64,000 nt of DNA from Bacteroidaceae bacterium (GCA_016286165.1 JAEESE010000012.1:1-64000), one strand, 5' to 3'. Shown: positions 1-64,000, counted from the first letter of the stretch. Made by a program: numbers and translations. Notes: a model not told the origin generated them from the letters alone.

Positions 1-153
1 TTATATGTGTACCGCGTACACCCGATTTGTATCCCTAGAGGTTCAATTAATGATATTTAACCACTTGACTTATCTTTTCATACAATTCTTTCTCTATCTT
101 TGCGCGGTTTTTTGAGAAAGATATAACTATAAATAACTAATTACTACATTTTT

Positions 154-3100
154 ATGAAGAAATTCCTACTTCTTTTATGTGCCCTGCTGGGAACAGTGGG
201 GGCATGGGCTACGGTCACTCAGCCTACGCTGACGACAGATGCTAACAATCCTACTTATTACGTCATTCAGAATTTCCGTTCTGGTAAATATGCCAACTAC
301 GCCGGGGCATCAGTACAGCTTCAGCAAGTTACATCTGCCGATGGTGGCGCAACTTCCATTTGGTATTTCATGGCAAATGGCGACGGCGTTAGCATCGTAC
401 CTGCTACTGACCCATCTTTGAAGTTGGCTTCTCATAGCAGTGCGACTGCTGAAGGTGCTGTATGGTATCTGCCTGAGAATCCGCATAAGTCAGGGGTGTT
501 CTGCGTGAGTTTGACCAGCGGTGCTACAGCTAACTGCTGGGATGACCAGGGCGGTCACACGACAATCGGTTATTGGCAGCCTGCAGCAAACGACAATGAA
601 GGTACTTCATGGAATATCATAGAAGTACCGGTCTCAAAGGCTGAAGTTGATGCAGGAACTGTTAACCTGTCATTTGCATTAACAAAGAAAGATGTTTTGG
701 CTCGTTTGGCTCCCCTCTCTTCCCTCTCCGTTTACACATCTGCCAACATAACAGCTGTCCGTAACGCTGCAAATGAGACCGAACTGAATAATGCACTGAA
801 GGCATTCGAGGCAAATATTTCCCTCTTCTGCCGCAGCGACAAATACCTAGTCGTTGGTGAATCTGCCTGTTCCTACGTAGCATCACCAACAGGTAATGAG
901 GAAGTGATTCAGTTGGTATCCGCAGGCAGTGGTAATTTCTACCTCAAGGGTTATAAGTCGGAGAAATATGTAGGTGATGTTCAGATTAGCACTGCTATCA
1001 ATACGGATGCAACACCCACAACAGCTTTCTACTTTGAGTCTTATAATGGTTATACTGTTGTCCGTCCAAATAATACTGGTTCCTATGATGGCTATCGTTA
1101 TATCCACAATGGTGGTAGTGGCTGTGTTGGTTGGGAGGCAGCTGGAACCAATACCCAGCACACCATCCAAGAAGTAGATCCTTTCATAACAGGCATTTCG
1201 GAAGTCAACGCTAACAAGGCATACTACATCACTACCTATGATCGTGGTGCATGGATGGTTGAAAATAGCGGAACAGCCGTTACTTCAACGACTAAAGCTG
1301 GCTTTGCTCCTATGAAGGCAGATCCCAAACAGCAGTTTGCTTTCATTTCTCATGGTGGTAATTACTATCTTTACAGCGTCAGCGCTAAGAAGTTCGTCAG
1401 TAAGTCTGGAAACTACACGACCCTGACGGATGTTGCCGGTGATAACGTTACCCTCCTGACAGGCACAGGAGATACAGGCTATCCTACTGTAGTAGCTTTC
1501 CAAGACGGAACCTATCATGCAGGCATTTCTAATGGTTATAATCCTGCAGTAATTACGTTCTATAATAGCCTGACTGATGCCGGAAATAAAGCTAAAATCC
1601 TCGAAGTTGCAGACTTCGATCCGACTGAGGCCTTGGAGACATTCAACACTCAGGTAAATGTTACATACGAAGTTCGTGATGGTGAAACATTGATTGCAAG
1701 TGAAGTTGTTATGCAACCAAAGAATTCTGCCGTTTCCGTACCGGCATCGTTGCTCACCCAGACATTTGTCTATGACTATACTCCGAGTGGAACTATCGGC
1801 ACAAGCGATTGCACTATAACGGTGGCTCGTACCAATAAAGCAGGCGTGGTTGCTACCCTTGCTGGCTTGAGTAATAATAAAGCCTACACATTGGTGACAG
1901 AGCGCGGTACTTTCACGACTGATAACGGAGAGTTGGCAAATACAGCGAAGAGCGGTTCAAACTATACAATTTATAATTTCGCCATTGTCAACTATGACAA
2001 TGCCTATTATCTTTGGAGCGTTCAGGATGGTAAGTTCGTAGCAGGTAACGGAACTGCTTTGACAGATACCCCAACTGCCGTTACATTGAATGCACTTACA
2101 GGGCCTCTGTTCAAGTTCCAGAGTGGTTCTAACTATATGAACTGTAATCCTAACGGATGCAGTTTCGGTTCTTGGAGCACGACAGACGCAGGTAACTCGG
2201 TAGCCATAATCGAGGCAGCAGATTTCGATCCCACTCCTGTTATCAATGCTCTGACGAATTTGGCTTCCAGCGTAGTGGCTAATATCAAGCCCTTCTTCGA
2301 TGCTGCTGGTTCTGACTTGTTCCAACTGAAGTCTTCCGTAGCTCAGACACACAATGCCACTTATACGGCAGCTTTGACAACGTGCAGCACAGCCACTTAT
2401 GATGAGTTGTTAGCAGTCGTGAGAAATGCTGAGAACTTCAATCTTCCCCAAACGGGCAAGTTCTATCTGGTTAAGAACAACTACAATGGTAAGTATATGC
2501 GCGTAACGGCCAGCGGTACTCGTGGCACCGTCTTTGCAGACCTGACAGCGGAGGAAGCAGCCAAAGACGCATCGGCACACTTTACCTTCGTAGAAAATGC
2601 GTCTCATCTATATATGAGCACTCAAGGTGAGTATCTGAATTGGGTATATGGTAGGACTGATGGGTATGAAGGATTAACATCAACGAATTTCGACAAGTAT
2701 GTTCATTTTGCAGTTACAGCTCCTGGCGTAGGTGCATTCTCCATCGCATATGGAAATGGCGTGGACAATTATGCTAATTATTTGGGCATTGGTTTCTATG
2801 CCCTTAAGAATACGGAGACAAAAGTAGTTGCAGGTAGTCCTACAGACCAGACCCATGAAATGGCTCAGTGGACATTCGAGGAAGTGTCAACGCTGGGTAT
2901 TACGCTCAACGGTCCTATTGATGGTAGCTATTATGCAACCATCTGTCTACCATTTGATGCCACAATCACGGGCGCTTCCGCTTATACACTGACTGTCAAT
3001 AATGCTAAATCAGCATTGACCATGACAGAGGTGACAGGTGAAGTGTCGGCAGGTACTCCTATTCTGTTGAAAGGTACATCTGCTTCGGCAACAGCCACTA

Positions 3101-3459
3101 TTAGCGCTGCTTCTTCTTCAGCCATCTCTACGGAGACCGCTTTAACGGGAATTTATTTTGAAAAGGAAGTATCAGGCGACACTGATTACTTCCTTGGAAA
3201 ATATGATGATAAGGTCGGTTTCTATCATTGGACTGGTTCGAAGCTTAAGGCTAACCGTGCATATCTCGAGGCTTCTAAGATTAGTGATGCAGGAGGCAAT
3301 GTTAAGGGCTTTGCCCTCGATTTCGATTCTGTCGATGCCATCAAGTCGCTCTTCAATGGCGATGGTAATAATGTGTGGTATGACCTGAGTGGTCGTCGTG
3401 TGAACCAACCCACCCAGGGTCTCTATATCGTCAACGGCAAAAAAGTCATCGTAAAATAA
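154..3459 (+). CDS. Secreted multi-repeat protein (several beta-trefoil/ricin-like segments) with T9SS-like C-terminal tail
   Basis: Signal peptide MKKFLLLLCALLGTVGAWA; recurrent YYVIQNFRSGKY / FYLKGYKSEKYV / YYLYSVSAKKFV / YYLWSVQDGKFV / FYLVKNNYNGKYM motifs; C-terminus WYDLSGRRVNQPTQGLYIVNGKKVIVK. Confidence 0.8.
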   Translation: MKKFLLLLCALLGTVGAWATVTQPTLTTDANNPTYYVIQNFRSGKYANYAGASVQLQQVTSADGGATSIWYFMANGDGVSIVPATDPSLKLASHSSATAEGAVWYLPENPHKSGVFCVSLTSGATANCWDDQGGHTTIGYWQPAANDNEGTSWNIIEVPVSKAEVDAGTVNLSFALTKKDVLARLAPLSSLSVYTSANITAVRNAANETELNNALKAFEANISLFCRSDKYLVVGESACSYVASPTGNEEVIQLVSAGSGNFYLKGYKSEKYVGDVQISTAINTDATPTTAFYFESYNGYTVVRPNNTGSYDGYRYIHNGGSGCVGWEAAGTNTQHTIQEVDPFITGISEVNANKAYYITTYDRGAWMVENSGTAVTSTTKAGFAPMKADPKQQFAFISHGGNYYLYSVSAKKFVSKSGNYTTLTDVAGDNVTLLTGTGDTGYPTVVAFQDGTYHAGISNGYNPAVITFYNSLTDAGNKAKILEVADFDPTEALETFNTQVNVTYEVRDGETLIASEVVMQPKNSAVSVPASLLTQTFVYDYTPSGTIGTSDCTITVARTNKAGVVATLAGLSNNKAYTLVTERGTFTTDNGELANTAKSGSNYTIYNFAIVNYDNAYYLWSVQDGKFVAGNGTALTDTPTAVTLNALTGPLFKFQSGSNYMNCNPNGCSFGSWSTTDAGNSVAIIEAADFDPTPVINALTNLASSVVANIKPFFDAAGSDLFQLKSSVAQTHNATYTAALTTCSTATYDELLAVVRNAENFNLPQTGKFYLVKNNYNGKYMRVTASGTRGTVFADLTAEEAAKDASAHFTFVENASHLYMSTQGEYLNWVYGRTDGYEGLTSTNFDKYVHFAVTAPGVGAFSIAYGNGVDNYANYLGIGFYALKNTETKVVAGSPTDQTHEMAQWTFEEVSTLGITLNGPIDGSYYATICLPFDATITGASAYTLTVNNAKSALTMTEVTGEVSAGTPILLKGTSASATATISAASSSAISTETALTGIYFEKEVSGDTDYFLGKYDDKVGFYHWTGSKLKANRAYLEASKISDAGGNVKGFALDFDSVDAIKSLFNGDGNNVWYDLSGRRVNQPTQGLYIVNGKKVIVK

Positions 3460-3480
3460 TAAATGAGAATAATGACCATT

Positions 3481-3660
3481 ATGAAAAAGACATATATCAT
3501 ACCCCAAATGCAACTCATGGTAGTAGACTGTGAGTCGCTGATTGCAGATTCTGTGATTATAGGCGGTGGGACTACTGAAGACGGCGGCTGGGTTAAACAA
3601 GATGTTACCTCTACCACCCGAGACTCATACAACGTATGGGGCGACGACTGGAGCAAATGA
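3481..3660 (+). CDS. Short Bacteroidales-type micro-protein (MKKTYIIPQMQ...NVWGDDWSK)
   Basis: ORF just downstream of the secreted protein stop and upstream of a strong terminator; start taken at the internal MKKTY. Confidence 0.6.
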   Translation: MKKTYIIPQMQLMVVDCESLIADSVIIGGGTTEDGGWVKQDVTSTTRDSYNVWGDDWSK

Positions 3661-3699
3661 GATTAGTGTAAGAGGTGAAGACCTCTGAACGATAATGAT

Positions 3700-3734
3700 A
3701 GCCCCGGGGACTAAGGTCCGCGGGGCTTTTTCTT
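3700..3734 (+). terminator. Rho-independent terminator
   Basis: AGCCCCGGGGAC-ctaag-GTCCGCGGGGCT stem followed by TTTTTCTTTT. Confidence 0.85.
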
Positions 3735-3770
3735 TTCATTGCACGGATACTCTCATTGTTATTCGACAGC

Positions 3771-3806
3771 GGAAAACACGGAAAAGAACGGAAATACACG
3801 GAAACT
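3771..3806. repeat. 10-bp-period A-tract repeat (GGAAAACACG)n
   Basis: ggaaaacacg gaaaagaacg gaaatacacg gaaac: four phased units. Confidence 0.7.
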
Positions 3807-4037
3807 TCTTTCGCTACAGATGACACGGATTAAACAGATTCATGTCCTCGAGTGGTAGTTCAACGTTAATGTCAATATCAATTTCTGCGTCATCTGCGAG
3901 ATCTGCGTGAGGCCAAAGTCAAGGTTCTTCAGACTCGCAAGCTCGAAGAAGCGTCGCAAGCACCGAGCAATCGTTAAGGTTGAGAGCGTTTAAAGAAAAT
4001 TAACATGGATTAGGCGGTGCGCGAGAGAATTATGTTG

Positions 4038-4045
4038 TACCTTTG
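4038..4045 (+). promoter_or_regulatory. Bacteroidetes -7 box TACCTTTG
   Basis: TAnnTTTG upstream of the YjbH-like gene. Confidence 0.5.
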
Positions 4046-4071
4046 TGGACGTTGTTTAGTTGACGGCTGAC

Positions 4072-4105
4072 AGTTCTTGAAGGGTCAAGCGTCGCAAGCG
4101 CCGAG
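4072..4105 (+). repeat. 34-bp dispersed direct repeat, copy 1
   Basis: agttcttgaagggtcaagcgtcgcaagcgccgag; one mismatch to 5874-5907. Confidence 0.85.
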
Positions 4106-4142
4106 TGGACAGTTTACAGTTTACGGTTTAGGATATACAAAA

Positions 4143-4895
4143 TTGGAAAAGAAGATAATAATAGCGTTTTTGATGTTGGTGGCTTGGACTGTCAAGCCAT
4201 TGGCACAGGAGTATTGTGGAACAACGGGAATGATAGCCGTTCCGACTGCTGAGACTGCGGAGGCTGGAACATTTCGCGGCGGTGCCTTCTTCCTCAACGA
4301 TCATATCACTCCAGATAAGTTGGTGTGTGAGGGCGAGAAATACAATACAGGCGGTTATTTCATAAGCATAGCACCATGGAGCTGGGTTGAACTGTCGTAT
4401 GCATGTACGCTTTTGAAGTTTCACAAGAATAAGGATGTTAATGAACCAGTGGGCTATTACAATGAAGATCGTCGCTTGAGTCTGAAACTACGTCCGCTGA
4501 AGGAAGGAAAATGGTGGCCGGCAATAGCTGTTGGTGCAGATGATATGCAACAGTTCTTTGAGAAATGGCTGGCGCAACACGGCAGTACGAATTATCAGAA
4601 TGCTTACATAGTAGCGTCTAAGCATTTTGACATTAAGGGCTATGAATTAGCTGCACACCTTGGCTACAGGTATTTTGTCAACGACATGAACAGCAACCGA
4701 CGGGGAGTCGTTGGTGGAGTTGCCTTCCGTCCCAAGTTCTATCGTGACCTGCGCGTGATGGCAGAGTGGGATGGGGCATATGTTAATGTTGGTGCCGACG
4801 TGCTCCTCTGGCGCCATCTGTACGTGCAGGCAGGCCTTACTAACGGCAAGTATTTTGTTGGCGGCCTGAGTTATCATTATACGATACATTTTTAG
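4143..4895 (+). CDS. YjbH-domain-like exported protein
   Basis: LEKKIIIAFLMLVAWTVKPLAQ signal peptide (TTG start assumed) then EYCGTTGMIAVPTAETAEAGTFRGGAFFLN, YjbH-like; ORF-track start at 4077 lies in repeat DNA. Confidence 0.55.
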   Translation: MEKKIIIAFLMLVAWTVKPLAQEYCGTTGMIAVPTAETAEAGTFRGGAFFLNDHITPDKLVCEGEKYNTGGYFISIAPWSWVELSYACTLLKFHKNKDVNEPVGYYNEDRRLSLKLRPLKEGKWWPAIAVGADDMQQFFEKWLAQHGSTNYQNAYIVASKHFDIKGYELAAHLGYRYFVNDMNSNRRGVVGGVAFRPKFYRDLRVMAEWDGAYVNVGADVLLWRHLYVQAGLTNGKYFVGGLSYHYTIHF

Positions 4896-4907
4896 TTAAG
4901 AGTTAAT

Positions 4908-5070
4908 GGCCTCTCTCCCCGCAACCCGTCCTCGACTTAGGAGATAAGTCTCGGTCGTTCGGGGCCGATTGACATTCAGTCAATCGTCTGTTTCCCTCAC
5001 TACCCCTGTTAGGGAGAGGGCCTCGCTTCGCTCGAATGGGCTGTGGAAGCGCCGAGCGAAGGTTAAGGTT
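4908..5070 (+). repeat. Left arm of inverted repeat, with nested ~80-bp hairpin-rich insert (4923-5002)
   Basis: GGCCTCTCTCCCCGC[insert]CCCCTGTTAGGGAGAGGGCCTCGCTTCGCTCGAATGGGCTGTGGAAGCGCCGAGCGAAG matches the reverse complement of 7994-8079. Confidence 0.9.
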
Positions 5071-5078
5071 ATTTTTTC

Positions 5079-5882
5079 ATGACAATGAAAAATTCTTTCG
5101 CGTTATTCTTCGATATTGATGGGACACTGGTGAGTTTCAGGACGCATGGGATACCGGAGTCGACGATACGGGCTTTGACACTGGCCAAGGAGAAGGGGGC
5201 GAGGGTGTTTATCGCCACGGGACGACCGCCTGTAATAATCACTAACCTGGGGGCTATAGAACATCTGATAGATGGGTATATAACCACCAACGGCGCCTTA
5301 TGCTATGTTGGGGATGAGATAGTGTGCTGTCAGCCTATTCCCAAGCAGGATGTGATGACGTGTGTGGAGGATGCCAGGGAGAAGGGGTATAGCCTCATAG
5401 TGGTGGGACGGAAGGATGTGGCGGTGATGGATGCCAAAGGGGATGTGGACCGCATATTCCGACAGATGCTGGCGGTGAAGGAGTTTGACAAGGCGGCGCC
5501 ACTGGACGTGGTGCTGCAACAGGATATCCTGCAGCTGACGCCGTTCTTCGCACAGGACTACGAGCCTGAGCTGTTGGCGCGTATGCCGCATTGTGTGTCG
5601 GGACGATGGCATCCTGAGTTCACGGATATCACTGCCAACGGCGCCGACAAGGGCAAGGGCATTCTGGCGATGGCTCAACATGAGGGGTTCGATCCCAGCC
5701 ATACCATAGCTTTCGGCGACGGCGGCAACGATACGTCCATGATCCTGCAGGCTGGTATAGGCGTGGCAATGGGCAATGCTATCGATGAACTGAAACAGCA
5801 GGCTGACTATGTCACCACATCTGTCGATGACGATGGGATACTCAATGCGTTGAAACAACTATTATTAGTTAAGAGTTCTTGA
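5079..5882 (+). CDS. HAD-superfamily hydrolase, Cof-like (IIB)
   Basis: FDIDGTLVSF, ATGRPP, and AFGDGGNDTSMILQAGIGVAMGNA motifs. Confidence 0.9.
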   Translation: MTMKNSFALFFDIDGTLVSFRTHGIPESTIRALTLAKEKGARVFIATGRPPVIITNLGAIEHLIDGYITTNGALCYVGDEIVCCQPIPKQDVMTCVEDAREKGYSLIVVGRKDVAVMDAKGDVDRIFRQMLAVKEFDKAAPLDVVLQQDILQLTPFFAQDYEPELLARMPHCVSGRWHPEFTDITANGADKGKGILAMAQHEGFDPSHTIAFGDGGNDTSMILQAGIGVAMGNAIDELKQQADYVTTSVDDDGILNALKQLLLVKSS

Positions 5883-5907
5883 AGTGTCAAGCGTCGCAAG
5901 CGCCGAG
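5874..5907 (+). repeat. 34-bp dispersed direct repeat, copy 2 (supplies the HAD gene stop codon)
   Basis: agttcttgaagtgtcaagcgtcgcaagcgccgag. Confidence 0.85.
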
Positions 5908-6067
5908 CGAAGAGTTAAGAGTTAAGTCGGCTTTGCCGACAAACGTTCACTTTAACCTTAACCTTAACGGGCAGCGGAGCTGCAGTTAATAGTTAAGAGT
6001 TAATAGTTGGAACCCTAACCTTAAATTCACGCAGATATCGCAGATACCGCAGATTTAAACAAAAACA

Positions 6068-6208
6068 GGAAAAACACCAGGTGAAGAGGTGGCACTTCGT
6101 GCCTTGATGCTAATTCGTCAAGAGACTGCCAGAAAGCGAGCTTTCGCAGATCTCTTTACAACTTATCATCATTCATCCTGAATCACCTCTTCATCTGGAA
6201 AAAACACC
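6068..6208. mobile_element. Candidate MITE-like structured element (core 6079-6196) with TIRs and flanking direct repeats
   Basis: AGGTGAAGAGGTG...CACCTCTTCATCT (12/13 inverted); flanked by GGAAAAACACC and GGAAAAAACACC; internal hairpins GGCAC-ttc-GTGCC and AAGAGACTGC...GCAGATCTCTT. Confidence 0.55.
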
Positions 6209-6398
6209 GCTGCGCTGAAAAACTTAACTCACACAGAAATCACAGAATTTAAACTTAACGTTAACCTTAACGATAACCTTGACCGATTAAGAGTTTAGAG
6301 TTCAGAGTCAGTTTATAGTTTGAGTTAGAAATTAATAGCTAAGAGTTAATAGTTAGTAGCGCTGAGCGGAGAGTTGAGAGATAGAACGCTGGCGCTAC

Positions 6399-7556
6399 TC
6401 ACAGCTGGCTTTTGTCACGACTTGGCAATTCAAGCAAAAACTCATCTACATTCAGTGGCGTGATGACTTTAAAGGTGGCTTCAGGATAGGCAGTTGTGAA
6501 AGATGCTGGGCACTTAACATTCGCTTTGTGCTCATTCCACTTGAACTCATAAGCATGGAGCATACCATCCTCATCCTCCAAAAAGTCAAGTTCCTTCTGC
6601 TGTTGAGTACGCCAAAACCATACTTGAGTAAAACGATCAATGTCGTAATATAACCGCTTCATGCGTTCGGCGATGGCATAATTCTCCCATAAAGCTCCAA
6701 CATCGTTGCGGTTCTCTACTTGAGAAAAATTGCCTATGACGGCATTACGTATGCCAAGATCCCAGAAGTATATCTTACGGCTACTCTTAAGTTCGTTTCG
6801 CAGGTTTCGACTGAAACTGCTAAGGCGGAAGATGATGTAGGACTTCTCTAGTATATCTACATAACGCTCTACAGTCTTGGAGTCTAGTCCTATTAACTGA
6901 CCGACTTCATTGTAACTCACCTGGCTACCAATTTGGAAAGCTAGCGCTTGAAGAAGCTTTACCAACTTATCAGGTTTATTGATGCCTTCAAGAGAAAGAA
7001 TGTCTCGATAGAGATAGCTGTCTGCCAGCTCTTTCAATACCACACGCTCCTGTCCAGGGGTACTGACAACTTCGGGGTAGTAACCAAAAACCATTCGATG
7101 TGGCAACAAACGCATTTCTTCTATGAGATTGGTATTGGCAACCATTTCTGCAAAGGTGACTGGGAACATGCGGAACTCTCGTTTGCGTCCTGTAAGCGGT
7201 TCATTGATTTTGCTGGCTAGCTCAAACGAACTGCTACCAGTTGCAATAACCTGAACCCCAGGCACCTGATCTGTAATCAGCTTCAAACGGAGTCCGATGT
7301 CAGCAATACGTTGTGCCTCATCCACTACTAGTATGTTGCTGTTGCCAAGAATGGTGCGGATGCGCGTGGAGGTCATTTGGCTGAAAAGAGACTGAACATC
7401 AACATCATCGCCATTTAACCACATCACATCTCTATGATCAGCCAACAATGTCGATAGCAGGGTAGATTTGCCTACTTGCCTAGCCCCCATGATGATGATG
7501 GCTTTTTGTGATCCTAGCAAAGGTCTGATAGCCTTTTCAAGAGTCCTTTTAATCAT
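6399..7556 (-). CDS. ATP-binding protein, AAA_14/DUF4143 family
   Basis: Walker A GARQVGKST, Walker B ILVVDEAQR, ATGSSSFELASKINEPLTGRKREFRMFPVTFAEM, C-terminal YAFEFKWNE-like DUF4143 tail. Confidence 0.92.
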   Translation of the reverse strand: MIKRTLEKAIRPLLGSQKAIIIMGARQVGKSTLLSTLLADHRDVMWLNGDDVDVQSLFSQMTSTRIRTILGNSNILVVDEAQRIADIGLRLKLITDQVPGVQVIATGSSSFELASKINEPLTGRKREFRMFPVTFAEMVANTNLIEEMRLLPHRMVFGYYPEVVSTPGQERVVLKELADSYLYRDILSLEGINKPDKLVKLLQALAFQIGSQVSYNEVGQLIGLDSKTVERYVDILEKSYIIFRLSSFSRNLRNELKSSRKIYFWDLGIRNAVIGNFSQVENRNDVGALWENYAIAERMKRLYYDIDRFTQVWFWRTQQQKELDFLEDEDGMLHAYEFKWNEHKANVKCPASFTTAYPEATFKVITPLNVDEFLLELPSRDKSQL

Positions 7557-7579
7557 TATTTCTAACTTTTATTGCGGTG

Positions 7580-7587
7580 CAAAGGTA
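7580..7587 (-). promoter_or_regulatory. -7 box (TACCTTTG on minus strand) of the DUF4143 ATPase gene
   Basis: CAAAGGTA on + strand, 24 nt upstream of the start. Confidence 0.55.
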
Positions 7588-7611
7588 GGTAAACCATACG
7601 TGAAATCCAAG

Positions 7612-7666
7612 AATATTATAAGAAATTTGGATTTAAATCCGAAAATATTATAAGAAATTTGGATTT
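7612..7666. repeat. Two 23-bp direct repeats (32-bp period) with palindrome GGATTTAAATCC between them
   Basis: aatattataagaaatttggattt at 7612-7634 and 7644-7666; palindrome 7629-7640. Confidence 0.85.
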
Positions 7667-7993
7667 TATATGTATTTATGTCTAAATAAGTGGGGAGTGG
7701 GGGAGAGGGTCAGCGGAGCTGCAGTTAATAGTTACATAATGGCAAAGAAACTACCAAAAGAAAATGCAAAAACGTTATCTTGAAACTACGTTTTTTATAG
7801 AAAACGTTATTTTAAAAGCACGTTTTTATATAAACCTTGACCTTAACCTTAACCTTAATTGAAGGAACTGCGTTCCGGTGAGAGCTGCTTTCCAGCGGTT
7901 AGGGGTTAGAGCCCTTCGGGCGGTTAGGGGTTAGTTGCAACTTTAATCTTTAATCCTTAATCTTTAATCTTTATAAACCTTAACGTTGACCTT

Positions 7994-8079
7994 AACCTTA
8001 AACTTCGCTCGGCGCTTCCACAGCCCATTCGAGCGAAGCGAGGCCCTCTCCCTAACAGGGGAGAGCGGGGAGAGAGGCC
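7994..8079 (-). repeat. Right arm of inverted repeat pair
   Basis: Reverse complement of 4908-4922 plus 5003-5070. Confidence 0.9.
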
Positions 8080-8081
8080 CT

Positions 8082-8160
8082 TAACTACTAACTCTTAACT
8101 ATTAACTCTTAACTATTAACTCTTAACTCTTAACTATTAATTCTTAACTCTTAACTCTTC
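8082..8160. repeat. Heptanucleotide tandem repeat (TAACTMT)n
   Basis: taactct/taactat units, about 11 copies, adjacent to the GH2 3' end. Confidence 0.85.
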
Positions 8161-8166
8161 TTTAAA

Positions 8167-11151
8167 TCATAGGGCGGGAGCGAGGATGGAGGAGAGGGGC
8201 ATGAGGTAGGTGTCGTATTGTGTTGCGAAGGGACGGAAGGGTGCGGGGATGTTGGCGGGGTCGAGAAATAGGCGGCGGAGGGGATAAGGTGTGTTGCCTG
8301 CCTGGGTGGGGTAGAGGTAGAAATCGCCGCTGACGGTGCCTACGTTCCTGGCAATGACAGGAAAGGCGGTGCGGGCGAACTTGGGACCTTGTCCTGACAC
8401 GGCGGCGTTGTAGGTGAGGATGATGCCGCGGTCGGTTTGTTCGAAGCTGACATCAGCATTATCGCAAACGAGCAACACTCCATTGCCATTGGCATCGGTA
8501 AGCCAGGCGGCATCAACGCCCCTGCGGTTGCCCTCGAAATAGAGGTCGCCCTGTTGCATAGCCCAGAAACCATAGCGTCCGGCACGGAAGCGGCCTGGAT
8601 AGGTGGGCATAGGGCCATTGCCTATCCATTGCACACGGTCAATATGAGGGTCGAGGAGGAAGGCGAGGCCCAACTCGGAGAGGAAGGTGTCGGAGGAGTC
8701 GGGCGTCAGGGCGAAGGTGTAGTGTATGCCATCGCCCACTGCCTCGGTAGTGATATGAGTGTGGATAGAGCCAGCCTTAGTGCCGTCGGCGGACAGCGGC
8801 TGTATGTATTTCTCAATGCGCTTGTCGGCGACTTTAAGCGTCTCGGCAAGGGTGGGCTTACGTCCGCAGCGGATGAATAATGGATAGCCTACTTCTCTCT
8901 CGGAGGGAGTGGAGGTGGCGGCGAGCCGAAGGGCCTTTAAGCGCGAGCCATTCCGAACGAAAGGAATGGATTGGCGGTTGAAGATACGTGAGTGGTGATC
9001 GCTTATCTCTATGTTCAACAGACAGATTATGGAAGTGTCGGGAAGGGCTGGTAGAATGAAGGGATGGGAGACGGTATTGTGCGGTGGACAATAGGGTGAG
9101 AATGTGCCGCTGTCGATGGTGTCGCGGTCGGCTGTGACAGTCCAATGGAAGGTGATATTGTCCTTGAGGTTAAGGAAATCGAAGCGGTTGCGTATGTGAA
9201 GGAGTATGGTGTCCTGACCTTCACGGAGGGTGATAATGCTGTCGGTGATGGCGGCCTGGGCGTAGTTGTGCTGTAGCTCGTAGTAGTTTGGCAAAGGAGT
9301 GCGATCGGCATATAGGAGGCCGTCGGTGCCTTTGGAGCCCTGCATAGAATAATAATGAGTCCCCGACCCCTTCCCCTCGCTGTGGAGGGGTGATTGGGGG
9401 TTGAGGATTACGTGTTCTTCGTAACCGTAATAGTTGTTTGAGTTTGTTGAATTAGATTCTGTGTAGTCGGGTGTAAAAGATTCCTTGTAGCTGAATGTGG
9501 GCAGACTGTCGCTACTCATCTCACAACCTTGATCTACCCACTCCCAGACAGAGCCGCCGGCGATACCAGGTGTACGTTCGATGAGTTCCCATTGGCGGTC
9601 GTGGTCCTCGAAGGAGATGCCGAGAGTGTGGAGGTACTCGGTAAAGATTACGGGACGGTCGGCACGCTGATAGAAGGTTGCTATCTGGTTGGTGGAGGGA
9701 TAATGTGGAGCGTAGATATCCGCCACCTTGGGGAAATCGTAGTTGAACTTACGGAAATAGCTGCCGACCTGTGGGTAACAGATGGGACGTGATGGGTCGA
9801 GTTCGGACTTCACGTAGTGGCCCAGCTGTATGCATATATCAGTGAGTGGGTTCTCGTTGCCAAGGCTCCATATGAGCACCGATGGGTGGTTCTTGTCGCG
9901 ACGTATGGTGGCCTGTGCGCGCTGCTGCAGCACGGGATAGAAGGTGCTGTCGGAGAGGTTCTTGTCGCCATAGCCGAAAGGCACCTCGTCGATGATGTAG
10001 AAGCCTAATGAGTCTGCCAACTCATAGAAACGCGGCTCGCGTGGGTAGTGTGACGTTCGGATATAGTTGACGGATGCCTCCTTCATCAAGCGCATATCCT
10101 TTAGCGTGAGTTCATCAGAGATAACTTTAATGGTACGAGGGTCTGTGGCATGTGAGGTGACGCCCCGCAACTTGATAGGCTGACCGTTGAGTTTGAGGAC
10201 GTTGCCTTCGATTGTCAGTTCGCGGAAGCCGAACTTATGCTCGAAGGTCTGAAGCGTCTTGCCGCGTTGCTTTAAGGTGGTGCGGAGGGTGTAGAGATAA
10301 GGAGTCTCGGAGGACCAGAGTAAGGGGGTGTGCACACCAATGCAGCCAGCCACTAACCCCTCCCCATGGAGGGGAGATGACGCGAGTTTAGAGGTGGTGC
10401 GATAAGTTCTCAGTCTTTTTGCATCCTTGGCCACCTCACGGTTTACCACTCCCCTGTGTAGGGATGGGCTGATGATTTCGTAGGTGACGGTGGTGTGCTT
10501 GTTGGCATTTGCCACTCGTGTGTCGATGGTTACCTCGCCAGTATTCCTGGTGTGGATTGTGAGGTCGGCGAGGTGAGTGGCGGGCACTGCCATGATGGTG
10601 ACGTCGCGGAATATGCCATTGGGAACCCAGTCGTCGTTGTAGTCGAAGTCGCTGCCCGGGAATTGCGATATGACGCGCATTGCCAGTTGCTCGTTGCCGC
10701 CGCACAGAAGGTCGGTGATGTCGAACATCGCCGTGTTGTAAGCCGAGCGCCATGAGCCAGCCTGACGGCCATTTATCCAAAGGTCGTAGCCATAGAGCAC
10801 GCCGTCGAAACGTATCACTATGCGCTTGCCTTTCCACTCGGCAGGCACAGTGAACGACGTGCGGTAGTAGCCTGTCAGCGGCAGAGCTCGGTCGTAGCTT
10901 GGCTGGCAGAAGCCATATGCCTCCCAACAACCTGGCACGGGTATCTTACGCCAAGTGTCGTCAATGGCCGGCACGGCGAGGTCGTTGGCAATACCCTCGA
11001 CGACCTTGAGGTTCCATGTGCCATTGAGCGACCGCTTCATGGTAGGGTCGGTGACGGGCAGTATGCCTTGGAAGGCATCCTGTGCGGTGATGCTGGCTAC
11101 TGCCAGTTGGCATACGAGTAGTGACAGGCTAAGCAGGCGAAGAAGGTTCAT
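8167..11151 (-). CDS. Glycoside hydrolase family 2, beta-galactosidase-like
   Basis: Signal peptide; GCWEAYGFCQPSYDRALPLTGYYRTSF, RGVTSHATDP, IRTSHYP, LGNENP, FTEYLHTLG, GTDGLLYADRTPLPNYYELQ. Confidence 0.9.
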   Translation of the reverse strand: MNLLRLLSLSLLVCQLAVASITAQDAFQGILPVTDPTMKRSLNGTWNLKVVEGIANDLAVPAIDDTWRKIPVPGCWEAYGFCQPSYDRALPLTGYYRTSFTVPAEWKGKRIVIRFDGVLYGYDLWINGRQAGSWRSAYNTAMFDITDLLCGGNEQLAMRVISQFPGSDFDYNDDWVPNGIFRDVTIMAVPATHLADLTIHTRNTGEVTIDTRVANANKHTTVTYEIISPSLHRGVVNREVAKDAKRLRTYRTTSKLASSPLHGEGLVAGCIGVHTPLLWSSETPYLYTLRTTLKQRGKTLQTFEHKFGFRELTIEGNVLKLNGQPIKLRGVTSHATDPRTIKVISDELTLKDMRLMKEASVNYIRTSHYPREPRFYELADSLGFYIIDEVPFGYGDKNLSDSTFYPVLQQRAQATIRRDKNHPSVLIWSLGNENPLTDICIQLGHYVKSELDPSRPICYPQVGSYFRKFNYDFPKVADIYAPHYPSTNQIATFYQRADRPVIFTEYLHTLGISFEDHDRQWELIERTPGIAGGSVWEWVDQGCEMSSDSLPTFSYKESFTPDYTESNSTNSNNYYGYEEHVILNPQSPLHSEGKGSGTHYYSMQGSKGTDGLLYADRTPLPNYYELQHNYAQAAITDSIITLREGQDTILLHIRNRFDFLNLKDNITFHWTVTADRDTIDSGTFSPYCPPHNTVSHPFILPALPDTSIICLLNIEISDHHSRIFNRQSIPFVRNGSRLKALRLAATSTPSEREVGYPLFIRCGRKPTLAETLKVADKRIEKYIQPLSADGTKAGSIHTHITTEAVGDGIHYTFALTPDSSDTFLSELGLAFLLDPHIDRVQWIGNGPMPTYPGRFRAGRYGFWAMQQGDLYFEGNRRGVDAAWLTDANGNGVLLVCDNADVSFEQTDRGIILTYNAAVSGQGPKFARTAFPVIARNVGTVSGDFYLYPTQAGNTPYPLRRLFLDPANIPAPFRPFATQYDTYLMPLSSILAPAL
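9358..9410 (-). repeat. In-frame palindromic element in the GH2 gene (NPQSPLHSEGKGSG)
   Basis: CCCCTC-gctgtg-GAGGGG at 9373-9390, encoding a low-complexity SPLHSEGKGSG peptide. Confidence 0.65.
10345..10475 (-). repeat. Composite in-frame repeat element in the GH2 gene (SPSLHRGVVNREV...SKLASSPLHGEGLVAG)
   Basis: CCCCTCC-ccat-GGAGGGG at 10357-10374 and TCCCCTGTGTAGGGA near 10448; interrupts the region before TPLLWSSETPYLYTL; boundaries approximate. Confidence 0.6.
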
Positions 11152-11160
11152 GGCTGATGT

Positions 11161-13335
11161 TCACTCTGGGATCTTATGGTACTTCAAATCTATCTTTGTG
11201 TACTTGCGCGAGAAGGATGACGGGTCGGAGGATGACACACGTCCGGAGTTGCAGTGTTCGAAGAGGCCGAGGGGCTCGGTGAGGGGCTCTCCGCCTTGTT
11301 TGTAGACGGTGCCGCTGGGCGCGTTGGGTATAGATGCCGCTTCGCGCAGGTATTCATCGCAGTAGTTCAGGCTTCCGAATTCCGGCCATTCGCCTATGAT
11401 GATGTCCATTGCCACGGCATCGCATGCCAGTTCGTCCTGCGAGACGATGAGCGAGCAAGCCCAATCGCCGCCGAAGGGTTCCTTCATCCATTTGGGGTTA
11501 GGCGCTCCGTTTACGTCGCGCGAGCCGTAGGTGCCGTCGATGATGAAGAGCAGTGCTTTCTGTCCCATATCCTTGTGGGCAATCCAATCCACGAATGTCT
11601 TGTACTGCGGCTTGCCGTTGCGCTTGTCCTGGGAGATGTTGTTGTGGGCATTCTGACGCCAGAGCAGGTTGATGTCGGTGGCGCCGTACCAGTTCTTCGA
11701 CGTGAGAGTGACGCCAGGTCCGGAGTGCGTCTTGAGCAGTGCGGAGTTGATGAGATAGTCGGCATCCACTATGCAGCGTGCCAGTCCGCGTGCCATCTTG
11801 CCGTTGTCGGTGCTGTAGGTAATCTGTTCGGGGTAGTATTCACATTTCTCGCGCCCATTGCCCCCGAGGTTGTCGATGATGCGCACGAGTGGAAATTCGC
11901 GGTGCACCTTGTTGAAGATTGAATCGGTGATGGCGCGACTGGGTTCACAGATTATGATGTCCTGCTGGCGTATTCCTGCATCATGCACCATAGAGCGCAC
12001 CAAGGCAAGGGTTACGAACGGCGATGAGTTGAGTTCGATAGTGTCGTGGTGCGTGATGGCATTGTTCATATTGAGCTTCACGGCTATCGTCTCGCCTTTT
12101 CTGTAGCCTCGGTTGCCACGTTTGTGTGTCTTGTTGAAATGGCTGAACAGAGCCTGCCACGCCTTGCGGGCGGTGGGTTCGCCGGTGAGTTGGACGACAG
12201 CCTCCTTGACCATGGCATCGGCCTTGGCCTGTGAGTTCCAACGGTCCTCAACCCATAAGCCGCTCTTGCCGTCCCATTGGGCTACGCCGGGAGCATGTAT
12301 CCACGCCACACGTCCAGCGTGTATGCCGCGTCCGATGCCGAGCGGATGATTAGGCTCGGTGCAGAGCTTAGGTTGCGGGCTGTTGCCGAACTCGCCGAAG
12401 AACAACCTGTCGCGGTTGACAGCGTCGCTTAGCAGCTGGATGGTGGTCGACGGTCCGAGGTCGGGGTCGCGCCACGCCCTTAACTGCCACACCACGTTGC
12501 CATCCTTGTCCACTTCGATGGCCTGCACCGGAGCGTTGAGGGTGTCCATAGGCTCCTTGTTCCATTCGTTGTACCAGTTGTTGATGATGTGGTTGCCGTT
12601 GGCCAGCCGTACGGTTTTCTGGGGCTGCGTGATGCCATACTGTGTGGAGTTCATCTGCCAGACGACCTGTCCCTGCCGGTTTATTTCCTGAATGAGGCCC
12701 TTGCGCCCTGTGATGAGGAGGTTGCCGGTCTTTGGAATCTCCTGCACCGACCACGGCAGGAAGCCGTCCCAGCGGTCCACCTGTTTGCCTGTGGAGGTAA
12801 ATTCATGAATGCATCCTAATGCCATATTTGCCACGAGGAGCGTGCCGCGGCTGGAGAGGCGTGCATTGCGAAACTGTCCGTGGACGGAGCCTTTCGCGGC
12901 CGTGGGCACCTCGAATTCGCGCACTATGCGACAAGCGGGAATCTCGATGACCACGACCTTGGCTGGTTGGCCGTTCTGTACAAACACCACATGGGATCGA
13001 CCTATGGGCTGTGCGGTGTGAATCTCAGTGCCCGAAGGCGCTTCGTACTGCCATACGATATCGCCGTTGCCGTCCACTTCAGCTACGCCGTATTGATGTG
13101 CCATGATGATGTGGCCGTCGGTCATCCGCACAGCATCGCTTATCTCGCCGCGGCCCTGGGCGTTGTAGTAGGTCCATGCCACCTTGCCGTCGCGCACGAT
13201 AAACATACGCTGGCGCTTGCTTTGCCCTGCGTAGAAGAAATCGTGGCGCGCGAGGCTCTCGTCGACAGGCGTCTGTGCCACGGCAGAGGTGAGCGTAGCA
13301 CATAGCAGTGCAAGTGTGAGGTATCGGGTTTTCAT
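11161..13335 (-). CDS. Exported fusion protein: PQQ/arylsulfotransferase-like beta-propeller plus C-terminal DUF362
   Basis: Repeated DGNGDIVWQYEAPSG / NRQGQVVWQMNST / DKDGNVVWQLRAW blades; HAGRVAWIHAPGV, VKLNMN, LLKTHSGPGVTLTSKNWYG DUF362-type motifs. Confidence 0.75.
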   Translation of the reverse strand: MKTRYLTLALLCATLTSAVAQTPVDESLARHDFFYAGQSKRQRMFIVRDGKVAWTYYNAQGRGEISDAVRMTDGHIIMAHQYGVAEVDGNGDIVWQYEAPSGTEIHTAQPIGRSHVVFVQNGQPAKVVVIEIPACRIVREFEVPTAAKGSVHGQFRNARLSSRGTLLVANMALGCIHEFTSTGKQVDRWDGFLPWSVQEIPKTGNLLITGRKGLIQEINRQGQVVWQMNSTQYGITQPQKTVRLANGNHIINNWYNEWNKEPMDTLNAPVQAIEVDKDGNVVWQLRAWRDPDLGPSTTIQLLSDAVNRDRLFFGEFGNSPQPKLCTEPNHPLGIGRGIHAGRVAWIHAPGVAQWDGKSGLWVEDRWNSQAKADAMVKEAVVQLTGEPTARKAWQALFSHFNKTHKRGNRGYRKGETIAVKLNMNNAITHHDTIELNSSPFVTLALVRSMVHDAGIRQQDIIICEPSRAITDSIFNKVHREFPLVRIIDNLGGNGREKCEYYPEQITYSTDNGKMARGLARCIVDADYLINSALLKTHSGPGVTLTSKNWYGATDINLLWRQNAHNNISQDKRNGKPQYKTFVDWIAHKDMGQKALLFIIDGTYGSRDVNGAPNPKWMKEPFGGDWACSLIVSQDELACDAVAMDIIIGEWPEFGSLNYCDEYLREAASIPNAPSGTVYKQGGEPLTEPLGLFEHCNSGRVSSSDPSSFSRKYTKIDLKYHKIPE

Positions 13336-13359
13336 AAGTCGTGATGATGTTTTCGTTAA

Positions 13360-13392
13360 GCAAAGGCTACGTCAACGCGACGCAGCCCTTGC
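13360..13392 (-). terminator. Hairpin downstream of the 13416-17210 gene
   Basis: GCAAAGGCTACGTC-aacgc-GACGCAGCCCTTGC. Confidence 0.6.
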
Positions 13393-13415
13393 ACAATTAC
13401 TAACCTTATTATCAA

Positions 13416-16400
13416 CTACTTTACTAAAACCTTTCGTGTTGAGCCATCGGACATGCGGATGATATTGACACCACGCTGCATCCGGCTCTGCTGGCGGCCA
13501 TCCAGGCTATAGATGAGGATGGGCGCCTTGGCGGCAGCGCTGACAGCGTTGACTGCAACAGGTTCCTGCGAGCCAAGATAGTAGAGGTGGAAGTTGTCGA
13601 TATATATCCAGTCCTGAGCTATTGTCGTTTCGGGGTTTTTGAACACACCGAGCTGAACAGGGCCGTCGGTGTAGTGGAAGACCACGGAGTTATCATTGTA
13701 ATAACCTGCAGCGAAGTACTTCTGTACCGATGCTCCGCTATTGGGCACGTATACGGTGCCGAGTTCGGTGGTGTTGCGTTGCATGCCTCCGAGATCCAAC
13801 TGTTCGGTGGTGTACTGTCCTTCAGCAAACCAGCTGTAGAGCTTGGTGTTTGTATCGTTGGCGAAGAGGTAGCCGTAGACATCGAGTGTGCCTTCGTTGA
13901 AACGCTTCAGCGTCTCATCGGCTGTGCCGGTGCGGAAGAGGCCGTCGGCAGTGAGCTTCCAATAGCCGTCGCGCAGGCAAGGCAGTTCCTGATAGAAACG
14001 TGCACCGCCGGTGTTCCATATCTCGTAGCCGCCGTTGTTGCTTTCCACGTTGCCCTGGTCGGGTTTCTCCAGTTCGAGCACCCATCCTCTCGGTGCAGTG
14101 CGGTTGGCAGATGTTGCGGATTCAAAGTCGGCGTTGACGAGCAGGCCTGTCATGTCGATAGGATTATCCTCGCTTGCTGCATCGAGTTCGGTGTTGCTGA
14201 GCAAGAAGCGGAAGAAGGCGTCGGGCAGGTCGGCGATATAATCCTTCAGTTGCTGGAGGGTCTTGATGCCCTTGCCTTCGTTGACGATGCACTCGTCGAT
14301 TTCCTCGAGCAGGGCGGGGTACACTTCGTCGGTGTAGTCGCCTACGAGTTCCTGGTCGCTATATGACACTGAGAGGTCAACCAGTTCGTTGAGCAGCTGA
14401 TGTTCTTCTTCGGCCAGTGCCAAAGCCTCGTGGAGCTGTTCGATGGCAGCATTCTTGGCCTCGAGATTGTCTGCAGCCAGAGCCTCGTTGCCCTTCTGCA
14501 CGGCATCGGCCAGGGTATTGACCACCTCTTCTACGTTGACACTTTGGGCTTCTGCTTCCACCTTTTCAATGAGTTCCTGAATCTCTTCGTTGAGAGCTAT
14601 GAGGAGTACCTCGTTGTTGGAACCATAGTAGTAGAGTCGGAAGGCAGACCAGATTACCCAGTGCTTGGCAGTGAGTAAATCCGTGCCCACTATGCCCACG
14701 CGGAGTGAGCCGCCGTCCTTGGCGACGATGCCGGCAGCACTTACGAGAGTTTTCTCAGCGCGTTCGGCGGCGTCGGGATTGTTGAGCAGGTTGTAGAAAC
14801 TCATCTGCGAGTTGGGAACGAATATCTGCGAACCGTCGACGGCGTTTACGGCAGCGTAGTCGGTATCTGTTTCAGGCACAGCGAGTTCGACTACGTTGAC
14901 CAAATCACTCTTGGTGTTGCCTGCATAGAGGTAAGCATAGCCACCTTCGGCGAAGGCGCCGGAGACATAGTTGTCGTAGTTGGGCTGGTTCTCGCCGATA
15001 CGTGTGAAGGCGTGAGTCTCGATAACGTATTTACCCATGGGCAGATCCGTGAATTCGCGATATATCTCGAACGGGAACTTGTCCCATACCTCGGCAGTGC
15101 TATAGTTGGTCTTGAACTGTGAGATACCTCCGGGATTCATCCATACGGGGTTGTCGGCAGGATAACCGCCTGCGAAAGAGGTCTGAGCGGTGCCGAATTC
15201 GTAGCTCATGTGTGGGAAGAGGAGGGTAATCTCAAACGGTTCACGCAACTCCTCGCCACTGGCAGCCAGCTGGTTGAAGATGGCGCCGACCTTCTCGGCC
15301 AACAGAGCGGGATAGCCGTTGATGGCATCGTCAATCTCGGTTGTAGCAAGCGTACCATTGTCGTGGCCAGCCTCAAGCTCGTCGATAAGACCTTCGATAG
15401 TTTCAACGATAGGTTCGCAGTAGGCCTTGGTTTTGTAGTTCTCCATGTCGAGGTTGGCCGTCGTCAGGAACTGCTCGAGACGTTGGTATGCGGCAATTGA
15501 AGCCTGCATCTCAGTGCGAGCATTCTTAAGGGTGGTGAAGACACTGGTGTAGGTATCAGCCTTGGCAGGATCGGCGCCTGCTTCGATGAGACTGAGAGCT
15601 TCGTCGGCAGCTTGCGTCAACGCATCCTCAACAGATTTCTGTACAGCAGAGTAGTCGCTCTCGAGAACCTGTTTGCTGATGGCATACTCACCACGCAGTG
15701 CGGTGTATGATGGCGGTGTCTGGCTGGGACCGGCAGCCACGAGGCGGAAGTTATCGGCAAGAATCCAGTTCAGATTGGTGTTCTGAATCATAAGACCTAC
15801 GGTGATACTGTCGACCTGGTCAATATCGAATTCAAATTCATAGTGAAGAGGAACGCGGTTGAGGTTGCCGTCGCTGTCCTCTACGATGCCAGCCTTGACG
15901 ATGAAGTCGCTGAGTACCACTATGCCGCCGTCGGAATAGTATAGATATGCGCCCGTGTAGTTGTCGGGGTCAATGTAGTTGTCGAGATCGTCCTCGCCCG
16001 ACTGGTGCTGTGCCATAGCATCGCATGAGAGTCGGTAGTGGCCCGAAGGTAGACCAAAGATAGTCTGGCTGATGGTGCCATCGTTGAGATGTCCGGGAGC
16101 GGGCGTCCATGCTTCTATGAACTGGTTCACCTCGATATCCTCATCAGCGTTGACGTAGATATTGTTGGCCTGATAGCCCAGATTCTGGCCCATTCCGGCC
16201 GTTACTTCCCATCCGTTGATGTTGCCTGTGTTGAAATCGGGATTCTGCAGCAGGTACTTGGTGAGGTCGATAGGATTGGTAACAGAAGAATTCTTGGATG
16301 CATAAACTAACATCTGTTCGCGCACGCTGGCACGCAAGGCTTCGGCCGTAGCGTTAATCTCGTCGAGCGTGCTCTCGGGGTTGTTGTACACGGCTCCGGG

Positions 16401-17210
16401 TTCGGCGGTATCGGCGCCGCACATATCGGCATCGCACAGCAACTCATAGAGCAACAGGCGAGCACGGTAGATGGGCAGAGCCTCCTGATATGCAGCGAAG
16501 TCAATGTCGTACTGCTCTTTGAGTGGTTGGAACGTTTCATTATATTCATCAGCCAGCTCCTTAAAAGCTTCTACATCGACATCGTCGACAGGGACGAAGA
16601 TCCAATCGATGCCCTGTGTGTCCTCGGTACCGTTCATGAGGGCGGGCTTGCCGGCACCTTGGTCGTACATAAACTGATTGCCTTCCTTGTTGAAGTTGTT
16701 CATGCCGGGATACGACATTATGCGATACACATTCCCGACCTTGACAAACTGCCAATACCAGCAAGCCTGACTGCGACGGTCCACCTGTCCCGTTTCCTCG
16801 GTCTCGCGGAACAGGTATTTATCTGTTACGGCATAATTCTCGCGCATGGCGCCGCTGGGAGTAGGACCAGTGAAGTAGAACGTGCCATTGAGGCGCATCT
16901 TGACGCCGCCGGGATAGGCCGCATCACCTGCATCCTCTATCATTATCTGCATGTAGGGCGTCATATCCTCGCTGACGCTAATCTGAGTAGCCCAGTTGTT
17001 AGCAGCGGTAAGAAACTGTCCGCTACCTACGCTGCGGATGTAATAGGCATTGCCGACTTCGGGATCAGCGCCGTCGAGTTCGGGATATTCGATGTCCGGG
17101 AAAGTGGGACGTTCCGGCTTGGTGGGCGGTACCCACGACTGAGCCATTGATGACAGCGTGAATGCTGCAAGTGCAATCACCGCTGTTGCTTTTTGTAGAA
17201 GATGTCTCAT
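13416..17210 (-). CDS. Large secreted modular protein with T9SS-like C-terminal tail
   Basis: MRHLLQKATAVIALAAFTLSSMAQS signal peptide (internal Met), N-terminal YYIRSVGSGQFLTAA trefoil-like segment, helical middle, C-terminal IYSLDGRQQSRMQRGVNIIRMSDGSTRKVLVK. Confidence 0.8.
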   Translation of the reverse strand: MRHLLQKATAVIALAAFTLSSMAQSWVPPTKPERPTFPDIEYPELDGADPEVGNAYYIRSVGSGQFLTAANNWATQISVSEDMTPYMQIMIEDAGDAAYPGGVKMRLNGTFYFTGPTPSGAMRENYAVTDKYLFRETEETGQVDRRSQACWYWQFVKVGNVYRIMSYPGMNNFNKEGNQFMYDQGAGKPALMNGTEDTQGIDWIFVPVDDVDVEAFKELADEYNETFQPLKEQYDIDFAAYQEALPIYRARLLLYELLCDADMCGADTAEPGAVYNNPESTLDEINATAEALRASVREQMLVYASKNSSVTNPIDLTKYLLQNPDFNTGNINGWEVTAGMGQNLGYQANNIYVNADEDIEVNQFIEAWTPAPGHLNDGTISQTIFGLPSGHYRLSCDAMAQHQSGEDDLDNYIDPDNYTGAYLYYSDGGIVVLSDFIVKAGIVEDSDGNLNRVPLHYEFEFDIDQVDSITVGLMIQNTNLNWILADNFRLVAAGPSQTPPSYTALRGEYAISKQVLESDYSAVQKSVEDALTQAADEALSLIEAGADPAKADTYTSVFTTLKNARTEMQASIAAYQRLEQFLTTANLDMENYKTKAYCEPIVETIEGLIDELEAGHDNGTLATTEIDDAINGYPALLAEKVGAIFNQLAASGEELREPFEITLLFPHMSYEFGTAQTSFAGGYPADNPVWMNPGGISQFKTNYSTAEVWDKFPFEIYREFTDLPMGKYVIETHAFTRIGENQPNYDNYVSGAFAEGGYAYLYAGNTKSDLVNVVELAVPETDTDYAAVNAVDGSQIFVPNSQMSFYNLLNNPDAAERAEKTLVSAAGIVAKDGGSLRVGIVGTDLLTAKHWVIWSAFRLYYYGSNNEVLLIALNEEIQELIEKVEAEAQSVNVEEVVNTLADAVQKGNEALAADNLEAKNAAIEQLHEALALAEEEHQLLNELVDLSVSYSDQELVGDYTDEVYPALLEEIDECIVNEGKGIKTLQQLKDYIADLPDAFFRFLLSNTELDAASEDNPIDMTGLLVNADFESATSANRTAPRGWVLELEKPDQGNVESNNGGYEIWNTGGARFYQELPCLRDGYWKLTADGLFRTGTADETLKRFNEGTLDVYGYLFANDTNTKLYSWFAEGQYTTEQLDLGGMQRNTTELGTVYVPNSGASVQKYFAAGYYNDNSVVFHYTDGPVQLGVFKNPETTIAQDWIYIDNFHLYYLGSQEPVAVNAVSAAAKAPILIYSLDGRQQSRMQRGVNIIRMSDGSTRKVLVK

Positions 17211-17249
17211 AATGATATAAATTTTAGGTTGAAAAAAGGATTTCCAACA

Positions 17250-17257
17250 CAAAGGTA
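17250..17257 (-). promoter_or_regulatory. -7 box for 13416-17210
   Basis: CAAAGGTA on + strand. Confidence 0.55.
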
Positions 17258-17376
17258 ATTAATATGTAAAGGTGGTCAACGCACAGAAATCAGTCAAAGA
17301 GCATTCATTTTTTTGTCATGATGAAAAAAAGTATGTTTTTTGCTCATTTCCTAAACGTTTTTCCGACCTTTTTACG

Positions 17377-17384
17377 TACTTTTG
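17377..17384 (+). promoter_or_regulatory. -7 box TACTTTTG upstream of the PL22-like gene
   Basis: TAnnTTTG 30 nt upstream of ATG 17414. Confidence 0.6.
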
Positions 17385-17413
17385 CAGCGGAAGAAGATAA
17401 AAATGTTTCTATT

Positions 17414-18745
17414 ATGAAAAGACTTATTTGCTTAGGACTGGCATCATTATTTGCGCTCATGCTATTTGCTCAGATTGGAACGCGTTTCCCTTCGGAGCGT
17501 AAAGTAATCAACGACCCTAAGACTGGAATAGAATTGGTATTCCTGACAAGTAAAAGCGGAACGGGCGATTCCAAGATCTATCAGACCCATAACCAATGGA
17601 CGTCCGACGGCAAGTGGGTAATCTTCCGCTCAGACCGTGTCAAGGGCGAAGCGATGGCCGTGAACGAGGAAACGGGCGACATAGTGCAAGTGACAGAAGG
17701 CGGCTACACGGGCATGCTCTGCGTGGCGCGTAAGTCCATGCATCTATACATCATGCGTGTGGCTAAAGATAAAAAAGGTACGCGCACGGGAATGGAAGTA
17801 GTGGAGATTGATTTGGATCGCCTGTTTACCGATTCGGAGGCCGGCAAGCTTAATAAGAAAGATGCCTACGAGCGAATATGCGGCGTCATCCCTGCAGAGA
17901 TGTGCAGTGAGGGTGACATGGCACTCGACGGTAGCGAAGAGATGGTCTATTTCCGTCTGGATAAGGAGTTCGCACGCAAATATCCCATTGCAGAGCAGAT
18001 ATCACCAAATTTCGGGCCGCGCAATATGGGAGCCGGCCCTGGAGGCATAGGCAAGATGGACCTCAAGACAGGAAAGAGCGAGCCGGTAGTGGCCGTTCAC
18101 TTCAAGGTGGGACATATTCAGGGCAATCCATGGCATCCCGGTGAGGTGATCTTCTGCTGGGAAACAGGAGGTAAGGCTCCGCAGCGCACGTGGATATGCA
18201 ATGCCGACGGCACAGGTCTACGTCCCATCTACCGCGAGACGGAGCACGACTGGGTGACTCATGAGGCTGTGATAAGCGAGGATGAGTTGGTTATTGCAAT
18301 CATAGGCCACAGACCAATCAATAGGGGAGAGCAGAAGAAGATAGACGGGTTGGAGTCCTTCGCCACCTCCGACGACTGGGGACCTTCGGGTACCAAGGAG
18401 TACGCCACGGGCATTGCCGTGGTGAATATGCGTACCCACGAGCTGACGTTGGAAGGACAAGTGCCAGGCGATAATTTCTGGCATGTAGCAGGTTCGCAGG
18501 ACGGACACTGGGTGGCAGGCGACGACTTTGCCCGTGAGTTATGGCTCATCGACCGCCATACCGGTGAGCGCATCCTGCTCACTGCCGGACACAAGACCAC
18601 GGCACGCGACCATGTTCACCCAACCTTCAAACCCGACGGCACGGAAATAGAGATTCAATCGGCCATGCTCTCGGAGGATGGACGTTCGATGAATATATGT
18701 GTGGTTCGCTTGCCCAAGTATCTTGTGGACAGGTATAAGAGGTAG
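17414..18745 (+). CDS. Oligogalacturonate lyase-like protein (PL22-like, TolB-type propeller)
   Basis: SERKVINDPKTGIELVFLTSKSGTGDSKIYQTHNQWTSDGKWVIFRSDR; C-terminal ARDHVHPTFKPDGTEIEIQSAM; next to GH28. Confidence 0.65.
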   Translation: MKRLICLGLASLFALMLFAQIGTRFPSERKVINDPKTGIELVFLTSKSGTGDSKIYQTHNQWTSDGKWVIFRSDRVKGEAMAVNEETGDIVQVTEGGYTGMLCVARKSMHLYIMRVAKDKKGTRTGMEVVEIDLDRLFTDSEAGKLNKKDAYERICGVIPAEMCSEGDMALDGSEEMVYFRLDKEFARKYPIAEQISPNFGPRNMGAGPGGIGKMDLKTGKSEPVVAVHFKVGHIQGNPWHPGEVIFCWETGGKAPQRTWICNADGTGLRPIYRETEHDWVTHEAVISEDELVIAIIGHRPINRGEQKKIDGLESFATSDDWGPSGTKEYATGIAVVNMRTHELTLEGQVPGDNFWHVAGSQDGHWVAGDDFARELWLIDRHTGERILLTAGHKTTARDHVHPTFKPDGTEIEIQSAMLSEDGRSMNICVVRLPKYLVDRYKR

Positions 18746-18777
18746 AAGACCGTTCAAACACGAATCATTAAGACGAA

Positions 18778-20313
18778 ATGGGAACGACGACGGCATACAA
18801 GGCAACGTGGTGTACAAGGTGCTTTTTGCCCTTGTTCATGTTTGCCTTATTGCCTTTCAGCTCGTCAGCCCAGACTGCCAAGACCGCTGAAGCAGTGTAC
18901 GACGTACATAATTTCGGTGCAGTGGGCGACGGCATACATATTGATTCGCCTGCCATAAACGCAGCCATAGAGCAGGCTGCACACAGCGGCGGTAAGGCTA
19001 CGGTGGTGCTGCGTGGTGGTACGTTCCTCTGCTACAGCCTGCATCTAAAGAGCAACGTGACGCTTCGCATCGAAGGCGACGCCGTGCTGAAAGCTGCTGC
19101 TCCAACGGAAACCGAGGGGTACGACGAGGCTGAGCCTAACGGCTCACAGTATCAGGACTTCGGCCATAGTCATTGGCACAATTCGCTCGTTTGGGGCGAG
19201 AAGCTCCATGACGTAGTGCTTGAAGGTGACGGGCTCATCGACGGCACCGACGTGCTGACACGCGGTGGTCAGCGCAAGAGTGCCAGCGGACAGACCACCG
19301 CCAATAAGGCTGTGGCGCTGCGCGATTGTCAGCGAGTCACCATCCGTGGGCTTCGCTTTCTCAACTGCGGGCACTTTGCCTTGCTGCTGACGGGAGTAGA
19401 CAATCTGCTGATAGAAGATGTAATGGTCGACAGCAACCGCGACGGCATCGATATAGACTGCTGCGAAGACGTGACGGTACGTCGTTGTAGAGTGAATACC
19501 ATAAACGACGATGCCATAGTTCTGAAATGCTCTTATGCTCTGGGATGGCCGAAACCGACTCAGCACGTAGTGATAGAGGATTGCCACGTGAGCGGTTTCG
19601 ATGTTGGTTCGTTGCTTGACGGTACTTGCACGTCACTCACCGCCAAAGCCCCCGATGGCGACGGGCCTACAGGTCGCATCAAGCTCGGAACAGAGAGTAA
19701 CGGAGGTTTCAAGCACATCGTAATTCGACGCTGCACATTCACACATTGTCGTGGGCTGGCATTGGAAACGGTAGACGGTGCACCTATGGAGCACGTCAAG
19801 GTAGACAATATCAAGATGCACGACATTTGCAACGCGCCTATATACATTCGTCTGGGCAGTCGGCAACGGGCACCTGAGGGTTTCCGTCATTCCACCGTCA
19901 GCGACATCAGCATAACCAATCTCAGCGCAACAGATGTCGACAGCCGTTATGCCAGTCTGATTATGGGAACCGAAGGTCACAGGATAAAGAATGTGCGGCT
20001 AAGCGATATCAACGTTCAATACCGAGGTGGTCTGACATTGACTGACGTAAAGGAGCAACGGGGCACTAATCCTTTTTTCTTCGCCGGCAGCACTCAGGCT
20101 TCAGTCAATCGAGGCAGCGAACGAGACGGCTATCCGGAGCCCTCGGCTCACGGCATACAACCAGCCTGGGGGCTCTCTATCAGTCATGCCGAGAAGCTTA
20201 GGCTGAAGGACATACACATGACTACCCTGCGCCACGATGAGCGACAGGCTGTTTTCACCTTCGACGTTAGTAAAGTGCGTTTCAAGCGCCTCACGACAAT
20301 CAATCACGACTGA
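18778..20313 (+). CDS. Glycoside hydrolase family 28 (polygalacturonase-like)
   Basis: DVHNFGAVGDGIHIDSPAINAAI; NRDGIDIDCCEDVTVRRCRVNTINDDAIVLK; parallel beta-helix pattern. Confidence 0.9.
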   Translation: MGTTTAYKATWCTRCFLPLFMFALLPFSSSAQTAKTAEAVYDVHNFGAVGDGIHIDSPAINAAIEQAAHSGGKATVVLRGGTFLCYSLHLKSNVTLRIEGDAVLKAAAPTETEGYDEAEPNGSQYQDFGHSHWHNSLVWGEKLHDVVLEGDGLIDGTDVLTRGGQRKSASGQTTANKAVALRDCQRVTIRGLRFLNCGHFALLLTGVDNLLIEDVMVDSNRDGIDIDCCEDVTVRRCRVNTINDDAIVLKCSYALGWPKPTQHVVIEDCHVSGFDVGSLLDGTCTSLTAKAPDGDGPTGRIKLGTESNGGFKHIVIRRCTFTHCRGLALETVDGAPMEHVKVDNIKMHDICNAPIYIRLGSRQRAPEGFRHSTVSDISITNLSATDVDSRYASLIMGTEGHRIKNVRLSDINVQYRGGLTLTDVKEQRGTNPFFFAGSTQASVNRGSERDGYPEPSAHGIQPAWGLSISHAEKLRLKDIHMTTLRHDERQAVFTFDVSKVRFKRLTTINHD

Positions 20314-23300
20314 TGAAGAAACTACTTTTCATATTACTGCTGTCGGCAAGCTCCCTGAGGGCGATGGACTATTTCCACAAGCAGATAAACGTAGCGAACG
20401 GCTTGTCAAATAATCAGGTGCTTTGCCTTGCTACCGACAACGAAGGCTATATCTGGGTGGGAACCGAGGCCGGACTCAACCGTATAGCAGCCGGCGTATG
20501 CACGCGTATGCACAGGCCTGAGCAGTGGTACCACGGAACGCGAGGCGACAGCGAGAAGGTGGTATCACTCCACTACGACGCACCAAGCAGCACCCTCTTC
20601 GTGGGCACTGAAAGCGGGCTCGATATCGTAGATAGTCGGACAGGTGCCTACCGCCTGAATATCCTTGGCGACAGTCTGCTCAATTTCAGTGTACAGGATA
20701 TAGCCACCGACCATCGCGGAGGCGTATGGCTGTTCTACGACAATGGTCAGGTGCAGCACCTGGACTGCGCAGATCTAAAGGTCGCAACGTCGCCTGTGAG
20801 ATTCGAGAAGGGATGCCGCAGCGGACTCGACGACGGCAAAGGACATCTGTACATAGGCCACAGCAAAGGCGGCATGAGCATAGTGGATTATAGCACTGGT
20901 AAATCGAAGGCCGCCTTCGTACACGAACACGGTAACAGCCGGAGTATACCAGGCGACAACGTGCGACGTATCTTACAAGACAGCCACGGCCGCATATGGG
21001 TAGGCACAGACCACGGCTTGGCACTCTTCAATCCTGCCGCCGCCACTTTTCAGGAGGTACGCCATGCCGACACTCCTTACGACGATAACGTGTTCGACCT
21101 AATGGAGATGAACGACGGCCGATTGCTGGTGGCCATGGATGTGGGCGGCATCGGCATCGTTGACAGCCGCGCTTTGGAATACACCGAAGATGCGCCCGTT
21201 GAGTTGTCGTCGCTCAACACACGTTGCTTGCTGCTGGATCGCCATGGCAACGTTTGGGTGGGTAGCCATAGCACTGGCATCGATTTCCTCTCGGACAAGG
21301 AAGCTCTCTTCCACCAGCTGCCTTATAGAAACACCTCAGGACGTAGGCAAGCCGTGAATGCCATCACGGCCGACGGCCAGGGCCGACTATGGGTTAACGG
21401 CGAGGACGAGTTGAGCCTGTGGCAGGACGCTACGTGTCTGGGGTCGTGGCCTATCAGCGGACTGCGCAACCGTGCTCACTCCTTTGCAAGAACCATGATG
21501 GCCGACCGTAAGGGACGGGTGTGGATGGGTATGGAGGACGAGGGCGTCATACGTTTTGACCCTCATACGCAGCGATTCGAACGAATAGATATCGGCTATG
21601 ACGCTCCTGACATACATAGCTTCTTCGAAGACGACGACGGCAGCGTATGGATAGGCAGCCAATTCGGGATATGCGTCTACCGCGACGGCATAGTCAGTCA
21701 TGCCGATAATATCGACGACATAACACGCAAGGCACCTGTCACCAGCTTCATCAGATTCGGCAAGGTGATGCTGATGGCAACGCAAGGCAATGGCGTGGTT
21801 CTTTACAACACCGACACTGGCACTAGCCGACAGTTGCATATGGCCGACGGCTTGCCCACTGAGAATATCAATCAGGCGTTACCCGACGGCAACGGGGGTT
21901 TTTGGCTTGCCACGAACAAGGGAATCGTACTCTTGTCGGACATCACCAACAGCGCTAAGGTCCTTTGCTTCGACGACCGCCATGGATTGGCAGATAACCA
22001 GGTGCAGGCAATAGCCATAGACCGGCAGGGTCGTCTGTGGGCCAGCACCTTCACGTGCATTTCATGCCTCGACCATTCGGCAGAAAGAGGCCTGCTGCCA
22101 GCGGCAAGCGCTAACGATAAGGAGTGGCATTGTCACAATTTCACCGGCCATGCGCAAGTGTCCACCGGCGGCTTTGTGGCAGGGTCCGTAGCGCAGACAG
22201 CCGACGGACAGATAGCTTTTGGCTCGTCGGGCGGAGTATGTTTTGTACGTCCTGACCTTTACGTCGTAGGCTACGAAGCCGTACAGCCTAAGATAGCGAT
22301 ATGCAATATCTATCAGCCTACAGCCGAAGGAACAGCCACCATAGGCCTGTTTCCCGGTACCGACGGACGAATAGAACTGACTCACAGACAGAATACTTTG
22401 CAGATTGTGGCCACGGTGGATAACTACGCTCAGTGGGACTTCGTGGATATGGCTTACAAGATGAAGGGGTTGGAGGACAAGTGGTACGATATGAACGACA
22501 TGATGGAAGTGTCGTTTCGCAGTTTGCCGCCAGGCCGATACACATTCCTGCTGCGTGCCAAGTTGAAAAACCAGAATTGGGATTCGGCCAGCGAGACAAA
22601 GCTCGCTATAGTCATAGCGCCGCCCTTCTGGCTCTCATGGTGGGCATGGCTGATATATGCCATAGCGGCTGTCAGCACATTATGGTATATGTCCAAGTCC
22701 TACAAACGCCATCTGGCTCTACAGAACTCTTTGGAACTGGCACGGCGCGAGGGCATTCAAAAACAAGAACTCAACGAAGAGCGACTACGCTTCTTCACTA
22801 ATATCACGCATGAGCTGCGCACTCCGCTGACACTCATTCTGGGACCGCTCGAGGACCTTGCGGCCGACAGTACACTCTCCACAGGCAGCCGACGTAAGGT
22901 GGAACTGATAAACCGTAGTGCAGACCGTCTGCGCGACCTTATCAACCAGATACTCGAATTCCGCAAGACGGAAACACAAAACCGACGCCTCACGGTGGCC
23001 AAGGGCGACATCGGACAGTTTGTGAGGGAGATGGTACTCAATTACAAGGAACTGAACCGCAACAGCAACGTGGAAATAAGATACCGCCAGCAAGGTAACC
23101 TTCCGGCCGTGTATTTTGATTCCGAGGTAGTGTCCACTGTGGTCAACAACCTGCTTTCCAATGCAATGAAATATACCGAGAAGGGTAGCATCGACGTGGC
23201 GGTGGAAACAAACGACGAGCAGCAACTGCTTATTCGTGTTGCCGACACAGGTCACGGCATATCAGCCGAAGCACTGCCGCATATATTTGACCGATATTAC

Positions 23301-24323
23301 CAAGCGAAAGGTGAACATCAAGCTTCGGGCACGGGAATCGGACTGGCATTGGTCAAAGCCTTAGCCGACCTGCATGAAGCGCAGATAGCGGTTCAGAGTC
23401 AGGAGGGACGCGGATGTGAGTTCACGCTGGCATTATCTGTCCACAACACATACCCCAATGCATTGCACAAAGAAGATGCACACACTGATACGCCAACCTT
23501 GAAAACAGAGAAACACAACGAAGGTGAGCCGGCTGAGGAGGAGCGTCCACAGCTGCTCATCGTCGAGGATAATGACGATATCCGTCAGTATATCGTTGAA
23601 GCCTTGTGCAACGACTATCGGATTCTGGAAGCCAGGAACGGACTGGAGGGAGCTGCTTTAGCCAATGAGCATCTGCCCGACCTGATTGTCAGCGATATAA
23701 TGATGCCTCAGATGAACGGCATTCAGATGACGCATCAACTCAAGGACAGCTTACAAACAAGCCACATCCCAATTATTCTGCTCACCGCTAAGGATACCGA
23801 CGAGGACAAGGAAGAAGGCTACGACAGCGGTGCGGATTCATACCTGACCAAACCTTTTACCGCCAAACTCCTTATCAGCCGAATAAGAAATCTTCTGGCA
23901 AACCGTCGTAGGCTCGCAGAACAACTAAGCAGTAACGGTGTTGAAAGCCTCGCCGTTGACCTTTCATCACCGCAAAACACCCTCAGCCGTCTCGACCATG
24001 ACTTCCTTGTACGACTCGATGCCATAGTACAGGAGCATATCATGAAAACCGATATCGATATGGGATTCCTTACCGACAAGATGGCAATGAGCCACAGCAC
24101 TTTCTACCGCAAGATAAAGGCGCTCACAGGCCTTACTGCCCAGGAGTATGTGCGCAAGCAGCGCCTTCGTCATTGCTATAAGCTGCTACAAAGCGGTGAT
24201 TACAATGTCACTGAGGCCGCTATGATGACAGGCTTCAACCAAATGGCTCATTTCCGCGAAGTCTTCAAAAAGGAATTCGGTGTACTGCCATCTGAAGTGG
24301 CGAAAAAGGGAACGGTAGAGTAA
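20313..24323 (+). CDS. Hybrid two-component system sensor/regulator (HTCS)
   Basis: Periplasmic propeller repeats, FTNITHELRTPLTLILGPLEDL (HisKA), HATPase, LLIVEDNDDIRQYI...DLIVSDIMMP receiver, C-terminal AraC HTH; overlaps the GH28 stop by 1 nt. Confidence 0.97.
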   Translation: MKKLLFILLLSASSLRAMDYFHKQINVANGLSNNQVLCLATDNEGYIWVGTEAGLNRIAAGVCTRMHRPEQWYHGTRGDSEKVVSLHYDAPSSTLFVGTESGLDIVDSRTGAYRLNILGDSLLNFSVQDIATDHRGGVWLFYDNGQVQHLDCADLKVATSPVRFEKGCRSGLDDGKGHLYIGHSKGGMSIVDYSTGKSKAAFVHEHGNSRSIPGDNVRRILQDSHGRIWVGTDHGLALFNPAAATFQEVRHADTPYDDNVFDLMEMNDGRLLVAMDVGGIGIVDSRALEYTEDAPVELSSLNTRCLLLDRHGNVWVGSHSTGIDFLSDKEALFHQLPYRNTSGRRQAVNAITADGQGRLWVNGEDELSLWQDATCLGSWPISGLRNRAHSFARTMMADRKGRVWMGMEDEGVIRFDPHTQRFERIDIGYDAPDIHSFFEDDDGSVWIGSQFGICVYRDGIVSHADNIDDITRKAPVTSFIRFGKVMLMATQGNGVVLYNTDTGTSRQLHMADGLPTENINQALPDGNGGFWLATNKGIVLLSDITNSAKVLCFDDRHGLADNQVQAIAIDRQGRLWASTFTCISCLDHSAERGLLPAASANDKEWHCHNFTGHAQVSTGGFVAGSVAQTADGQIAFGSSGGVCFVRPDLYVVGYEAVQPKIAICNIYQPTAEGTATIGLFPGTDGRIELTHRQNTLQIVATVDNYAQWDFVDMAYKMKGLEDKWYDMNDMMEVSFRSLPPGRYTFLLRAKLKNQNWDSASETKLAIVIAPPFWLSWWAWLIYAIAAVSTLWYMSKSYKRHLALQNSLELARREGIQKQELNEERLRFFTNITHELRTPLTLILGPLEDLAADSTLSTGSRRKVELINRSADRLRDLINQILEFRKTETQNRRLTVAKGDIGQFVREMVLNYKELNRNSNVEIRYRQQGNLPAVYFDSEVVSTVVNNLLSNAMKYTEKGSIDVAVETNDEQQLLIRVADTGHGISAEALPHIFDRYYQAKGEHQASGTGIGLALVKALADLHEAQIAVQSQEGRGCEFTLALSVHNTYPNALHKEDAHTDTPTLKTEKHNEGEPAEEERPQLLIVEDNDDIRQYIVEALCNDYRILEARNGLEGAALANEHLPDLIVSDIMMPQMNGIQMTHQLKDSLQTSHIPIILLTAKDTDEDKEEGYDSGADSYLTKPFTAKLLISRIRNLLANRRRLAEQLSSNGVESLAVDLSSPQNTLSRLDHDFLVRLDAIVQEHIMKTDIDMGFLTDKMAMSHSTFYRKIKALTGLTAQEYVRKQRLRHCYKLLQSGDYNVTEAAMMTGFNQMAHFREVFKKEFGVLPSEVAKKGTVE

Positions 24324-24398
24324 TACCTTTGTGCCAAGTGCTATGTTGTTGCCAATGCTTTTGCCCTTTCAGGCCGCTCAACACAAATTGCGAATCTT

Positions 24399-24439
24399 AA
24401 AGCCTGCCATCGAGAATGCTTAGCTCGGTGGCAGGCTTT
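24399..24439. terminator. Bidirectional terminator between convergent HTCS and PfkB genes
   Basis: AAAGCCTGCCATCGAG...CTCGGTGGCAGGCTTT stem. Confidence 0.85.
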
Positions 24440-24472
24440 GTGATGAAATACCTATGTGGGTATCTGTGTGGG

Positions 24473-25357
24473 TTATGCCTTCAGTTCGTCGGGCACTACG
24501 GGCATGGCGCCGTTCTGAGTGCAGACGAAGGCACTGACACGGACAGCGGTGCGGTGGGCTTCGGGCACGGACTTGCCATTGAGGATGCTACCTACGAAGG
24601 AGCCTGTGAAGGAGTCGCCGGCGCCTACGGTGTCGGCCACCGTGACCTTAGGAGTCTCCTGGAACGATACTGCACCGGGGGTGAAGACGTAGGAACCGTT
24701 GGTGCCGCAAGTGAGCACGAGCATGTCGAGGTTGTACTTGCCCAGGATGAGCCAGCACTTGTTCTCGATGTCGAGACCAGGATAGCCGAACATACGACCG
24801 ATGAGCACGAGCTCCTCGTCGTTGATCTTTAGGATATTGCAGCGACGGATGCTCTCTTGGATGATTTCCTTGGTGTAGAACTGCTGGCGCAGGTTGATGT
24901 CGAAGATCTTGAGGCAGTCGTCGGGTGTAGCGTCGAGGAACTTCTGTATGGTGGTACGGCTTACGATGTTGCGCTGTGCGAGCGAGCCGAAGCAGACGGC
25001 ACGACAGTTGCGGGCTATGGCAGCGATATCATCATCGAACGGAATATTGTCCCAAGCTACGTTTTCCTTGATGTCGTAGGTGGGGATACCGCCCTCAGCA
25101 AGGGTAACCTGTACGGTGCCTGTGGGGTAGGGCACACGTGGCAGCAGGTCGTTTAGATTGTGCTCGCGCAGTGCCTCGATGGTCTCCTCGGCCAGTGCAT
25201 CCTCGCCCAGGGCGCTGATGGCGATGGTGTTGTCGGAGCCCAGGAACTGTCCTGCATGGTAAGCGAAGTTGGCGGGTGCTCCGCCGAGTTTCTTGCCTTC
25301 GGGCAATACGTCCCAGAGGACTTCGCCAAGGCCTACTACAAATCTTTTCGTTTCCAT
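24473..25357 (-). CDS. PfkB-family carbohydrate kinase (fructokinase-like)
   Basis: VGLGEVLWDVLPEGKKLGGAPANFAYHA; DTVGAGDSFTGSFVGSIL. Confidence 0.92.
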   Translation of the reverse strand: METKRFVVGLGEVLWDVLPEGKKLGGAPANFAYHAGQFLGSDNTIAISALGEDALAEETIEALREHNLNDLLPRVPYPTGTVQVTLAEGGIPTYDIKENVAWDNIPFDDDIAAIARNCRAVCFGSLAQRNIVSRTTIQKFLDATPDDCLKIFDINLRQQFYTKEIIQESIRRCNILKINDEELVLIGRMFGYPGLDIENKCWLILGKYNLDMLVLTCGTNGSYVFTPGAVSFQETPKVTVADTVGAGDSFTGSFVGSILNGKSVPEAHRTAVRVSAFVCTQNGAMPVVPDELKA

Positions 25358-25453
25358 TTAGTTGTTTCTTTGACGAGGTCGATGCCGGCCTGACTATAGC
25401 ATCGATAAGGCCTCCTTCGGGATTGTGTTCAGAAATGAGATATGAAACAAGGG

Positions 25454-26941
25454 CTACGGTGTCATGAAGTCACCCATTACGGAGGCTTCCTTGTCCTCTT
25501 CGTCGAGTTTGAAGAGCATGAACTGTGGCTTCTCGGCTGTGCACGGCTCCCAGCCTAAAGCGTTATTCTCGCCATTAGGGTCACCGTATTTGGCGAAGTT
25601 GGTCCAGGCAGTGATCATCTTTTCAGAGAGGTCCCAGTCACCTTGTGTCCACGGTCGCCAGCAATGCTGGAGACTCTTAAATACAAACCAAAGGTCGCTG
25701 CTATGGAAGGCACCTTTGAGGCGGTCGGTGATTTCGGGGTGCTTGCCATCGTCGGGCAATGGGCGTGCGAACTCATAAGCCCATGCCTTGCGACCCTGTT
25801 CCTCTCTTACCTTGCAGAACTCTGCTATGCCAGGTCCCATTGACCCCATGTCGTTGAGCGTAAAACCAATCATATAGGGGACATCAGCTATGGTTCCTGC
25901 ACGGGCTGCATCATCAAAGGTCTTGGTGCAGACATAGCCGTCGACGATGGGGCGCATCATAAGGAAGACATCGTCCTTGGTAACCATGTTATAGAGTTGC
26001 CCTACGGTGTACATGATTTCTGTGGAGGCATGGCGCAGCTTGTCCAGATCCGTGAGGCCAGCCCAGTCCATGACTTTCTTAGTGGTGGCTTCGCTCTCGG
26101 CCAAAGTTGGATTGTAGAAGAAGAAACGGTTCATAGGTGTGGCAGGCTTGGCTTCCTCGCCATCCTTGGGAGGTATATTCAGACCGCCGCCGCTCATGAT
26201 GATTGCCTTATGGAAAAGGCCACGGGCTAAGGGTGATTCGCAAAGGGTTCGTACACTGCCGGCACCTGCACTCTGACCGAAGATCGTCACGTTGTCAGGG
26301 TCGCCTCCAAACTGAGCAATATTAGCTTTAATCCATTTCAGAGATTGTATCTGATCAAGGATGCCGTAGTTGCCGCTGACGTGGTTGGGACTTTCGGCTG
26401 ACAACTCGGGATAAGTCATGAAGCCGAAGATGCCGAGGCGATAATTGATGGAAACCAACACAACATCTTTAGAAGCCCATTCCTGTCCGTCGAATTCGGG
26501 TTCCGAGCCCCAACCTTCACGATAACCACCACCATGAATCCACAGGGCCACGGGGAGTTTTTTGTCGACTTGTCCGGGTGCTTTAGTCCAAACGTTTAGA
26601 TAGAGGCAATCTTCGCTATATGGCGCTTCGTCGCCGTAGCCCCATTCTGAAGCGTAGAAGCCGGGGTAGTGGACAGCTTGATAGCCGGGGTGTCCGAACT
26701 TGTCGCAGATACGAATGCTATCCCAAGGCACTACGGGCTGTGGCTCACGCCAACGAAGGTCGCCAATGGGCGGTGCGGCATAAGGAATACCTCGATAAAC
26801 GAATACACCTGGATTTTCGGCACGAACGCCTTGAATCTGACCACCTTCAATGGTTAAGATGGGGTTGTTGCTTTCGTCTTGTGATGTACAACTCACAAAC
26901 ATTGCCAATAAAGGCAATAACATAAAGATAATCTTTTTCAT
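25454..26941 (-). CDS. Type-B carboxylesterase, lipoprotein
   Basis: Lipobox LAMFVSC; EDCLYLNVW; GQSAGAGSV nucleophile elbow. Confidence 0.93.
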   Translation of the reverse strand: MKKIIFMLLPLLAMFVSCTSQDESNNPILTIEGGQIQGVRAENPGVFVYRGIPYAAPPIGDLRWREPQPVVPWDSIRICDKFGHPGYQAVHYPGFYASEWGYGDEAPYSEDCLYLNVWTKAPGQVDKKLPVALWIHGGGYREGWGSEPEFDGQEWASKDVVLVSINYRLGIFGFMTYPELSAESPNHVSGNYGILDQIQSLKWIKANIAQFGGDPDNVTIFGQSAGAGSVRTLCESPLARGLFHKAIIMSGGGLNIPPKDGEEAKPATPMNRFFFYNPTLAESEATTKKVMDWAGLTDLDKLRHASTEIMYTVGQLYNMVTKDDVFLMMRPIVDGYVCTKTFDDAARAGTIADVPYMIGFTLNDMGSMGPGIAEFCKVREEQGRKAWAYEFARPLPDDGKHPEITDRLKGAFHSSDLWFVFKSLQHCWRPWTQGDWDLSEKMITAWTNFAKYGDPNGENNALGWEPCTAEKPQFMLFKLDEEDKEASVMGDFMTP

Positions 26942-26978
26942 AGTGAACTATAGTTAAAGTAGTTGTTTAAAACAAAGA

Positions 26979-27485
26979 TTACTTCACTTTCCACACGTTT
27001 AGCACGATACCTTTGAAGTCACTGCCGAAGGATGGCGCGCAGAGAAAGAGTGCGTTGTTAAGCCAGGCATACTTGCTGTCCTCTGGAGCTTCGAAGGTTG
27101 GAGCGCATTTGAAGTAAAACGAGGGAGTGCCATCGGGGTTCTTGCTACTGCTGATGATGCCTCGGTTGCGAATATGGATGAAAACGCCGTCGTCGGTCTT
27201 GATGCTGTAGATAGCCTCAAGTTCTGTACGGTTGCCCTTGGCTAACTGCCAGTCTGCGCCGCCGTTGAGGATTGTTCCTTTCAAGAGAGGGCCCTCGAAA
27301 GTGCCGCCGGTGATTGGAATAACTGTGCGTCGGCCGTGAGGCGTATCACCTACAACGTAAGGTGCATCAAGCGTGACCTTTAGTTGCATCACGAATTCCA
27401 TTTCTGGTGCCGGGGCAACGGTCTGTGCCTTAGCACTTGAGCCAAGCGTCAAGGCGAGTAAGAATGTCAATACAAGTCTTCTCAT
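26979..27485 (-). CDS. DUF3237-like secreted protein
   Basis: MRRLVLTFLLALTLGSSAKAQ signal peptide; TPHGRRTVIPITGGTFEGPLLKGTILNGGADWQ. Confidence 0.8.
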   Translation of the reverse strand: MRRLVLTFLLALTLGSSAKAQTVAPAPEMEFVMQLKVTLDAPYVVGDTPHGRRTVIPITGGTFEGPLLKGTILNGGADWQLAKGNRTELEAIYSIKTDDGVFIHIRNRGIISSSKNPDGTPSFYFKCAPTFEAPEDSKYAWLNNALFLCAPSFGSDFKGIVLNVWKVK

Positions 27486-27533
27486 AGGAATATTCAGTTT
27501 AATTAGATTATCGGTATACAAACTTTCTGCCGG

Positions 27534-27541
27534 CAAAGTTA
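27534..27541 (-). promoter_or_regulatory. -7 box for the DUF3237 gene
   Basis: CAAAGTTA on + strand. Confidence 0.5.
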
Positions 27542-27693
27542 TTAATAAATCCACTAAATGTTTTCGCATCTTGTTACATTTATTTTCAAATAAGTAACGC
27601 AAGTGGGAAAATAATAGAAAAAACGCGAGGGTGATGGTATTTATTTGCAAATAGAAGATCAAAAACCATAAATAGTGATTACTTTTGCATCGC

Positions 27694-28662
27694 ATGACTA
27701 TTTTCGATATCAAACGTTACGCCATTAACGATGGCCCGGGGATTAGGACAACCATTTTCACTAAGGGCTGTCCATTGCGTTGTATATGGTGCCATAACCC
27801 GGAATCGTGGTTACCACAACCAGAACTGCTGTTCAAGGCGAAGAAATGTATTGCTTGCAACACCTGCGGTCTGTATCCAGACAAGCTCGGTCTGCCGATG
27901 AATACATTATTAGATTATTGCACTCGCGAGGAATTAGCAGCGAAAGCTGACATCTGTCCGGCTAAGGCAATTGAAATGTGTGGTAGGGAATGGACTATTG
28001 ACGAACTGCTTGCAGAGGTTGAAAAGGAACGGGATATCATGATGGACAGCGGAGGAGGTGTGACCATCAGTGGTGGAGAGCCGCTGATGCAGGTATGTCG
28101 CCCTGCCTCCAAAGACGATTCACTCATTACTCTTCTGCACGAACTTGGGAATCGTGGTTTTCATCGCTGTGTGGATACTACGTTGTATACAGACCCAGAA
28201 GTGGTGAAGGCAGTGGCAGCCGAGACCGATTTGTTTTTGGTTGACCTTAAGGTGATGGATTCTGAGAAGCATAAGCAACTGACTGGCGTGAGTAATGACC
28301 TTATCCTTGCCAATATCCGTTTGCTGGCTCAACTCGGAGTTCCCTTCCAGATACGTATTCCTCTGATTGAAGGCATTAACGCTGACGAGAACAATATCGA
28401 AGCAGTAGCCCTTTTCTTGGAGAATCTTCGTTTTGAATTCTCTTCCGTAAATCACCGCCAAGGAACTTCGACAACAGACATACCTCAAGTCAAGGATGTA
28501 GCTCTGTTGCCTTACCACGATGCCGGCAAGGATAAGCATGCAAGGCGCGGCTCAAAATACAACCCTGAAAACATTCCAATGTCGACGCCTACAGAAGAAA
28601 CCCTTCAACGTATAATCCGTCAATTAGCAGCTCATGGCATAAGTGCTAAAATAGGAGGTTAA
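27694..28662 (+). CDS. Glycyl-radical enzyme activating protein (radical SAM, PflA-like)
   Basis: FDIKRYAINDGPGIRTTIFTKGCPLRCIWCHNPESW; ferredoxin-like Cys; MDSGGGVTISGGEPLMQ. Confidence 0.9.
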   Translation: MTIFDIKRYAINDGPGIRTTIFTKGCPLRCIWCHNPESWLPQPELLFKAKKCIACNTCGLYPDKLGLPMNTLLDYCTREELAAKADICPAKAIEMCGREWTIDELLAEVEKERDIMMDSGGGVTISGGEPLMQVCRPASKDDSLITLLHELGNRGFHRCVDTTLYTDPEVVKAVAAETDLFLVDLKVMDSEKHKQLTGVSNDLILANIRLLAQLGVPFQIRIPLIEGINADENNIEAVALFLENLRFEFSSVNHRQGTSTTDIPQVKDVALLPYHDAGKDKHARRGSKYNPENIPMSTPTEETLQRIIRQLAAHGISAKIGG

Positions 28663-28664
28663 AA

Positions 28665-28789
28665 CAAGTATGCTAAGGCCGCAGCAGTAGTGGAATCAGC
28701 GCGTGAGGAATGAGCGAGGCTGGGTTTGAAGACCTCTCAAAAAGGATAAAGGCAACCGAAAGGTTGCCTTTTCTAGCAGAGAGAGAGGG
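28665..28789. repeat. ~125-bp direct repeat copy 1: truncated tRNA-Ser 3' end plus terminator region
   Basis: caagtatgctaaggccgcagcag...ggcaaccgaaaggttgccttttctagcagagagagagg. Confidence 0.85.
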
Positions 28790-28856
28790 TGGCATCAAAG
28801 TAAAAGATTGATTATCTTTTTCGAAGATGACTTCTCAGCGCTCCGCGAATGCAAGG

Positions 28857-28982
28857 CAAGTTTGCTTAAGCCGCAGCAGTCGTGGGATTAGCGCGTGAGG
28901 AATGAGAGAGGCTGGGTTTGAAGACCTCTCTAGAACGATAAAGGCAACCAGAAGGTTGCCTTTTCTAGCGGAGAGAGAGGGA
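28857..28982. repeat. ~125-bp direct repeat copy 2, overlapping the 3' end of tRNA-Ser
   Basis: caagtttgcttaagccgcagcag...ggcaaccagaaggttgccttttctagcggagagagagg. Confidence 0.85.
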
Positions 28983-29056
28983 TTCAAACCCCCGGAACGG
29001 ACGAGCCGTTCACCGGATTTCGAGTCCGGCCCAATCGGTCACTCTGGCATCTCTCC
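28969..29056 (-). tRNA. tRNA-Ser(CGA)
   Basis: Minus strand GGAGAGA...CCGGA-CTCGAAA-TCCGG...variable arm...GGGGGTTTGAATCCCTC-TCTCTCC-G. Confidence 0.93.
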
Positions 29057-29082
29057 TGGGTGCATCTTTTTGAATGCGGTTG

Positions 29083-29090
29083 CAAAGGTA
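29083..29090 (-). promoter_or_regulatory. -7 box for tRNA-Ser
   Basis: CAAAGGTA on + strand. Confidence 0.6.
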
Positions 29091-29216
29091 GTAAAAAGAT
29101 TAGAGATAAATGATTAAAGAATAAAGTTTTTTTTGTTTTTGGGCATTTTTTCTACTTTTAACTGCTTTTTTTACCTCGAAACATCACTTTGCAACCCAGT
29201 TGCATATCCTTTGCCG

Positions 29217-29224
29217 TACCTTTG
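29217..29224 (+). promoter_or_regulatory. -7 box TACCTTTG for the metal permease
   Basis: TAnnTTTG upstream of ATG 29271. Confidence 0.6.
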
Positions 29225-29270
29225 CAGCGTCAAAACAAGATAAAGAAAGAACAAATAAACGATAAATAGT

Positions 29271-30767
29271 ATGATACTGAATTGGATTGAAAGTTATTGG
29301 GATGCTCTGGTCATGATGACAGCAGAAATGGCTCCCTATCTGCTGTTGGGCTTCTTTATAGCAGGATTATTGCGGGTGTTCGTTCCCCGTTCGATGTATT
29401 CCAAACATTTAGCACCAAACAACATGAAGAGCGTTGTGAAAGCTGCTGCCATAGGTGTGCCTCTGCCATTATGCTCCTGTGGCGTAATCCCTACGGCTGT
29501 AGGCTTGCGAAAAGAAGGAGCTAGCCACGGCGCCTGCGCCAGCTTCCTCATCGCTACACCTCAGACTGGTGTCGACTCTATAGCTGCCACCTACTCGCTT
29601 ATGGGCTTGCCTTTCGCTATAGTTCGTCCTATCGCCGCCTTGTTCACTGCGATGTTCGGTGGTTGGTTGGTTAATAGGTATGGGGAGAAGACACTTGGAG
29701 AGGAAACGTATGAAGAGCACTGCGGTTGCGGACATGAACATGAACACGAGCATTGCGGTTGCGGACACGTCCATGAGCAAGAACATTGTAGCTGCGGACA
29801 CGACCACGATAATCATAATGGTCAGTCTGGGTTGGTTTCTAAAATGAAGGAAGCACTCGACTATGCATTCGTGGATATGATGCAGGATGTAGGCAAGTGG
29901 CTCGTCATAGGTCTGTTGATAGCAGCCTTGATTACCGTAGCTGTGCCTAATGAGTGGCTTGCCGCTTTACATGAGTATAAGCTATTGAATATGCTCATTG
30001 TGCTGGCCGTGGCTATTCCGATGTATATCTGTGCCACAGGTAGCATACCTATCGCCGTATCCCTGATGGCCAAGGGCTTGACACCGGGTGCAGCCCTGGT
30101 TCTTCTCATGGCAGGTCCCGCTGTCAACTCTGCCTCCATCCTTGTCATAGGTAAGGTTTTCGGTAAACGTACACTTTGGTTGTATATCCTTTCAATAATT
30201 ATCGGCGCCATCCTCTTCGGCCTCGGTATTGATTATTTGTTGCCTCAGGACTGGTTCTCGGTCTCTGCTAACTTCGCCGAAGCAGCTCACTGTGCACACT
30301 GTCTTTCTGTGATGGACTGGATATGGGTTGCCCTTCTCCTTATTCTCCTCCTCAATGCTTTTTGGCAGGCTCACCACGGACACACGTGCAGTTGTGGTCA
30401 TGAACATAACCACGATCATGAAGAGCACCATCACGAGCACCATCACGAACACCATCACGAAAACGAGCAAGACTATAATCATAATCATGAACATGACGAT
30501 AAAAATGAGGAGCATGATCATGACCACGATGCTCTGTCAGCCACTCTTGAGCCACAGGAGGAGATGAGTACATTCTATCGGATCTCAGGTATGAATTGCA
30601 ACCACTGCAAGGCTAATGTAGAGCGCGCCATCCGCAACGTTGAAGGTGTTGAGGAGGTGACGGTGGATTTGGCCTCAGGCATAGCCTTTGTTAAAGGTAA
30701 TCACGATACTGAAGTCCTCATTAAACAGGTTCAAAGCTATGGCTATGGAGCAGAAATAAAGGATTAG
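29271..30767 (+). CDS. SO_0444-type Cu/Zn efflux permease with His-rich loops and C-terminal HMA domain
   Basis: Permease PLPLCSCGVIPTAVGLRKEGASHGACASFLIATPQTG; HCGCGHEHEHEHCGCGHVHEQEHCSCGHDHD; MNCNHCKANVERAI HMA motif. Confidence 0.9.
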   Translation: MILNWIESYWDALVMMTAEMAPYLLLGFFIAGLLRVFVPRSMYSKHLAPNNMKSVVKAAAIGVPLPLCSCGVIPTAVGLRKEGASHGACASFLIATPQTGVDSIAATYSLMGLPFAIVRPIAALFTAMFGGWLVNRYGEKTLGEETYEEHCGCGHEHEHEHCGCGHVHEQEHCSCGHDHDNHNGQSGLVSKMKEALDYAFVDMMQDVGKWLVIGLLIAALITVAVPNEWLAALHEYKLLNMLIVLAVAIPMYICATGSIPIAVSLMAKGLTPGAALVLLMAGPAVNSASILVIGKVFGKRTLWLYILSIIIGAILFGLGIDYLLPQDWFSVSANFAEAAHCAHCLSVMDWIWVALLLILLLNAFWQAHHGHTCSCGHEHNHDHEEHHHEHHHEHHHENEQDYNHNHEHDDKNEEHDHDHDALSATLEPQEEMSTFYRISGMNCNHCKANVERAIRNVEGVEEVTVDLASGIAFVKGNHDTEVLIKQVQSYGYGAEIKD

Positions 30768-30831
30768 ATACAAATCCTGATTGCTCCATTGAAACAGAAT
30801 AACAATTAAGGATAAGTTTTTTATTCCACAA

Positions 30832-30858
30832 AAGGGAGTCTCTCGATGAGATTCCCTT
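30832..30858. terminator. Terminator hairpin
   Basis: AAGGGAGTCTC-tcgat-GAGATTCCCTT. Confidence 0.75.
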
Positions 30859-30877
30859 AATTTATATGCGAAAGAGT

Positions 30878-31669
30878 CTATCTTATATAGAACTCAGCGG
30901 TCAGGGCAGAGTAATCCGGTGACCGGTGGCCATCAATGGTGAGCGTTAGATGCTGTCGGCTGACATCGTGCACGGGGCCTTTACGGAAACAAGCGAGAAT
31001 ACGTTTTGGCGGCTTTGTAGAGGTCGTATGAACCTGACATTCTGCTTCGAGGTTCAAGCCAGAGGCAAAGCAAAGGTGGTGGAAAGAAGTGAAGGCTTCA
31101 GTGGGTAGAACCACGGCAAACTGACCTCCGTCAGCGAGCAGACGCGCTGTGGTTGATATAAGTTCGTCAAAAGAGAGGGTGGACGCATGACGGGCGGTGG
31201 CACGTTGAGCATCAGGAGCCAGGAGCGAGTTCTCGAAGAATGGAGGATTGCAGATGATAGCCTGGAAGGACTCGCGGCAACCCACGTCAGCAGTTGTAGA
31301 GAGAGGATGTTGTTGTCTGGCTGCGAAATCTTGGAGGGATGCATGAACCACGGTGATGCGGTTAGCGAATGGGGAGGCGAGAACGTTGTCGGCAGCCTGA
31401 GATGCTGCTTCTGCATCAATATCAATGGCGGTTATGCGGGCGGTGGGGTAGCGCTGTGCAATCATGAGCGCTAACAGTCCGCTGCCTGTGCCAATATCCA
31501 ATACGCTCATAAACGCTTGAGTCTGCGAGTTGGGAGCAGTGGACTCTGTGATATTATCGAGAGATGGATTGTAGAATGGCGCCCATGCACCAAGCAATAC
31601 ACCGTCGGTGCCCACTTTCATGGCACAACGGTCATGGTAAACGCGGAAATGCTTGAAATCGAAAAACAT
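30878..31669 (-). CDS. tRNA1(Val) (adenine(37)-N6)-methyltransferase-like (TrmN6/YfiC)
   Basis: FKHFRVYHDRCAMKVGTDGVLLGAWA; VLDIGTGSGLLALMIAQR; IICNPPFFENSL. Confidence 0.9.
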   Translation of the reverse strand: MFFDFKHFRVYHDRCAMKVGTDGVLLGAWAPFYNPSLDNITESTAPNSQTQAFMSVLDIGTGSGLLALMIAQRYPTARITAIDIDAEAASQAADNVLASPFANRITVVHASLQDFAARQQHPLSTTADVGCRESFQAIICNPPFFENSLLAPDAQRATARHASTLSFDELISTTARLLADGGQFAVVLPTEAFTSFHHLCFASGLNLEAECQVHTTSTKPPKRILACFRKGPVHDVSRQHLTLTIDGHRSPDYSALTAEFYIR

Positions 31670-31680
31670 TATGTATGACC

Positions 31681-34617
31681 TCAGTTTTTCATTATTTCAA
31701 TCTTTGGCGGCAAAAGGAACTGCATTATACCGCGTATGATATCGCGACGTTGGTCGGCATCAGTGATGGCTTCGAATGGGAAGCCCATGGCGAAACAGTG
31801 GTAATCGGTACCTGAATAAGCGATAGCTGCCGATTGTCCGCTATGGTCGTAGGCCATGGCGCAGAAAGCACCTTCAGATGGAGCAAGACAGTCGGCGGCG
31901 CTGACCATATACTGCCGCTCATTGGGAGTGTTTGCGATATTGAAATGTAAGCCCAGTCCGCTGATATCGCCTATAGAATCGGCAGGCAGCGAGCCTGCAT
32001 ACTCGTATTTGAGGATGTCGCGGGTGAAAACGCGCTGCTCGTCGGTCTGCATGTCAGTGCCGATATATGCTCCGCTTACGAGGAGATGACCACCAGTACG
32101 GGTAAACTCGGCCACAGACTGGATCATGGCAGGCGGGAACACCGGAGCAGGCAAAAGGCTGTAACCATCGGCGCGATTGAGGCCGTAGGCGAGGTCAATG
32201 ACTTGGAATGAGCGGCTGTCGAACACAGCGCGTTGTGCCGCGTCTGCAGTGCAACTGCTTATGGTTACAGAATTGCGCATTGCAGCAATGATATCACGCG
32301 CATGGCGGGTGGTCCAGTCGCGGGTGTTGCCGGCGATAATAATGCCTTCAAGCTCAGCTGTGCTATGTCCTAAGCCTCCGTAGCCTTCGCGTCCGTAACC
32401 TGCTTTATCCCAACATAGTTGTCGGCCACAGTAGCCAGGCATGCGAGCCATAGGTACGCCGAAGTCGCTATTAAGATCGAATCCTTCGATGGTATCGTTG
32501 CGTAGTGGCTGAGGTCCGGCCAGTCGGTTGAAGGCGTCAATGATGAGGAGTCGCGGACTATTGTCGAAACCAATGAAAGCACATACCTCTGGCGAAGGCA
32601 TACTTTGTCCACCATCGTTGCAAGCAGTGATGTAGAAACGGTGCAACACACCCTGAGTGGCATGAGATAGAGTGAAATGGCTGTCGGACACCCGTGTGCC
32701 GTTGTCGAATCCTTTGTCGCCCTCAGCGTGATAGACTACGAAGTCAGATGGCGTTGCTGTAGGCTCTAGTGGATCATCAACTACAAGCCATGTGAGTTCT
32801 ATGTCGTTGCTGTTGGGCATCACCATGGCCATAGGTGCCGTTGGTGGCAGAGGCTGCACTACAGGGTTGTTCTTGTCGTGGAGTTGGTATAGGCTGCGCA
32901 GTATGCCTTTGTATATGGCCCTGCCTAAGAGGAACTTGAAATATGGATCGTGGGCAAAACAGAGGTCGGCAAAGTTCTGGTGCGAGAGCATCTCCAGTAT
33001 GATTGATGGCACCGCGGGCTCGCGTGTCTCGCTATAGTTACGGTCGTACATCTGTCGGCGCGTCCAACGGTGTATGGTCTGCTGTAAGTCGGAATTAACC
33101 TGCGAGAGAACGATGTCGCAGAAGTCGCGCGAGGATAGGCGCGAGAGACCGGCAGCTGTAATGCCTTCGTAGAAATCAGTGGTGTAAACGCCGAGTGAAC
33201 CAATTATACTCTCGTCGCGCGTCCAACCTGCATCAGTGTGAAGAGCTATGGACATTTCGATAGGCACATTAAGTCCAGAATCGCCTGGTACATACGCAGA
33301 GCCTCGGGCAAGATAATTCGTTGTGAGCGAGCGTACATTAATATCCTCGGAGTAATCATTAGTTGAAGCTTTATTGCCATATGTTTCGTATGGGAAACCA
33401 GCCCATTGTGCGGAGTAACGGGCAGCCTCGAGGAAACGTGGCAAGCGGCTTACTTCAAGGCTGTCGCCTCGTGCTATATTTCCCATTCCGCCACCAAAGC
33501 GAACGGCATCAGCTGAAATATGACCGCGGTAGTTGCTTAGGTTTGAGAGCGTTACGCAGTTGTCTTTGCTCTCGCCTGCTGCAAAGTCGAAAGAGCCGAG
33601 GTATACCCACGTACTTCCGCCCATTTGCTGATTGACGCGGAACTGCGTCTTTTGTCCTCGGTGGTGCACAGTGTAAAGGGCGTCGTTGACGCTGGTGGGG
33701 AGCGTTGTGTAAGAAACGTAGACGGCATAACGGCCGTCCTCCGGTATGCGTGGAGTCCAGGCTACGGTGGTGGCATGAGAGCGGCGTTGTTGGGTTGGCA
33801 TGGTTCGAGTTGTGCCATGCGTGAAAGGATTCTCACCATCAAGGTACACGTCCTTGATGTGTGCAAAGCCTTGCGGACCGTCGGTTAGTGGGTATTGCCC
33901 TACATCCTCGGTATAGGAACCGTCTTGTTCCGGGCGGTCGTTGTCTACGATAACCTCATGACGTTGCCAGTCGCGCTCACGTGGCGAGAACAGCACAGCT
34001 CCAGCGTTTTCGAGCATCGGCATGAGGAATGGCACTACGATAGTTTGCGAGAGCAGGTCTTCGGTGGTGCAGAAGAGTCGCGGTCGTTGCCATTGCCATT
34101 GGCGGTCTGAGAGGGAATAGTAGTTGCCATGGCTTGCCCAGAGGCTTATGTGGCGGCCTTCAAGCCCTTTATCCGTTGAATATTGACGGTCAATAGGGGT
34201 TACCCACGATGGGGTCTTGTGGCGTATATCTCCCCATGTACGGGGCACAACCGTAGTGCCAGTGCCGCCTATCACGAGTTCGTCGATGAGAACGCCCTTA
34301 GAGTATATGCGTAGTTCATAACCTTCGTAGTTGTCAGGTAGCAACTGACGAACTTCGCCGTAAACACGTTCCACTTTGGCCTTATCGAACGGCTGCATTC
34401 CGAAGGCTTCGTTGACATATATTTCTAAACTTTTATTCTTGGAGTCGGCCTTTACATCGTCGAGGCGGCAGGTAAGACCTTTAAGCACAAAGCCGAGGTC
34501 GTAGTTGCCAAAATAGTTGTTTAGACGGGTTTGAAGACTGGCTTGCTGTGCAAAACAAACGGCTTCTGCAGTCAACAGAAGCCAAAGGATAATGGTATGG
34601 CGGCGGAAATGTTGCAA
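31681..34617 (-). CDS. Large exported protein with golvesin/xanthan-lyase-type modules and amidase-like core
   Basis: Signal peptide; VPIEMSIALHTDAG and PSIILEMLSHQNFADL amidase-like motifs; Fn3-like and ThuA/GATase-like C-terminal segments. Confidence 0.65.
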   Translation of the reverse strand: MQHFRRHTIILWLLLTAEAVCFAQQASLQTRLNNYFGNYDLGFVLKGLTCRLDDVKADSKNKSLEIYVNEAFGMQPFDKAKVERVYGEVRQLLPDNYEGYELRIYSKGVLIDELVIGGTGTTVVPRTWGDIRHKTPSWVTPIDRQYSTDKGLEGRHISLWASHGNYYSLSDRQWQWQRPRLFCTTEDLLSQTIVVPFLMPMLENAGAVLFSPRERDWQRHEVIVDNDRPEQDGSYTEDVGQYPLTDGPQGFAHIKDVYLDGENPFTHGTTRTMPTQQRRSHATTVAWTPRIPEDGRYAVYVSYTTLPTSVNDALYTVHHRGQKTQFRVNQQMGGSTWVYLGSFDFAAGESKDNCVTLSNLSNYRGHISADAVRFGGGMGNIARGDSLEVSRLPRFLEAARYSAQWAGFPYETYGNKASTNDYSEDINVRSLTTNYLARGSAYVPGDSGLNVPIEMSIALHTDAGWTRDESIIGSLGVYTTDFYEGITAAGLSRLSSRDFCDIVLSQVNSDLQQTIHRWTRRQMYDRNYSETREPAVPSIILEMLSHQNFADLCFAHDPYFKFLLGRAIYKGILRSLYQLHDKNNPVVQPLPPTAPMAMVMPNSNDIELTWLVVDDPLEPTATPSDFVVYHAEGDKGFDNGTRVSDSHFTLSHATQGVLHRFYITACNDGGQSMPSPEVCAFIGFDNSPRLLIIDAFNRLAGPQPLRNDTIEGFDLNSDFGVPMARMPGYCGRQLCWDKAGYGREGYGGLGHSTAELEGIIIAGNTRDWTTRHARDIIAAMRNSVTISSCTADAAQRAVFDSRSFQVIDLAYGLNRADGYSLLPAPVFPPAMIQSVAEFTRTGGHLLVSGAYIGTDMQTDEQRVFTRDILKYEYAGSLPADSIGDISGLGLHFNIANTPNERQYMVSAADCLAPSEGAFCAMAYDHSGQSAAIAYSGTDYHCFAMGFPFEAITDADQRRDIIRGIMQFLLPPKIEIMKN

Positions 34618-34692
34618 TGTTCGGATTGAGGGTTGGCCTCAGAGGAGGCGGATTAGGGTTTATGGTTGAGGATTAAAAGCTTAACGACTAAC

Positions 34693-35235
34693 TCATGGGA
34701 TGAAGTTCTCGGGATATTTTCCTTTAAAGTCTTTGTAATAGGCGCGAATCTCCTTCATCTGCTCCTCGATATTGCCATTGGGCATTATGGATTTATTGCA
34801 AACGATGCGTTTCTTCTCGTAGTCGACGCCGAAGAGGAGGATGGGAATGTTTGCCTTTAGGGCGATGTAATAGAATCCGTTTTTCCATTCGGCCACTGGC
34901 TTGCGAGTGCCTTCGGGAGTGATGCAGAGGGCGAAGTTGTCGCTGTTGATAGCTATTTGGGCCAGCTGGTCGGTGAGGCTGGTCTTGCGGCTGCGCTCAA
35001 CGGGTATTCCTCCGAGCCTTCGCATAAAACCTCCGAGAGGGAATGCAAACCACTCCTTCTTCATCATAAACTGGCAACGGAACGACTCGGCGCGGCTGTA
35101 AAGCTGCCCGAGTATGAAATCCCAGTTGCTGGTATGAGGGGCAAGTGCAACGACATACTTGGGCGGAAGATCAATGCTCACTTCGTTGTGCCAGCCCCAT
35201 AGACGGTAAAGAATAAATCTGCATAGGGATTTCAT
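34693..35235 (-). CDS. PlsC-like 1-acyl-glycerol-3-phosphate acyltransferase family
   Basis: VVALAPHTSNWDF, FPLGGFMRRLGGIPVERS, ITPEGTRKP. Confidence 0.9.
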   Translation of the reverse strand: MKSLCRFILYRLWGWHNEVSIDLPPKYVVALAPHTSNWDFILGQLYSRAESFRCQFMMKKEWFAFPLGGFMRRLGGIPVERSRKTSLTDQLAQIAINSDNFALCITPEGTRKPVAEWKNGFYYIALKANIPILLFGVDYEKKRIVCNKSIMPNGNIEEQMKEIRAYYKDFKGKYPENFIP

Positions 35236-35289
35236 GTTCTTTTGTGCTTTGCGTTTAGTTGCGATTAGTCGTTCGATGATTGTGTTAGA

Positions 35290-35559
35290 TCAGATGAGAT
35301 GGCAGATCTGGTCGATGATTTCATTGGTGCTCGTGTTTAGGTCCTCCTCCATTTGCTTGAAGAAAGCCTTCACCTGCCGCTTGTCGATATGGCTGAGCCT
35401 GTTCACGAAATCGTTGCGCATAAGCAATATGCTCTGCGCTATGTTTTCTACGTCCTGTTTCTGTACCCCGGTACCAGACTGCTCGGCACCTAACAGCTCT
35501 ATCAGAAGGTCTGTGGACATTAGGTTGATAGCCTTCTTGAGTTCTCTTTTCTTAGCCAT
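35290..35559 (-). CDS. Conserved hypothetical, 89 aa, helical
   Basis: Short ORF between same-strand genes, coding-like composition. Confidence 0.65.
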   Translation of the reverse strand: MAKKRELKKAINLMSTDLLIELLGAEQSGTGVQKQDVENIAQSILLMRNDFVNRLSHIDKRQVKAFFKQMEEDLNTSTNEIIDQICHLI

Positions 35560-35638
35560 GACTTGTAGTTATTTGAGGTTTGACGGGGCTAATGTACTAC
35601 ATAAATTGGACTTGTGCAAACATTTTTTAGTTTTTTAA

Positions 35639-37054
35639 CTATCTAAGCCACAAATCTATAGCAAAATATACGGCAAGGCCAACCATCCAACCAAGAAATA
35701 CCTTAGGCATGATGTGCCGCATATACCATGTATTGCTTACGTCTTCGGCTTTCATCAGGGCATAGCCGCTCACATTGCCGATAGGCAGCAGACAGCCTGC
35801 GATGCAACCACTGTAGATGATGAGGTGCCAATATTGTCCGTTGAGTAGGAATGCCTGCGAATATTCGGGCGAGAGGAACGAGGGTAGGGCAGAGATAGAG
35901 TCTGCAACTGGATAGATATTGATGGCAGTAAGCACCAGGGCTATATTGTCGAGCACGGCACTGATGGCCCCCATGGCAATACTCATTATATAAATATTGT
36001 GTATCCATTCGTCGCACCAAGTGGAGATAGTCTGCATCACACCCGTTTCAATGAGCAGGGCCACACAGAGGAACACGCCGACAAAATACATTATCGTTTG
36101 AAGCGTCATATATTGGAAACGGCGTTCTGATGAAGCTTCCAAAGGTTGGTCTGACTTGATGCGATGGTGGTTGAACAATTCATCAAGCACCCAAAGCACA
36201 CCAAGCACGCACAGAGCACCAAGGAAAGGCGGCAGCAGGGTGATGCGGTGGAATGTTGGGATGAACCACAAACCGCCGATGCCAACTACCGTCAACGCAA
36301 TGCGCTGCCATCGGTTGAGGAACAAACTATCGCCACGATAGCGTGTAGCCGGGCGTATGAGGTCGATATGCTCAGGTAGCGAACGTGCTATCAGTGCGGT
36401 GGGGATAATTGTGGCAACGAGTGCAGGTAGGATAAGGGCAGCAGAGAAATTGGTTGGCGTAACAGCGCCTTTGCCCCATACTACGAGCGATGTAACGTCG
36501 CCGATGACGGTAAAGGCACCTCCGCTGTTGGCCGCTATGACTATGGCTGAACCTATGAACATGCGCCAACGGCTCTGCGACACCAGTTTACGCATGATAA
36601 TAAGCATCAGCACCGTGGTGGTGAGATTGTCAAGATTGGCAGAGATTATGAACGTGAAGCCAACCAAAATCCACAACAAGTGCTTGCTACTCCGCACCCG
36701 AGCCCAGTCGGCTATGAAATTGAAGCAGCCGTTGCTCTGCAGCACCGACACGATATTCATCGTTGCCAATAGGTAGAGGGCTATAGCTCCAAGCTGAGCA
36801 CCATAGCGAAGGAAGATATTGTCTGCAATAAACTGCTTCACGTTGAGCGACTGCGAAAGGCCAGGTATAGCAGGCCACATGGAGTACTCGTCGCCATGCA
36901 TCTTCAACACAAAATCGGTGCCCATACACACATATAGAATCCAGCCAAGCACAGCGGCAAACAGTGCTATGGTCGCCTTGTTGATGTGCGTCAAATGCTC
37001 GTTGGCAATCAGCACATAGCCAATCAGGATGAGCGTTAGAATAGCTATTGTCAT
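35639..37054 (-). CDS. nhaD: Na+/H+ antiporter NhaD
   Basis: Multi-TM; NLDNLTTTVLMLIIMRKL; IVIAANSGGAFTVIGDVTSLVVWGKG; AVLDNIALVLTA. Confidence 0.92.
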   Translation of the reverse strand: MTIAILTLILIGYVLIANEHLTHINKATIALFAAVLGWILYVCMGTDFVLKMHGDEYSMWPAIPGLSQSLNVKQFIADNIFLRYGAQLGAIALYLLATMNIVSVLQSNGCFNFIADWARVRSSKHLLWILVGFTFIISANLDNLTTTVLMLIIMRKLVSQSRWRMFIGSAIVIAANSGGAFTVIGDVTSLVVWGKGAVTPTNFSAALILPALVATIIPTALIARSLPEHIDLIRPATRYRGDSLFLNRWQRIALTVVGIGGLWFIPTFHRITLLPPFLGALCVLGVLWVLDELFNHHRIKSDQPLEASSERRFQYMTLQTIMYFVGVFLCVALLIETGVMQTISTWCDEWIHNIYIMSIAMGAISAVLDNIALVLTAINIYPVADSISALPSFLSPEYSQAFLLNGQYWHLIIYSGCIAGCLLPIGNVSGYALMKAEDVSNTWYMRHIMPKVFLGWMVGLAVYFAIDLWLR

Positions 37055-37118
37055 TTCCTACCCTTTCTCAATTAATTGATTTCTATTATTAGTTGTTGGC
37101 ACACAGCTCAACAATCGG

Positions 37119-37126
37119 CAAAGTTA
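37119..37126 (-). promoter_or_regulatory. -7 box for nhaD
   Basis: CAAAGTTA on + strand. Confidence 0.5.
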
Positions 37127-37209
37127 GCTTTTTATTCTGATTATCGTTCAAAAATAGCTTATTTTTTATTTTTTTTGACGATAAATTTGTTCAAACGGGC
37201 TCTTTAGTT

Positions 37210-37217
37210 TACTTTTG
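37210..37217 (+). promoter_or_regulatory. -7 box TACTTTTG for tRNA-Gly/rarA
   Basis: TAnnTTTG 23 nt upstream of tRNA-Gly. Confidence 0.6.
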
Positions 37218-37240
37218 CAAAGCTTTTCGAAAAAAAACAT

Positions 37241-37313
37241 GCGATAGTAGCTCAGTTGGTAGAGCATTGGCTTCCCAAGCCGAGGGTCGCGGGTTCGAGT
37301 CCCGTCTATCGCT
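37241..37313 (+). tRNA. tRNA-Gly(CCC)
   Basis: GCGATAG...TTGGC-TTCCCAA-GCCGA...GCGGGTTCGAGTCCCGT-CTATCGC-T. Confidence 0.95.
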
Positions 37314-37323
37314 CTTTTCCCCA

Positions 37324-38595
37324 ATGAAACCATTAGCAGAACGTATGAGACCCGTCACACTTGACGGGTATATTGGTCAGCAACATCTTGTTGGCCCTGG
37401 TGCCGTGCTGCGACGAATGATTGAGAGTGGGAAGGTCTCATCCTTTATCCTTTGGGGACCTCCGGGTGTAGGCAAGACCACATTGGCACAGATCATAGCT
37501 CACACGCTGGAAACACCATTCTACACATTGTCAGCTGTCACAAGCGGCGTCAAGGATGTTCGTGATGTGATTGAGAGAGCTCGCGGTGGTCGATTCTTCG
37601 ACCAGAAAAGCCCTATTCTTTTTATAGATGAGATACATCGTTTCTCAAAGTCGCAACAAGACTCATTGCTTGGGGCTGTTGAAAAAGGTACGGTGACCCT
37701 CATCGGCGCTACCACTGAGAATCCGTCGTTTGAAGTCATACGTCCATTGCTCTCCCGATGTGCAGTTTATGTGTTGAAGTCACTGAGCAAGGATGATTTA
37801 CTCACGTTGCTCGACCGGGCCCTTCACGAGGATGTGGAACTCAAGCAGAAACAGATAACTGTGAAGGAAACCGACGCTCTGCTGCGTTTCAGCGGAGGCG
37901 ACGCACGCAAGCTGCTCAATATTATTGAACTCGTTACCGACACAGGCAGTGAGAACAAGCCTGTAGAGATTACCGACGCTTTGGTAACAGAGCGTCTGCA
38001 GCAGAACCCGCTGGCATACGACAAAGGCGGCGAGATGCACTACGACATAATATCAGCGTTCATCAAGAGTGTTCGTGGCAGCGATCCGGACGCCGCAATA
38101 TATTGGCTGGCTCGTATGATTGAGGGCGGCGAAGAGCCTGAGTTCATAGCGCGACGATTGGTTATCCTGGCATCTGAAGATATAGGCTTGGCAAACCCCA
38201 ATGCCTTGTTGCTAGCTAATGCTGCGTTCGACACTGTTCATAAAATCGGTTGGCCAGAGGCACGGATTGCCTTGGCCGAAGCAACAGTATACTTAGCTAC
38301 TTCACCGAAGAGCAATTCCGCTTATATGGCTGTGAATGATGCTTTGGCTTTTGTACGTCAGACTGGTAACCAGCCAGTGCCTTTGCACTTACGTAATGCT
38401 CCCACAGAACTTATGGAAGAACTCGGTTATTCGAAGGGCTATAAATACGCGCACGACTACGAAGGCCATTTCGTTGAGCAGCAGTTCCTACCTGACGGCA
38501 TCACACAGCGTTTTTGGCATGCACAGCCGAATCCTGCGGAGCAAAAGCTCGCCGAACGAATGCTTAAGTTATGGGGTGACCGTTTCAAAGATTAA
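37324..38595 (+). CDS. rarA: Replication-associated recombination protein A (RarA/MgsA AAA ATPase)
   Basis: MKPLAERMRPVTLDGYIGQQHLVGPGAVLRRMIE; WGPPGVGKTTLAQIIA; LFIDEIHRFSKSQQD; track start at 37267 lies inside the tRNA. Confidence 0.97.
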   Translation: MKPLAERMRPVTLDGYIGQQHLVGPGAVLRRMIESGKVSSFILWGPPGVGKTTLAQIIAHTLETPFYTLSAVTSGVKDVRDVIERARGGRFFDQKSPILFIDEIHRFSKSQQDSLLGAVEKGTVTLIGATTENPSFEVIRPLLSRCAVYVLKSLSKDDLLTLLDRALHEDVELKQKQITVKETDALLRFSGGDARKLLNIIELVTDTGSENKPVEITDALVTERLQQNPLAYDKGGEMHYDIISAFIKSVRGSDPDAAIYWLARMIEGGEEPEFIARRLVILASEDIGLANPNALLLANAAFDTVHKIGWPEARIALAEATVYLATSPKSNSAYMAVNDALAFVRQTGNQPVPLHLRNAPTELMEELGYSKGYKYAHDYEGHFVEQQFLPDGITQRFWHAQPNPAEQKLAERMLKLWGDRFKD

Positions 38596-38703
38596 TCCCA
38601 TTGTCCAAATCTCCATTCTTGATTGGAGCAGTTCATGACTTTGTTCTTCCAGAATTTGCTATGCTTATGATTACGAGATGAAATTGTATCGTAATCTGCA
38701 TAT

Positions 38704-39573
38704 TTAGTTGAGTGTGAGATAATAGCCCAATTTGTAGAATGCAAAGGCGGTTAGGTTGGGGTTGGGACCTTCGAGATGTCTGCGCAAAGGTTTGCGGATG
38801 AGCGAGAAACAACGGCGGACAAATCCAGATAGGCCATAGCGCTGAAGGCGTCTTGCAGTGTCTTGAACACGGCTATAACCTTGCATTCGGTCGCCAAGGC
38901 TGTAAAGTGTTCTAAGTGCAGTCTCAGTCTTGTCCAGAAAAATGTTGTTGGGCTCCAATCCTAGATGAATAACAGGATTCTGGATATGGGTGATGCTAAC
39001 TTGATGACGCTCCAGTTCAGCTCCGAAGAGTGCATCCTCATAGCCGTATTCCTTTATCTCCTCGCACAACTGAATACTGGTGAAGACGCTTTTACGTATT
39101 AACATATTGCAGGTCGTGAGCTGATGAAAAGGCGTTTGTGACCGGTCATGAATGGCTACACGACTGGACGTATATTCATATTTGTACCGTAGCGAAGCTC
39201 CCTCTGGCTGCTCCTCTGGAACGGTAGTACCCCCGCATACCACCTCTGCATCCTTCGCAGCTTCGAGGAAGGCCTTGAACGAGAATGTAGCTGTTAAGGC
39301 TGTGTCGCAGTCGACAAACCACAGCCACTGACCCTGTGCCAAGCTTGCTAGTTTGTTACGAATGGCGGCACGTCCAAGGTTGTGAGGTGCTTGCCACAAG
39401 GTGAGCCTTGGTAATTCTCGTACCTTGACAAACCATTCTGTATTTTCAGACGAAGCATCGTCGGCGAGGATAACCTCTGCATCGATTTGCTCACGCTGAA
39501 TCAGTTCGTGCAAGTCCTGCACGAGCTGCAATGCGTTGTAATTATAAATAGGTATAAGGGCAGAGAGCGTCAT
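38704..39573 (-). CDS. Glycosyltransferase family 2
   Basis: LSALIPIYNYNALQLVQDL; EVILADDASSENTEW; WLWFVDCDTALTATF. Confidence 0.93.
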   Translation of the reverse strand: MTLSALIPIYNYNALQLVQDLHELIQREQIDAEVILADDASSENTEWFVKVRELPRLTLWQAPHNLGRAAIRNKLASLAQGQWLWFVDCDTALTATFSFKAFLEAAKDAEVVCGGTTVPEEQPEGASLRYKYEYTSSRVAIHDRSQTPFHQLTTCNMLIRKSVFTSIQLCEEIKEYGYEDALFGAELERHQVSITHIQNPVIHLGLEPNNIFLDKTETALRTLYSLGDRMQGYSRVQDTARRLQRYGLSGFVRRCFSLIRKPLRRHLEGPNPNLTAFAFYKLGYYLTLN

Positions 39574-40445
39574 TCAACTATGATTTCATAGTGGGTAGAC
39601 CAAGTGCTGTTCGGCTCTACACGTTCGGCGAATGGCTTGCGGCGTACGTCTTCAGCGAAACCTACGGGATCGCAGCAGCCGTGCCATGGTTCGATACACA
39701 TGAACGGAGCTCGACCGTCGCAAGGCGACCATAGGGCTGTGATAGGCATCGAATGGCGCACGGTGACGATAGGATGCGTGTTCTTGTCGTGCAGCGTGAT
39801 TCTCGTGATACGATTTGTTGCATCAACAATGGTATCACATTTGAAAGTCTGATTGGTCAGGGGAAGTAGGCCGTCTGCAGGCACGTCGACGTCAAAGGTC
39901 TTACTGTCGGCATAACCGCCAGGGGCTATCACGGTGCTCACTAGCGGGCTGTCGACGTCGAATGACAGGTAGCCGTGGACCTCATCGTCAGGGTTGTAAC
40001 CCTTGTAGTTGAAGCCTGGATGAGCACCTATCTGGAAGAACATCGTATCCGATGAATGGTTTGTTACATGCCATTCTACAGTAAGAACGTTTCGCAGCAA
40101 ACGATAATCTATCCGCAATTCGAAATCGAAAGGCCAGTGTTGGAGGCTTTCCTCATTAGCTCGAGTGACAAACGAGAGATGGCGGTCCTCCTCAACATCG
40201 CAGACGAAAAGCATATCTCGGGCAAAGCCATGCTGGGTAAGGCCGTATTCGCGACCGTCGATGTGAAGAATGTTCTGCCACACCCGGCCAACGATTGGGA
40301 AAAGAACCGGCGCACGGCGGTCCCAAAAGGTAGGATCGCCTTGCCAGAGATATTCATGAGGCGACGTAACTCGGCGCAAGCTGGTAAGCTCAGCACCCGT
40401 TTCGGTCACTGCTATTTCGAGAATTCCATTTGAGAGAGTCTTCAT
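39570..40445 (-). CDS. Aldose 1-epimerase family protein
   Basis: LTSLRRVTSPHEYLWQGDPTFWDRRAPVLFPIVGR; TQHGFARDM; IGAHPGFNY; 4-nt overlap with the glycosyltransferase. Confidence 0.93.
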   Translation of the reverse strand: MKTLSNGILEIAVTETGAELTSLRRVTSPHEYLWQGDPTFWDRRAPVLFPIVGRVWQNILHIDGREYGLTQHGFARDMLFVCDVEEDRHLSFVTRANEESLQHWPFDFELRIDYRLLRNVLTVEWHVTNHSSDTMFFQIGAHPGFNYKGYNPDDEVHGYLSFDVDSPLVSTVIAPGGYADSKTFDVDVPADGLLPLTNQTFKCDTIVDATNRITRITLHDKNTHPIVTVRHSMPITALWSPCDGRAPFMCIEPWHGCCDPVGFAEDVRRKPFAERVEPNSTWSTHYEIIVE

Positions 40446-40604
40446 TGCTGATATTTGTTTATTGTTATTCTATGGCTCGGCAAAAATATACTATTTTCAT
40501 CTACGCTCCAAATTTTTCTGCGATTTATCCTTAAATAATACTAAATACAACACCGATGAATTAATAAAAATAGTAAAAAGGGAGTTCAAATCGAAGAAAG
40601 TTTG

Positions 40605-40612
40605 TACATTTG
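40605..40612 (+). promoter_or_regulatory. -7 box TACATTTG
   Basis: TAnnTTTG 47 nt upstream of ATG 40659. Confidence 0.6.
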
Positions 40613-40658
40613 CAGCCGATTTCTAAAAGAGCCTTTACAAAACAACAAGTTTTTTGAG

Positions 40659-41234
40659 ATGAATCTATATATTCGATTCTTCGACGATGAACGCGTCGTG
40701 ACAACAACAGAAGAAGCCCTTGAATTCATTCACACCTTCCAAGGCTTTAATCCGACAAAGGATTTCGACGATGATTTCCGTAAGTATGCTGAAAGCGATG
40801 TGGTATACCCGAAACGTTATAAAGTACGTCCTCGTGTGTACTTCATTGTCATAAAGACTACAGCCACAACTCTCGAGGAGTTCAAGGCTAATGGTCGCAA
40901 CCAGACCAGTAATCCTGGTGAAGGCACGCCAGCTCCGCGTCCTAAGGATATTATTGTCAACAAACTGCTTGAAGAGCGTCCGGGATGGTACGAAGGAACT
41001 ATCAACTTCAAGCGTGTGGTATTCCTCCCCGAAACGGGCAAGTGCGACTACTTTGATACATCCTTCTCAGCTATCCTTAAAGCCTGGAGCCCAATGGATT
41101 GCTACAACCGCCTCGTAGACTATATACATCAGCGCGAAGACATTGACGAACGCAGTCAGATGCCGTCGCCTAAAGGCAGGAATTTCATTTTTCATTATAT
41201 CGGACTTAAACCATTGTCCTCACTCAACATCTAA
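40659..41234 (+). CDS. Conserved hypothetical protein
   Basis: MNLYIRFFDDERVVTTTEEALEFIHTFQGFNPTKDFDDDFRKY...; start placed at the internal Met after the promoter. Confidence 0.7.
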   Translation: MNLYIRFFDDERVVTTTEEALEFIHTFQGFNPTKDFDDDFRKYAESDVVYPKRYKVRPRVYFIVIKTTATTLEEFKANGRNQTSNPGEGTPAPRPKDIIVNKLLEERPGWYEGTINFKRVVFLPETGKCDYFDTSFSAILKAWSPMDCYNRLVDYIHQREDIDERSQMPSPKGRNFIFHYIGLKPLSSLNI

Positions 41235-41301
41235 ACAGGTAAAAGCACAACAGCAGATAACAATTAACAAGAGTAATAACCGTAAACAAATCAATAGAAC
41301 A

Positions 41302-42693
41302 ATGAAGATGAAGAAATTTTTCATGAGCATCGCTCTCGTAGCTATGGCTGCTTCAGCTATGGCACAGTATGAAGGAACCCAGTGGTACGATCGTATCGGC
41401 ACCGGTGAGGACAGCCTCCGCACACGTCAGAACCTGAGCATGTTCCAGACCGCTATCAATAGCAAGAACTGGACCGAGGCCTACGAGGTTTGGAAGCCCA
41501 TATTCGAAAAGGCTCCCTTCTCGCAGATGGGTATCTACACCAACGGTGCTTATATGCTGGCAATGCTCATCCAGGGTGAGCAGGATGTTGCTAAGAAGCA
41601 GGCTTACTTCAATGAACTGATGGGCGTGTACGACACCCGCGTCAAGAACCTTGCTGGTTTGAACTCATTCACCAAAGTTGAACGCCGCGCCACCGAAGGC
41701 GACGTCATCGCACGTAAGGCTTATGATTACGCTGCTTATGGCCCCGCCTGCGATCCCACATACACCCTCGACAAGGCCTACAACATGTTTAAGGATGGTA
41801 TCAACAAGATCAACGAACAGGGCGGTCGCGAGGTAGGTGGCTTCGTACTTGATGCTTTCTTCCGCGTAAGTTACGCCAAGTACCAGGCAGACAACAACGG
41901 TTTCCGTGAGAACTTCCTTCAGGACTACCTCGAGAGCAAAGATGTCTGCGACAAGATGCTCCAGTTGGCCAAGGAAGAGACTGACCCCGAGAAGGCTCAG
42001 AAGATAGTTTCTGAGTATGATACTCCTCTGAACACCATCGAAGGCCTCTTCGCTGAGTCCAAGGCCGCCGACCGCGACCAGATCATCGCTATCTTCACTC
42101 CGAAGATCGAGGCCAACAAGGACAACCTCGCTTACCTGAAGAGCGCACTGACGCTGATGGCTGCCAACGACTGCGACGACGCACCTGTCTACTACAAGGC
42201 TGCTGAGTATGCTTTCAATATCGAGCCCTCTTACGAGTCCGCTATCGGTACTGCTCAGAAGTATGCCAAGGACGGTCAGGTTGCCAAGAGCGTTGAATAT
42301 TACAACAAGGCCATTGAACTCTGCCAGAGCGACGTACAGAAGGGTAACATCGCACTGCGCGTAGCTGCCGCAATGCGCAAGAGCGGCGACTTCAAGAGCG
42401 CTTACGATTACCTCGACAAGGCTGCTCAGTTCAATCCCGACCTCGAAGGTAAGTGCTTCATGCAGCGCGCCAACATTGCCACCAAGGCTAAGAATTATGC
42501 TGATGCTAAGGCTTTCTGCGACAAGGCTGCCGCTGCTGACATCACACTCGCCGGTCAGGCTCAGCGCCTCAAGAACAGCATCCTCACCGTGGAGCGTCAC
42601 AATGCTGAGTACGCAGCACAGAAGGCTGCCTACGACAAGCAGCAGGCTGAGCTCAAGGCTGAGGAGGACTTCTGGAAGGCTGGCAAGAAATAA
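41302..42693 (+). CDS. Exported tetratricopeptide-repeat protein
   Basis: MKMKKFFMSIALVAMAASAMAQ; TPR-like DGQVAKSVEYYNKAIELCQSDVQKGNIALRVAAAMRKSGDFKSAYDYLDKA. Confidence 0.85.
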   Translation: MKMKKFFMSIALVAMAASAMAQYEGTQWYDRIGTGEDSLRTRQNLSMFQTAINSKNWTEAYEVWKPIFEKAPFSQMGIYTNGAYMLAMLIQGEQDVAKKQAYFNELMGVYDTRVKNLAGLNSFTKVERRATEGDVIARKAYDYAAYGPACDPTYTLDKAYNMFKDGINKINEQGGREVGGFVLDAFFRVSYAKYQADNNGFRENFLQDYLESKDVCDKMLQLAKEETDPEKAQKIVSEYDTPLNTIEGLFAESKAADRDQIIAIFTPKIEANKDNLAYLKSALTLMAANDCDDAPVYYKAAEYAFNIEPSYESAIGTAQKYAKDGQVAKSVEYYNKAIELCQSDVQKGNIALRVAAAMRKSGDFKSAYDYLDKAAQFNPDLEGKCFMQRANIATKAKNYADAKAFCDKAAAADITLAGQAQRLKNSILTVERHNAEYAAQKAAYDKQQAELKAEEDFWKAGKK

Positions 42694-42720
42694 TACTCCA
42701 GTCAGTATTAACACTTAACA

Positions 42721-42754
42721 AAAAGGGGCTGTGTCAATGCGACACAGTCCCTTT
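42721..42754 (+). terminator. Rho-independent terminator
   Basis: AAAAGGGGCTGTGTC-aatgc-GACACAGTCCCTTTT. Confidence 0.85.
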
Positions 42755-42819
42755 TAGTTTTATGCAACGAATCTATCTAATTCAACGTATTGTTTTGGTG
42801 TACGATTTTTATGAATTAA

Positions 42820-43671
42820 TCATTTCGGCCGATGGAACTCGTTAACTTTCTTGTGGCAACTGATCTGCTCGTCAGTCTCGGGGAAATGTTCGGCGAGGAG
42901 GTCATATAGGTCCGGGTCATAGTCCTTGAGCTCTTCACGGGTGTTGCACCAGTTGTGCTTTCCATCGGGATGATCCATTTCGGCATTGACGTTAAACCAG
43001 TCCTGTACAGCCTCAGCGAAATATTCCATGTGGTCGGTGATGCGATAGGTACCATTGAGGATGCCACTGGCCTTGGCTTTCTCGTAGAGTTGCTTAAGGC
43101 GACCGTCAAAGTCTGGTTCGGCAATCATCAGACCGATGCAATGGATGGCGTGGGCGAACTCATGGATGAGGATGTCCTCGGCGTGGTATTTATCTATCTG
43201 ATAACCAAGTACATTCTCTTCGGCGCATGAGGTCAGCGGTTCTTCTATGGTGCCGCCTAAGCCACGGGCACGGAGATCCCAGTTCAGGGCGGTGTCGTTG
43301 ACCAGATAATGATGCTCAGGTAGGTCCGTTGTCCCCTCGTATCTCGCCATAATCGCCACGCGGGCGTTGGCTTTAATCATTGCCTGCAGAACTTCAGGTT
43401 TCAGCATGCAGGTCATAGCATACAGAGTACGATGGGCGGCCACGAAGGCAGAATCGGGCACGCGCCACGATGACACTAATGGCAGACCGTTGACATCCAC
43501 ATACTTGACATAGAAGCTGTCAAGACCGAGCGAGTCGGGAACGCTGGATACAATGCACTCAGGGACATCAAATGTCCCATTGGCCTCCTCCAGACCTCCC
43601 CGAGGGGAGGAGTTGCAAGATGAGAGGCATATTGCCAGAAGAATAACGAACAGAGCAAAAAATTTATTCAT
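42820..43671 (-). CDS. Lipoprotein putative zinc metallopeptidase
   Basis: Lipobox LLAICLSSC; ILIHEFAHAIHCIGL HExxH motif. Confidence 0.8.
   Translation of the reverse strand: MNKFFALFVILLAICLSSCNSSPRGGLEEANGTFDVPECIVSSVPDSLGLDSFYVKYVDVNGLPLVSSWRVPDSAFVAAHRTLYAMTCMLKPEVLQAMIKANARVAIMARYEGTTDLPEHHYLVNDTALNWDLRARGLGGTIEEPLTSCAEENVLGYQIDKYHAEDILIHEFAHAIHCIGLMIAEPDFDGRLKQLYEKAKASGILNGTYRITDHMEYFAEAVQDWFNVNAEMDHPDGKHNWCNTREELKDYDPDLYDLLAEHFPETDEQISCHKKVNEFHRPK
43595..43610. repeat. Palindromic element in the N-terminal coding region of the metallopeptidase (SSPRGGLEEA)
   Basis: CCTCCCC-GA-GGGGAGG; exact reverse complement of 43700-43715. Confidence 0.8.
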
Positions 43672-43699
43672 GACTTATAATCATTAGGATTGAAAAGCC

Positions 43700-43715
43700 C
43701 CTCCCCTCGGGGAGG
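43700..43715. repeat. Intergenic copy of the same palindrome
   Basis: CCTCCCC-TC-GGGGAGG. Confidence 0.8.
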
Positions 43716-43736
43716 ATGGGAGGGGGCCTCTTTTAA

Positions 43737-45362
43737 TCACTTCATATACGTATATCTATAATCCGTCGGACTGACGAGTGTCTCCTTGATAACTCTCGGG
43801 ATGATCCAACGGATGAGGTTGAACTCGCCGCCGGCCTTGTCGTTGGTACCGCTGGCGCGTGCTCCGCCGAAAGGTTGCATGCCGACTACGGCACCCGTGG
43901 GCTTGTCATTGATATAGAAGTTACCTGCGGCGTATGCCAGCTTGTCGGCAATCTTTTCAACAGCTAAACGGTCGCGGCCGAAGACAGCGCCGGTGAGGCC
44001 GTAAGGCGAGGTCTCGTCGCATAGCTTGGCAGCCTCTTCCACCTTGTCGTCGTCGTAAGGATAGACGGTGATGATGGGGCCGAAGATCTCCTCTTCCATT
44101 GATTTGAAGCGCGGATTAGAGGTCTCGATGACCGTAGGCTCGACGAACCATCCCACACTCTTGTCGCATTTGCCGCCGAGGACAACTTTCGCATCGGCAG
44201 CTGCTTCGGCGAAGTCGATATAGCTCTTGCACTTGTCGAACGAAGCCTCGTCGATGACAGCGTTGACGTAGTTCATCGGGTCTCGGACATCACCCATCTT
44301 GATTTCACCGGCCATGCGCTTGATATCCTCTAACACGCAGGGCCACAAGCTCTTCGGGATATACATTCTTGAAGCAGCTGAGCACTTCTGACCTTGGAAC
44401 TCAAAGGCACCGCAGAAAGCAGCAGTAGCCACAGCCTTCGGGTCGGCTGAGGGATGCACGAAGATGAAGTCCTTACCACCTGTCTCGCCTACGAGACGCG
44501 GATAGGAAATATAGCGGTCGAGGTTCGAGCAGGCCTGGCTCCAGAGGCTCTTGAAAGTGGCGGTGCTGCCTGTGAAGTGAATGCCAGCGAAGTATTTGCT
44601 CTCGGTGCAGACCTTACCAATCAGCGCTCCGCTGCCGGGCAGGAAGTTGATAACGCCGTCGGGCAGACCGGCCTCCTTGTACAACTGCATGAGGTAGTAG
44701 TTGGAGAGTAGGGCAGTGGTGGAGGGCTTCCATACAGCTACGTTACCCATCAGCACGGGCGTCATGCAGAGGTTCGAGGCGATAGACGTGAAGTTGAAAG
44801 GTGTCACGGCCAGCACGAAACCTTCCAGCGGACGGTACTCTGTATGGTTGATGTTGCCGGCGCCGTCCTTCGGTTGCATAGCGTAAATCTTCGAGGCATA
44901 ATGCACGTTGTAGCGGAAGAAGTCGATGGTCTCGCAGGCTGAGTCGATCTCTGCCTGGTAGATGTTTTTGCTCTGGCCTAACATACAGGCGGCGTTCATG
45001 ATAGGACGATACTTCGTAGCCAGCAGCTCAGCCATCTTCATGGCGATGCCTGCGCGCACGGTCCAGTCAGTCTTCGACCACTCTTCCCATGCCTTCATGG
45101 CGGTGTCGATGGCCAGTTGAATCTCCTTCTCGCTGACCTTGTGATAGGTGGCGAGCACGTGCTTATGGTCGTGCGGACAAGTCACGGTGCCTGTGTTGCC
45201 CGTGCGAATCTCCTTACCACCTATAATAATAGGTATGTCAACAACGATGTTCGACTGACGTTCCAGCTCTGCTTCCAGAGCAACGCGTTCGGGTGAGCCT
45301 GCCAGATAGGCTTTCACCGGCTCGTTGGCCGGCAGTGGAAAAGTAATAACTGAATTACGCAT
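43737..45362 (-). CDS. pruA: L-glutamate gamma-semialdehyde (1-pyrroline-5-carboxylate) dehydrogenase
   Basis: GETGGKDFIFVHPSADP; GAFEFQGQKCSAASRMYIP; QPFGGARASGTNDKAGG. Confidence 0.95.
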   Translation of the reverse strand: MRNSVITFPLPANEPVKAYLAGSPERVALEAELERQSNIVVDIPIIIGGKEIRTGNTGTVTCPHDHKHVLATYHKVSEKEIQLAIDTAMKAWEEWSKTDWTVRAGIAMKMAELLATKYRPIMNAACMLGQSKNIYQAEIDSACETIDFFRYNVHYASKIYAMQPKDGAGNINHTEYRPLEGFVLAVTPFNFTSIASNLCMTPVLMGNVAVWKPSTTALLSNYYLMQLYKEAGLPDGVINFLPGSGALIGKVCTESKYFAGIHFTGSTATFKSLWSQACSNLDRYISYPRLVGETGGKDFIFVHPSADPKAVATAAFCGAFEFQGQKCSAASRMYIPKSLWPCVLEDIKRMAGEIKMGDVRDPMNYVNAVIDEASFDKCKSYIDFAEAAADAKVVLGGKCDKSVGWFVEPTVIETSNPRFKSMEEEIFGPIITVYPYDDDKVEEAAKLCDETSPYGLTGAVFGRDRLAVEKIADKLAYAAGNFYINDKPTGAVVGMQPFGGARASGTNDKAGGEFNLIRWIIPRVIKETLVSPTDYRYTYMK

Positions 45363-45503
45363 GATGATTTAGATTATGAGTTTGTTAGTTTTTAGTTTAT
45401 GAGTTTATGATTTTTTTGACTTTATTAGTTTATAATTCCTTCGTTTTCGGTTGCAAATATAATAAAAGTCTGTGATTTGAACGTAAAAACACAAGGATTA
45501 ATT

Positions 45504-46346
45504 TCAACTTTCATTTCCTAACTCCCAGAAAGCGACGGCTGATGCGGCTGCAACATTGAGAGAGTCTACTCCGTGGCGCATTGGAATCTTTACTACATAA
45601 TCAGCACGCTCGATGGTAGAGGTAGGGAGACCGTCACCTTCATTGCCTAAAATAATAGCCAGACGTTGTTCCGACTTCAAACAGCTGTCATTAAGGTTAA
45701 TTGACCTATCGACTAAAGCCATTGCCGCAGTCTTGAAGCCCATTGTATGCAATTTGTTAATATAATGATGTTCAGCATCTTGAGTATCATTGTCTAAAGT
45801 ATTAGTCCAAGTCCATGGTACGAGAAACACAGAACCCATTGACACGCGAACAGCACGGCGGTTCAGAGGGTCGCATGACGTTTGCGTCACAAGCACGGCG
45901 TCAACACCTAATGCAGCTGCCGAACGAAATATAGCTCCTATGTTTGTGGAATCGACTACGCTGTCCACAACTGCAATCCTGCTTGCATTGCGGCATACTT
46001 CCTCTACACTCTTAGGAACAGGCCTGCGCATGGCACAAAGCACACCGCGTGTAAGAGTGTAACCTGTGAGACTTGCCAACAAGTCGCGCTCGCCGGTATA
46101 CACGGGACATTCATTCAGACGTGCAATGATATCAGCTGCATCTCCGTCTATGTGACGGCGCTCACATAGCAGTGCCAGCGGCTCGTAGCCAGCATCCAGG
46201 GCTACGCGAATCACCTTTGGACTCTCTGCGATAAACATGCCTTGCTCGGCATGCAGACGGTTGCGCAACTGTGCCTCGGTGAGCCTTGCAAACATATCGA
46301 TACGCTCATCGCCTAAATCCGTTATATTTATAATTTCAACTCCCAT
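45504..46346 (-). CDS. TrmH/SpoU-family RNA methyltransferase
   Basis: VVDSTNIGAIFRSAAALGVDAVLVTQTSCDPLNRRAVRVSMGSVF; LAIILGNEGDGL; IPMRHGVDSLNVAAASAVAFWEL. Confidence 0.95.
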   Translation of the reverse strand: MGVEIINITDLGDERIDMFARLTEAQLRNRLHAEQGMFIAESPKVIRVALDAGYEPLALLCERRHIDGDAADIIARLNECPVYTGERDLLASLTGYTLTRGVLCAMRRPVPKSVEEVCRNASRIAVVDSVVDSTNIGAIFRSAAALGVDAVLVTQTSCDPLNRRAVRVSMGSVFLVPWTWTNTLDNDTQDAEHHYINKLHTMGFKTAAMALVDRSINLNDSCLKSEQRLAIILGNEGDGLPTSTIERADYVVKIPMRHGVDSLNVAAASAVAFWELGNES

Positions 46347-46390
46347 ACTATCTGATTTACATCACAATCAAATGTCATCAATCTACATTT

Positions 46391-46852
46391 TCATTTGAAC
46401 AAATCCATCAATCCTTTGCATCCCTCAAGCACATCTTGCCAAGTAGCTTCGAAATCGCCAGTGTACCAAGGGTCAGAGATATCGCCACTTCTGCCTGCGA
46501 ATTCAAGCAACTTGTGAATCTTGCCTTTTGGATCGCCACCACAGATGCGTTGCATATTAGAAATATTCCAATCGTCCATGCCAATGAGTAAGTCGAAGCG
46601 TGAATAATCGGCAGACGTCATACGCCGGGCTGTCTTGCCAGCAGAACTAATACCATGTTCCGCCAGTTTCCGACGGGCAGGAGGGTACACAGGATTACCT
46701 ATTTCCTCGTTGGATGTAGCTGCCGACTCAATAGTGAAACGGTCTTCCAAGCCTGCTTTGCTCACTAAGTCCTTCATCACAAATTCAGCCATCGGGCTGC
46801 GGCATATATTTCCGTGGCAAACAAAAAGTATCTTTGTCTTTGCATCGTTCAT
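46391..46852 (-). CDS. Low-molecular-weight protein tyrosine phosphatase
   Basis: ILFVCHGNICRSPMAEFVMKDLV; C-terminal DISDPWYTGDFEATW. Confidence 0.96.
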   Translation of the reverse strand: MNDAKTKILFVCHGNICRSPMAEFVMKDLVSKAGLEDRFTIESAATSNEEIGNPVYPPARRKLAEHGISSAGKTARRMTSADYSRFDLLIGMDDWNISNMQRICGGDPKGKIHKLLEFAGRSGDISDPWYTGDFEATWQDVLEGCKGLMDLFK

Positions 46853-46955
46853 CGTTGTGGCAATCGTTTGTTTGTTATTGTGGTTGTATGTATAAGTACG
46901 TCTTTTGAAACAATGAATAGTCTTTGTATAATTCTGTTTTTGCTGTTTCTTCGTG

Positions 46956-46963
46956 CAAAGTTA
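46956..46963 (-). promoter_or_regulatory. -7 box for the LMW-PTP/RNA methyltransferase operon
   Basis: CAAAGTTA on + strand. Confidence 0.5.
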
Positions 46964-47178
46964 CACTTTTTCCTTATATCATCATCATAACCGATAAAAA
47001 AAAGAACAACTAATGCTAAAATTATATGTGATGAAATCCGTTTGTTTTAGTCTGCGATTTTAACATATTCAGCTTGAAAATGATGTTGTATCAGCAAATA
47101 TTTATCCTCAAACGTTCAAAAACAGGGGCAAAACGATAGTTTTATGTCTAAATATTTGCGCATAAAACATAAAATGCG

Positions 47179-47186
47179 TACCTTTG
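47179..47186 (+). promoter_or_regulatory. -7 box TACCTTTG
   Basis: TAnnTTTG upstream of the wHTH gene. Confidence 0.6.
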
Positions 47187-47297
47187 CAGCGTTTTTAAGA
47201 GAAAGCTCGTCTGAGAGCCTAATTTGCAATAGCCTTTGGGCTTGCGATGAAACCCTCAGTCCGTGTAGTATTAATTAATTTTAAGGTAAAAAAGATT

Positions 47298-47498
47298 ATG
47301 TTTGCAAAAGCAGGTGAAATCGCAGGTGCTATCTGGAATGCACTTAACGAGAATGGTGCCATGAGCGCCAAGGATCTGAAGAAGGCTGCCAAGGCCAAGA
47401 GCGAGAAGGATTTGTATCTCGGTCTCGGTTGGTTGCTTCGCGAGGACAAGCTCAACGCCGAGGGCGATGAGAAGGATCCCATCTTCAGCCTCAAGTAA
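47298..47498 (+). CDS. Small winged-helix DNA-binding-like protein (66 aa)
   Basis: MFAKAGEIAGAIWNALNENGAMSAKDLKKAAKAKSEKDLYLGLGWLLREDKL. Confidence 0.85.
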   Translation: MFAKAGEIAGAIWNALNENGAMSAKDLKKAAKAKSEKDLYLGLGWLLREDKLNAEGDEKDPIFSLK

Positions 47499-47528
47499 GA
47501 GACAATTTGATTCTACATCAATCACGTT

Positions 47529-47565
47529 ATCCCCGAAACCTCTTCTGGTTCCGGGGATATTTGTT
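47529..47565 (+). terminator. Terminator
   Basis: ATCCCCGAAACC-tcttct-GGTTCCGGGGAT then ATTTGTTT. Confidence 0.8.
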
Positions 47566-47610
47566 TCTCAGCATATTATACTTAAACTTCTTTGCCTAGG
47601 CTATTCCCAA

Positions 47611-47720
47611 TTTAGGTTAGCCTAACAGATCGATTAGGTTAAGCTAAATGTCCTATTATGTTGGGATAATAGCTCAATTATGTCGGGATAATAGCTCAAT
47701 TATGTTGGGATGATAGTTTC
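47611..47720. repeat. Tandem array, exact 22-bp period (3 clear and 2 degenerate units)
   Basis: attatgttgggataatagctca units at 47655, 47677, 47699; degenerate units at 47611 and 47633. Confidence 0.8.
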
Positions 47721-47785
47721 CTTCAATTTTTACCATCTTCGCTTCTTTTTTCACCTTCTTTTCTTGCGATGCTAATAATTCTTTG

Positions 47786-47793
47786 TACTTTTG
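47786..47793 (+). promoter_or_regulatory. -7 box TACTTTTG upstream of the flavodoxin-like gene
   Basis: TAnnTTTG. Confidence 0.55.
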
Positions 47794-47846
47794 TGGCACA
47801 ATACAATTATTGTTTAGTCACTAATCCTATATTAATACGAAGTAAT

Positions 47847-48455
47847 ATGAAAGTGCTATTGATAAATGGAAGTCCCCGCGAAAGGGGCAATACGTTCACA
47901 GCCTTGAACGAGGTCGCTTTAACCCTTAATGCCGAGGGCGTTGACACTGAGATAATCAGTATAGGAAAAAAGGCTGTTCAAGGATGTATAGCTTGTGGCA
48001 TGTGTGGACGGACAGGCAAATGTACGTTCAACGACGAATTGTATTACAAGGTCTTGCGATGCGTAAAGGATGGCATCGACGGTCTTATTATAGGCTCGCC
48101 AGTGTATTATGGCGGTCCCAACGGTTCGCTTTGTGCTTTGCTTGACCGCGTGTTCTATTCCTTGGGCGCCGACCTGCAGTATAAGCCCGGTGCCAGCGTC
48201 GTGGTTTGTCGTCGCGGTGGGGCTTCAGCTGCTTTCGACCGTTTGAACAAGTACTTCCAGATTATGAACATGCCATTAGTGACATCGCAGTATTGGAACA
48301 TGGTTTACGGCCAAACACCTGGTCAGGCTGCTCAAGATGAAGAAGGCATGCAAACTATGCGCACCCTGGCACGGAATATGGCTTGGATGCTGAAGAGCTT
48401 ACAAGGACGCCCGCAGAACAATGAACCGCGGGCGTGGACTAATTTTATTCGATAA
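47847..48455 (+). CDS. Flavodoxin-family / NADPH-dependent FMN reductase
   Basis: MKVLLINGSPRERGNTFTALNEVA; GCIACGMCGRTGKCTFND; GSPVYYGGPNGSLCALLDR. Confidence 0.92.
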   Translation: MKVLLINGSPRERGNTFTALNEVALTLNAEGVDTEIISIGKKAVQGCIACGMCGRTGKCTFNDELYYKVLRCVKDGIDGLIIGSPVYYGGPNGSLCALLDRVFYSLGADLQYKPGASVVVCRRGGASAAFDRLNKYFQIMNMPLVTSQYWNMVYGQTPGQAAQDEEGMQTMRTLARNMAWMLKSLQGRPQNNEPRAWTNFIR

Positions 48456-48466
48456 GGGCGGGCTCG

Positions 48467-49576
48467 TTAGCCTATTACCCATTTACTGCCTGGAATCATC
48501 GAGAGTAAACGGGTGGTAATCCAGCAACAGATAAACGTGAGAATGGCTATCACGGGAATTGCTATCCAAACAGGGATAAGTGGATTAGCCGGGTCGCCGC
48601 CTATGATGGCATTGCTGATGGGAGCCAAATAGAGAAGGTGCATCAGGTACATGCCAAAGGTGAGCTTTGAGGTAGTGGTGACCAAGCCCGGAGCCTGCTT
48701 CTGCTGAATACATGTGAAGAGCAGGAAAGCGCCGAAGGTGGCAAGTACCACATTAGGTGTGCAGAACTCCCAACTCCATTCCAGCAGCGGAGTCTCGATG
48801 AGTTGTCCGGGCGTGCCTTTGTACCAGAAGGACCAGGCTGTGAAAACTGCTCCTACGACGAAGCAGACGGCTCCTATGCGCAAACGTTTGTCGCGTGACC
48901 ACTGAAGATGCTTCTGAATATAGTGAGCCAGAACGAGATAGCCAAGATAGCCTGAGCAGTACCAAAGCATATCATAGCGATTCCAGAAACATGCACCCCA
49001 CAACTCGGGTGTCACAAGACGCTGCAGCCAAGGTATGAGTGTCGTGAATGCAAAGATATAGAGGAATAACCGCTCATCGCGTGCGGAAGCCCGTTCAAGC
49101 CATGGCGAAACAATCGGTATTATCAGATAGAGGCTGATGAGCGGATACATAAACCATAGGTGGCCGGCCATAGAGGGGAAGTTGAAGGGCAGGTGCATCA
49201 GGTCGTTCATTGATTGTTCCCAAGTCATGGCACCCCATGCCAGAGGCAGGAAAGTGTATATGAGCATGAATGCAATCATGGGCGGCAATATGCGTAGGAA
49301 ACGGTGGCGATAGAAGCCAGCCATGGTCTGGTCGGGACGTAAAGGCACGAGTAGGAAAGATGACACTACTATAAATAAAGGTACGCACGTGCGCGCGACG
49401 CCACCATCGTAGAAGGCTACCCAAAATCGGTTTGCCTCAGTGGCAAGCATTGATACATTCCCGGCCAAACCGGATGAGTCTGCGCCATAGAAGTTCTCGC
49501 TGGCATGGACAAGCATCACGAGGAAACAGGCTACCACTCGAAGGTAGTCGATGAAAACTATTCGATCTCTTTGCAT
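48467..49576 (-). CDS. Acyltransferase family 3 membrane protein
   Basis: DRIVFIDYLRVVACFLVMLVHA; GHLWFMYPLISLYLIIPIVSPWL; multi-TM. Confidence 0.92.
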   Translation of the reverse strand: MQRDRIVFIDYLRVVACFLVMLVHASENFYGADSSGLAGNVSMLATEANRFWVAFYDGGVARTCVPLFIVVSSFLLVPLRPDQTMAGFYRHRFLRILPPMIAFMLIYTFLPLAWGAMTWEQSMNDLMHLPFNFPSMAGHLWFMYPLISLYLIIPIVSPWLERASARDERLFLYIFAFTTLIPWLQRLVTPELWGACFWNRYDMLWYCSGYLGYLVLAHYIQKHLQWSRDKRLRIGAVCFVVGAVFTAWSFWYKGTPGQLIETPLLEWSWEFCTPNVVLATFGAFLLFTCIQQKQAPGLVTTTSKLTFGMYLMHLLYLAPISNAIIGGDPANPLIPVWIAIPVIAILTFICCWITTRLLSMIPGSKWVIG

Positions 49577-49609
49577 GACGTAAGCAGTTGAAGATGATTC
49601 CTTGACGAT

Positions 49610-50032
49610 TTATTCGTCGCTGTCGCCACCGTCGATCTTGGTCATCTTGTCGTTGGCAAGGTCGAAAGCATACCACACCTTCTTTGGCTTGAGCACTTTA
49701 AGGAACTCGGGATAGTATTTCTTCTTGGCGGCCAGTTCCTTGGACTCGGACTCCAGCTTAGCCTCGAAGAGTTGCTTGGCCTGGGCATCGGTAATGGTGC
49801 CGGCTTTCTCGGCTGCCTTGTATTTCTTCTTGACATCGTCGTAGATGTCGCCAGCGGCTTTACGCTCATTGAGATAAGCTTTGAGAATAGGGCTGAAAGC
49901 GGCTTCCGTCTTCTTGTCGAGATGGAGGTTCTTCATTGTGTAAGTGTAACGCTTCTCAGTCTTAGTCTGAGCAAGGACCTGTGTTGTGCCTACGATGAAT
50001 AGTGCAATTAAGGCGAAAATGATTTTTCTCAT
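49610..50032 (-). CDS. Small exported helical protein
   Basis: MRKIIFALIALFIVGTTQVLAQ signal peptide, Lys-rich helical body. Confidence 0.75.
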   Translation of the reverse strand: MRKIIFALIALFIVGTTQVLAQTKTEKRYTYTMKNLHLDKKTEAAFSPILKAYLNERKAAGDIYDDVKKKYKAAEKAGTITDAQAKQLFEAKLESESKELAAKKKYYPEFLKVLKPKKVWYAFDLANDKMTKIDGGDSDE

Positions 50033-50036
50033 AATA

Positions 50037-51992
50037 TTACTTGTTGTTTTTATGTTTACGGTTGATATTCTTGTTTTTGACAGATGTTGGTGTTTTTGGT
50101 TTAATACCGCCGAAAAGCTGGATTAGGAGGTCCATGCGACCTAAGCGCTTCAGTTCTTCTTCTATACGATGTCGCTCCTCGGGCTTATACCAGAAGAAGA
50201 ACATGCGCTGGGCTTGCTTTTCTGATGGAGTGCGGGCTACGAAGACCGGCTCGAGCGTGTCCGGATCGTAGCCTGTGGCCCACATCGTGGTGGCAGTGGT
50301 CATGGGCGTGGGCGTGAAGTCCTGCACCTGCTCGAGGTGGAAATCGAGTTGCTTGGTTGCTATTGCCAGTTCTGCCATATCCTCGGCATGACAACCTGGA
50401 TGTGAGCTTATGAAATAAGGAATAATCTGCTGACGCAAGCCGCACTCGCGGTTTATCCTGTCGAATTGCCGCTTGAAATCGTAGAACAGACTAAAGGAAG
50501 GTTTTCGCATGAGCCCGAGCACACGGTTGGATGTGTGTTCCGGAGCCACCTTTAGTCGGCCGCTTACGTGGCGCGTTATCAGTTCGCGAGTGTAATCTTG
50601 TGCTGCGCGGTTTAGGGCTTCGTCATGCCAGTCGTGCAACAAAAGGTCGTATCGGACTCCGCTACCTATAAAACTATGTTTAATGTAAGGCAGGGCATCC
50701 ACTGCACGGTAGATATCGAGAAGTGGACGATGGTCGCCATTGAGGTTTTTGCACACGTTGGGATGGATGCATGAAGGTCTGTGGCAGCGACGGCATATGT
50801 CAGGGTTCTTGCCGCTCATCTTATACATGTTTGCCGATGGACCTCCAAGGTCGGAGAGTACGCCGCGGAAGCCTGGCAACTGTGAGATAGCTTCCACCTC
50901 ACGAAGGATGCTCTCCTTGGAACGGCTCATGATATGCTTGCCCTGGTGTGCTGATATTGTGCAGAAGGCACAACCGCCGAAACAGCCGCGATGCAGACAA
51001 ACGGAGAAACGAATCATGTCGTAAGCTGGAATGCGCTTGCCTTCGTAGCGGGGATGTGGCAGGCGGGTGTATGGCAGGTCGAAGGAGTGGTCAAGCTGCT
51101 CGGTGGTCATAGGCGGGAAAGGAGGGTTGACTACTACCCATCGGCCTCTGGCCTGTTGCAGCAACCGATGACCTGTGTCGGAATTGCTTTGAGTCTCTAT
51201 CTTATGGAAGTTCTCGGCGTGGAAACGCGGCTCGTCAAGGCATTCCTCGTAGCTATGTAGAACGATGTCGTCTGTTGTAATGCCTTCAGGAATATCATGC
51301 TCATTGTCGTAAGCCACCACGCTTTGACTTAACGAAGGAAGTGCTTCTCGCAAGGCGGTGGCTGTGAGCATGGCATTACCCTCATCATCGTAGGCGAGGG
51401 CAGGGTGGTAGCTTTCGATGAGCTCAAGACTGAGGCGTGTGAGTTCCAAGGTCGGTTGTTCGCCCATTCCATAAAGAATCACATCGGCTCCGCTGTCGAG
51501 CAGGATACTTGGACGCAGACGCTCCTGCCAATAATCGTAATGTGCAAGACGGCGGAGTGAGGCTTCAATACCTCCGAGCACCACAGGTACGTCTGGGTAC
51601 AATTTCTTCACGGCTTGCGTGTAAACAATGGTAGGATACTCGGGACGGAGATCGTGACGCCCATCGGGCGAATAAGCATCCTCGGAACGCAGTCGGCGGG
51701 CTGCCGTGTATTTGTTTACCATGGAATCCATACACCCTGGAGCCACACCAAACCAGAGGCGAGGGCGCCCCAAACGACGGAAATCACGCAGGTCGCCGTG
51801 CCAGTCAGGCTGCGGGATTATTGCCACACGCAAGCCCTCGGCTTCCAGAAGTCGTCCTATTACCGCAGCACCAAACGAGGGGTGATCAACATATGCATCA
51901 GCCGAGAGCAGGATGACATCAGCCTGATCCCAGCCGCGCTGTTCCATCTCGCGGCGGTTAGTGGGTAAAAAATGACTTGTTGTAAGTGGCAT
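50037..51992 (-). CDS. ygiQ: YgiQ-family radical SAM protein
   Basis: FLPTNRREMEQRGWDQADVILLSADAYVDHPSFGAAVIGR; CLHRGCFGGCAFCTISAHQGK. Confidence 0.96.
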   Translation of the reverse strand: MPLTTSHFLPTNRREMEQRGWDQADVILLSADAYVDHPSFGAAVIGRLLEAEGLRVAIIPQPDWHGDLRDFRRLGRPRLWFGVAPGCMDSMVNKYTAARRLRSEDAYSPDGRHDLRPEYPTIVYTQAVKKLYPDVPVVLGGIEASLRRLAHYDYWQERLRPSILLDSGADVILYGMGEQPTLELTRLSLELIESYHPALAYDDEGNAMLTATALREALPSLSQSVVAYDNEHDIPEGITTDDIVLHSYEECLDEPRFHAENFHKIETQSNSDTGHRLLQQARGRWVVVNPPFPPMTTEQLDHSFDLPYTRLPHPRYEGKRIPAYDMIRFSVCLHRGCFGGCAFCTISAHQGKHIMSRSKESILREVEAISQLPGFRGVLSDLGGPSANMYKMSGKNPDICRRCHRPSCIHPNVCKNLNGDHRPLLDIYRAVDALPYIKHSFIGSGVRYDLLLHDWHDEALNRAAQDYTRELITRHVSGRLKVAPEHTSNRVLGLMRKPSFSLFYDFKRQFDRINRECGLRQQIIPYFISSHPGCHAEDMAELAIATKQLDFHLEQVQDFTPTPMTTATTMWATGYDPDTLEPVFVARTPSEKQAQRMFFFWYKPEERHRIEEELKRLGRMDLLIQLFGGIKPKTPTSVKNKNINRKHKNNK

Positions 51993-52118
51993 TACGACTG
52001 GATATAAATGGCATCACGACCGTATGTAAGTGGCTTCACGACCGTTTGTGTTAGGCTTCACGACCGTATGTGTTAGGCCTCACGACCGTATGTGTTGGGC
52101 TTTACGACTGGTCGCGTT
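51987..52118. repeat. Tandem array of six exact 22-bp units between the lipid kinase and ygiQ
   Basis: Units start at 51987, 52009, 52031, 52053, 52075, 52097; consensus tggcttcacgaccgtatgtgtt. Confidence 0.95.
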
Positions 52119-53127
52119 GCAGGATGCGACCTAATAAGTTTTTATTAATGGCTAGAAGTTTGCGTTGCTGTGATTTGATATCAGCTGTCACTTGGTCATA
52201 CAATTCCTGTATGGCGTGTACGATAGGCGCTTGCGTCTTGTCAGCTTCCTCATTTACAACTACGCGTAAGCCTTTAGGCACGAGATGAATTTCTATATCC
52301 TCGCCTGCTTCCGCCGGCTCGCCGTCGTAGTGGATGACGCCTGGTTGAGAACGATGCACGTGCAACGACTTGCATTGGATTGTCCGCACATGGGAATTGG
52401 TATCGAGCGTCTTGTTGAGCATCTGCATCACCAGTTGCGGAGCACCAAGCACATTAAGCGGCTCAATGATGGTGACGTCGAGCAGACCGTCGCTCATTGA
52501 AGCCTGAGGAGCAATGTAGAAGTTGTTGCCGTACTGAGAAGCATTGCCGCAGGCTATAAGGAACGCTTTGTATGTTTCCGTCTGGCCGTCAATATTCAGC
52601 TCGTAGGTCTCTGGTTCGTAAGCCAAGCCGCCTCGTAAAGTGTTTTCAATGTATGTGCGCAGGCCACGCTTTCCGGAGCCTGCGAATTTCTCGCTAATGA
52701 AAGCGTCAAATCCCATTCCACATGTGCAGAAGAAAGGGATGTCATTGATCATTCCATAGTCAAGCGGCTTAATGTCGCAACGTGCCAGCACGCGCATAGC
52801 TTTGTCTGGATCCATTGGGATGCCCAGATGCCGGGCCAGACCGTTGCCGCTGCCCATGGGAATGATGGCAAGGGCGGTGTTTGTGTGGCGCAATGATCGT
52901 GCCACTTCGTTTACGGTGCCATCGCCACCTATGGCTACACAGACGTCCACTTCGTTGAGTGCTGCCTGTTGTGCAAGGTCGGCTGCATGACCACGATGGT
53001 CTGTCCATTCCACTTGCCATTCGAAACGGTCTGCATCGAGGAACGAAGGCAGCGACTGAATTATTTGGCTTTTATCGCGTGTTCCAGAAATAGGATTAGC
53101 AATGAATAACAAACGTGTCTTGCTCAT
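52102..53127 (-). CDS. Diacylglycerol/sphingosine-kinase-family lipid kinase
   Basis: MSKTRLLFIANPISGTRDK; VCVAIGGDGTVNEVARSL; IPMGSGNGLARHLGIP. Confidence 0.95.
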   Translation of the reverse strand: MSKTRLLFIANPISGTRDKSQIIQSLPSFLDADRFEWQVEWTDHRGHAADLAQQAALNEVDVCVAIGGDGTVNEVARSLRHTNTALAIIPMGSGNGLARHLGIPMDPDKAMRVLARCDIKPLDYGMINDIPFFCTCGMGFDAFISEKFAGSGKRGLRTYIENTLRGGLAYEPETYELNIDGQTETYKAFLIACGNASQYGNNFYIAPQASMSDGLLDVTIIEPLNVLGAPQLVMQMLNKTLDTNSHVRTIQCKSLHVHRSQPGVIHYDGEPAEAGEDIEIHLVPKGLRVVVNEEADKTQAPIVHAIQELYDQVTADIKSQQRKLLAINKNLLGRILQRDQS

Positions 53128-53149
53128 GATAATACAATTTATGTCGGCA

Positions 53150-53157
53150 CAAATATA
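53150..53157 (-). promoter_or_regulatory. -7 box for the lipid kinase/ygiQ operon
   Basis: CAAATATA on + strand. Confidence 0.5.
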
Positions 53158-53251
53158 CACAAAAAGTAGTAACGAGATAAGCCTTTGGAAGAAAAAGAAT
53201 AAGTTTTTGCACATTTTATCTCAGAAAATGCAATATCTTAAAAATTATTGT

Positions 53252-53259
53252 TACCTTTG
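53252..53259 (+). promoter_or_regulatory. -7 box TACCTTTG for spt
   Basis: TAnnTTTG upstream of ATG 53303. Confidence 0.6.
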
Positions 53260-53302
53260 CGCCGCTTTTAGATACAAACAGAACCTATACATATTTTATT
53301 AT

Positions 53303-54493
53303 ATGGGAATTTTACAAGAAAGACTGGCCAAGTACGACCGTCCTCAGAAATACAAAGAGTTGGGTATTTACCCATATTTTCGTGAGATAGAAGGAAAACA
53401 GGGTACAGAAGTTATTATGGAAGGCCATCGTGTGCTGATGTTTGGTTCGAATGCATATACTGGTCTTACCGGTGATGACCGTGTGATAGAGGCTGGCATA
53501 AAGGCTATGCGTCAGTACGGTAGCGGATGTGCCGGTTCGCGCTTCCTCAATGGCACTCTCGACTTGCACGTGCAACTGGAGAAGGAACTGGCCGAGTTCG
53601 TAGGCAAAGAGGAAACTATGTGTTTTGCCACAGGCTTCACCGTGAATAGCGGTGTGCTTGGGGTGCTTACCGACCGTCATGACTACATTATCTGCGACGA
53701 CCGCGACCATGCCAGTATCGTGGACGGTGTGCGCAATAGCTTCTCACAGCGTCTGAAGTACAAGCACAACGATATGGCTGAGTTGGAATCCCTGCTGCAG
53801 CGCTGCCCTGAGGATGTTGTCAAGCTGATTGTCGTTGACGGAGTTTTCTCAATGGAGGGTGACCTCTGCAAACTGCCCGAGATAATCGCTCTGAAGCATA
53901 AATATCCTGGCACAGCAGTGATGGTGGACGAAGCTCATGGTTTGGGCGTATTCGGCCGTCAGGGCCGTGGCGTATGTGACCACTTCGGCCTGACTGATGA
54001 GGTAGACCTCATTATGGGCACCTTCTCAAAGAGCCTTGCTTCAATTGGTGGTTTCATTGCTGCCGACAGCTCGATCATCAACTACCTTCGTCATCACACC
54101 CGCACCTATATCTTCTCGGCTTCGTGCACACCCGCAGCTACAGCAGCAGCACGCGAGGCACTTCACATCATCCAGCAGGAGCCTGAACGTATTCAGAAGC
54201 TTTGGGATGTTACCAATTATGCCTTGCAGCGTTTCCGCGATGCTGGTTTCGAGATTGGTGACACAGAGAGCCCCATCATCCCTCTTTATGTTCGTGATGT
54301 CGACAAGACGTTCGCTGTTACCAAGATGGCATTCGATGCCGGTGTGTTCATCAATCCCGTTATTCCGCCCGCTTGTGCTCCGCAGGACACATTGGTGCGC
54401 GTAGCTCTTATGGCAACTCATACCAAGGAGCAGGTTGACGAGGCTGTGGAGGCACTGACGAACGTCTTCCGCGAGCTTGATATAATAAAGTAA
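53303..54493 (+). CDS. spt: Serine palmitoyltransferase (alpha-oxoamine synthase family)
   Basis: MGILQERLAKYDRPQKYKELGIYPYFREIEG; GSGCAGSRFLNGTLDLHVQLEKELAEFVGKEE; MVDEAHGLGVFGRQGRG; GTFSKSLASIGGF. Confidence 0.92.
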   Translation: MGILQERLAKYDRPQKYKELGIYPYFREIEGKQGTEVIMEGHRVLMFGSNAYTGLTGDDRVIEAGIKAMRQYGSGCAGSRFLNGTLDLHVQLEKELAEFVGKEETMCFATGFTVNSGVLGVLTDRHDYIICDDRDHASIVDGVRNSFSQRLKYKHNDMAELESLLQRCPEDVVKLIVVDGVFSMEGDLCKLPEIIALKHKYPGTAVMVDEAHGLGVFGRQGRGVCDHFGLTDEVDLIMGTFSKSLASIGGFIAADSSIINYLRHHTRTYIFSASCTPAATAAAREALHIIQQEPERIQKLWDVTNYALQRFRDAGFEIGDTESPIIPLYVRDVDKTFAVTKMAFDAGVFINPVIPPACAPQDTLVRVALMATHTKEQVDEAVEALTNVFRELDIIK

Positions 54494-54512
54494 AGAAATA
54501 TTTGCAAAATAA

Positions 54513-54544
54513 TTTGGTCGTTTCAGCGAAAACGACTACCTTTG
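54513..54544 (+). promoter_or_regulatory. Promoter TTTG-N20-TACCTTTG for the tRNA-Lys pair
   Basis: Good match to both -33 and -7 Bacteroidetes boxes. Confidence 0.65.
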
Positions 54545-54600
54545 CACCCGCAAAACCGAGAGAGGCAACGCAAGAAGTCTCAATCGGGTGAATGAAAGTT

Positions 54601-54673
54601 GCGTCCTTAGCTCAGTTGGTAGAGCAATTGACTCTTAATCAATGGGTCCAGGGTTCGAGCCCCTGAGGGCGTA
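54601..54673 (+). tRNA. tRNA-Lys(CTT), copy 1
   Basis: GCGTCCT...ATTGA-CTCTTAA-TCAAT...CAGGGTTCGAGCCCCTG-AGGGCGT-A. Confidence 0.95.
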
Positions 54674-54700
54674 CATAATCAAATAAATCGTCATTCATTT

Positions 54701-54773
54701 GCGTCCTTAGCTCAGTTGGTAGAGCAATTGACTCTTAATCAATGGGTCCAGGGTTCGAGCCCCTGAGGGCGTA
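54701..54773 (+). tRNA. tRNA-Lys(CTT), copy 2 (identical)
   Basis: Same 73-nt sequence as copy 1. Confidence 0.95.
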
Positions 54774-54816
54774 CAATATAGGCTTCGTCGCGAGGACGAG
54801 GCTTATATTGTTTTTA
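54774..54816. terminator. Terminator after the tRNA-Lys pair (bidirectional)
   Basis: ACAATATAGGCTTCGTC-gcga-GGACGAGGCTTATATTGT then TTTTTA; the stem begins at 54773, the tRNA last base. Confidence 0.8.
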
Positions 54817-54852
54817 TATGGTTTAGTGCAAAGAAATGAGTCGCTACATCAC

Positions 54853-55743
54853 TTATCTTGAAGGATGGATAAGTATATCATCAACTGTATAGTGATCCAT
54901 GAAACAACTGCGGTCTACGTTTCCGCGTATGCCGCGTACACGGCTTGTAGCTGAATACTGCCACATTACGAAAGCTGCATTGTCGCACAACTGTGGCACT
55001 TCCTCAGCATAACGGGCGACCATGTACTTGTAGTTTGTAAACGGGCCGCTTAGGTATTTATTGTAGAAGTCGCGCGAGCAGTAGAGCACAGGCTTAACGC
55101 CATAGTGACGTTCAACCAATTGTATGAAAGCTCTGAGGTTGCGCTGGAATTGCTGTAAGGGTTCGCGTCCGCGTCTCTCAATGTCGATGATAGGCAACAA
55201 GTCCATCTCCCTAAGGTTTACGGTGTTGCGTAGGTTGTTGAATTGAAGTTGCGGACTGACGCTTGGTATATAAAAGTGATAGATGCCGACTCGGAGTCCT
55301 GCACGTTTAGCACCATTAAGATTGGTACGGTATGTGTTGTCTACGAGGTTTGCCCCTTCAGTAGCCTTAATGTATACATAAGCCACATCTCCGCTACGTG
55401 CTACTTCATGCCAGTTGATTGAGCCTTGATAATGGGAAACGTCAATGCCGGCAATGCGTTTGTTTGGTGTATGGTGTTGAAGTACCACTTTATTCACACT
55501 CCCAATCTCCACTTCGGGAGCCATTTCAGGTTGTGGAGTAAGCGCAGGGATAATAGCATCAGGCTGGGGAAGGGCGTCGTCTTCGTCAGTCTCTACTTGC
55601 TGTACAGCCTTCTTGGTCTTATTGATCTTCGCGTCGGCAGCAGAAGAAAAGGCGAAAAGACCAAGCACCGTACATACTATAAGAATATGTACGCGTGCAT
55701 GGATGAATCTTAATATGGACGTGGAAAGAGCTACTGACGCCAT
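54853..55743 (-). CDS. Glycoside hydrolase family 25 lysozyme
   Basis: GIDVSHYQGSINWHEVARSGDVAYVYIKATEGANLVDNTYRTNLNGAKRAGLRVGIYHF. Confidence 0.95.
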   Translation of the reverse strand: MASVALSTSILRFIHARVHILIVCTVLGLFAFSSAADAKINKTKKAVQQVETDEDDALPQPDAIIPALTPQPEMAPEVEIGSVNKVVLQHHTPNKRIAGIDVSHYQGSINWHEVARSGDVAYVYIKATEGANLVDNTYRTNLNGAKRAGLRVGIYHFYIPSVSPQLQFNNLRNTVNLREMDLLPIIDIERRGREPLQQFQRNLRAFIQLVERHYGVKPVLYCSRDFYNKYLSGPFTNYKYMVARYAEEVPQLCDNAAFVMWQYSATSRVRGIRGNVDRSCFMDHYTVDDILIHPSR

Positions 55744-55746
55744 GTG

Positions 55747-56226
55747 CTATTCCATCTCTGAACCGTCGAACGTGAGGGGTAGAAGATCGCGAACGCTGTC
55801 GACAATATAAATTCCGTCTTCGCCATATAGCAATACACGAATAGGTCGGCCATAACGTGTCTCGGCTTCAAGCAAGGCTTGGCGGCAGGCCCCACATGGC
55901 GACACGGGCTTGCCGAGAAATGCCCCTCCTGTAAAAGCTGCTATAGCAATGGCCACGGGAGCTTGTTCGGGAGCATTGGCCTGAGCAAAACAGAAAGCGG
56001 TGCGTTCGGCACATAAGCCCACGGGAAACGAGGCATTCTCCTGATTACTGCCGCAGTAAATGCTGCCGTCGGCAAGGCGCAGGGCCGCTCCAACTTTGAA
56101 ATGGGAGTATGGCGAATAACTGTTGGCAGTCATGTCCTTGGCCTTTAGTACTAATTCGCGGTCATCAGCGGTCAATTCGTCAAGCGAAACGACACGAACG
56201 GTGAGGTTTATTTGAATTTCTTTCAT
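55747..56226 (-). CDS. cdd: Cytidine deaminase
   Basis: SPYSHFKVGAAL; VGLCAERTAFCFA; PVSPCGACRQALLE. Confidence 0.96.
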   Translation of the reverse strand: MKEIQINLTVRVVSLDELTADDRELVLKAKDMTANSYSPYSHFKVGAALRLADGSIYCGSNQENASFPVGLCAERTAFCFAQANAPEQAPVAIAIAAFTGGAFLGKPVSPCGACRQALLEAETRYGRPIRVLLYGEDGIYIVDSVRDLLPLTFDGSEME

Positions 56227-56246
56227 GTTTTTCTCATTTTTCTCGA

Positions 56247-56254
56247 CAAATATA
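56247..56254 (-). promoter_or_regulatory. -7 box for the cdd/GH25 operon
   Basis: CAAATATA on + strand. Confidence 0.5.
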
Positions 56255-56287
56255 GTAAGGTTTTTCGATAATTTCCCAAAAAAGGAT

Positions 56288-56295
56288 TACTTTTG
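56288..56295 (+). promoter_or_regulatory. -7 box TACTTTTG
   Basis: TAnnTTTG upstream of ATG 56321. Confidence 0.6.
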
Positions 56296-56320
56296 TGGCG
56301 GTATTAATGTTTTTTAGTCA

Positions 56321-57265
56321 ATGAAGACTCGTTTTAAACTCTTTACATCATTTTTTGCGGCTCTTTTATGCTCGTTTGCCATCACAACTTCGCTGTATGC
56401 TCAGTCGGGGCAATCCGTGCAATGGAGATATATTGAGAACTACAAGGATATGGCGATAAATCAGATGCAACGCTATCAGATTCCTGCATCCATCACTTTG
56501 GCTCAGGGGCTTATCGAGAGCGGCGCCGGTCAAAGTCGCTTAGCTCGCGAGGCTCACAACCACTTCGGTATTAAAGTGGGCATGAACTGGACAGGACCGT
56601 ACATCGTGATGAGCGACGACCGTCCTGACGACCGCTTCCGAAAGTATCGCACCGATGATGAGAGCTACGAAGACCACTCACGTTTCCTGCGCAACAATCA
56701 GCGCTATCGCTCGCTCTTTTCGCTTCAACTAACAGACTATCGCGGCTGGGCTCACGGACTGAAACGATGTGGTTATGCTACTAATCCGCGTTATGCTGAA
56801 ATGCTCATTGGCACAATTGAACGTTATAACCTTCAGCAATTTGACTCTTTTTTAAGTGGACGTTACCATGCACGTTCCTCATCGGCCAACGAAGTTCGGA
56901 CAGAAAGTGAGTTCTTTGCTCATCATATCGTTTATCGTGTGAATAAGACGTATATGATAATAGCTATCAATGGTGACACATGGGAGAGCGTAGCCAGGGA
57001 AACTGGCGTGAGCAAGCGTAAGCTGTTGAAATACAACGAAAGGATGAAAGGCGACAGACTGTCGTCAGGCGATATCGTTTATCTGGAAAAGAAGCCCACA
57101 AAGGCGGACAAGAAGCTCAAAGGCGTTCCTCACGTGGTGCAGCCAGGCGAATCACTTTACGATATAGCTCAGCATTATGCCATAAGACTGAAGAACCTAT
57201 ACACTCTGAATGGTCTGTCGCCTGATTATGTGCCACAAGCAGGCGACTTGATTTGGTTAAGATAA
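56321..57265 (+). CDS. Glucosaminidase (GH73-like) with LysM domains
   Basis: IPASITLAQGLIESGAGQSRLAREAHNHFGIKVG; LysM VVQPGESLYDIAQHYAIRLKNLYTLNGL. Confidence 0.95.
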   Translation: MKTRFKLFTSFFAALLCSFAITTSLYAQSGQSVQWRYIENYKDMAINQMQRYQIPASITLAQGLIESGAGQSRLAREAHNHFGIKVGMNWTGPYIVMSDDRPDDRFRKYRTDDESYEDHSRFLRNNQRYRSLFSLQLTDYRGWAHGLKRCGYATNPRYAEMLIGTIERYNLQQFDSFLSGRYHARSSSANEVRTESEFFAHHIVYRVNKTYMIIAINGDTWESVARETGVSKRKLLKYNERMKGDRLSSGDIVYLEKKPTKADKKLKGVPHVVQPGESLYDIAQHYAIRLKNLYTLNGLSPDYVPQAGDLIWLR

Positions 57266-57325
57266 TCTTACCACACCAATAAGCTATAAACGTACAAACT
57301 CAATAATTTACAAATCCTCCTCAAT

Positions 57326-59011
57326 ATGGCAGACGACAAAAAGATTATTTTCTCGATGGTTGGCGTTAGCAAAACTATCCAGCAGACTCAGAAGCAAGTT
57401 CTGAAGAACATTTATCTTAGTTTTTTCTATGGTGCTAAGATTGGCATTATAGGCTTGAATGGTTCTGGAAAGTCAACATTGCTGAAAATCATAGCTGGCT
57501 TGGATCAGAGCTACCAAGGTCATGTAGTATTTGCACCAGGCTACAGCGTTGGGTATTTGCCTCAGGAACCAGAGCTGGATGATAGCAAGACTGTTCGCCA
57601 AGTCGTTGAAGAAGGCGTTCAGCATATAGTTGATGCTCTTGCTGAATATGAGGACATCAATAATAAGTTCGGCCTTCCAGAGTACTATGAAGATGCCGAT
57701 AAAATGAATGAACTGTTTGCCCGTCAAGGTGAATTACAGGATATCATTGATGCTACCGACGCCTGGAATCTGGACACGCGTCTGTCCAAGGCCATGGATG
57801 CATTAAGGTGTCCTCCCAGTGAGCAATTGTGTGGAGAACTGTCGGGTGGCGAACGTCGACGTGTCGCATTATGCCGTTTGCTGCTTCAGAAACCAGATGT
57901 ATTGCTGCTTGATGAGCCTACTAACCATCTTGATGCAGAAAGCATTGACTGGTTGGAACAACATCTCAACCAATACGAAGGCACTGTCATTGCTGTAACG
58001 CACGACCGCTATTTCCTTGATGATGTAGCCGGCTGGATTCTTGAACTGGATCGCGGCGAGGGTATTCCTTGGGAGGGGAACTACAGCTCTTGGCTCGAAC
58101 AGAAGTCGAAGCGGCTTGAGATGGAAGAGAAAGTTGAGTCGAAACGAAGGAAAACGTTACAACGAGAGTTGGAATGGGTTCGAATGGCGCCAAAGGCTCG
58201 TCAGGCAAAGGGAAAAGCACGTTTGTCCAACTATGAGCGCATGTTAAATGAGGACGTGAAGGAGAAGGAGCAGAAACTGGAGATCTTCATTCCGAGCGGT
58301 CCTCGTCTGGGCAATAAGGTTATAGAGGCACACGGTTTAGCTAAAGCATTCGGTGACAAGGTTCTGTTCCATGATTTAGATTTCACTTTACCTCCAGGTG
58401 GCATAGTAGGCGTTATCGGTCCTAATGGAGCAGGCAAAACGACTCTATTCCGCTTGATTATGGGTTTGGAAAAACCGGACGCAGGAAGTTTTGAAGTAGG
58501 CGAAACAGTAAAGATTGCATATGTTGACCAGAGCCATAAGGACATAAAGGCAGATGAAACTGTTTATCAAATTGTTTCACAAGGCAATGAACTTATCCGT
58601 ATGGGCGGTCGTGATATCAATGCGCGTGCTTATCTGTCGCGTTTCAACTTCACAGGAGCCGATCAGGAAAAGAAATGTGGAGTGCTCTCAGGCGGTGAGC
58701 GCAATCGCTTGCATTTGGCTATGGCATTGAAAGAAGAAGGTAATGTGCTTCTGCTTGACGAGCCAACTAATGATATCGATGTCAACACCTTGCGTGCATT
58801 GGAAGAAGGTCTTGAAGCGTTCGCCGGTTGTGCCGTGGTAATCAGCCATGACCGTTGGTTCCTCGACCGTATTTGCACGCATATACTTGCTTTCGAAGGC
58901 GATGGCAATGTTTATTATTACGAAGGCTCGTATACTGATTACGAAGCACATAAACTACGCCGCCTGGGCCTTGAAGAACCTAAGCGCATCCGCTATCGCA
59001 AGTTGGAGTAA
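57326..59011 (+). CDS. ettA: ABC-F energy-dependent translational throttle protein EttA
   Basis: Two ABC modules (GLNGSGKSTLLKIIAG, GPNGAGKTTLFRLIMG); LSGGERRRVALCRLL; VRMAPKARQAKGKARLSNYE. Confidence 0.96.
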   Translation: MADDKKIIFSMVGVSKTIQQTQKQVLKNIYLSFFYGAKIGIIGLNGSGKSTLLKIIAGLDQSYQGHVVFAPGYSVGYLPQEPELDDSKTVRQVVEEGVQHIVDALAEYEDINNKFGLPEYYEDADKMNELFARQGELQDIIDATDAWNLDTRLSKAMDALRCPPSEQLCGELSGGERRRVALCRLLLQKPDVLLLDEPTNHLDAESIDWLEQHLNQYEGTVIAVTHDRYFLDDVAGWILELDRGEGIPWEGNYSSWLEQKSKRLEMEEKVESKRRKTLQRELEWVRMAPKARQAKGKARLSNYERMLNEDVKEKEQKLEIFIPSGPRLGNKVIEAHGLAKAFGDKVLFHDLDFTLPPGGIVGVIGPNGAGKTTLFRLIMGLEKPDAGSFEVGETVKIAYVDQSHKDIKADETVYQIVSQGNELIRMGGRDINARAYLSRFNFTGADQEKKCGVLSGGERNRLHLAMALKEEGNVLLLDEPTNDIDVNTLRALEEGLEAFAGCAVVISHDRWFLDRICTHILAFEGDGNVYYYEGSYTDYEAHKLRRLGLEEPKRIRYRKLE

Positions 59012-59051
59012 TGCTGGGTGTTTCGCCATGATAATGGCTTAATACAAAGAC

Positions 59052-62000
59052 TTATTGTCGAGGACGGAAGAGCTCGCGCAGGTTGTTAAAGTCTTTCTTT
59101 ACCTGTAAGCCTATTCCCTGTGTGGTCAGCGCCGTTTTGGTGAAGTAACGGTCGTTGGTTTCGCTATATGCTCTCAGACTTAGGTTGCCGGATTTAGTGA
59201 GAAGCCACTGCACATCAAAGTCGCCAATGAAATTGGTGTTGGCAATAGGTGTATCACGGTAACCGAATGTGCCATTAATGAGCAAGCGGTTGTTTAGCAG
59301 ACGACCGCTGAGACTGCCTTCGACATCTACATCATTGAAGCCGTAGGTATTGGTGGTGAAATTAGTACCGAAGTTCCAGTTGCTGTTTCCAATGGCATTG
59401 GAGAGGAAGTTATTAAACTGTCCTGACAGGGTGGAGGAGAGGAGGCTCTGAACAGCGGAGTTGGCCTGGCTTTGCTGGTCGGCGAGTCCATAGGTGTAAA
59501 AGCGTCCAATGCCAAGCAGGTATATGACTTGCAGGTTTCTTTCTTCTTCAGTAGAGATGAGCGAGCGAACCATCTGCTTCTCGTCTTCGTTGACGTTGGG
59601 AATGTCGAAATCGAAGGAAACATTGGGCTGCTCGGCACGTCCTCCTATATTCATGATACAATTCACACGGACGTTTGATGCAGAGAAGTTGTTGCCTACG
59701 GACAAGTCGTTGAGCGACACCGACGGGACTGTATACACTGCCTGTAGATTGAGGTCGCCCTTCATTGGGTCGCCACCGAAGGTTATGGTGCTGCCTTGCT
59801 GGAATTGGAAGTCTTTGCGTATGACGTCCTGAAGTGACAAACGGTATGTGCCGTGATCGACGCGGTATGTACCGTACATTTGGAAACGTCCTTTGTTATA
59901 GAAGTTTGCACGTATATGTCCGTTGCCAAAGAGGGTTATGTAATCCTCTGAACGAGGATCCATAAGTAAGCGCAACTGGGCATCGGGCGTTATATCCAAA
60001 TCGAAGTTGATATGCATATCATTGGGCTCGTCGTCTCCCGCGTCCTCATTGCTATTGTCGTTAGAAGATCCCGATAAACCAGATTGCCCGCCAACTGATG
60101 TCTGCCGAGCTCCTTCTTCTTTGTTTACAAATGTGATGAATTCGTTCTCGGTCGTGGCATCAGGAGTAGAAACATTGTACGTGAAGACCGTGCCAGAGGT
60201 TGGCCTGCAGTTGATGTCTACATTCAATTGTCCGGGCACACCGCTAAGCTTGACGTTTCCATTGGCAAATACTGTACCATAGAACGTCTGGTCCCCAAAA
60301 TCGCGGAAGTCATAACCTAAGAAATTATGTGCTGTGATGTTGAAGTCGTATTCCATATTCTTGAAATGCTGGAAACGCAACTCACCATCCATATCAGCAT
60401 AATGATCGCTTGTTCCAAGTCGGTGATAGCGGTCGTAGATTTTGACATCGCGGAAACGTATTCCACCTGGGTAGAGGTGTATGCTATCGCCCCCGAGGAG
60501 GTGGTAGTGAGTGCCTAAGACGTCTATCGTCGTTGATAGAGTGTCCACAGCAAGGTCACCTTCAAGGTCAAGCTGTTTGAATGGCCCATGGAGATTTGCA
60601 TGTCCAGTTACCTGCCCCTTGAAATCGGTAAAGATGCCTTCGGTGAAATAGTTAATAAAATATGTATTAAGATACCGTGCTTGTATATCAAGGGTCATGC
60701 CTCGGCCTTCCTCGTGCCCTGGTTTAATAAGACCTATCACGTGACTTATCTCCTTGTGAATAGGTTCGTGAATGAAAGCGTCTAAGTCTATGGCTCTCTC
60801 GTCCTTCCGCCCAAATCCTCCTGTGACATAAACTGTACCTAACAGGCCGTCGTTGAGTGTGAAATTATCAACTCTGAGGTCTGCGTCAACGGCAATATCG
60901 TCGAAGAAATTGTGTGCCTTGACGCTGCCTGTAGCCAAGCCTGCCAGTTCAACATCATGAAAGTCTATGAGTCCGAAAATATATTGGAGGTTTATACCGC
61001 GGAGGTCAGCATATAGAGTATCTGCATTGTCTTTGGAGATTCGGCCGTTGACGATAAGGTGACGACCGAGTTGCGACACTTGGAAATCGTGAACATCTAC
61101 TATCTTGTCGTGAATACTAACCTGTGCGGGCATGACATTCCATATAGTATCTGAAACTATTACTTGCGAAGGTAAAAGTTTTATATTGGCACCGAATTTT
61201 CCATGGTCGTCTTTTGAAAAATGTGATGCGGTTGAAAGCGAACCTTTTAAAGCAGGCAAGTTATGGTCATCCCAATTGAATACCGAGTGTAATTCGTCAT
61301 TTTTGGCGTCAGCAGAGAAAGATAGGTCAAGCGGTCCTGTTGCCATCATTCGTTGTAGGGTGAGGAATGTAGTCAGACTATCATGTTCCTGATTGAAGAC
61401 CAAACTTGCCGCTCTCAAATTCTCAGCACCGTAGATGACATGAGGCAGGTCGGCTTTCACTGTCATCTTTTGTTTCTTGCCATCGACAGAGCCTTCAATG
61501 TATCCGGGCTCTAATAAATCTATATCCAGATTGGCGAATTGTTGCAGGGCTTTCGTATCCCATAAATTAACTGAAAAGTCAATGTGGTCGTCAGTAGGTT
61601 GAACATATGTCTTAGGCTCAGGTATGAGCGAAGGCATCGACTTATGAAGCATAGCCTGAGCTGTGTGAACAATAGTGCTGTAGTTGAACCTGCCGTCGGC
61701 ATGAGCATCAATGAAATCTCCTCTTACCAGCATATGATGTCCGTGGTCATCGTTGGCAAGAGCTATGTACATATTATCAAGAAAATATTTATGTTCCCCA
61801 GACTTCACTTGAAGGTCATCGAGTTTGACAAAACCTTGAAGTTGATTCAGACCTTTCGTGTCGAATGTAATGTTCTGCGTACTAGTGAGATTGGCGTTAA
61901 AAGCGCATTCATATTGATCATCAGTTAGTTTAACCATTGCCTGTATGGAACGTGCTGAGAAATCCAAGTCGGCGTCAATATGGTCTATTTGTGTGTCCTT

Positions 62001-63377
62001 AATAGTCAGACCGTCTGCCTTGACATTACCTTTGGCAGAACCATTTTTTAAACTTCCAGCAAGATCGGTTACAATAGTCAGATGGTCAACGGGGAAATCT
62101 TTGTTCTCGGAGAGCAGCTCGGCTAAGCGGAAATCGTTAGTCGTTGCAGTAAGTTGGAACTGATCTTCACCTGTGACGTTTCCTTGTGCTATGACATCTC
62201 CAATTGATGTCTTTAGGTTGATATCAGCTTCGCTTCGACGGGTATGGTTGTCGGCCTGAACCACTCCTTCCAATGATATGTCCCCAAACCTGGCTAACAT
62301 CGAAGCCAAGTCAGGTTTTAATACCTTTTTATATTGCTCGGATGAGAATTTTGAGAGCAGAGGTGCATAAAACTCGTTTGATGCATTGAATTGTTTTATT
62401 GAAACGAGGATATCATCGAATGGCATTGCCAGAAGTGTATCTTTAGTATTGACATGACCTATTGCTTTTGTACTCAGGTTAAAGCCGTCGGTAGCCACTT
62501 CGAATTGACTCAAAGTAAACCGCCTCTGATGAAGGGTTGCATCCGCTGCTATATCCACAGGTTGTGACAAAAGATTCGCTTCTGGAAAGAGTGGAGCCAG
62601 GTCAGTGGGCATTAACCGACCTTCGATGAGCAAGGCAGCCAACATCCTGTCGTCAAGTTTCCAACCACCCACAGCTCGGTTGTTTAGCTTCGCACTCAGT
62701 TTTAATTCAGTGTTCGGTAGTCGTATTTCTGCATCTTTGAGTCGAGCTTCATACTTGTCGGCCATGAATGTAGCCTTGAGGTTGTCTAACCTTAAACCAC
62801 TCCTTGATTCTACAAGGCTTAATTTCTTGATATCAACTGAGATATCATCATTTGTCAATTTGTCAAGCGAAGCTTCAAGGCTAAGGTCATCAAGTTGGAA
62901 ATGCGCTATCGAGAAGTGGTCTGACTCTGGTTCGTAATCAAGGTCGTGCGATAATACTCCACGACGGATTATGATGTTAGAGATTGCCAAGTCGAGTGGG
63001 GTAGAAGTTGTGTCTTGCGATGCAAAACTATCTATTATAAATTGGAAATTATAAGGACCTTCCTTAGTACGCTTGCGCAGGTTTATGTCATAACCGAACA
63101 GTTGTACATTCTCAATCCTTATTCGTCCTTTCAGCAACTGCAGCACATCTATTTTGGAACTAATACGAGCAGCCGACAACAAAGTGTCGCCTTCTAAATC
63201 GCAAATAAGGGCATCATCAAGAACGATACGGTTAAAGAGGCCTATTCGTGCATTGCCGATGTTTACTTTAGTTTTCAACTGTTCGGAAAGTACATCTGAG
63301 ACCTTACCTGCCAACCATCTTTGACAAGCTGGAGTGGCAGTGAAGAGTATGATTCCGAGGTAGAGTGCCAAGAGCAA
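59052..63377 (-). CDS. TamB-domain translocation/assembly module protein
   Basis: AsmA/TamB-like N-terminus; C-terminal DLNLQAVYTVPSVSLNDLS...NVSFDFDIPNVNEDEKQMVRSLISTEEERNLQVIYLLGIGRFY. Confidence 0.93.
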   Translation of the reverse strand: MLLALYLGIILFTATPACQRWLAGKVSDVLSEQLKTKVNIGNARIGLFNRIVLDDALICDLEGDTLLSAARISSKIDVLQLLKGRIRIENVQLFGYDINLRKRTKEGPYNFQFIIDSFASQDTTSTPLDLAISNIIIRRGVLSHDLDYEPESDHFSIAHFQLDDLSLEASLDKLTNDDISVDIKKLSLVESRSGLRLDNLKATFMADKYEARLKDAEIRLPNTELKLSAKLNNRAVGGWKLDDRMLAALLIEGRLMPTDLAPLFPEANLLSQPVDIAADATLHQRRFTLSQFEVATDGFNLSTKAIGHVNTKDTLLAMPFDDILVSIKQFNASNEFYAPLLSKFSSEQYKKVLKPDLASMLARFGDISLEGVVQADNHTRRSEADINLKTSIGDVIAQGNVTGEDQFQLTATTNDFRLAELLSENKDFPVDHLTIVTDLAGSLKNGSAKGNVKADGLTIKDTQIDHIDADLDFSARSIQAMVKLTDDQYECAFNANLTSTQNITFDTKGLNQLQGFVKLDDLQVKSGEHKYFLDNMYIALANDDHGHHMLVRGDFIDAHADGRFNYSTIVHTAQAMLHKSMPSLIPEPKTYVQPTDDHIDFSVNLWDTKALQQFANLDIDLLEPGYIEGSVDGKKQKMTVKADLPHVIYGAENLRAASLVFNQEHDSLTTFLTLQRMMATGPLDLSFSADAKNDELHSVFNWDDHNLPALKGSLSTASHFSKDDHGKFGANIKLLPSQVIVSDTIWNVMPAQVSIHDKIVDVHDFQVSQLGRHLIVNGRISKDNADTLYADLRGINLQYIFGLIDFHDVELAGLATGSVKAHNFFDDIAVDADLRVDNFTLNDGLLGTVYVTGGFGRKDERAIDLDAFIHEPIHKEISHVIGLIKPGHEEGRGMTLDIQARYLNTYFINYFTEGIFTDFKGQVTGHANLHGPFKQLDLEGDLAVDTLSTTIDVLGTHYHLLGGDSIHLYPGGIRFRDVKIYDRYHRLGTSDHYADMDGELRFQHFKNMEYDFNITAHNFLGYDFRDFGDQTFYGTVFANGNVKLSGVPGQLNVDINCRPTSGTVFTYNVSTPDATTENEFITFVNKEEGARQTSVGGQSGLSGSSNDNSNEDAGDDEPNDMHINFDLDITPDAQLRLLMDPRSEDYITLFGNGHIRANFYNKGRFQMYGTYRVDHGTYRLSLQDVIRKDFQFQQGSTITFGGDPMKGDLNLQAVYTVPSVSLNDLSVGNNFSASNVRVNCIMNIGGRAEQPNVSFDFDIPNVNEDEKQMVRSLISTEEERNLQVIYLLGIGRFYTYGLADQQSQANSAVQSLLSSTLSGQFNNFLSNAIGNSNWNFGTNFTTNTYGFNDVDVEGSLSGRLLNNRLLINGTFGYRDTPIANTNFIGDFDVQWLLTKSGNLSLRAYSETNDRYFTKTALTTQGIGLQVKKDFNNLRELFRPRQ

Positions 63378-63440
63378 ACCTACGACGAATCGGACTATAT
63401 TTCTAAGTGTTTTGATAGCTCACTATGATATTTACGAGAG

Positions 63441-63448
63441 CAAAAGTA
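63441..63448 (-). promoter_or_regulatory. -7 box for the TamB-like gene
   Basis: CAAAAGTA on + strand. Confidence 0.5.
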
Positions 63449-63512
63449 GTCTTTTTTTAGGTTTTCGACAAAATTCTTTAAGCTTTATGGTATCTATTTT
63501 ACTTTTTTTCGC

Positions 63513-63520
63513 TAAATTTG
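63513..63520 (+). promoter_or_regulatory. -7 box TAAATTTG for nqrA
   Basis: TAnnTTTG 42 nt upstream of ATG 63563. Confidence 0.6.
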
Positions 63521-63562
63521 CGCAGTTTTTAGCTAAAACCTTTTTATTTTTATTTTATTTAT

Positions 63563-64000
63563 ATGGCAAATGTAATCAAGTTACGCAAAGGCCTAGACGT
63601 AAACCTGAAAGGCAAAGCGAGCTTGGAAGTCATGCAAACAATTGTTGATGGTCAGTATGCACTGGTCCCCGATGATTTCTATGGCATGAAGCCCAAGGTC
63701 GTTGTCAAGGAAGGGGAAACAGTCAAGGTCGGGGATGCCTTGTTCGTTGACAAGAATCATCCCGAAGTGAAGTTCGTTTCGCCTGTCAGCGGCACGGTAG
63801 CTCTTGTCGAGCGCGGTGAACGCCGTAAGGTGATGAGCGTTCGCGTAGATGCCGATGGCAAGCAGGAAGCACGCTCCTTCGATGAGAAGGATCCGCTGAA
63901 TCTGCTGCTCGAGAGTGGCTTGTTCGGGTTCTTCCGCATGCGTCCTTACGACGTCGTCGCCAATCCCGAGGACAAGCCCAAGGCTATTTTCGTAAGCGCT
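63563..64000 (+). CDS. nqrA: Na+-translocating NADH:quinone reductase subunit A (3' truncated by window end)
   Basis: Own translation MANVIKLRKGLDVNLKGKASLEVMQTIVDGQYALVPDDFYGMKPKVVVKEGETVKVGDALFVDKNHPEVKFVSPVSGTV; open to the window end, absent from the ORF track. Confidence 0.93.
   Translation, partial: MANVIKLRKGLDVNLKGKASLEVMQTIVDGQYALVPDDFYGMKPKVVVKEGETVKVGDALFVDKNHPEVKFVSPVSGTVALVERGERRKVMSVRVDADGKQEARSFDEKDPLNLLLESGLFGFFRMRPYDVVANPEDKPKAIFVSA

Follow-up and report, generated by a model that had tools for sequence, protein, structure and literature searches.

The DNA analysed here, a 64,000-nt stretch from a Bacteroidaceae bacterium (GCA_016286165.1 JAEESE010000012.1:1-64000) that we refer to as the window, carries a GH2 (beta-galactosidase-like) gene with the Pfam domains Glyco_hydro_2_N, Glyco_hydro_2, Glyco_hydro_2_C, LacZ_4 and Bgal_small_N (Table 1). 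The gene is rare, being present in 5 of the 139 genomes of the genus, including the source genome, and its four orthologues are 64–74% identical to it. According to the original prediction, a palindromic element lies in frame within this gene. Translation of 8167–11151 on the minus strand agrees with this, as the GH2 frame reads through SPSLHRGVVNREVAKDAKRLRTYRTTSKLASSPLHGEGLVAG without interruption. DNA alignments of all four orthologues to the window stop and restart at two places, which we call inserts A and B, and both inserts are missing from each orthologue. Alignment of the GH2 homologues, which had been proposed as a check, likewise showed that none of the four genus orthologues has the peptide of insert A, so that its status as an insertion is established. 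The prediction had given 10345–10475 and overlooked insert B, a second palindromic in-frame insert in the same gene. The net gap at insert A relative to the orthologues is about 30–36 amino acids, and the adjoining host-loop residues have diverged on both sides; the ends of insert A were therefore taken from its tails and not from the alignment.

Table 1 Features of the window discussed in the text
Feature	Coordinates	Strand	Description
GH2 (beta-galactosidase-like) gene	8167–11151	minus	994 aa; carries in-frame hairpin inserts A and B
Insert A	10345–10470	minus	twin-hairpin element read in frame (SPSLHRG...GLVAG); absent from 4/4 orthologues
Insert A, boundary tail	10461–10470		AGCCCATCCC
Insert A, boundary tail	10345–10358		GGTTAGTGGCTGGC
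Insert A, intact GC hairpin	10357–10374	no strand	CCCCTCCCCATGGAGGGG = CCCCTCC-ccat-GGAGGGG; 6 exact-pattern genome copies
Insert A, spacer	10375–10449	minus	75 nt; single copy in 139 genomes; inner stem GAGGTGG/CCACCTC
Insert A, second, decayed hairpin	10450–10464	no strand	TCCCCTGTGTAGGGA
Insert B	9361–9402	minus	one hairpin flanked on both sides by C-rich tails (AACCCCCAATCACCCCTCC-ACAGC-GAGGGGAAGGGGTCGGGG), in frame; absent from 4/4 orthologues
Third hairpin pair	43594–43735	minus	one hairpin ahead of a lipoprotein gene's start codon, the other directly behind its lipobox Cys (ICLSSC-NSSPRGGLEEA)

Insert A had been predicted to carry a palindrome at each end. One of these is perfect and intact, and the other, TCCCCTGTGTAGGGA, is weaker and decayed; on the minus strand it is followed by GTGGTAAACC, which resembles the inner element consensus GTGGTYACC. 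In insert A only the GH2 frame is open, and taken as a whole the insert does not surpass shuffled sequences in folding (z of -0.9 as DNA and -1.2 as RNA). Both results fit an old copy, and insert A thus appears to be old and decayed. A 37-bp part of it matches at 84% identity (E 9e-6) the terminal repeat of an element from Hallella mizrahii (locus L241) that carries a DUF559 gene. We also considered the spacer as a relic of such a gene, given the likeness of TYRTTS to DUF559 N-termini such as TYKTSS, and rejected this for want of a significant match. Insert B encodes NPQSPLHSEGKG and adds a net 36 nt to the gene; its RNA fold clearly surpasses that of shuffled sequences (z -3.29).

The third hairpin pair, which is known from the window sequence, encloses the beginning of a lipoprotein gene, both start codon and signal peptide; one of its hairpins is intergenic. 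A like arrangement occurs elsewhere in the source genome, where a substrate-binding lipoprotein has hairpins on both sides of its signal peptide (loci L082/L013). Such placement could mean that signal peptides are captured or shuffled, or that hairpins inserted separately at tolerant places. Further in-frame hairpin pairs lie in the methionyl-tRNA formyltransferase gene of the source genome (TPSSLPLKGEGGHHPEQLPHQKHIIPLSPFEGERGRGL; locus L106, 2640–2760) and in cysS (locus L105, from 1824), where the pair surrounds apparently ancestral sequence.

Hairpins with arms of C and T only number 4 in the window as against 0–1 in shuffled sequences, and the window's palindrome count with two mismatches allowed is not significant. 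Pattern counts from the window alone were unconvincing, and genome-wide and comparative tests were needed. The source genome has 6 exact matches to CCCCTCN6GAGGGG, compared with 0 for the reversed control. It is very improbable that insert A is an ordinary lineage-specific GH2 loop whose G/C palindromes arose by chance: GH2 loops do differ in length, and the two-mismatch count would be in keeping with such an origin, but it is contradicted by the presence of two inserts in one gene that are both missing from all orthologues, by the 37-bp match to the terminus of a DUF559 element and by the six genomic copies against none in the control.

A search of the source genome for a tail plus half a hairpin gave 68 sites as against 34 in the control, many of them in inverted pairs 110–250 bp apart; the element counts for this genome derive from searches and are lower bounds. 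Reading 20 of the regions revealed a common anatomy, in which an outer C-rich tail (of the types AAGACCC.., GGCCCC.. or AAGACCCCC..) is followed by a GC hairpin, an inner motif near AGTGGTYACCTTYAAGAA, a variable spacer and then an inverted copy of the module. An open frame through the element was missing in 15 of 18 regions of these tail-plus-hairpin subfamilies, which are thus mostly intergenic. Further copies were found in frame within genes of the source genome, namely asnB (twice), an ABC permease gene and lipoprotein genes. Some weak matches to insert A (VAKDA-type; in FtsX-like and other genes) were set aside as chance coding similarity. The 130-bp segment had also been expected to belong to a repeat family, and a search of the genome and its relatives had been suggested. 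That search found copies of the hairpin; no full-length second copy of the 130 bp was found in the 139 genomes of the genus. What recurs is thus the hairpin module alone, and the 130-bp unit as a whole is a degenerate single copy. The two observations that the prediction had named as fatal to it, the peptide as a conserved segment of GH2 homologues and a lack of other copies of the DNA, were not made: the homologues are without the peptide, and the hairpin is copied elsewhere in the genome.

A sister family demonstrates in-frame placement on a larger scale. AsnB of the source genome has two stretches, of net +12 and +36 amino acids, that are extra relative to E. coli AsnB (1ct9). About 40 asnB orthologues in the genus align on both sides of positions 1130–1252 and lack these positions, which represents an empty site for the 36-residue element, while positions 1131–1249 alone, about 118 bp with their spacer, recur elsewhere at 78–83% identity in at least 9 genomes, including the source genome. 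The aligned copies of this family, whose size is about 113 bp, have their tails and hairpins in common along with a portion of the spacer, and the RNA of one of them folds strongly (z -6.4). With one copy as the query we obtained at least 67 hits in 20 of the 139 genomes, a lower bound because six candidates were scored per genome. All 50 distinct contexts that we read lie in open reading frames; the frame stays open for at least 60 codons on both sides in 47 of them, and the other 3 are in frame 36–58 codons from a frame end. A Pfam domain is encoded in the same frame as the element in 44 of the 50. In one more context (L342) the true gene proved to be a HemW/HemN-like frame on the other strand, in which the element is again in frame. 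The hosts include asnB, lpd (two sites), mfd, pheT, truA, an acrB-type pump gene, a Clp ATPase gene (clpB) and valS, as well as an aminotransferase gene, aroE, hemW, feoB, a GH97 gene, a pyruvate formate lyase gene and ispG, and the insertions use both orientations and several frames. Several of them (truA, lpd) are common to related genomes, so that the figure of 50 counts contexts and not independent events. At the asnB site, for which the comparison was with distant empty sites only, the element replaces 15 nt of the empty allele, and no target-site duplication was found. The proposal that the repeat propagates in frame inside protein-coding genes is thus borne out, for this genome and genus, by the empty sites in orthologues, by the dispersed copies and by one family whose 50 contexts all lie in open frames. 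We infer that cells make these peptides and tolerate them. At the same AsnB loop, two other asnB genes (L295 and L303, of genomes G035 and G073) carry unrelated hairpin elements, making this a recurrent insertion site.

These families bear on the middle third of insert A, which may be element or host loop sequence. Two separate single-hairpin insertions could flank an ancestral GH2 loop, with REVAKDAKRLRTYRTTSKLA belonging to the host; the middle resembles a canonical GH2 strand-loop (aligned to AYTLKDASDKTVLEGSRKLES of 3dec) and is unique in the 139 genomes, and hairpin pairs elsewhere, as at 43594–43735 and in the cysS gene of L105, bracket apparent host coding sequence. We consider this origin rather unlikely, as the loop is short at this position in all four orthologues, the GTGGTAAACC beside the hairpin fits the inner element consensus, the spacer contains an inner stem, and the AsnB family moves with its spacer as one unit.

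Two long elements of the source genome contained a DUF559 gene (PF04480; a Vsr-like PD-(D/E)XK nuclease), a link between this domain and the hairpins that the original prediction had not foreseen. Five DUF559 genes score over the cut-off in this genome, and each of the five lies between inverted hairpins. In the genus, 98 of the 139 genomes have DUF559, with one to seven genes each; its absence from the other 41 is at least partly due to incomplete assemblies. To quantify the linkage, we aligned the left flank of 93 genus DUF559 loci to the reverse complement of the right flank. The median score was 61, compared with 23 for mismatched locus pairs, and 86 of the 93 loci scored 30 or more; among 388 control windows of the same geometry, 1% reached 30 and none reached 40. 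DUF559 is likewise hairpin-flanked in public genomes of near-relatives, three of them isolates (Segatella maculosa, Hallella mizrahii and Prevotella denticola), and in plasmid records from Deinococcus (3), Pseudanabaena (2), Sphingomonas (2) and Qipengyuania, with a weak case in Picosynechococcus and an ambiguous one in Synechocystis; outside the genus, the arrangement thus extends to Deinococcota, Cyanobacteria and Alphaproteobacteria. In the alphaproteobacterial cases the tail is on the gene side of the hairpin, which indicates that the orientation of the module is not fixed. The linkage does not hold everywhere: in E. coli, Neisseria, Geobacillus, Sinorhizobium, Azospirillum and Photobacterium, no flanking hairpins were found at DUF559. 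The relatives are mostly metagenome-assembled genomes, as would suit an assembly or binning artefact in a metagenome-derived genome. For the class of elements this is contradicted by the occurrence of the same family at orthologous and distinct sites in 20 genomes, and the hairpin-flanked DUF559 genes of the three isolates and of complete plasmids also speak against it; we regard such an artefact as exceedingly improbable.

 In Sphingomonas and Deinococcus replicons DUF559 genes split the pairs sufB/sufC, paaD/paaZ and pntAA/pntAB (L279, L287 and L290). In two genomes the frame of IspG (GcpE) continues into DUF559, which thereby extends the protein at its C-terminus (L105, 84–1821, and L375, 639–2099), and several other DUF559 genes of the genus lie in open frames of 300–1800 codons, fused to the frame of the upstream gene.

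The hairpins and the nuclease have diversified together. When pairs of loci with non-homologous outer flanks were compared, the 26 pairs whose DUF559 proteins are 80–89% identical had similar hairpins (mean similarity 0.77), and hairpin similarity dropped steadily with DUF559 protein identity, down to 0.26. Over 52 independent sites the Mantel r was 0.30, a value that none of 1000 permutations equalled. Since hairpin similarity tracks DUF559 similarity at unrelated sites, the gene and the ends travel as a unit. In 181 DUF559 proteins, the catalytic residues D54, E65, D67 and H71 are conserved in 100% and D80 in 99%; judged by this conservation, the nuclease is under constraint. VsrA of Caulobacter, a DUF559 protein treated as Vsr-like, triggers a DNA damage response in cells without a cytosine methyltransferase (PMC12907096), which is consistent with nuclease activity. 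Profile comparison identified 3hrl and the homing endonuclease 3r3p (E 9e-8) as the DUF559 relatives with a structure.

We also addressed whether RAYT, the Y1 transposase of REPINs, could be the mover of the C-rich hairpins. No PF01797 match over the cut-off was found in the source genome, which is 92% complete. Y1 transposases occur in 36 of the 139 genus genomes, and 20 of their loci were read as a control; 19 have inverted repeats, of GTAG and other types and not C-rich hairpins. The Y1 loci thus display their own, different hairpins, which validates the flank method and reveals two parallel systems in one genus. A role for RAYT as the mover of the C-rich hairpins was accordingly rejected. 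The RAYT genes of the genus (L395–L414) are flanked by GTAG REPs (for example GGTAGCCAGCCAATTCATTGGCTGG) and by GCCCTGAAAGGGC repeats.

DUF559 might instead be a passenger: a gene for a homing-type nuclease could have invaded, time and again, repeats moved by another enzyme or by replication or repair at hairpins. Its homology to 3r3p, the many short copies without DUF559 and the strong differences in hairpin sequence among elements would fit such a history. Against it stand the tracking of DUF559 similarity by the hairpin sequence across unrelated sites, the lack of any other gene in the elements, and the absence of Y1 from the source genome together with the different hairpins that it carries where present in the genus. 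On balance, we think it unlikely that DUF559 is a passenger.

The elements can be compared with several known systems. In Rickettsia, in-frame palindromic repeats (RPEs) of about 100–150 bp occur in many unrelated genes (PMC10969869, PMC3733652). The elements described here are likewise palindromic repeats of about 100–150 bp in frame in coding genes, but the CGTC end tag of RPE-4 and RPE-6 is not seen in them, their tails, in the repeats compared, being of the C-rich AAGCC, AGACCC and GGCCCC types; it is by description that they are set apart from RPEs. Moreover, a DUF559 gene lies here between the same hairpins, and one family is found solely in open frames (50/50), whereas for RPEs we know of no mobilising gene. 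What stands of the RPE-like architecture that had been predicted is that the elements are palindromic, in frame and present in many genes; by the sequence of tag and tails they are not RPEs. CGTC-tagged REPs, hairpin repeats that are also found within genes and are reported without a dedicated transposase (PMC3733652), differ from our elements in tag and stems. RAYT/REP systems are hairpin-flanked, single-gene mobile units (PMC2817692, PMC3116915). With REPINs and RAYTs our elements have in common the inverted hairpin pairs, the solo hairpins, a full element with a single gene between inverted hairpins, and dispersed gene-less dimers and singles, but they have neither the GTAG head nor a Y1 transposase, their gene being the PD-(D/E)XK nuclease DUF559. 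MITEs, too, are short, gene-less and dispersed, with terminal inverted repeats and a relation to a longer, gene-bearing form; here, by contrast, the ends are hairpins with tails, and the long form is without a DDE transposase. DUF559 belongs to the same protein superfamily as the EDxHD homing endonucleases, such as I-Bth0305I, and Vsr (3r3p, E 9e-8). I-Bth0305I has a role in mobility; EDxHD homing endonucleases sit in introns, and Vsr repairs mismatches. To our knowledge, neither is found between inverted hairpins or with short derivatives. Among 5.4 million open papers, we found no description of DUF559 in a role with hairpins or in-frame repeats. On sequence grounds, the system thus compared is probably one of REPIN/RPE-like mobile hairpins, whose short forms survive in frame and whose mover would be DUF559; DUF559 elements have a reasonable chance of forming a separate class.

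We favour, as likely, the reading that insert A is an old, non-autonomous element and insert B a relative of it, within a superfamily moved by DUF559. Insert A would consist of two inverted modules, each a C-rich tail with a GC hairpin, around a short spacer, read in frame probably in a surface loop of the GH2 beta-sandwich domain, and insert B would be its single-hairpin relative in the same gene. Longer members of the superfamily carry one gene, DUF559 (Vsr/EDxHD-type PD-(D/E)XK), between the same inverted hairpins. An abundant short family of the source genome, AAGACCCCCTCCCCGCTCCCCCTC, for which the assembly contains no DUF559 copy, counts against this reading. We infer that DUF559 is the mobilising enzyme: it would recognise and nick or cut its own hairpins, probably when extruded or single-stranded, and nicking would start the transposition of full elements and of short gene-less ones, as is thought for RAYT and REPINs. 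As the C-rich arms have no stop codons, copies of the right length would persist as extra peptides in protein loops. The wider proposal, for which we see the case as evenly balanced, is that DUF559 nucleases define minimal transposable elements, with one gene set between inverted GC hairpins, that form a hitherto unrecognised class spanning several phyla, and that this class includes gene-less families specialised for in-frame life that spread as peptides in essential enzymes.

How in-frame palindromic elements (RPEs, for instance) and CGTC-type REPs are moved is a standing question, and DUF559 is a concrete candidate for the enzyme. It lies inside full-length relatives, its catalytic residues are conserved, it has diversified along with the hairpins and it occurs in multiple phyla, which makes the question directly testable. 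DUF559, a widespread domain of unknown function, gains a likely role, and a repeat family that adds peptides of 30–40 residues to housekeeping enzymes (AsnB, ClpB, PheT, ValS and TruA) of living lineages is a source of new protein sequence. In genome annotation, such peptides are to be expected, as are DUF559 genes that break operons like suf, pnt and paa.

The window contains other repeats as well. A five-copy tandem array of a 14-bp unit (CTTAACTATTAACT) lies directly downstream of the GH2 gene at 8066–8159, and a tandem array with a 22-bp unit (GGCTTCACGACCGTATGTGTTA) at 51966–52118. A dispersed repeat, AGTTCTTGAAGGGTCAAGCGTCGCAAGCGCCGAG, is present between 3949 and 5923 in two 50-nt copies at 88% identity and a third, partial copy, and two identical tRNA-Lys (CTT) genes stand in tandem, 100 bp apart, at 54599–54775.
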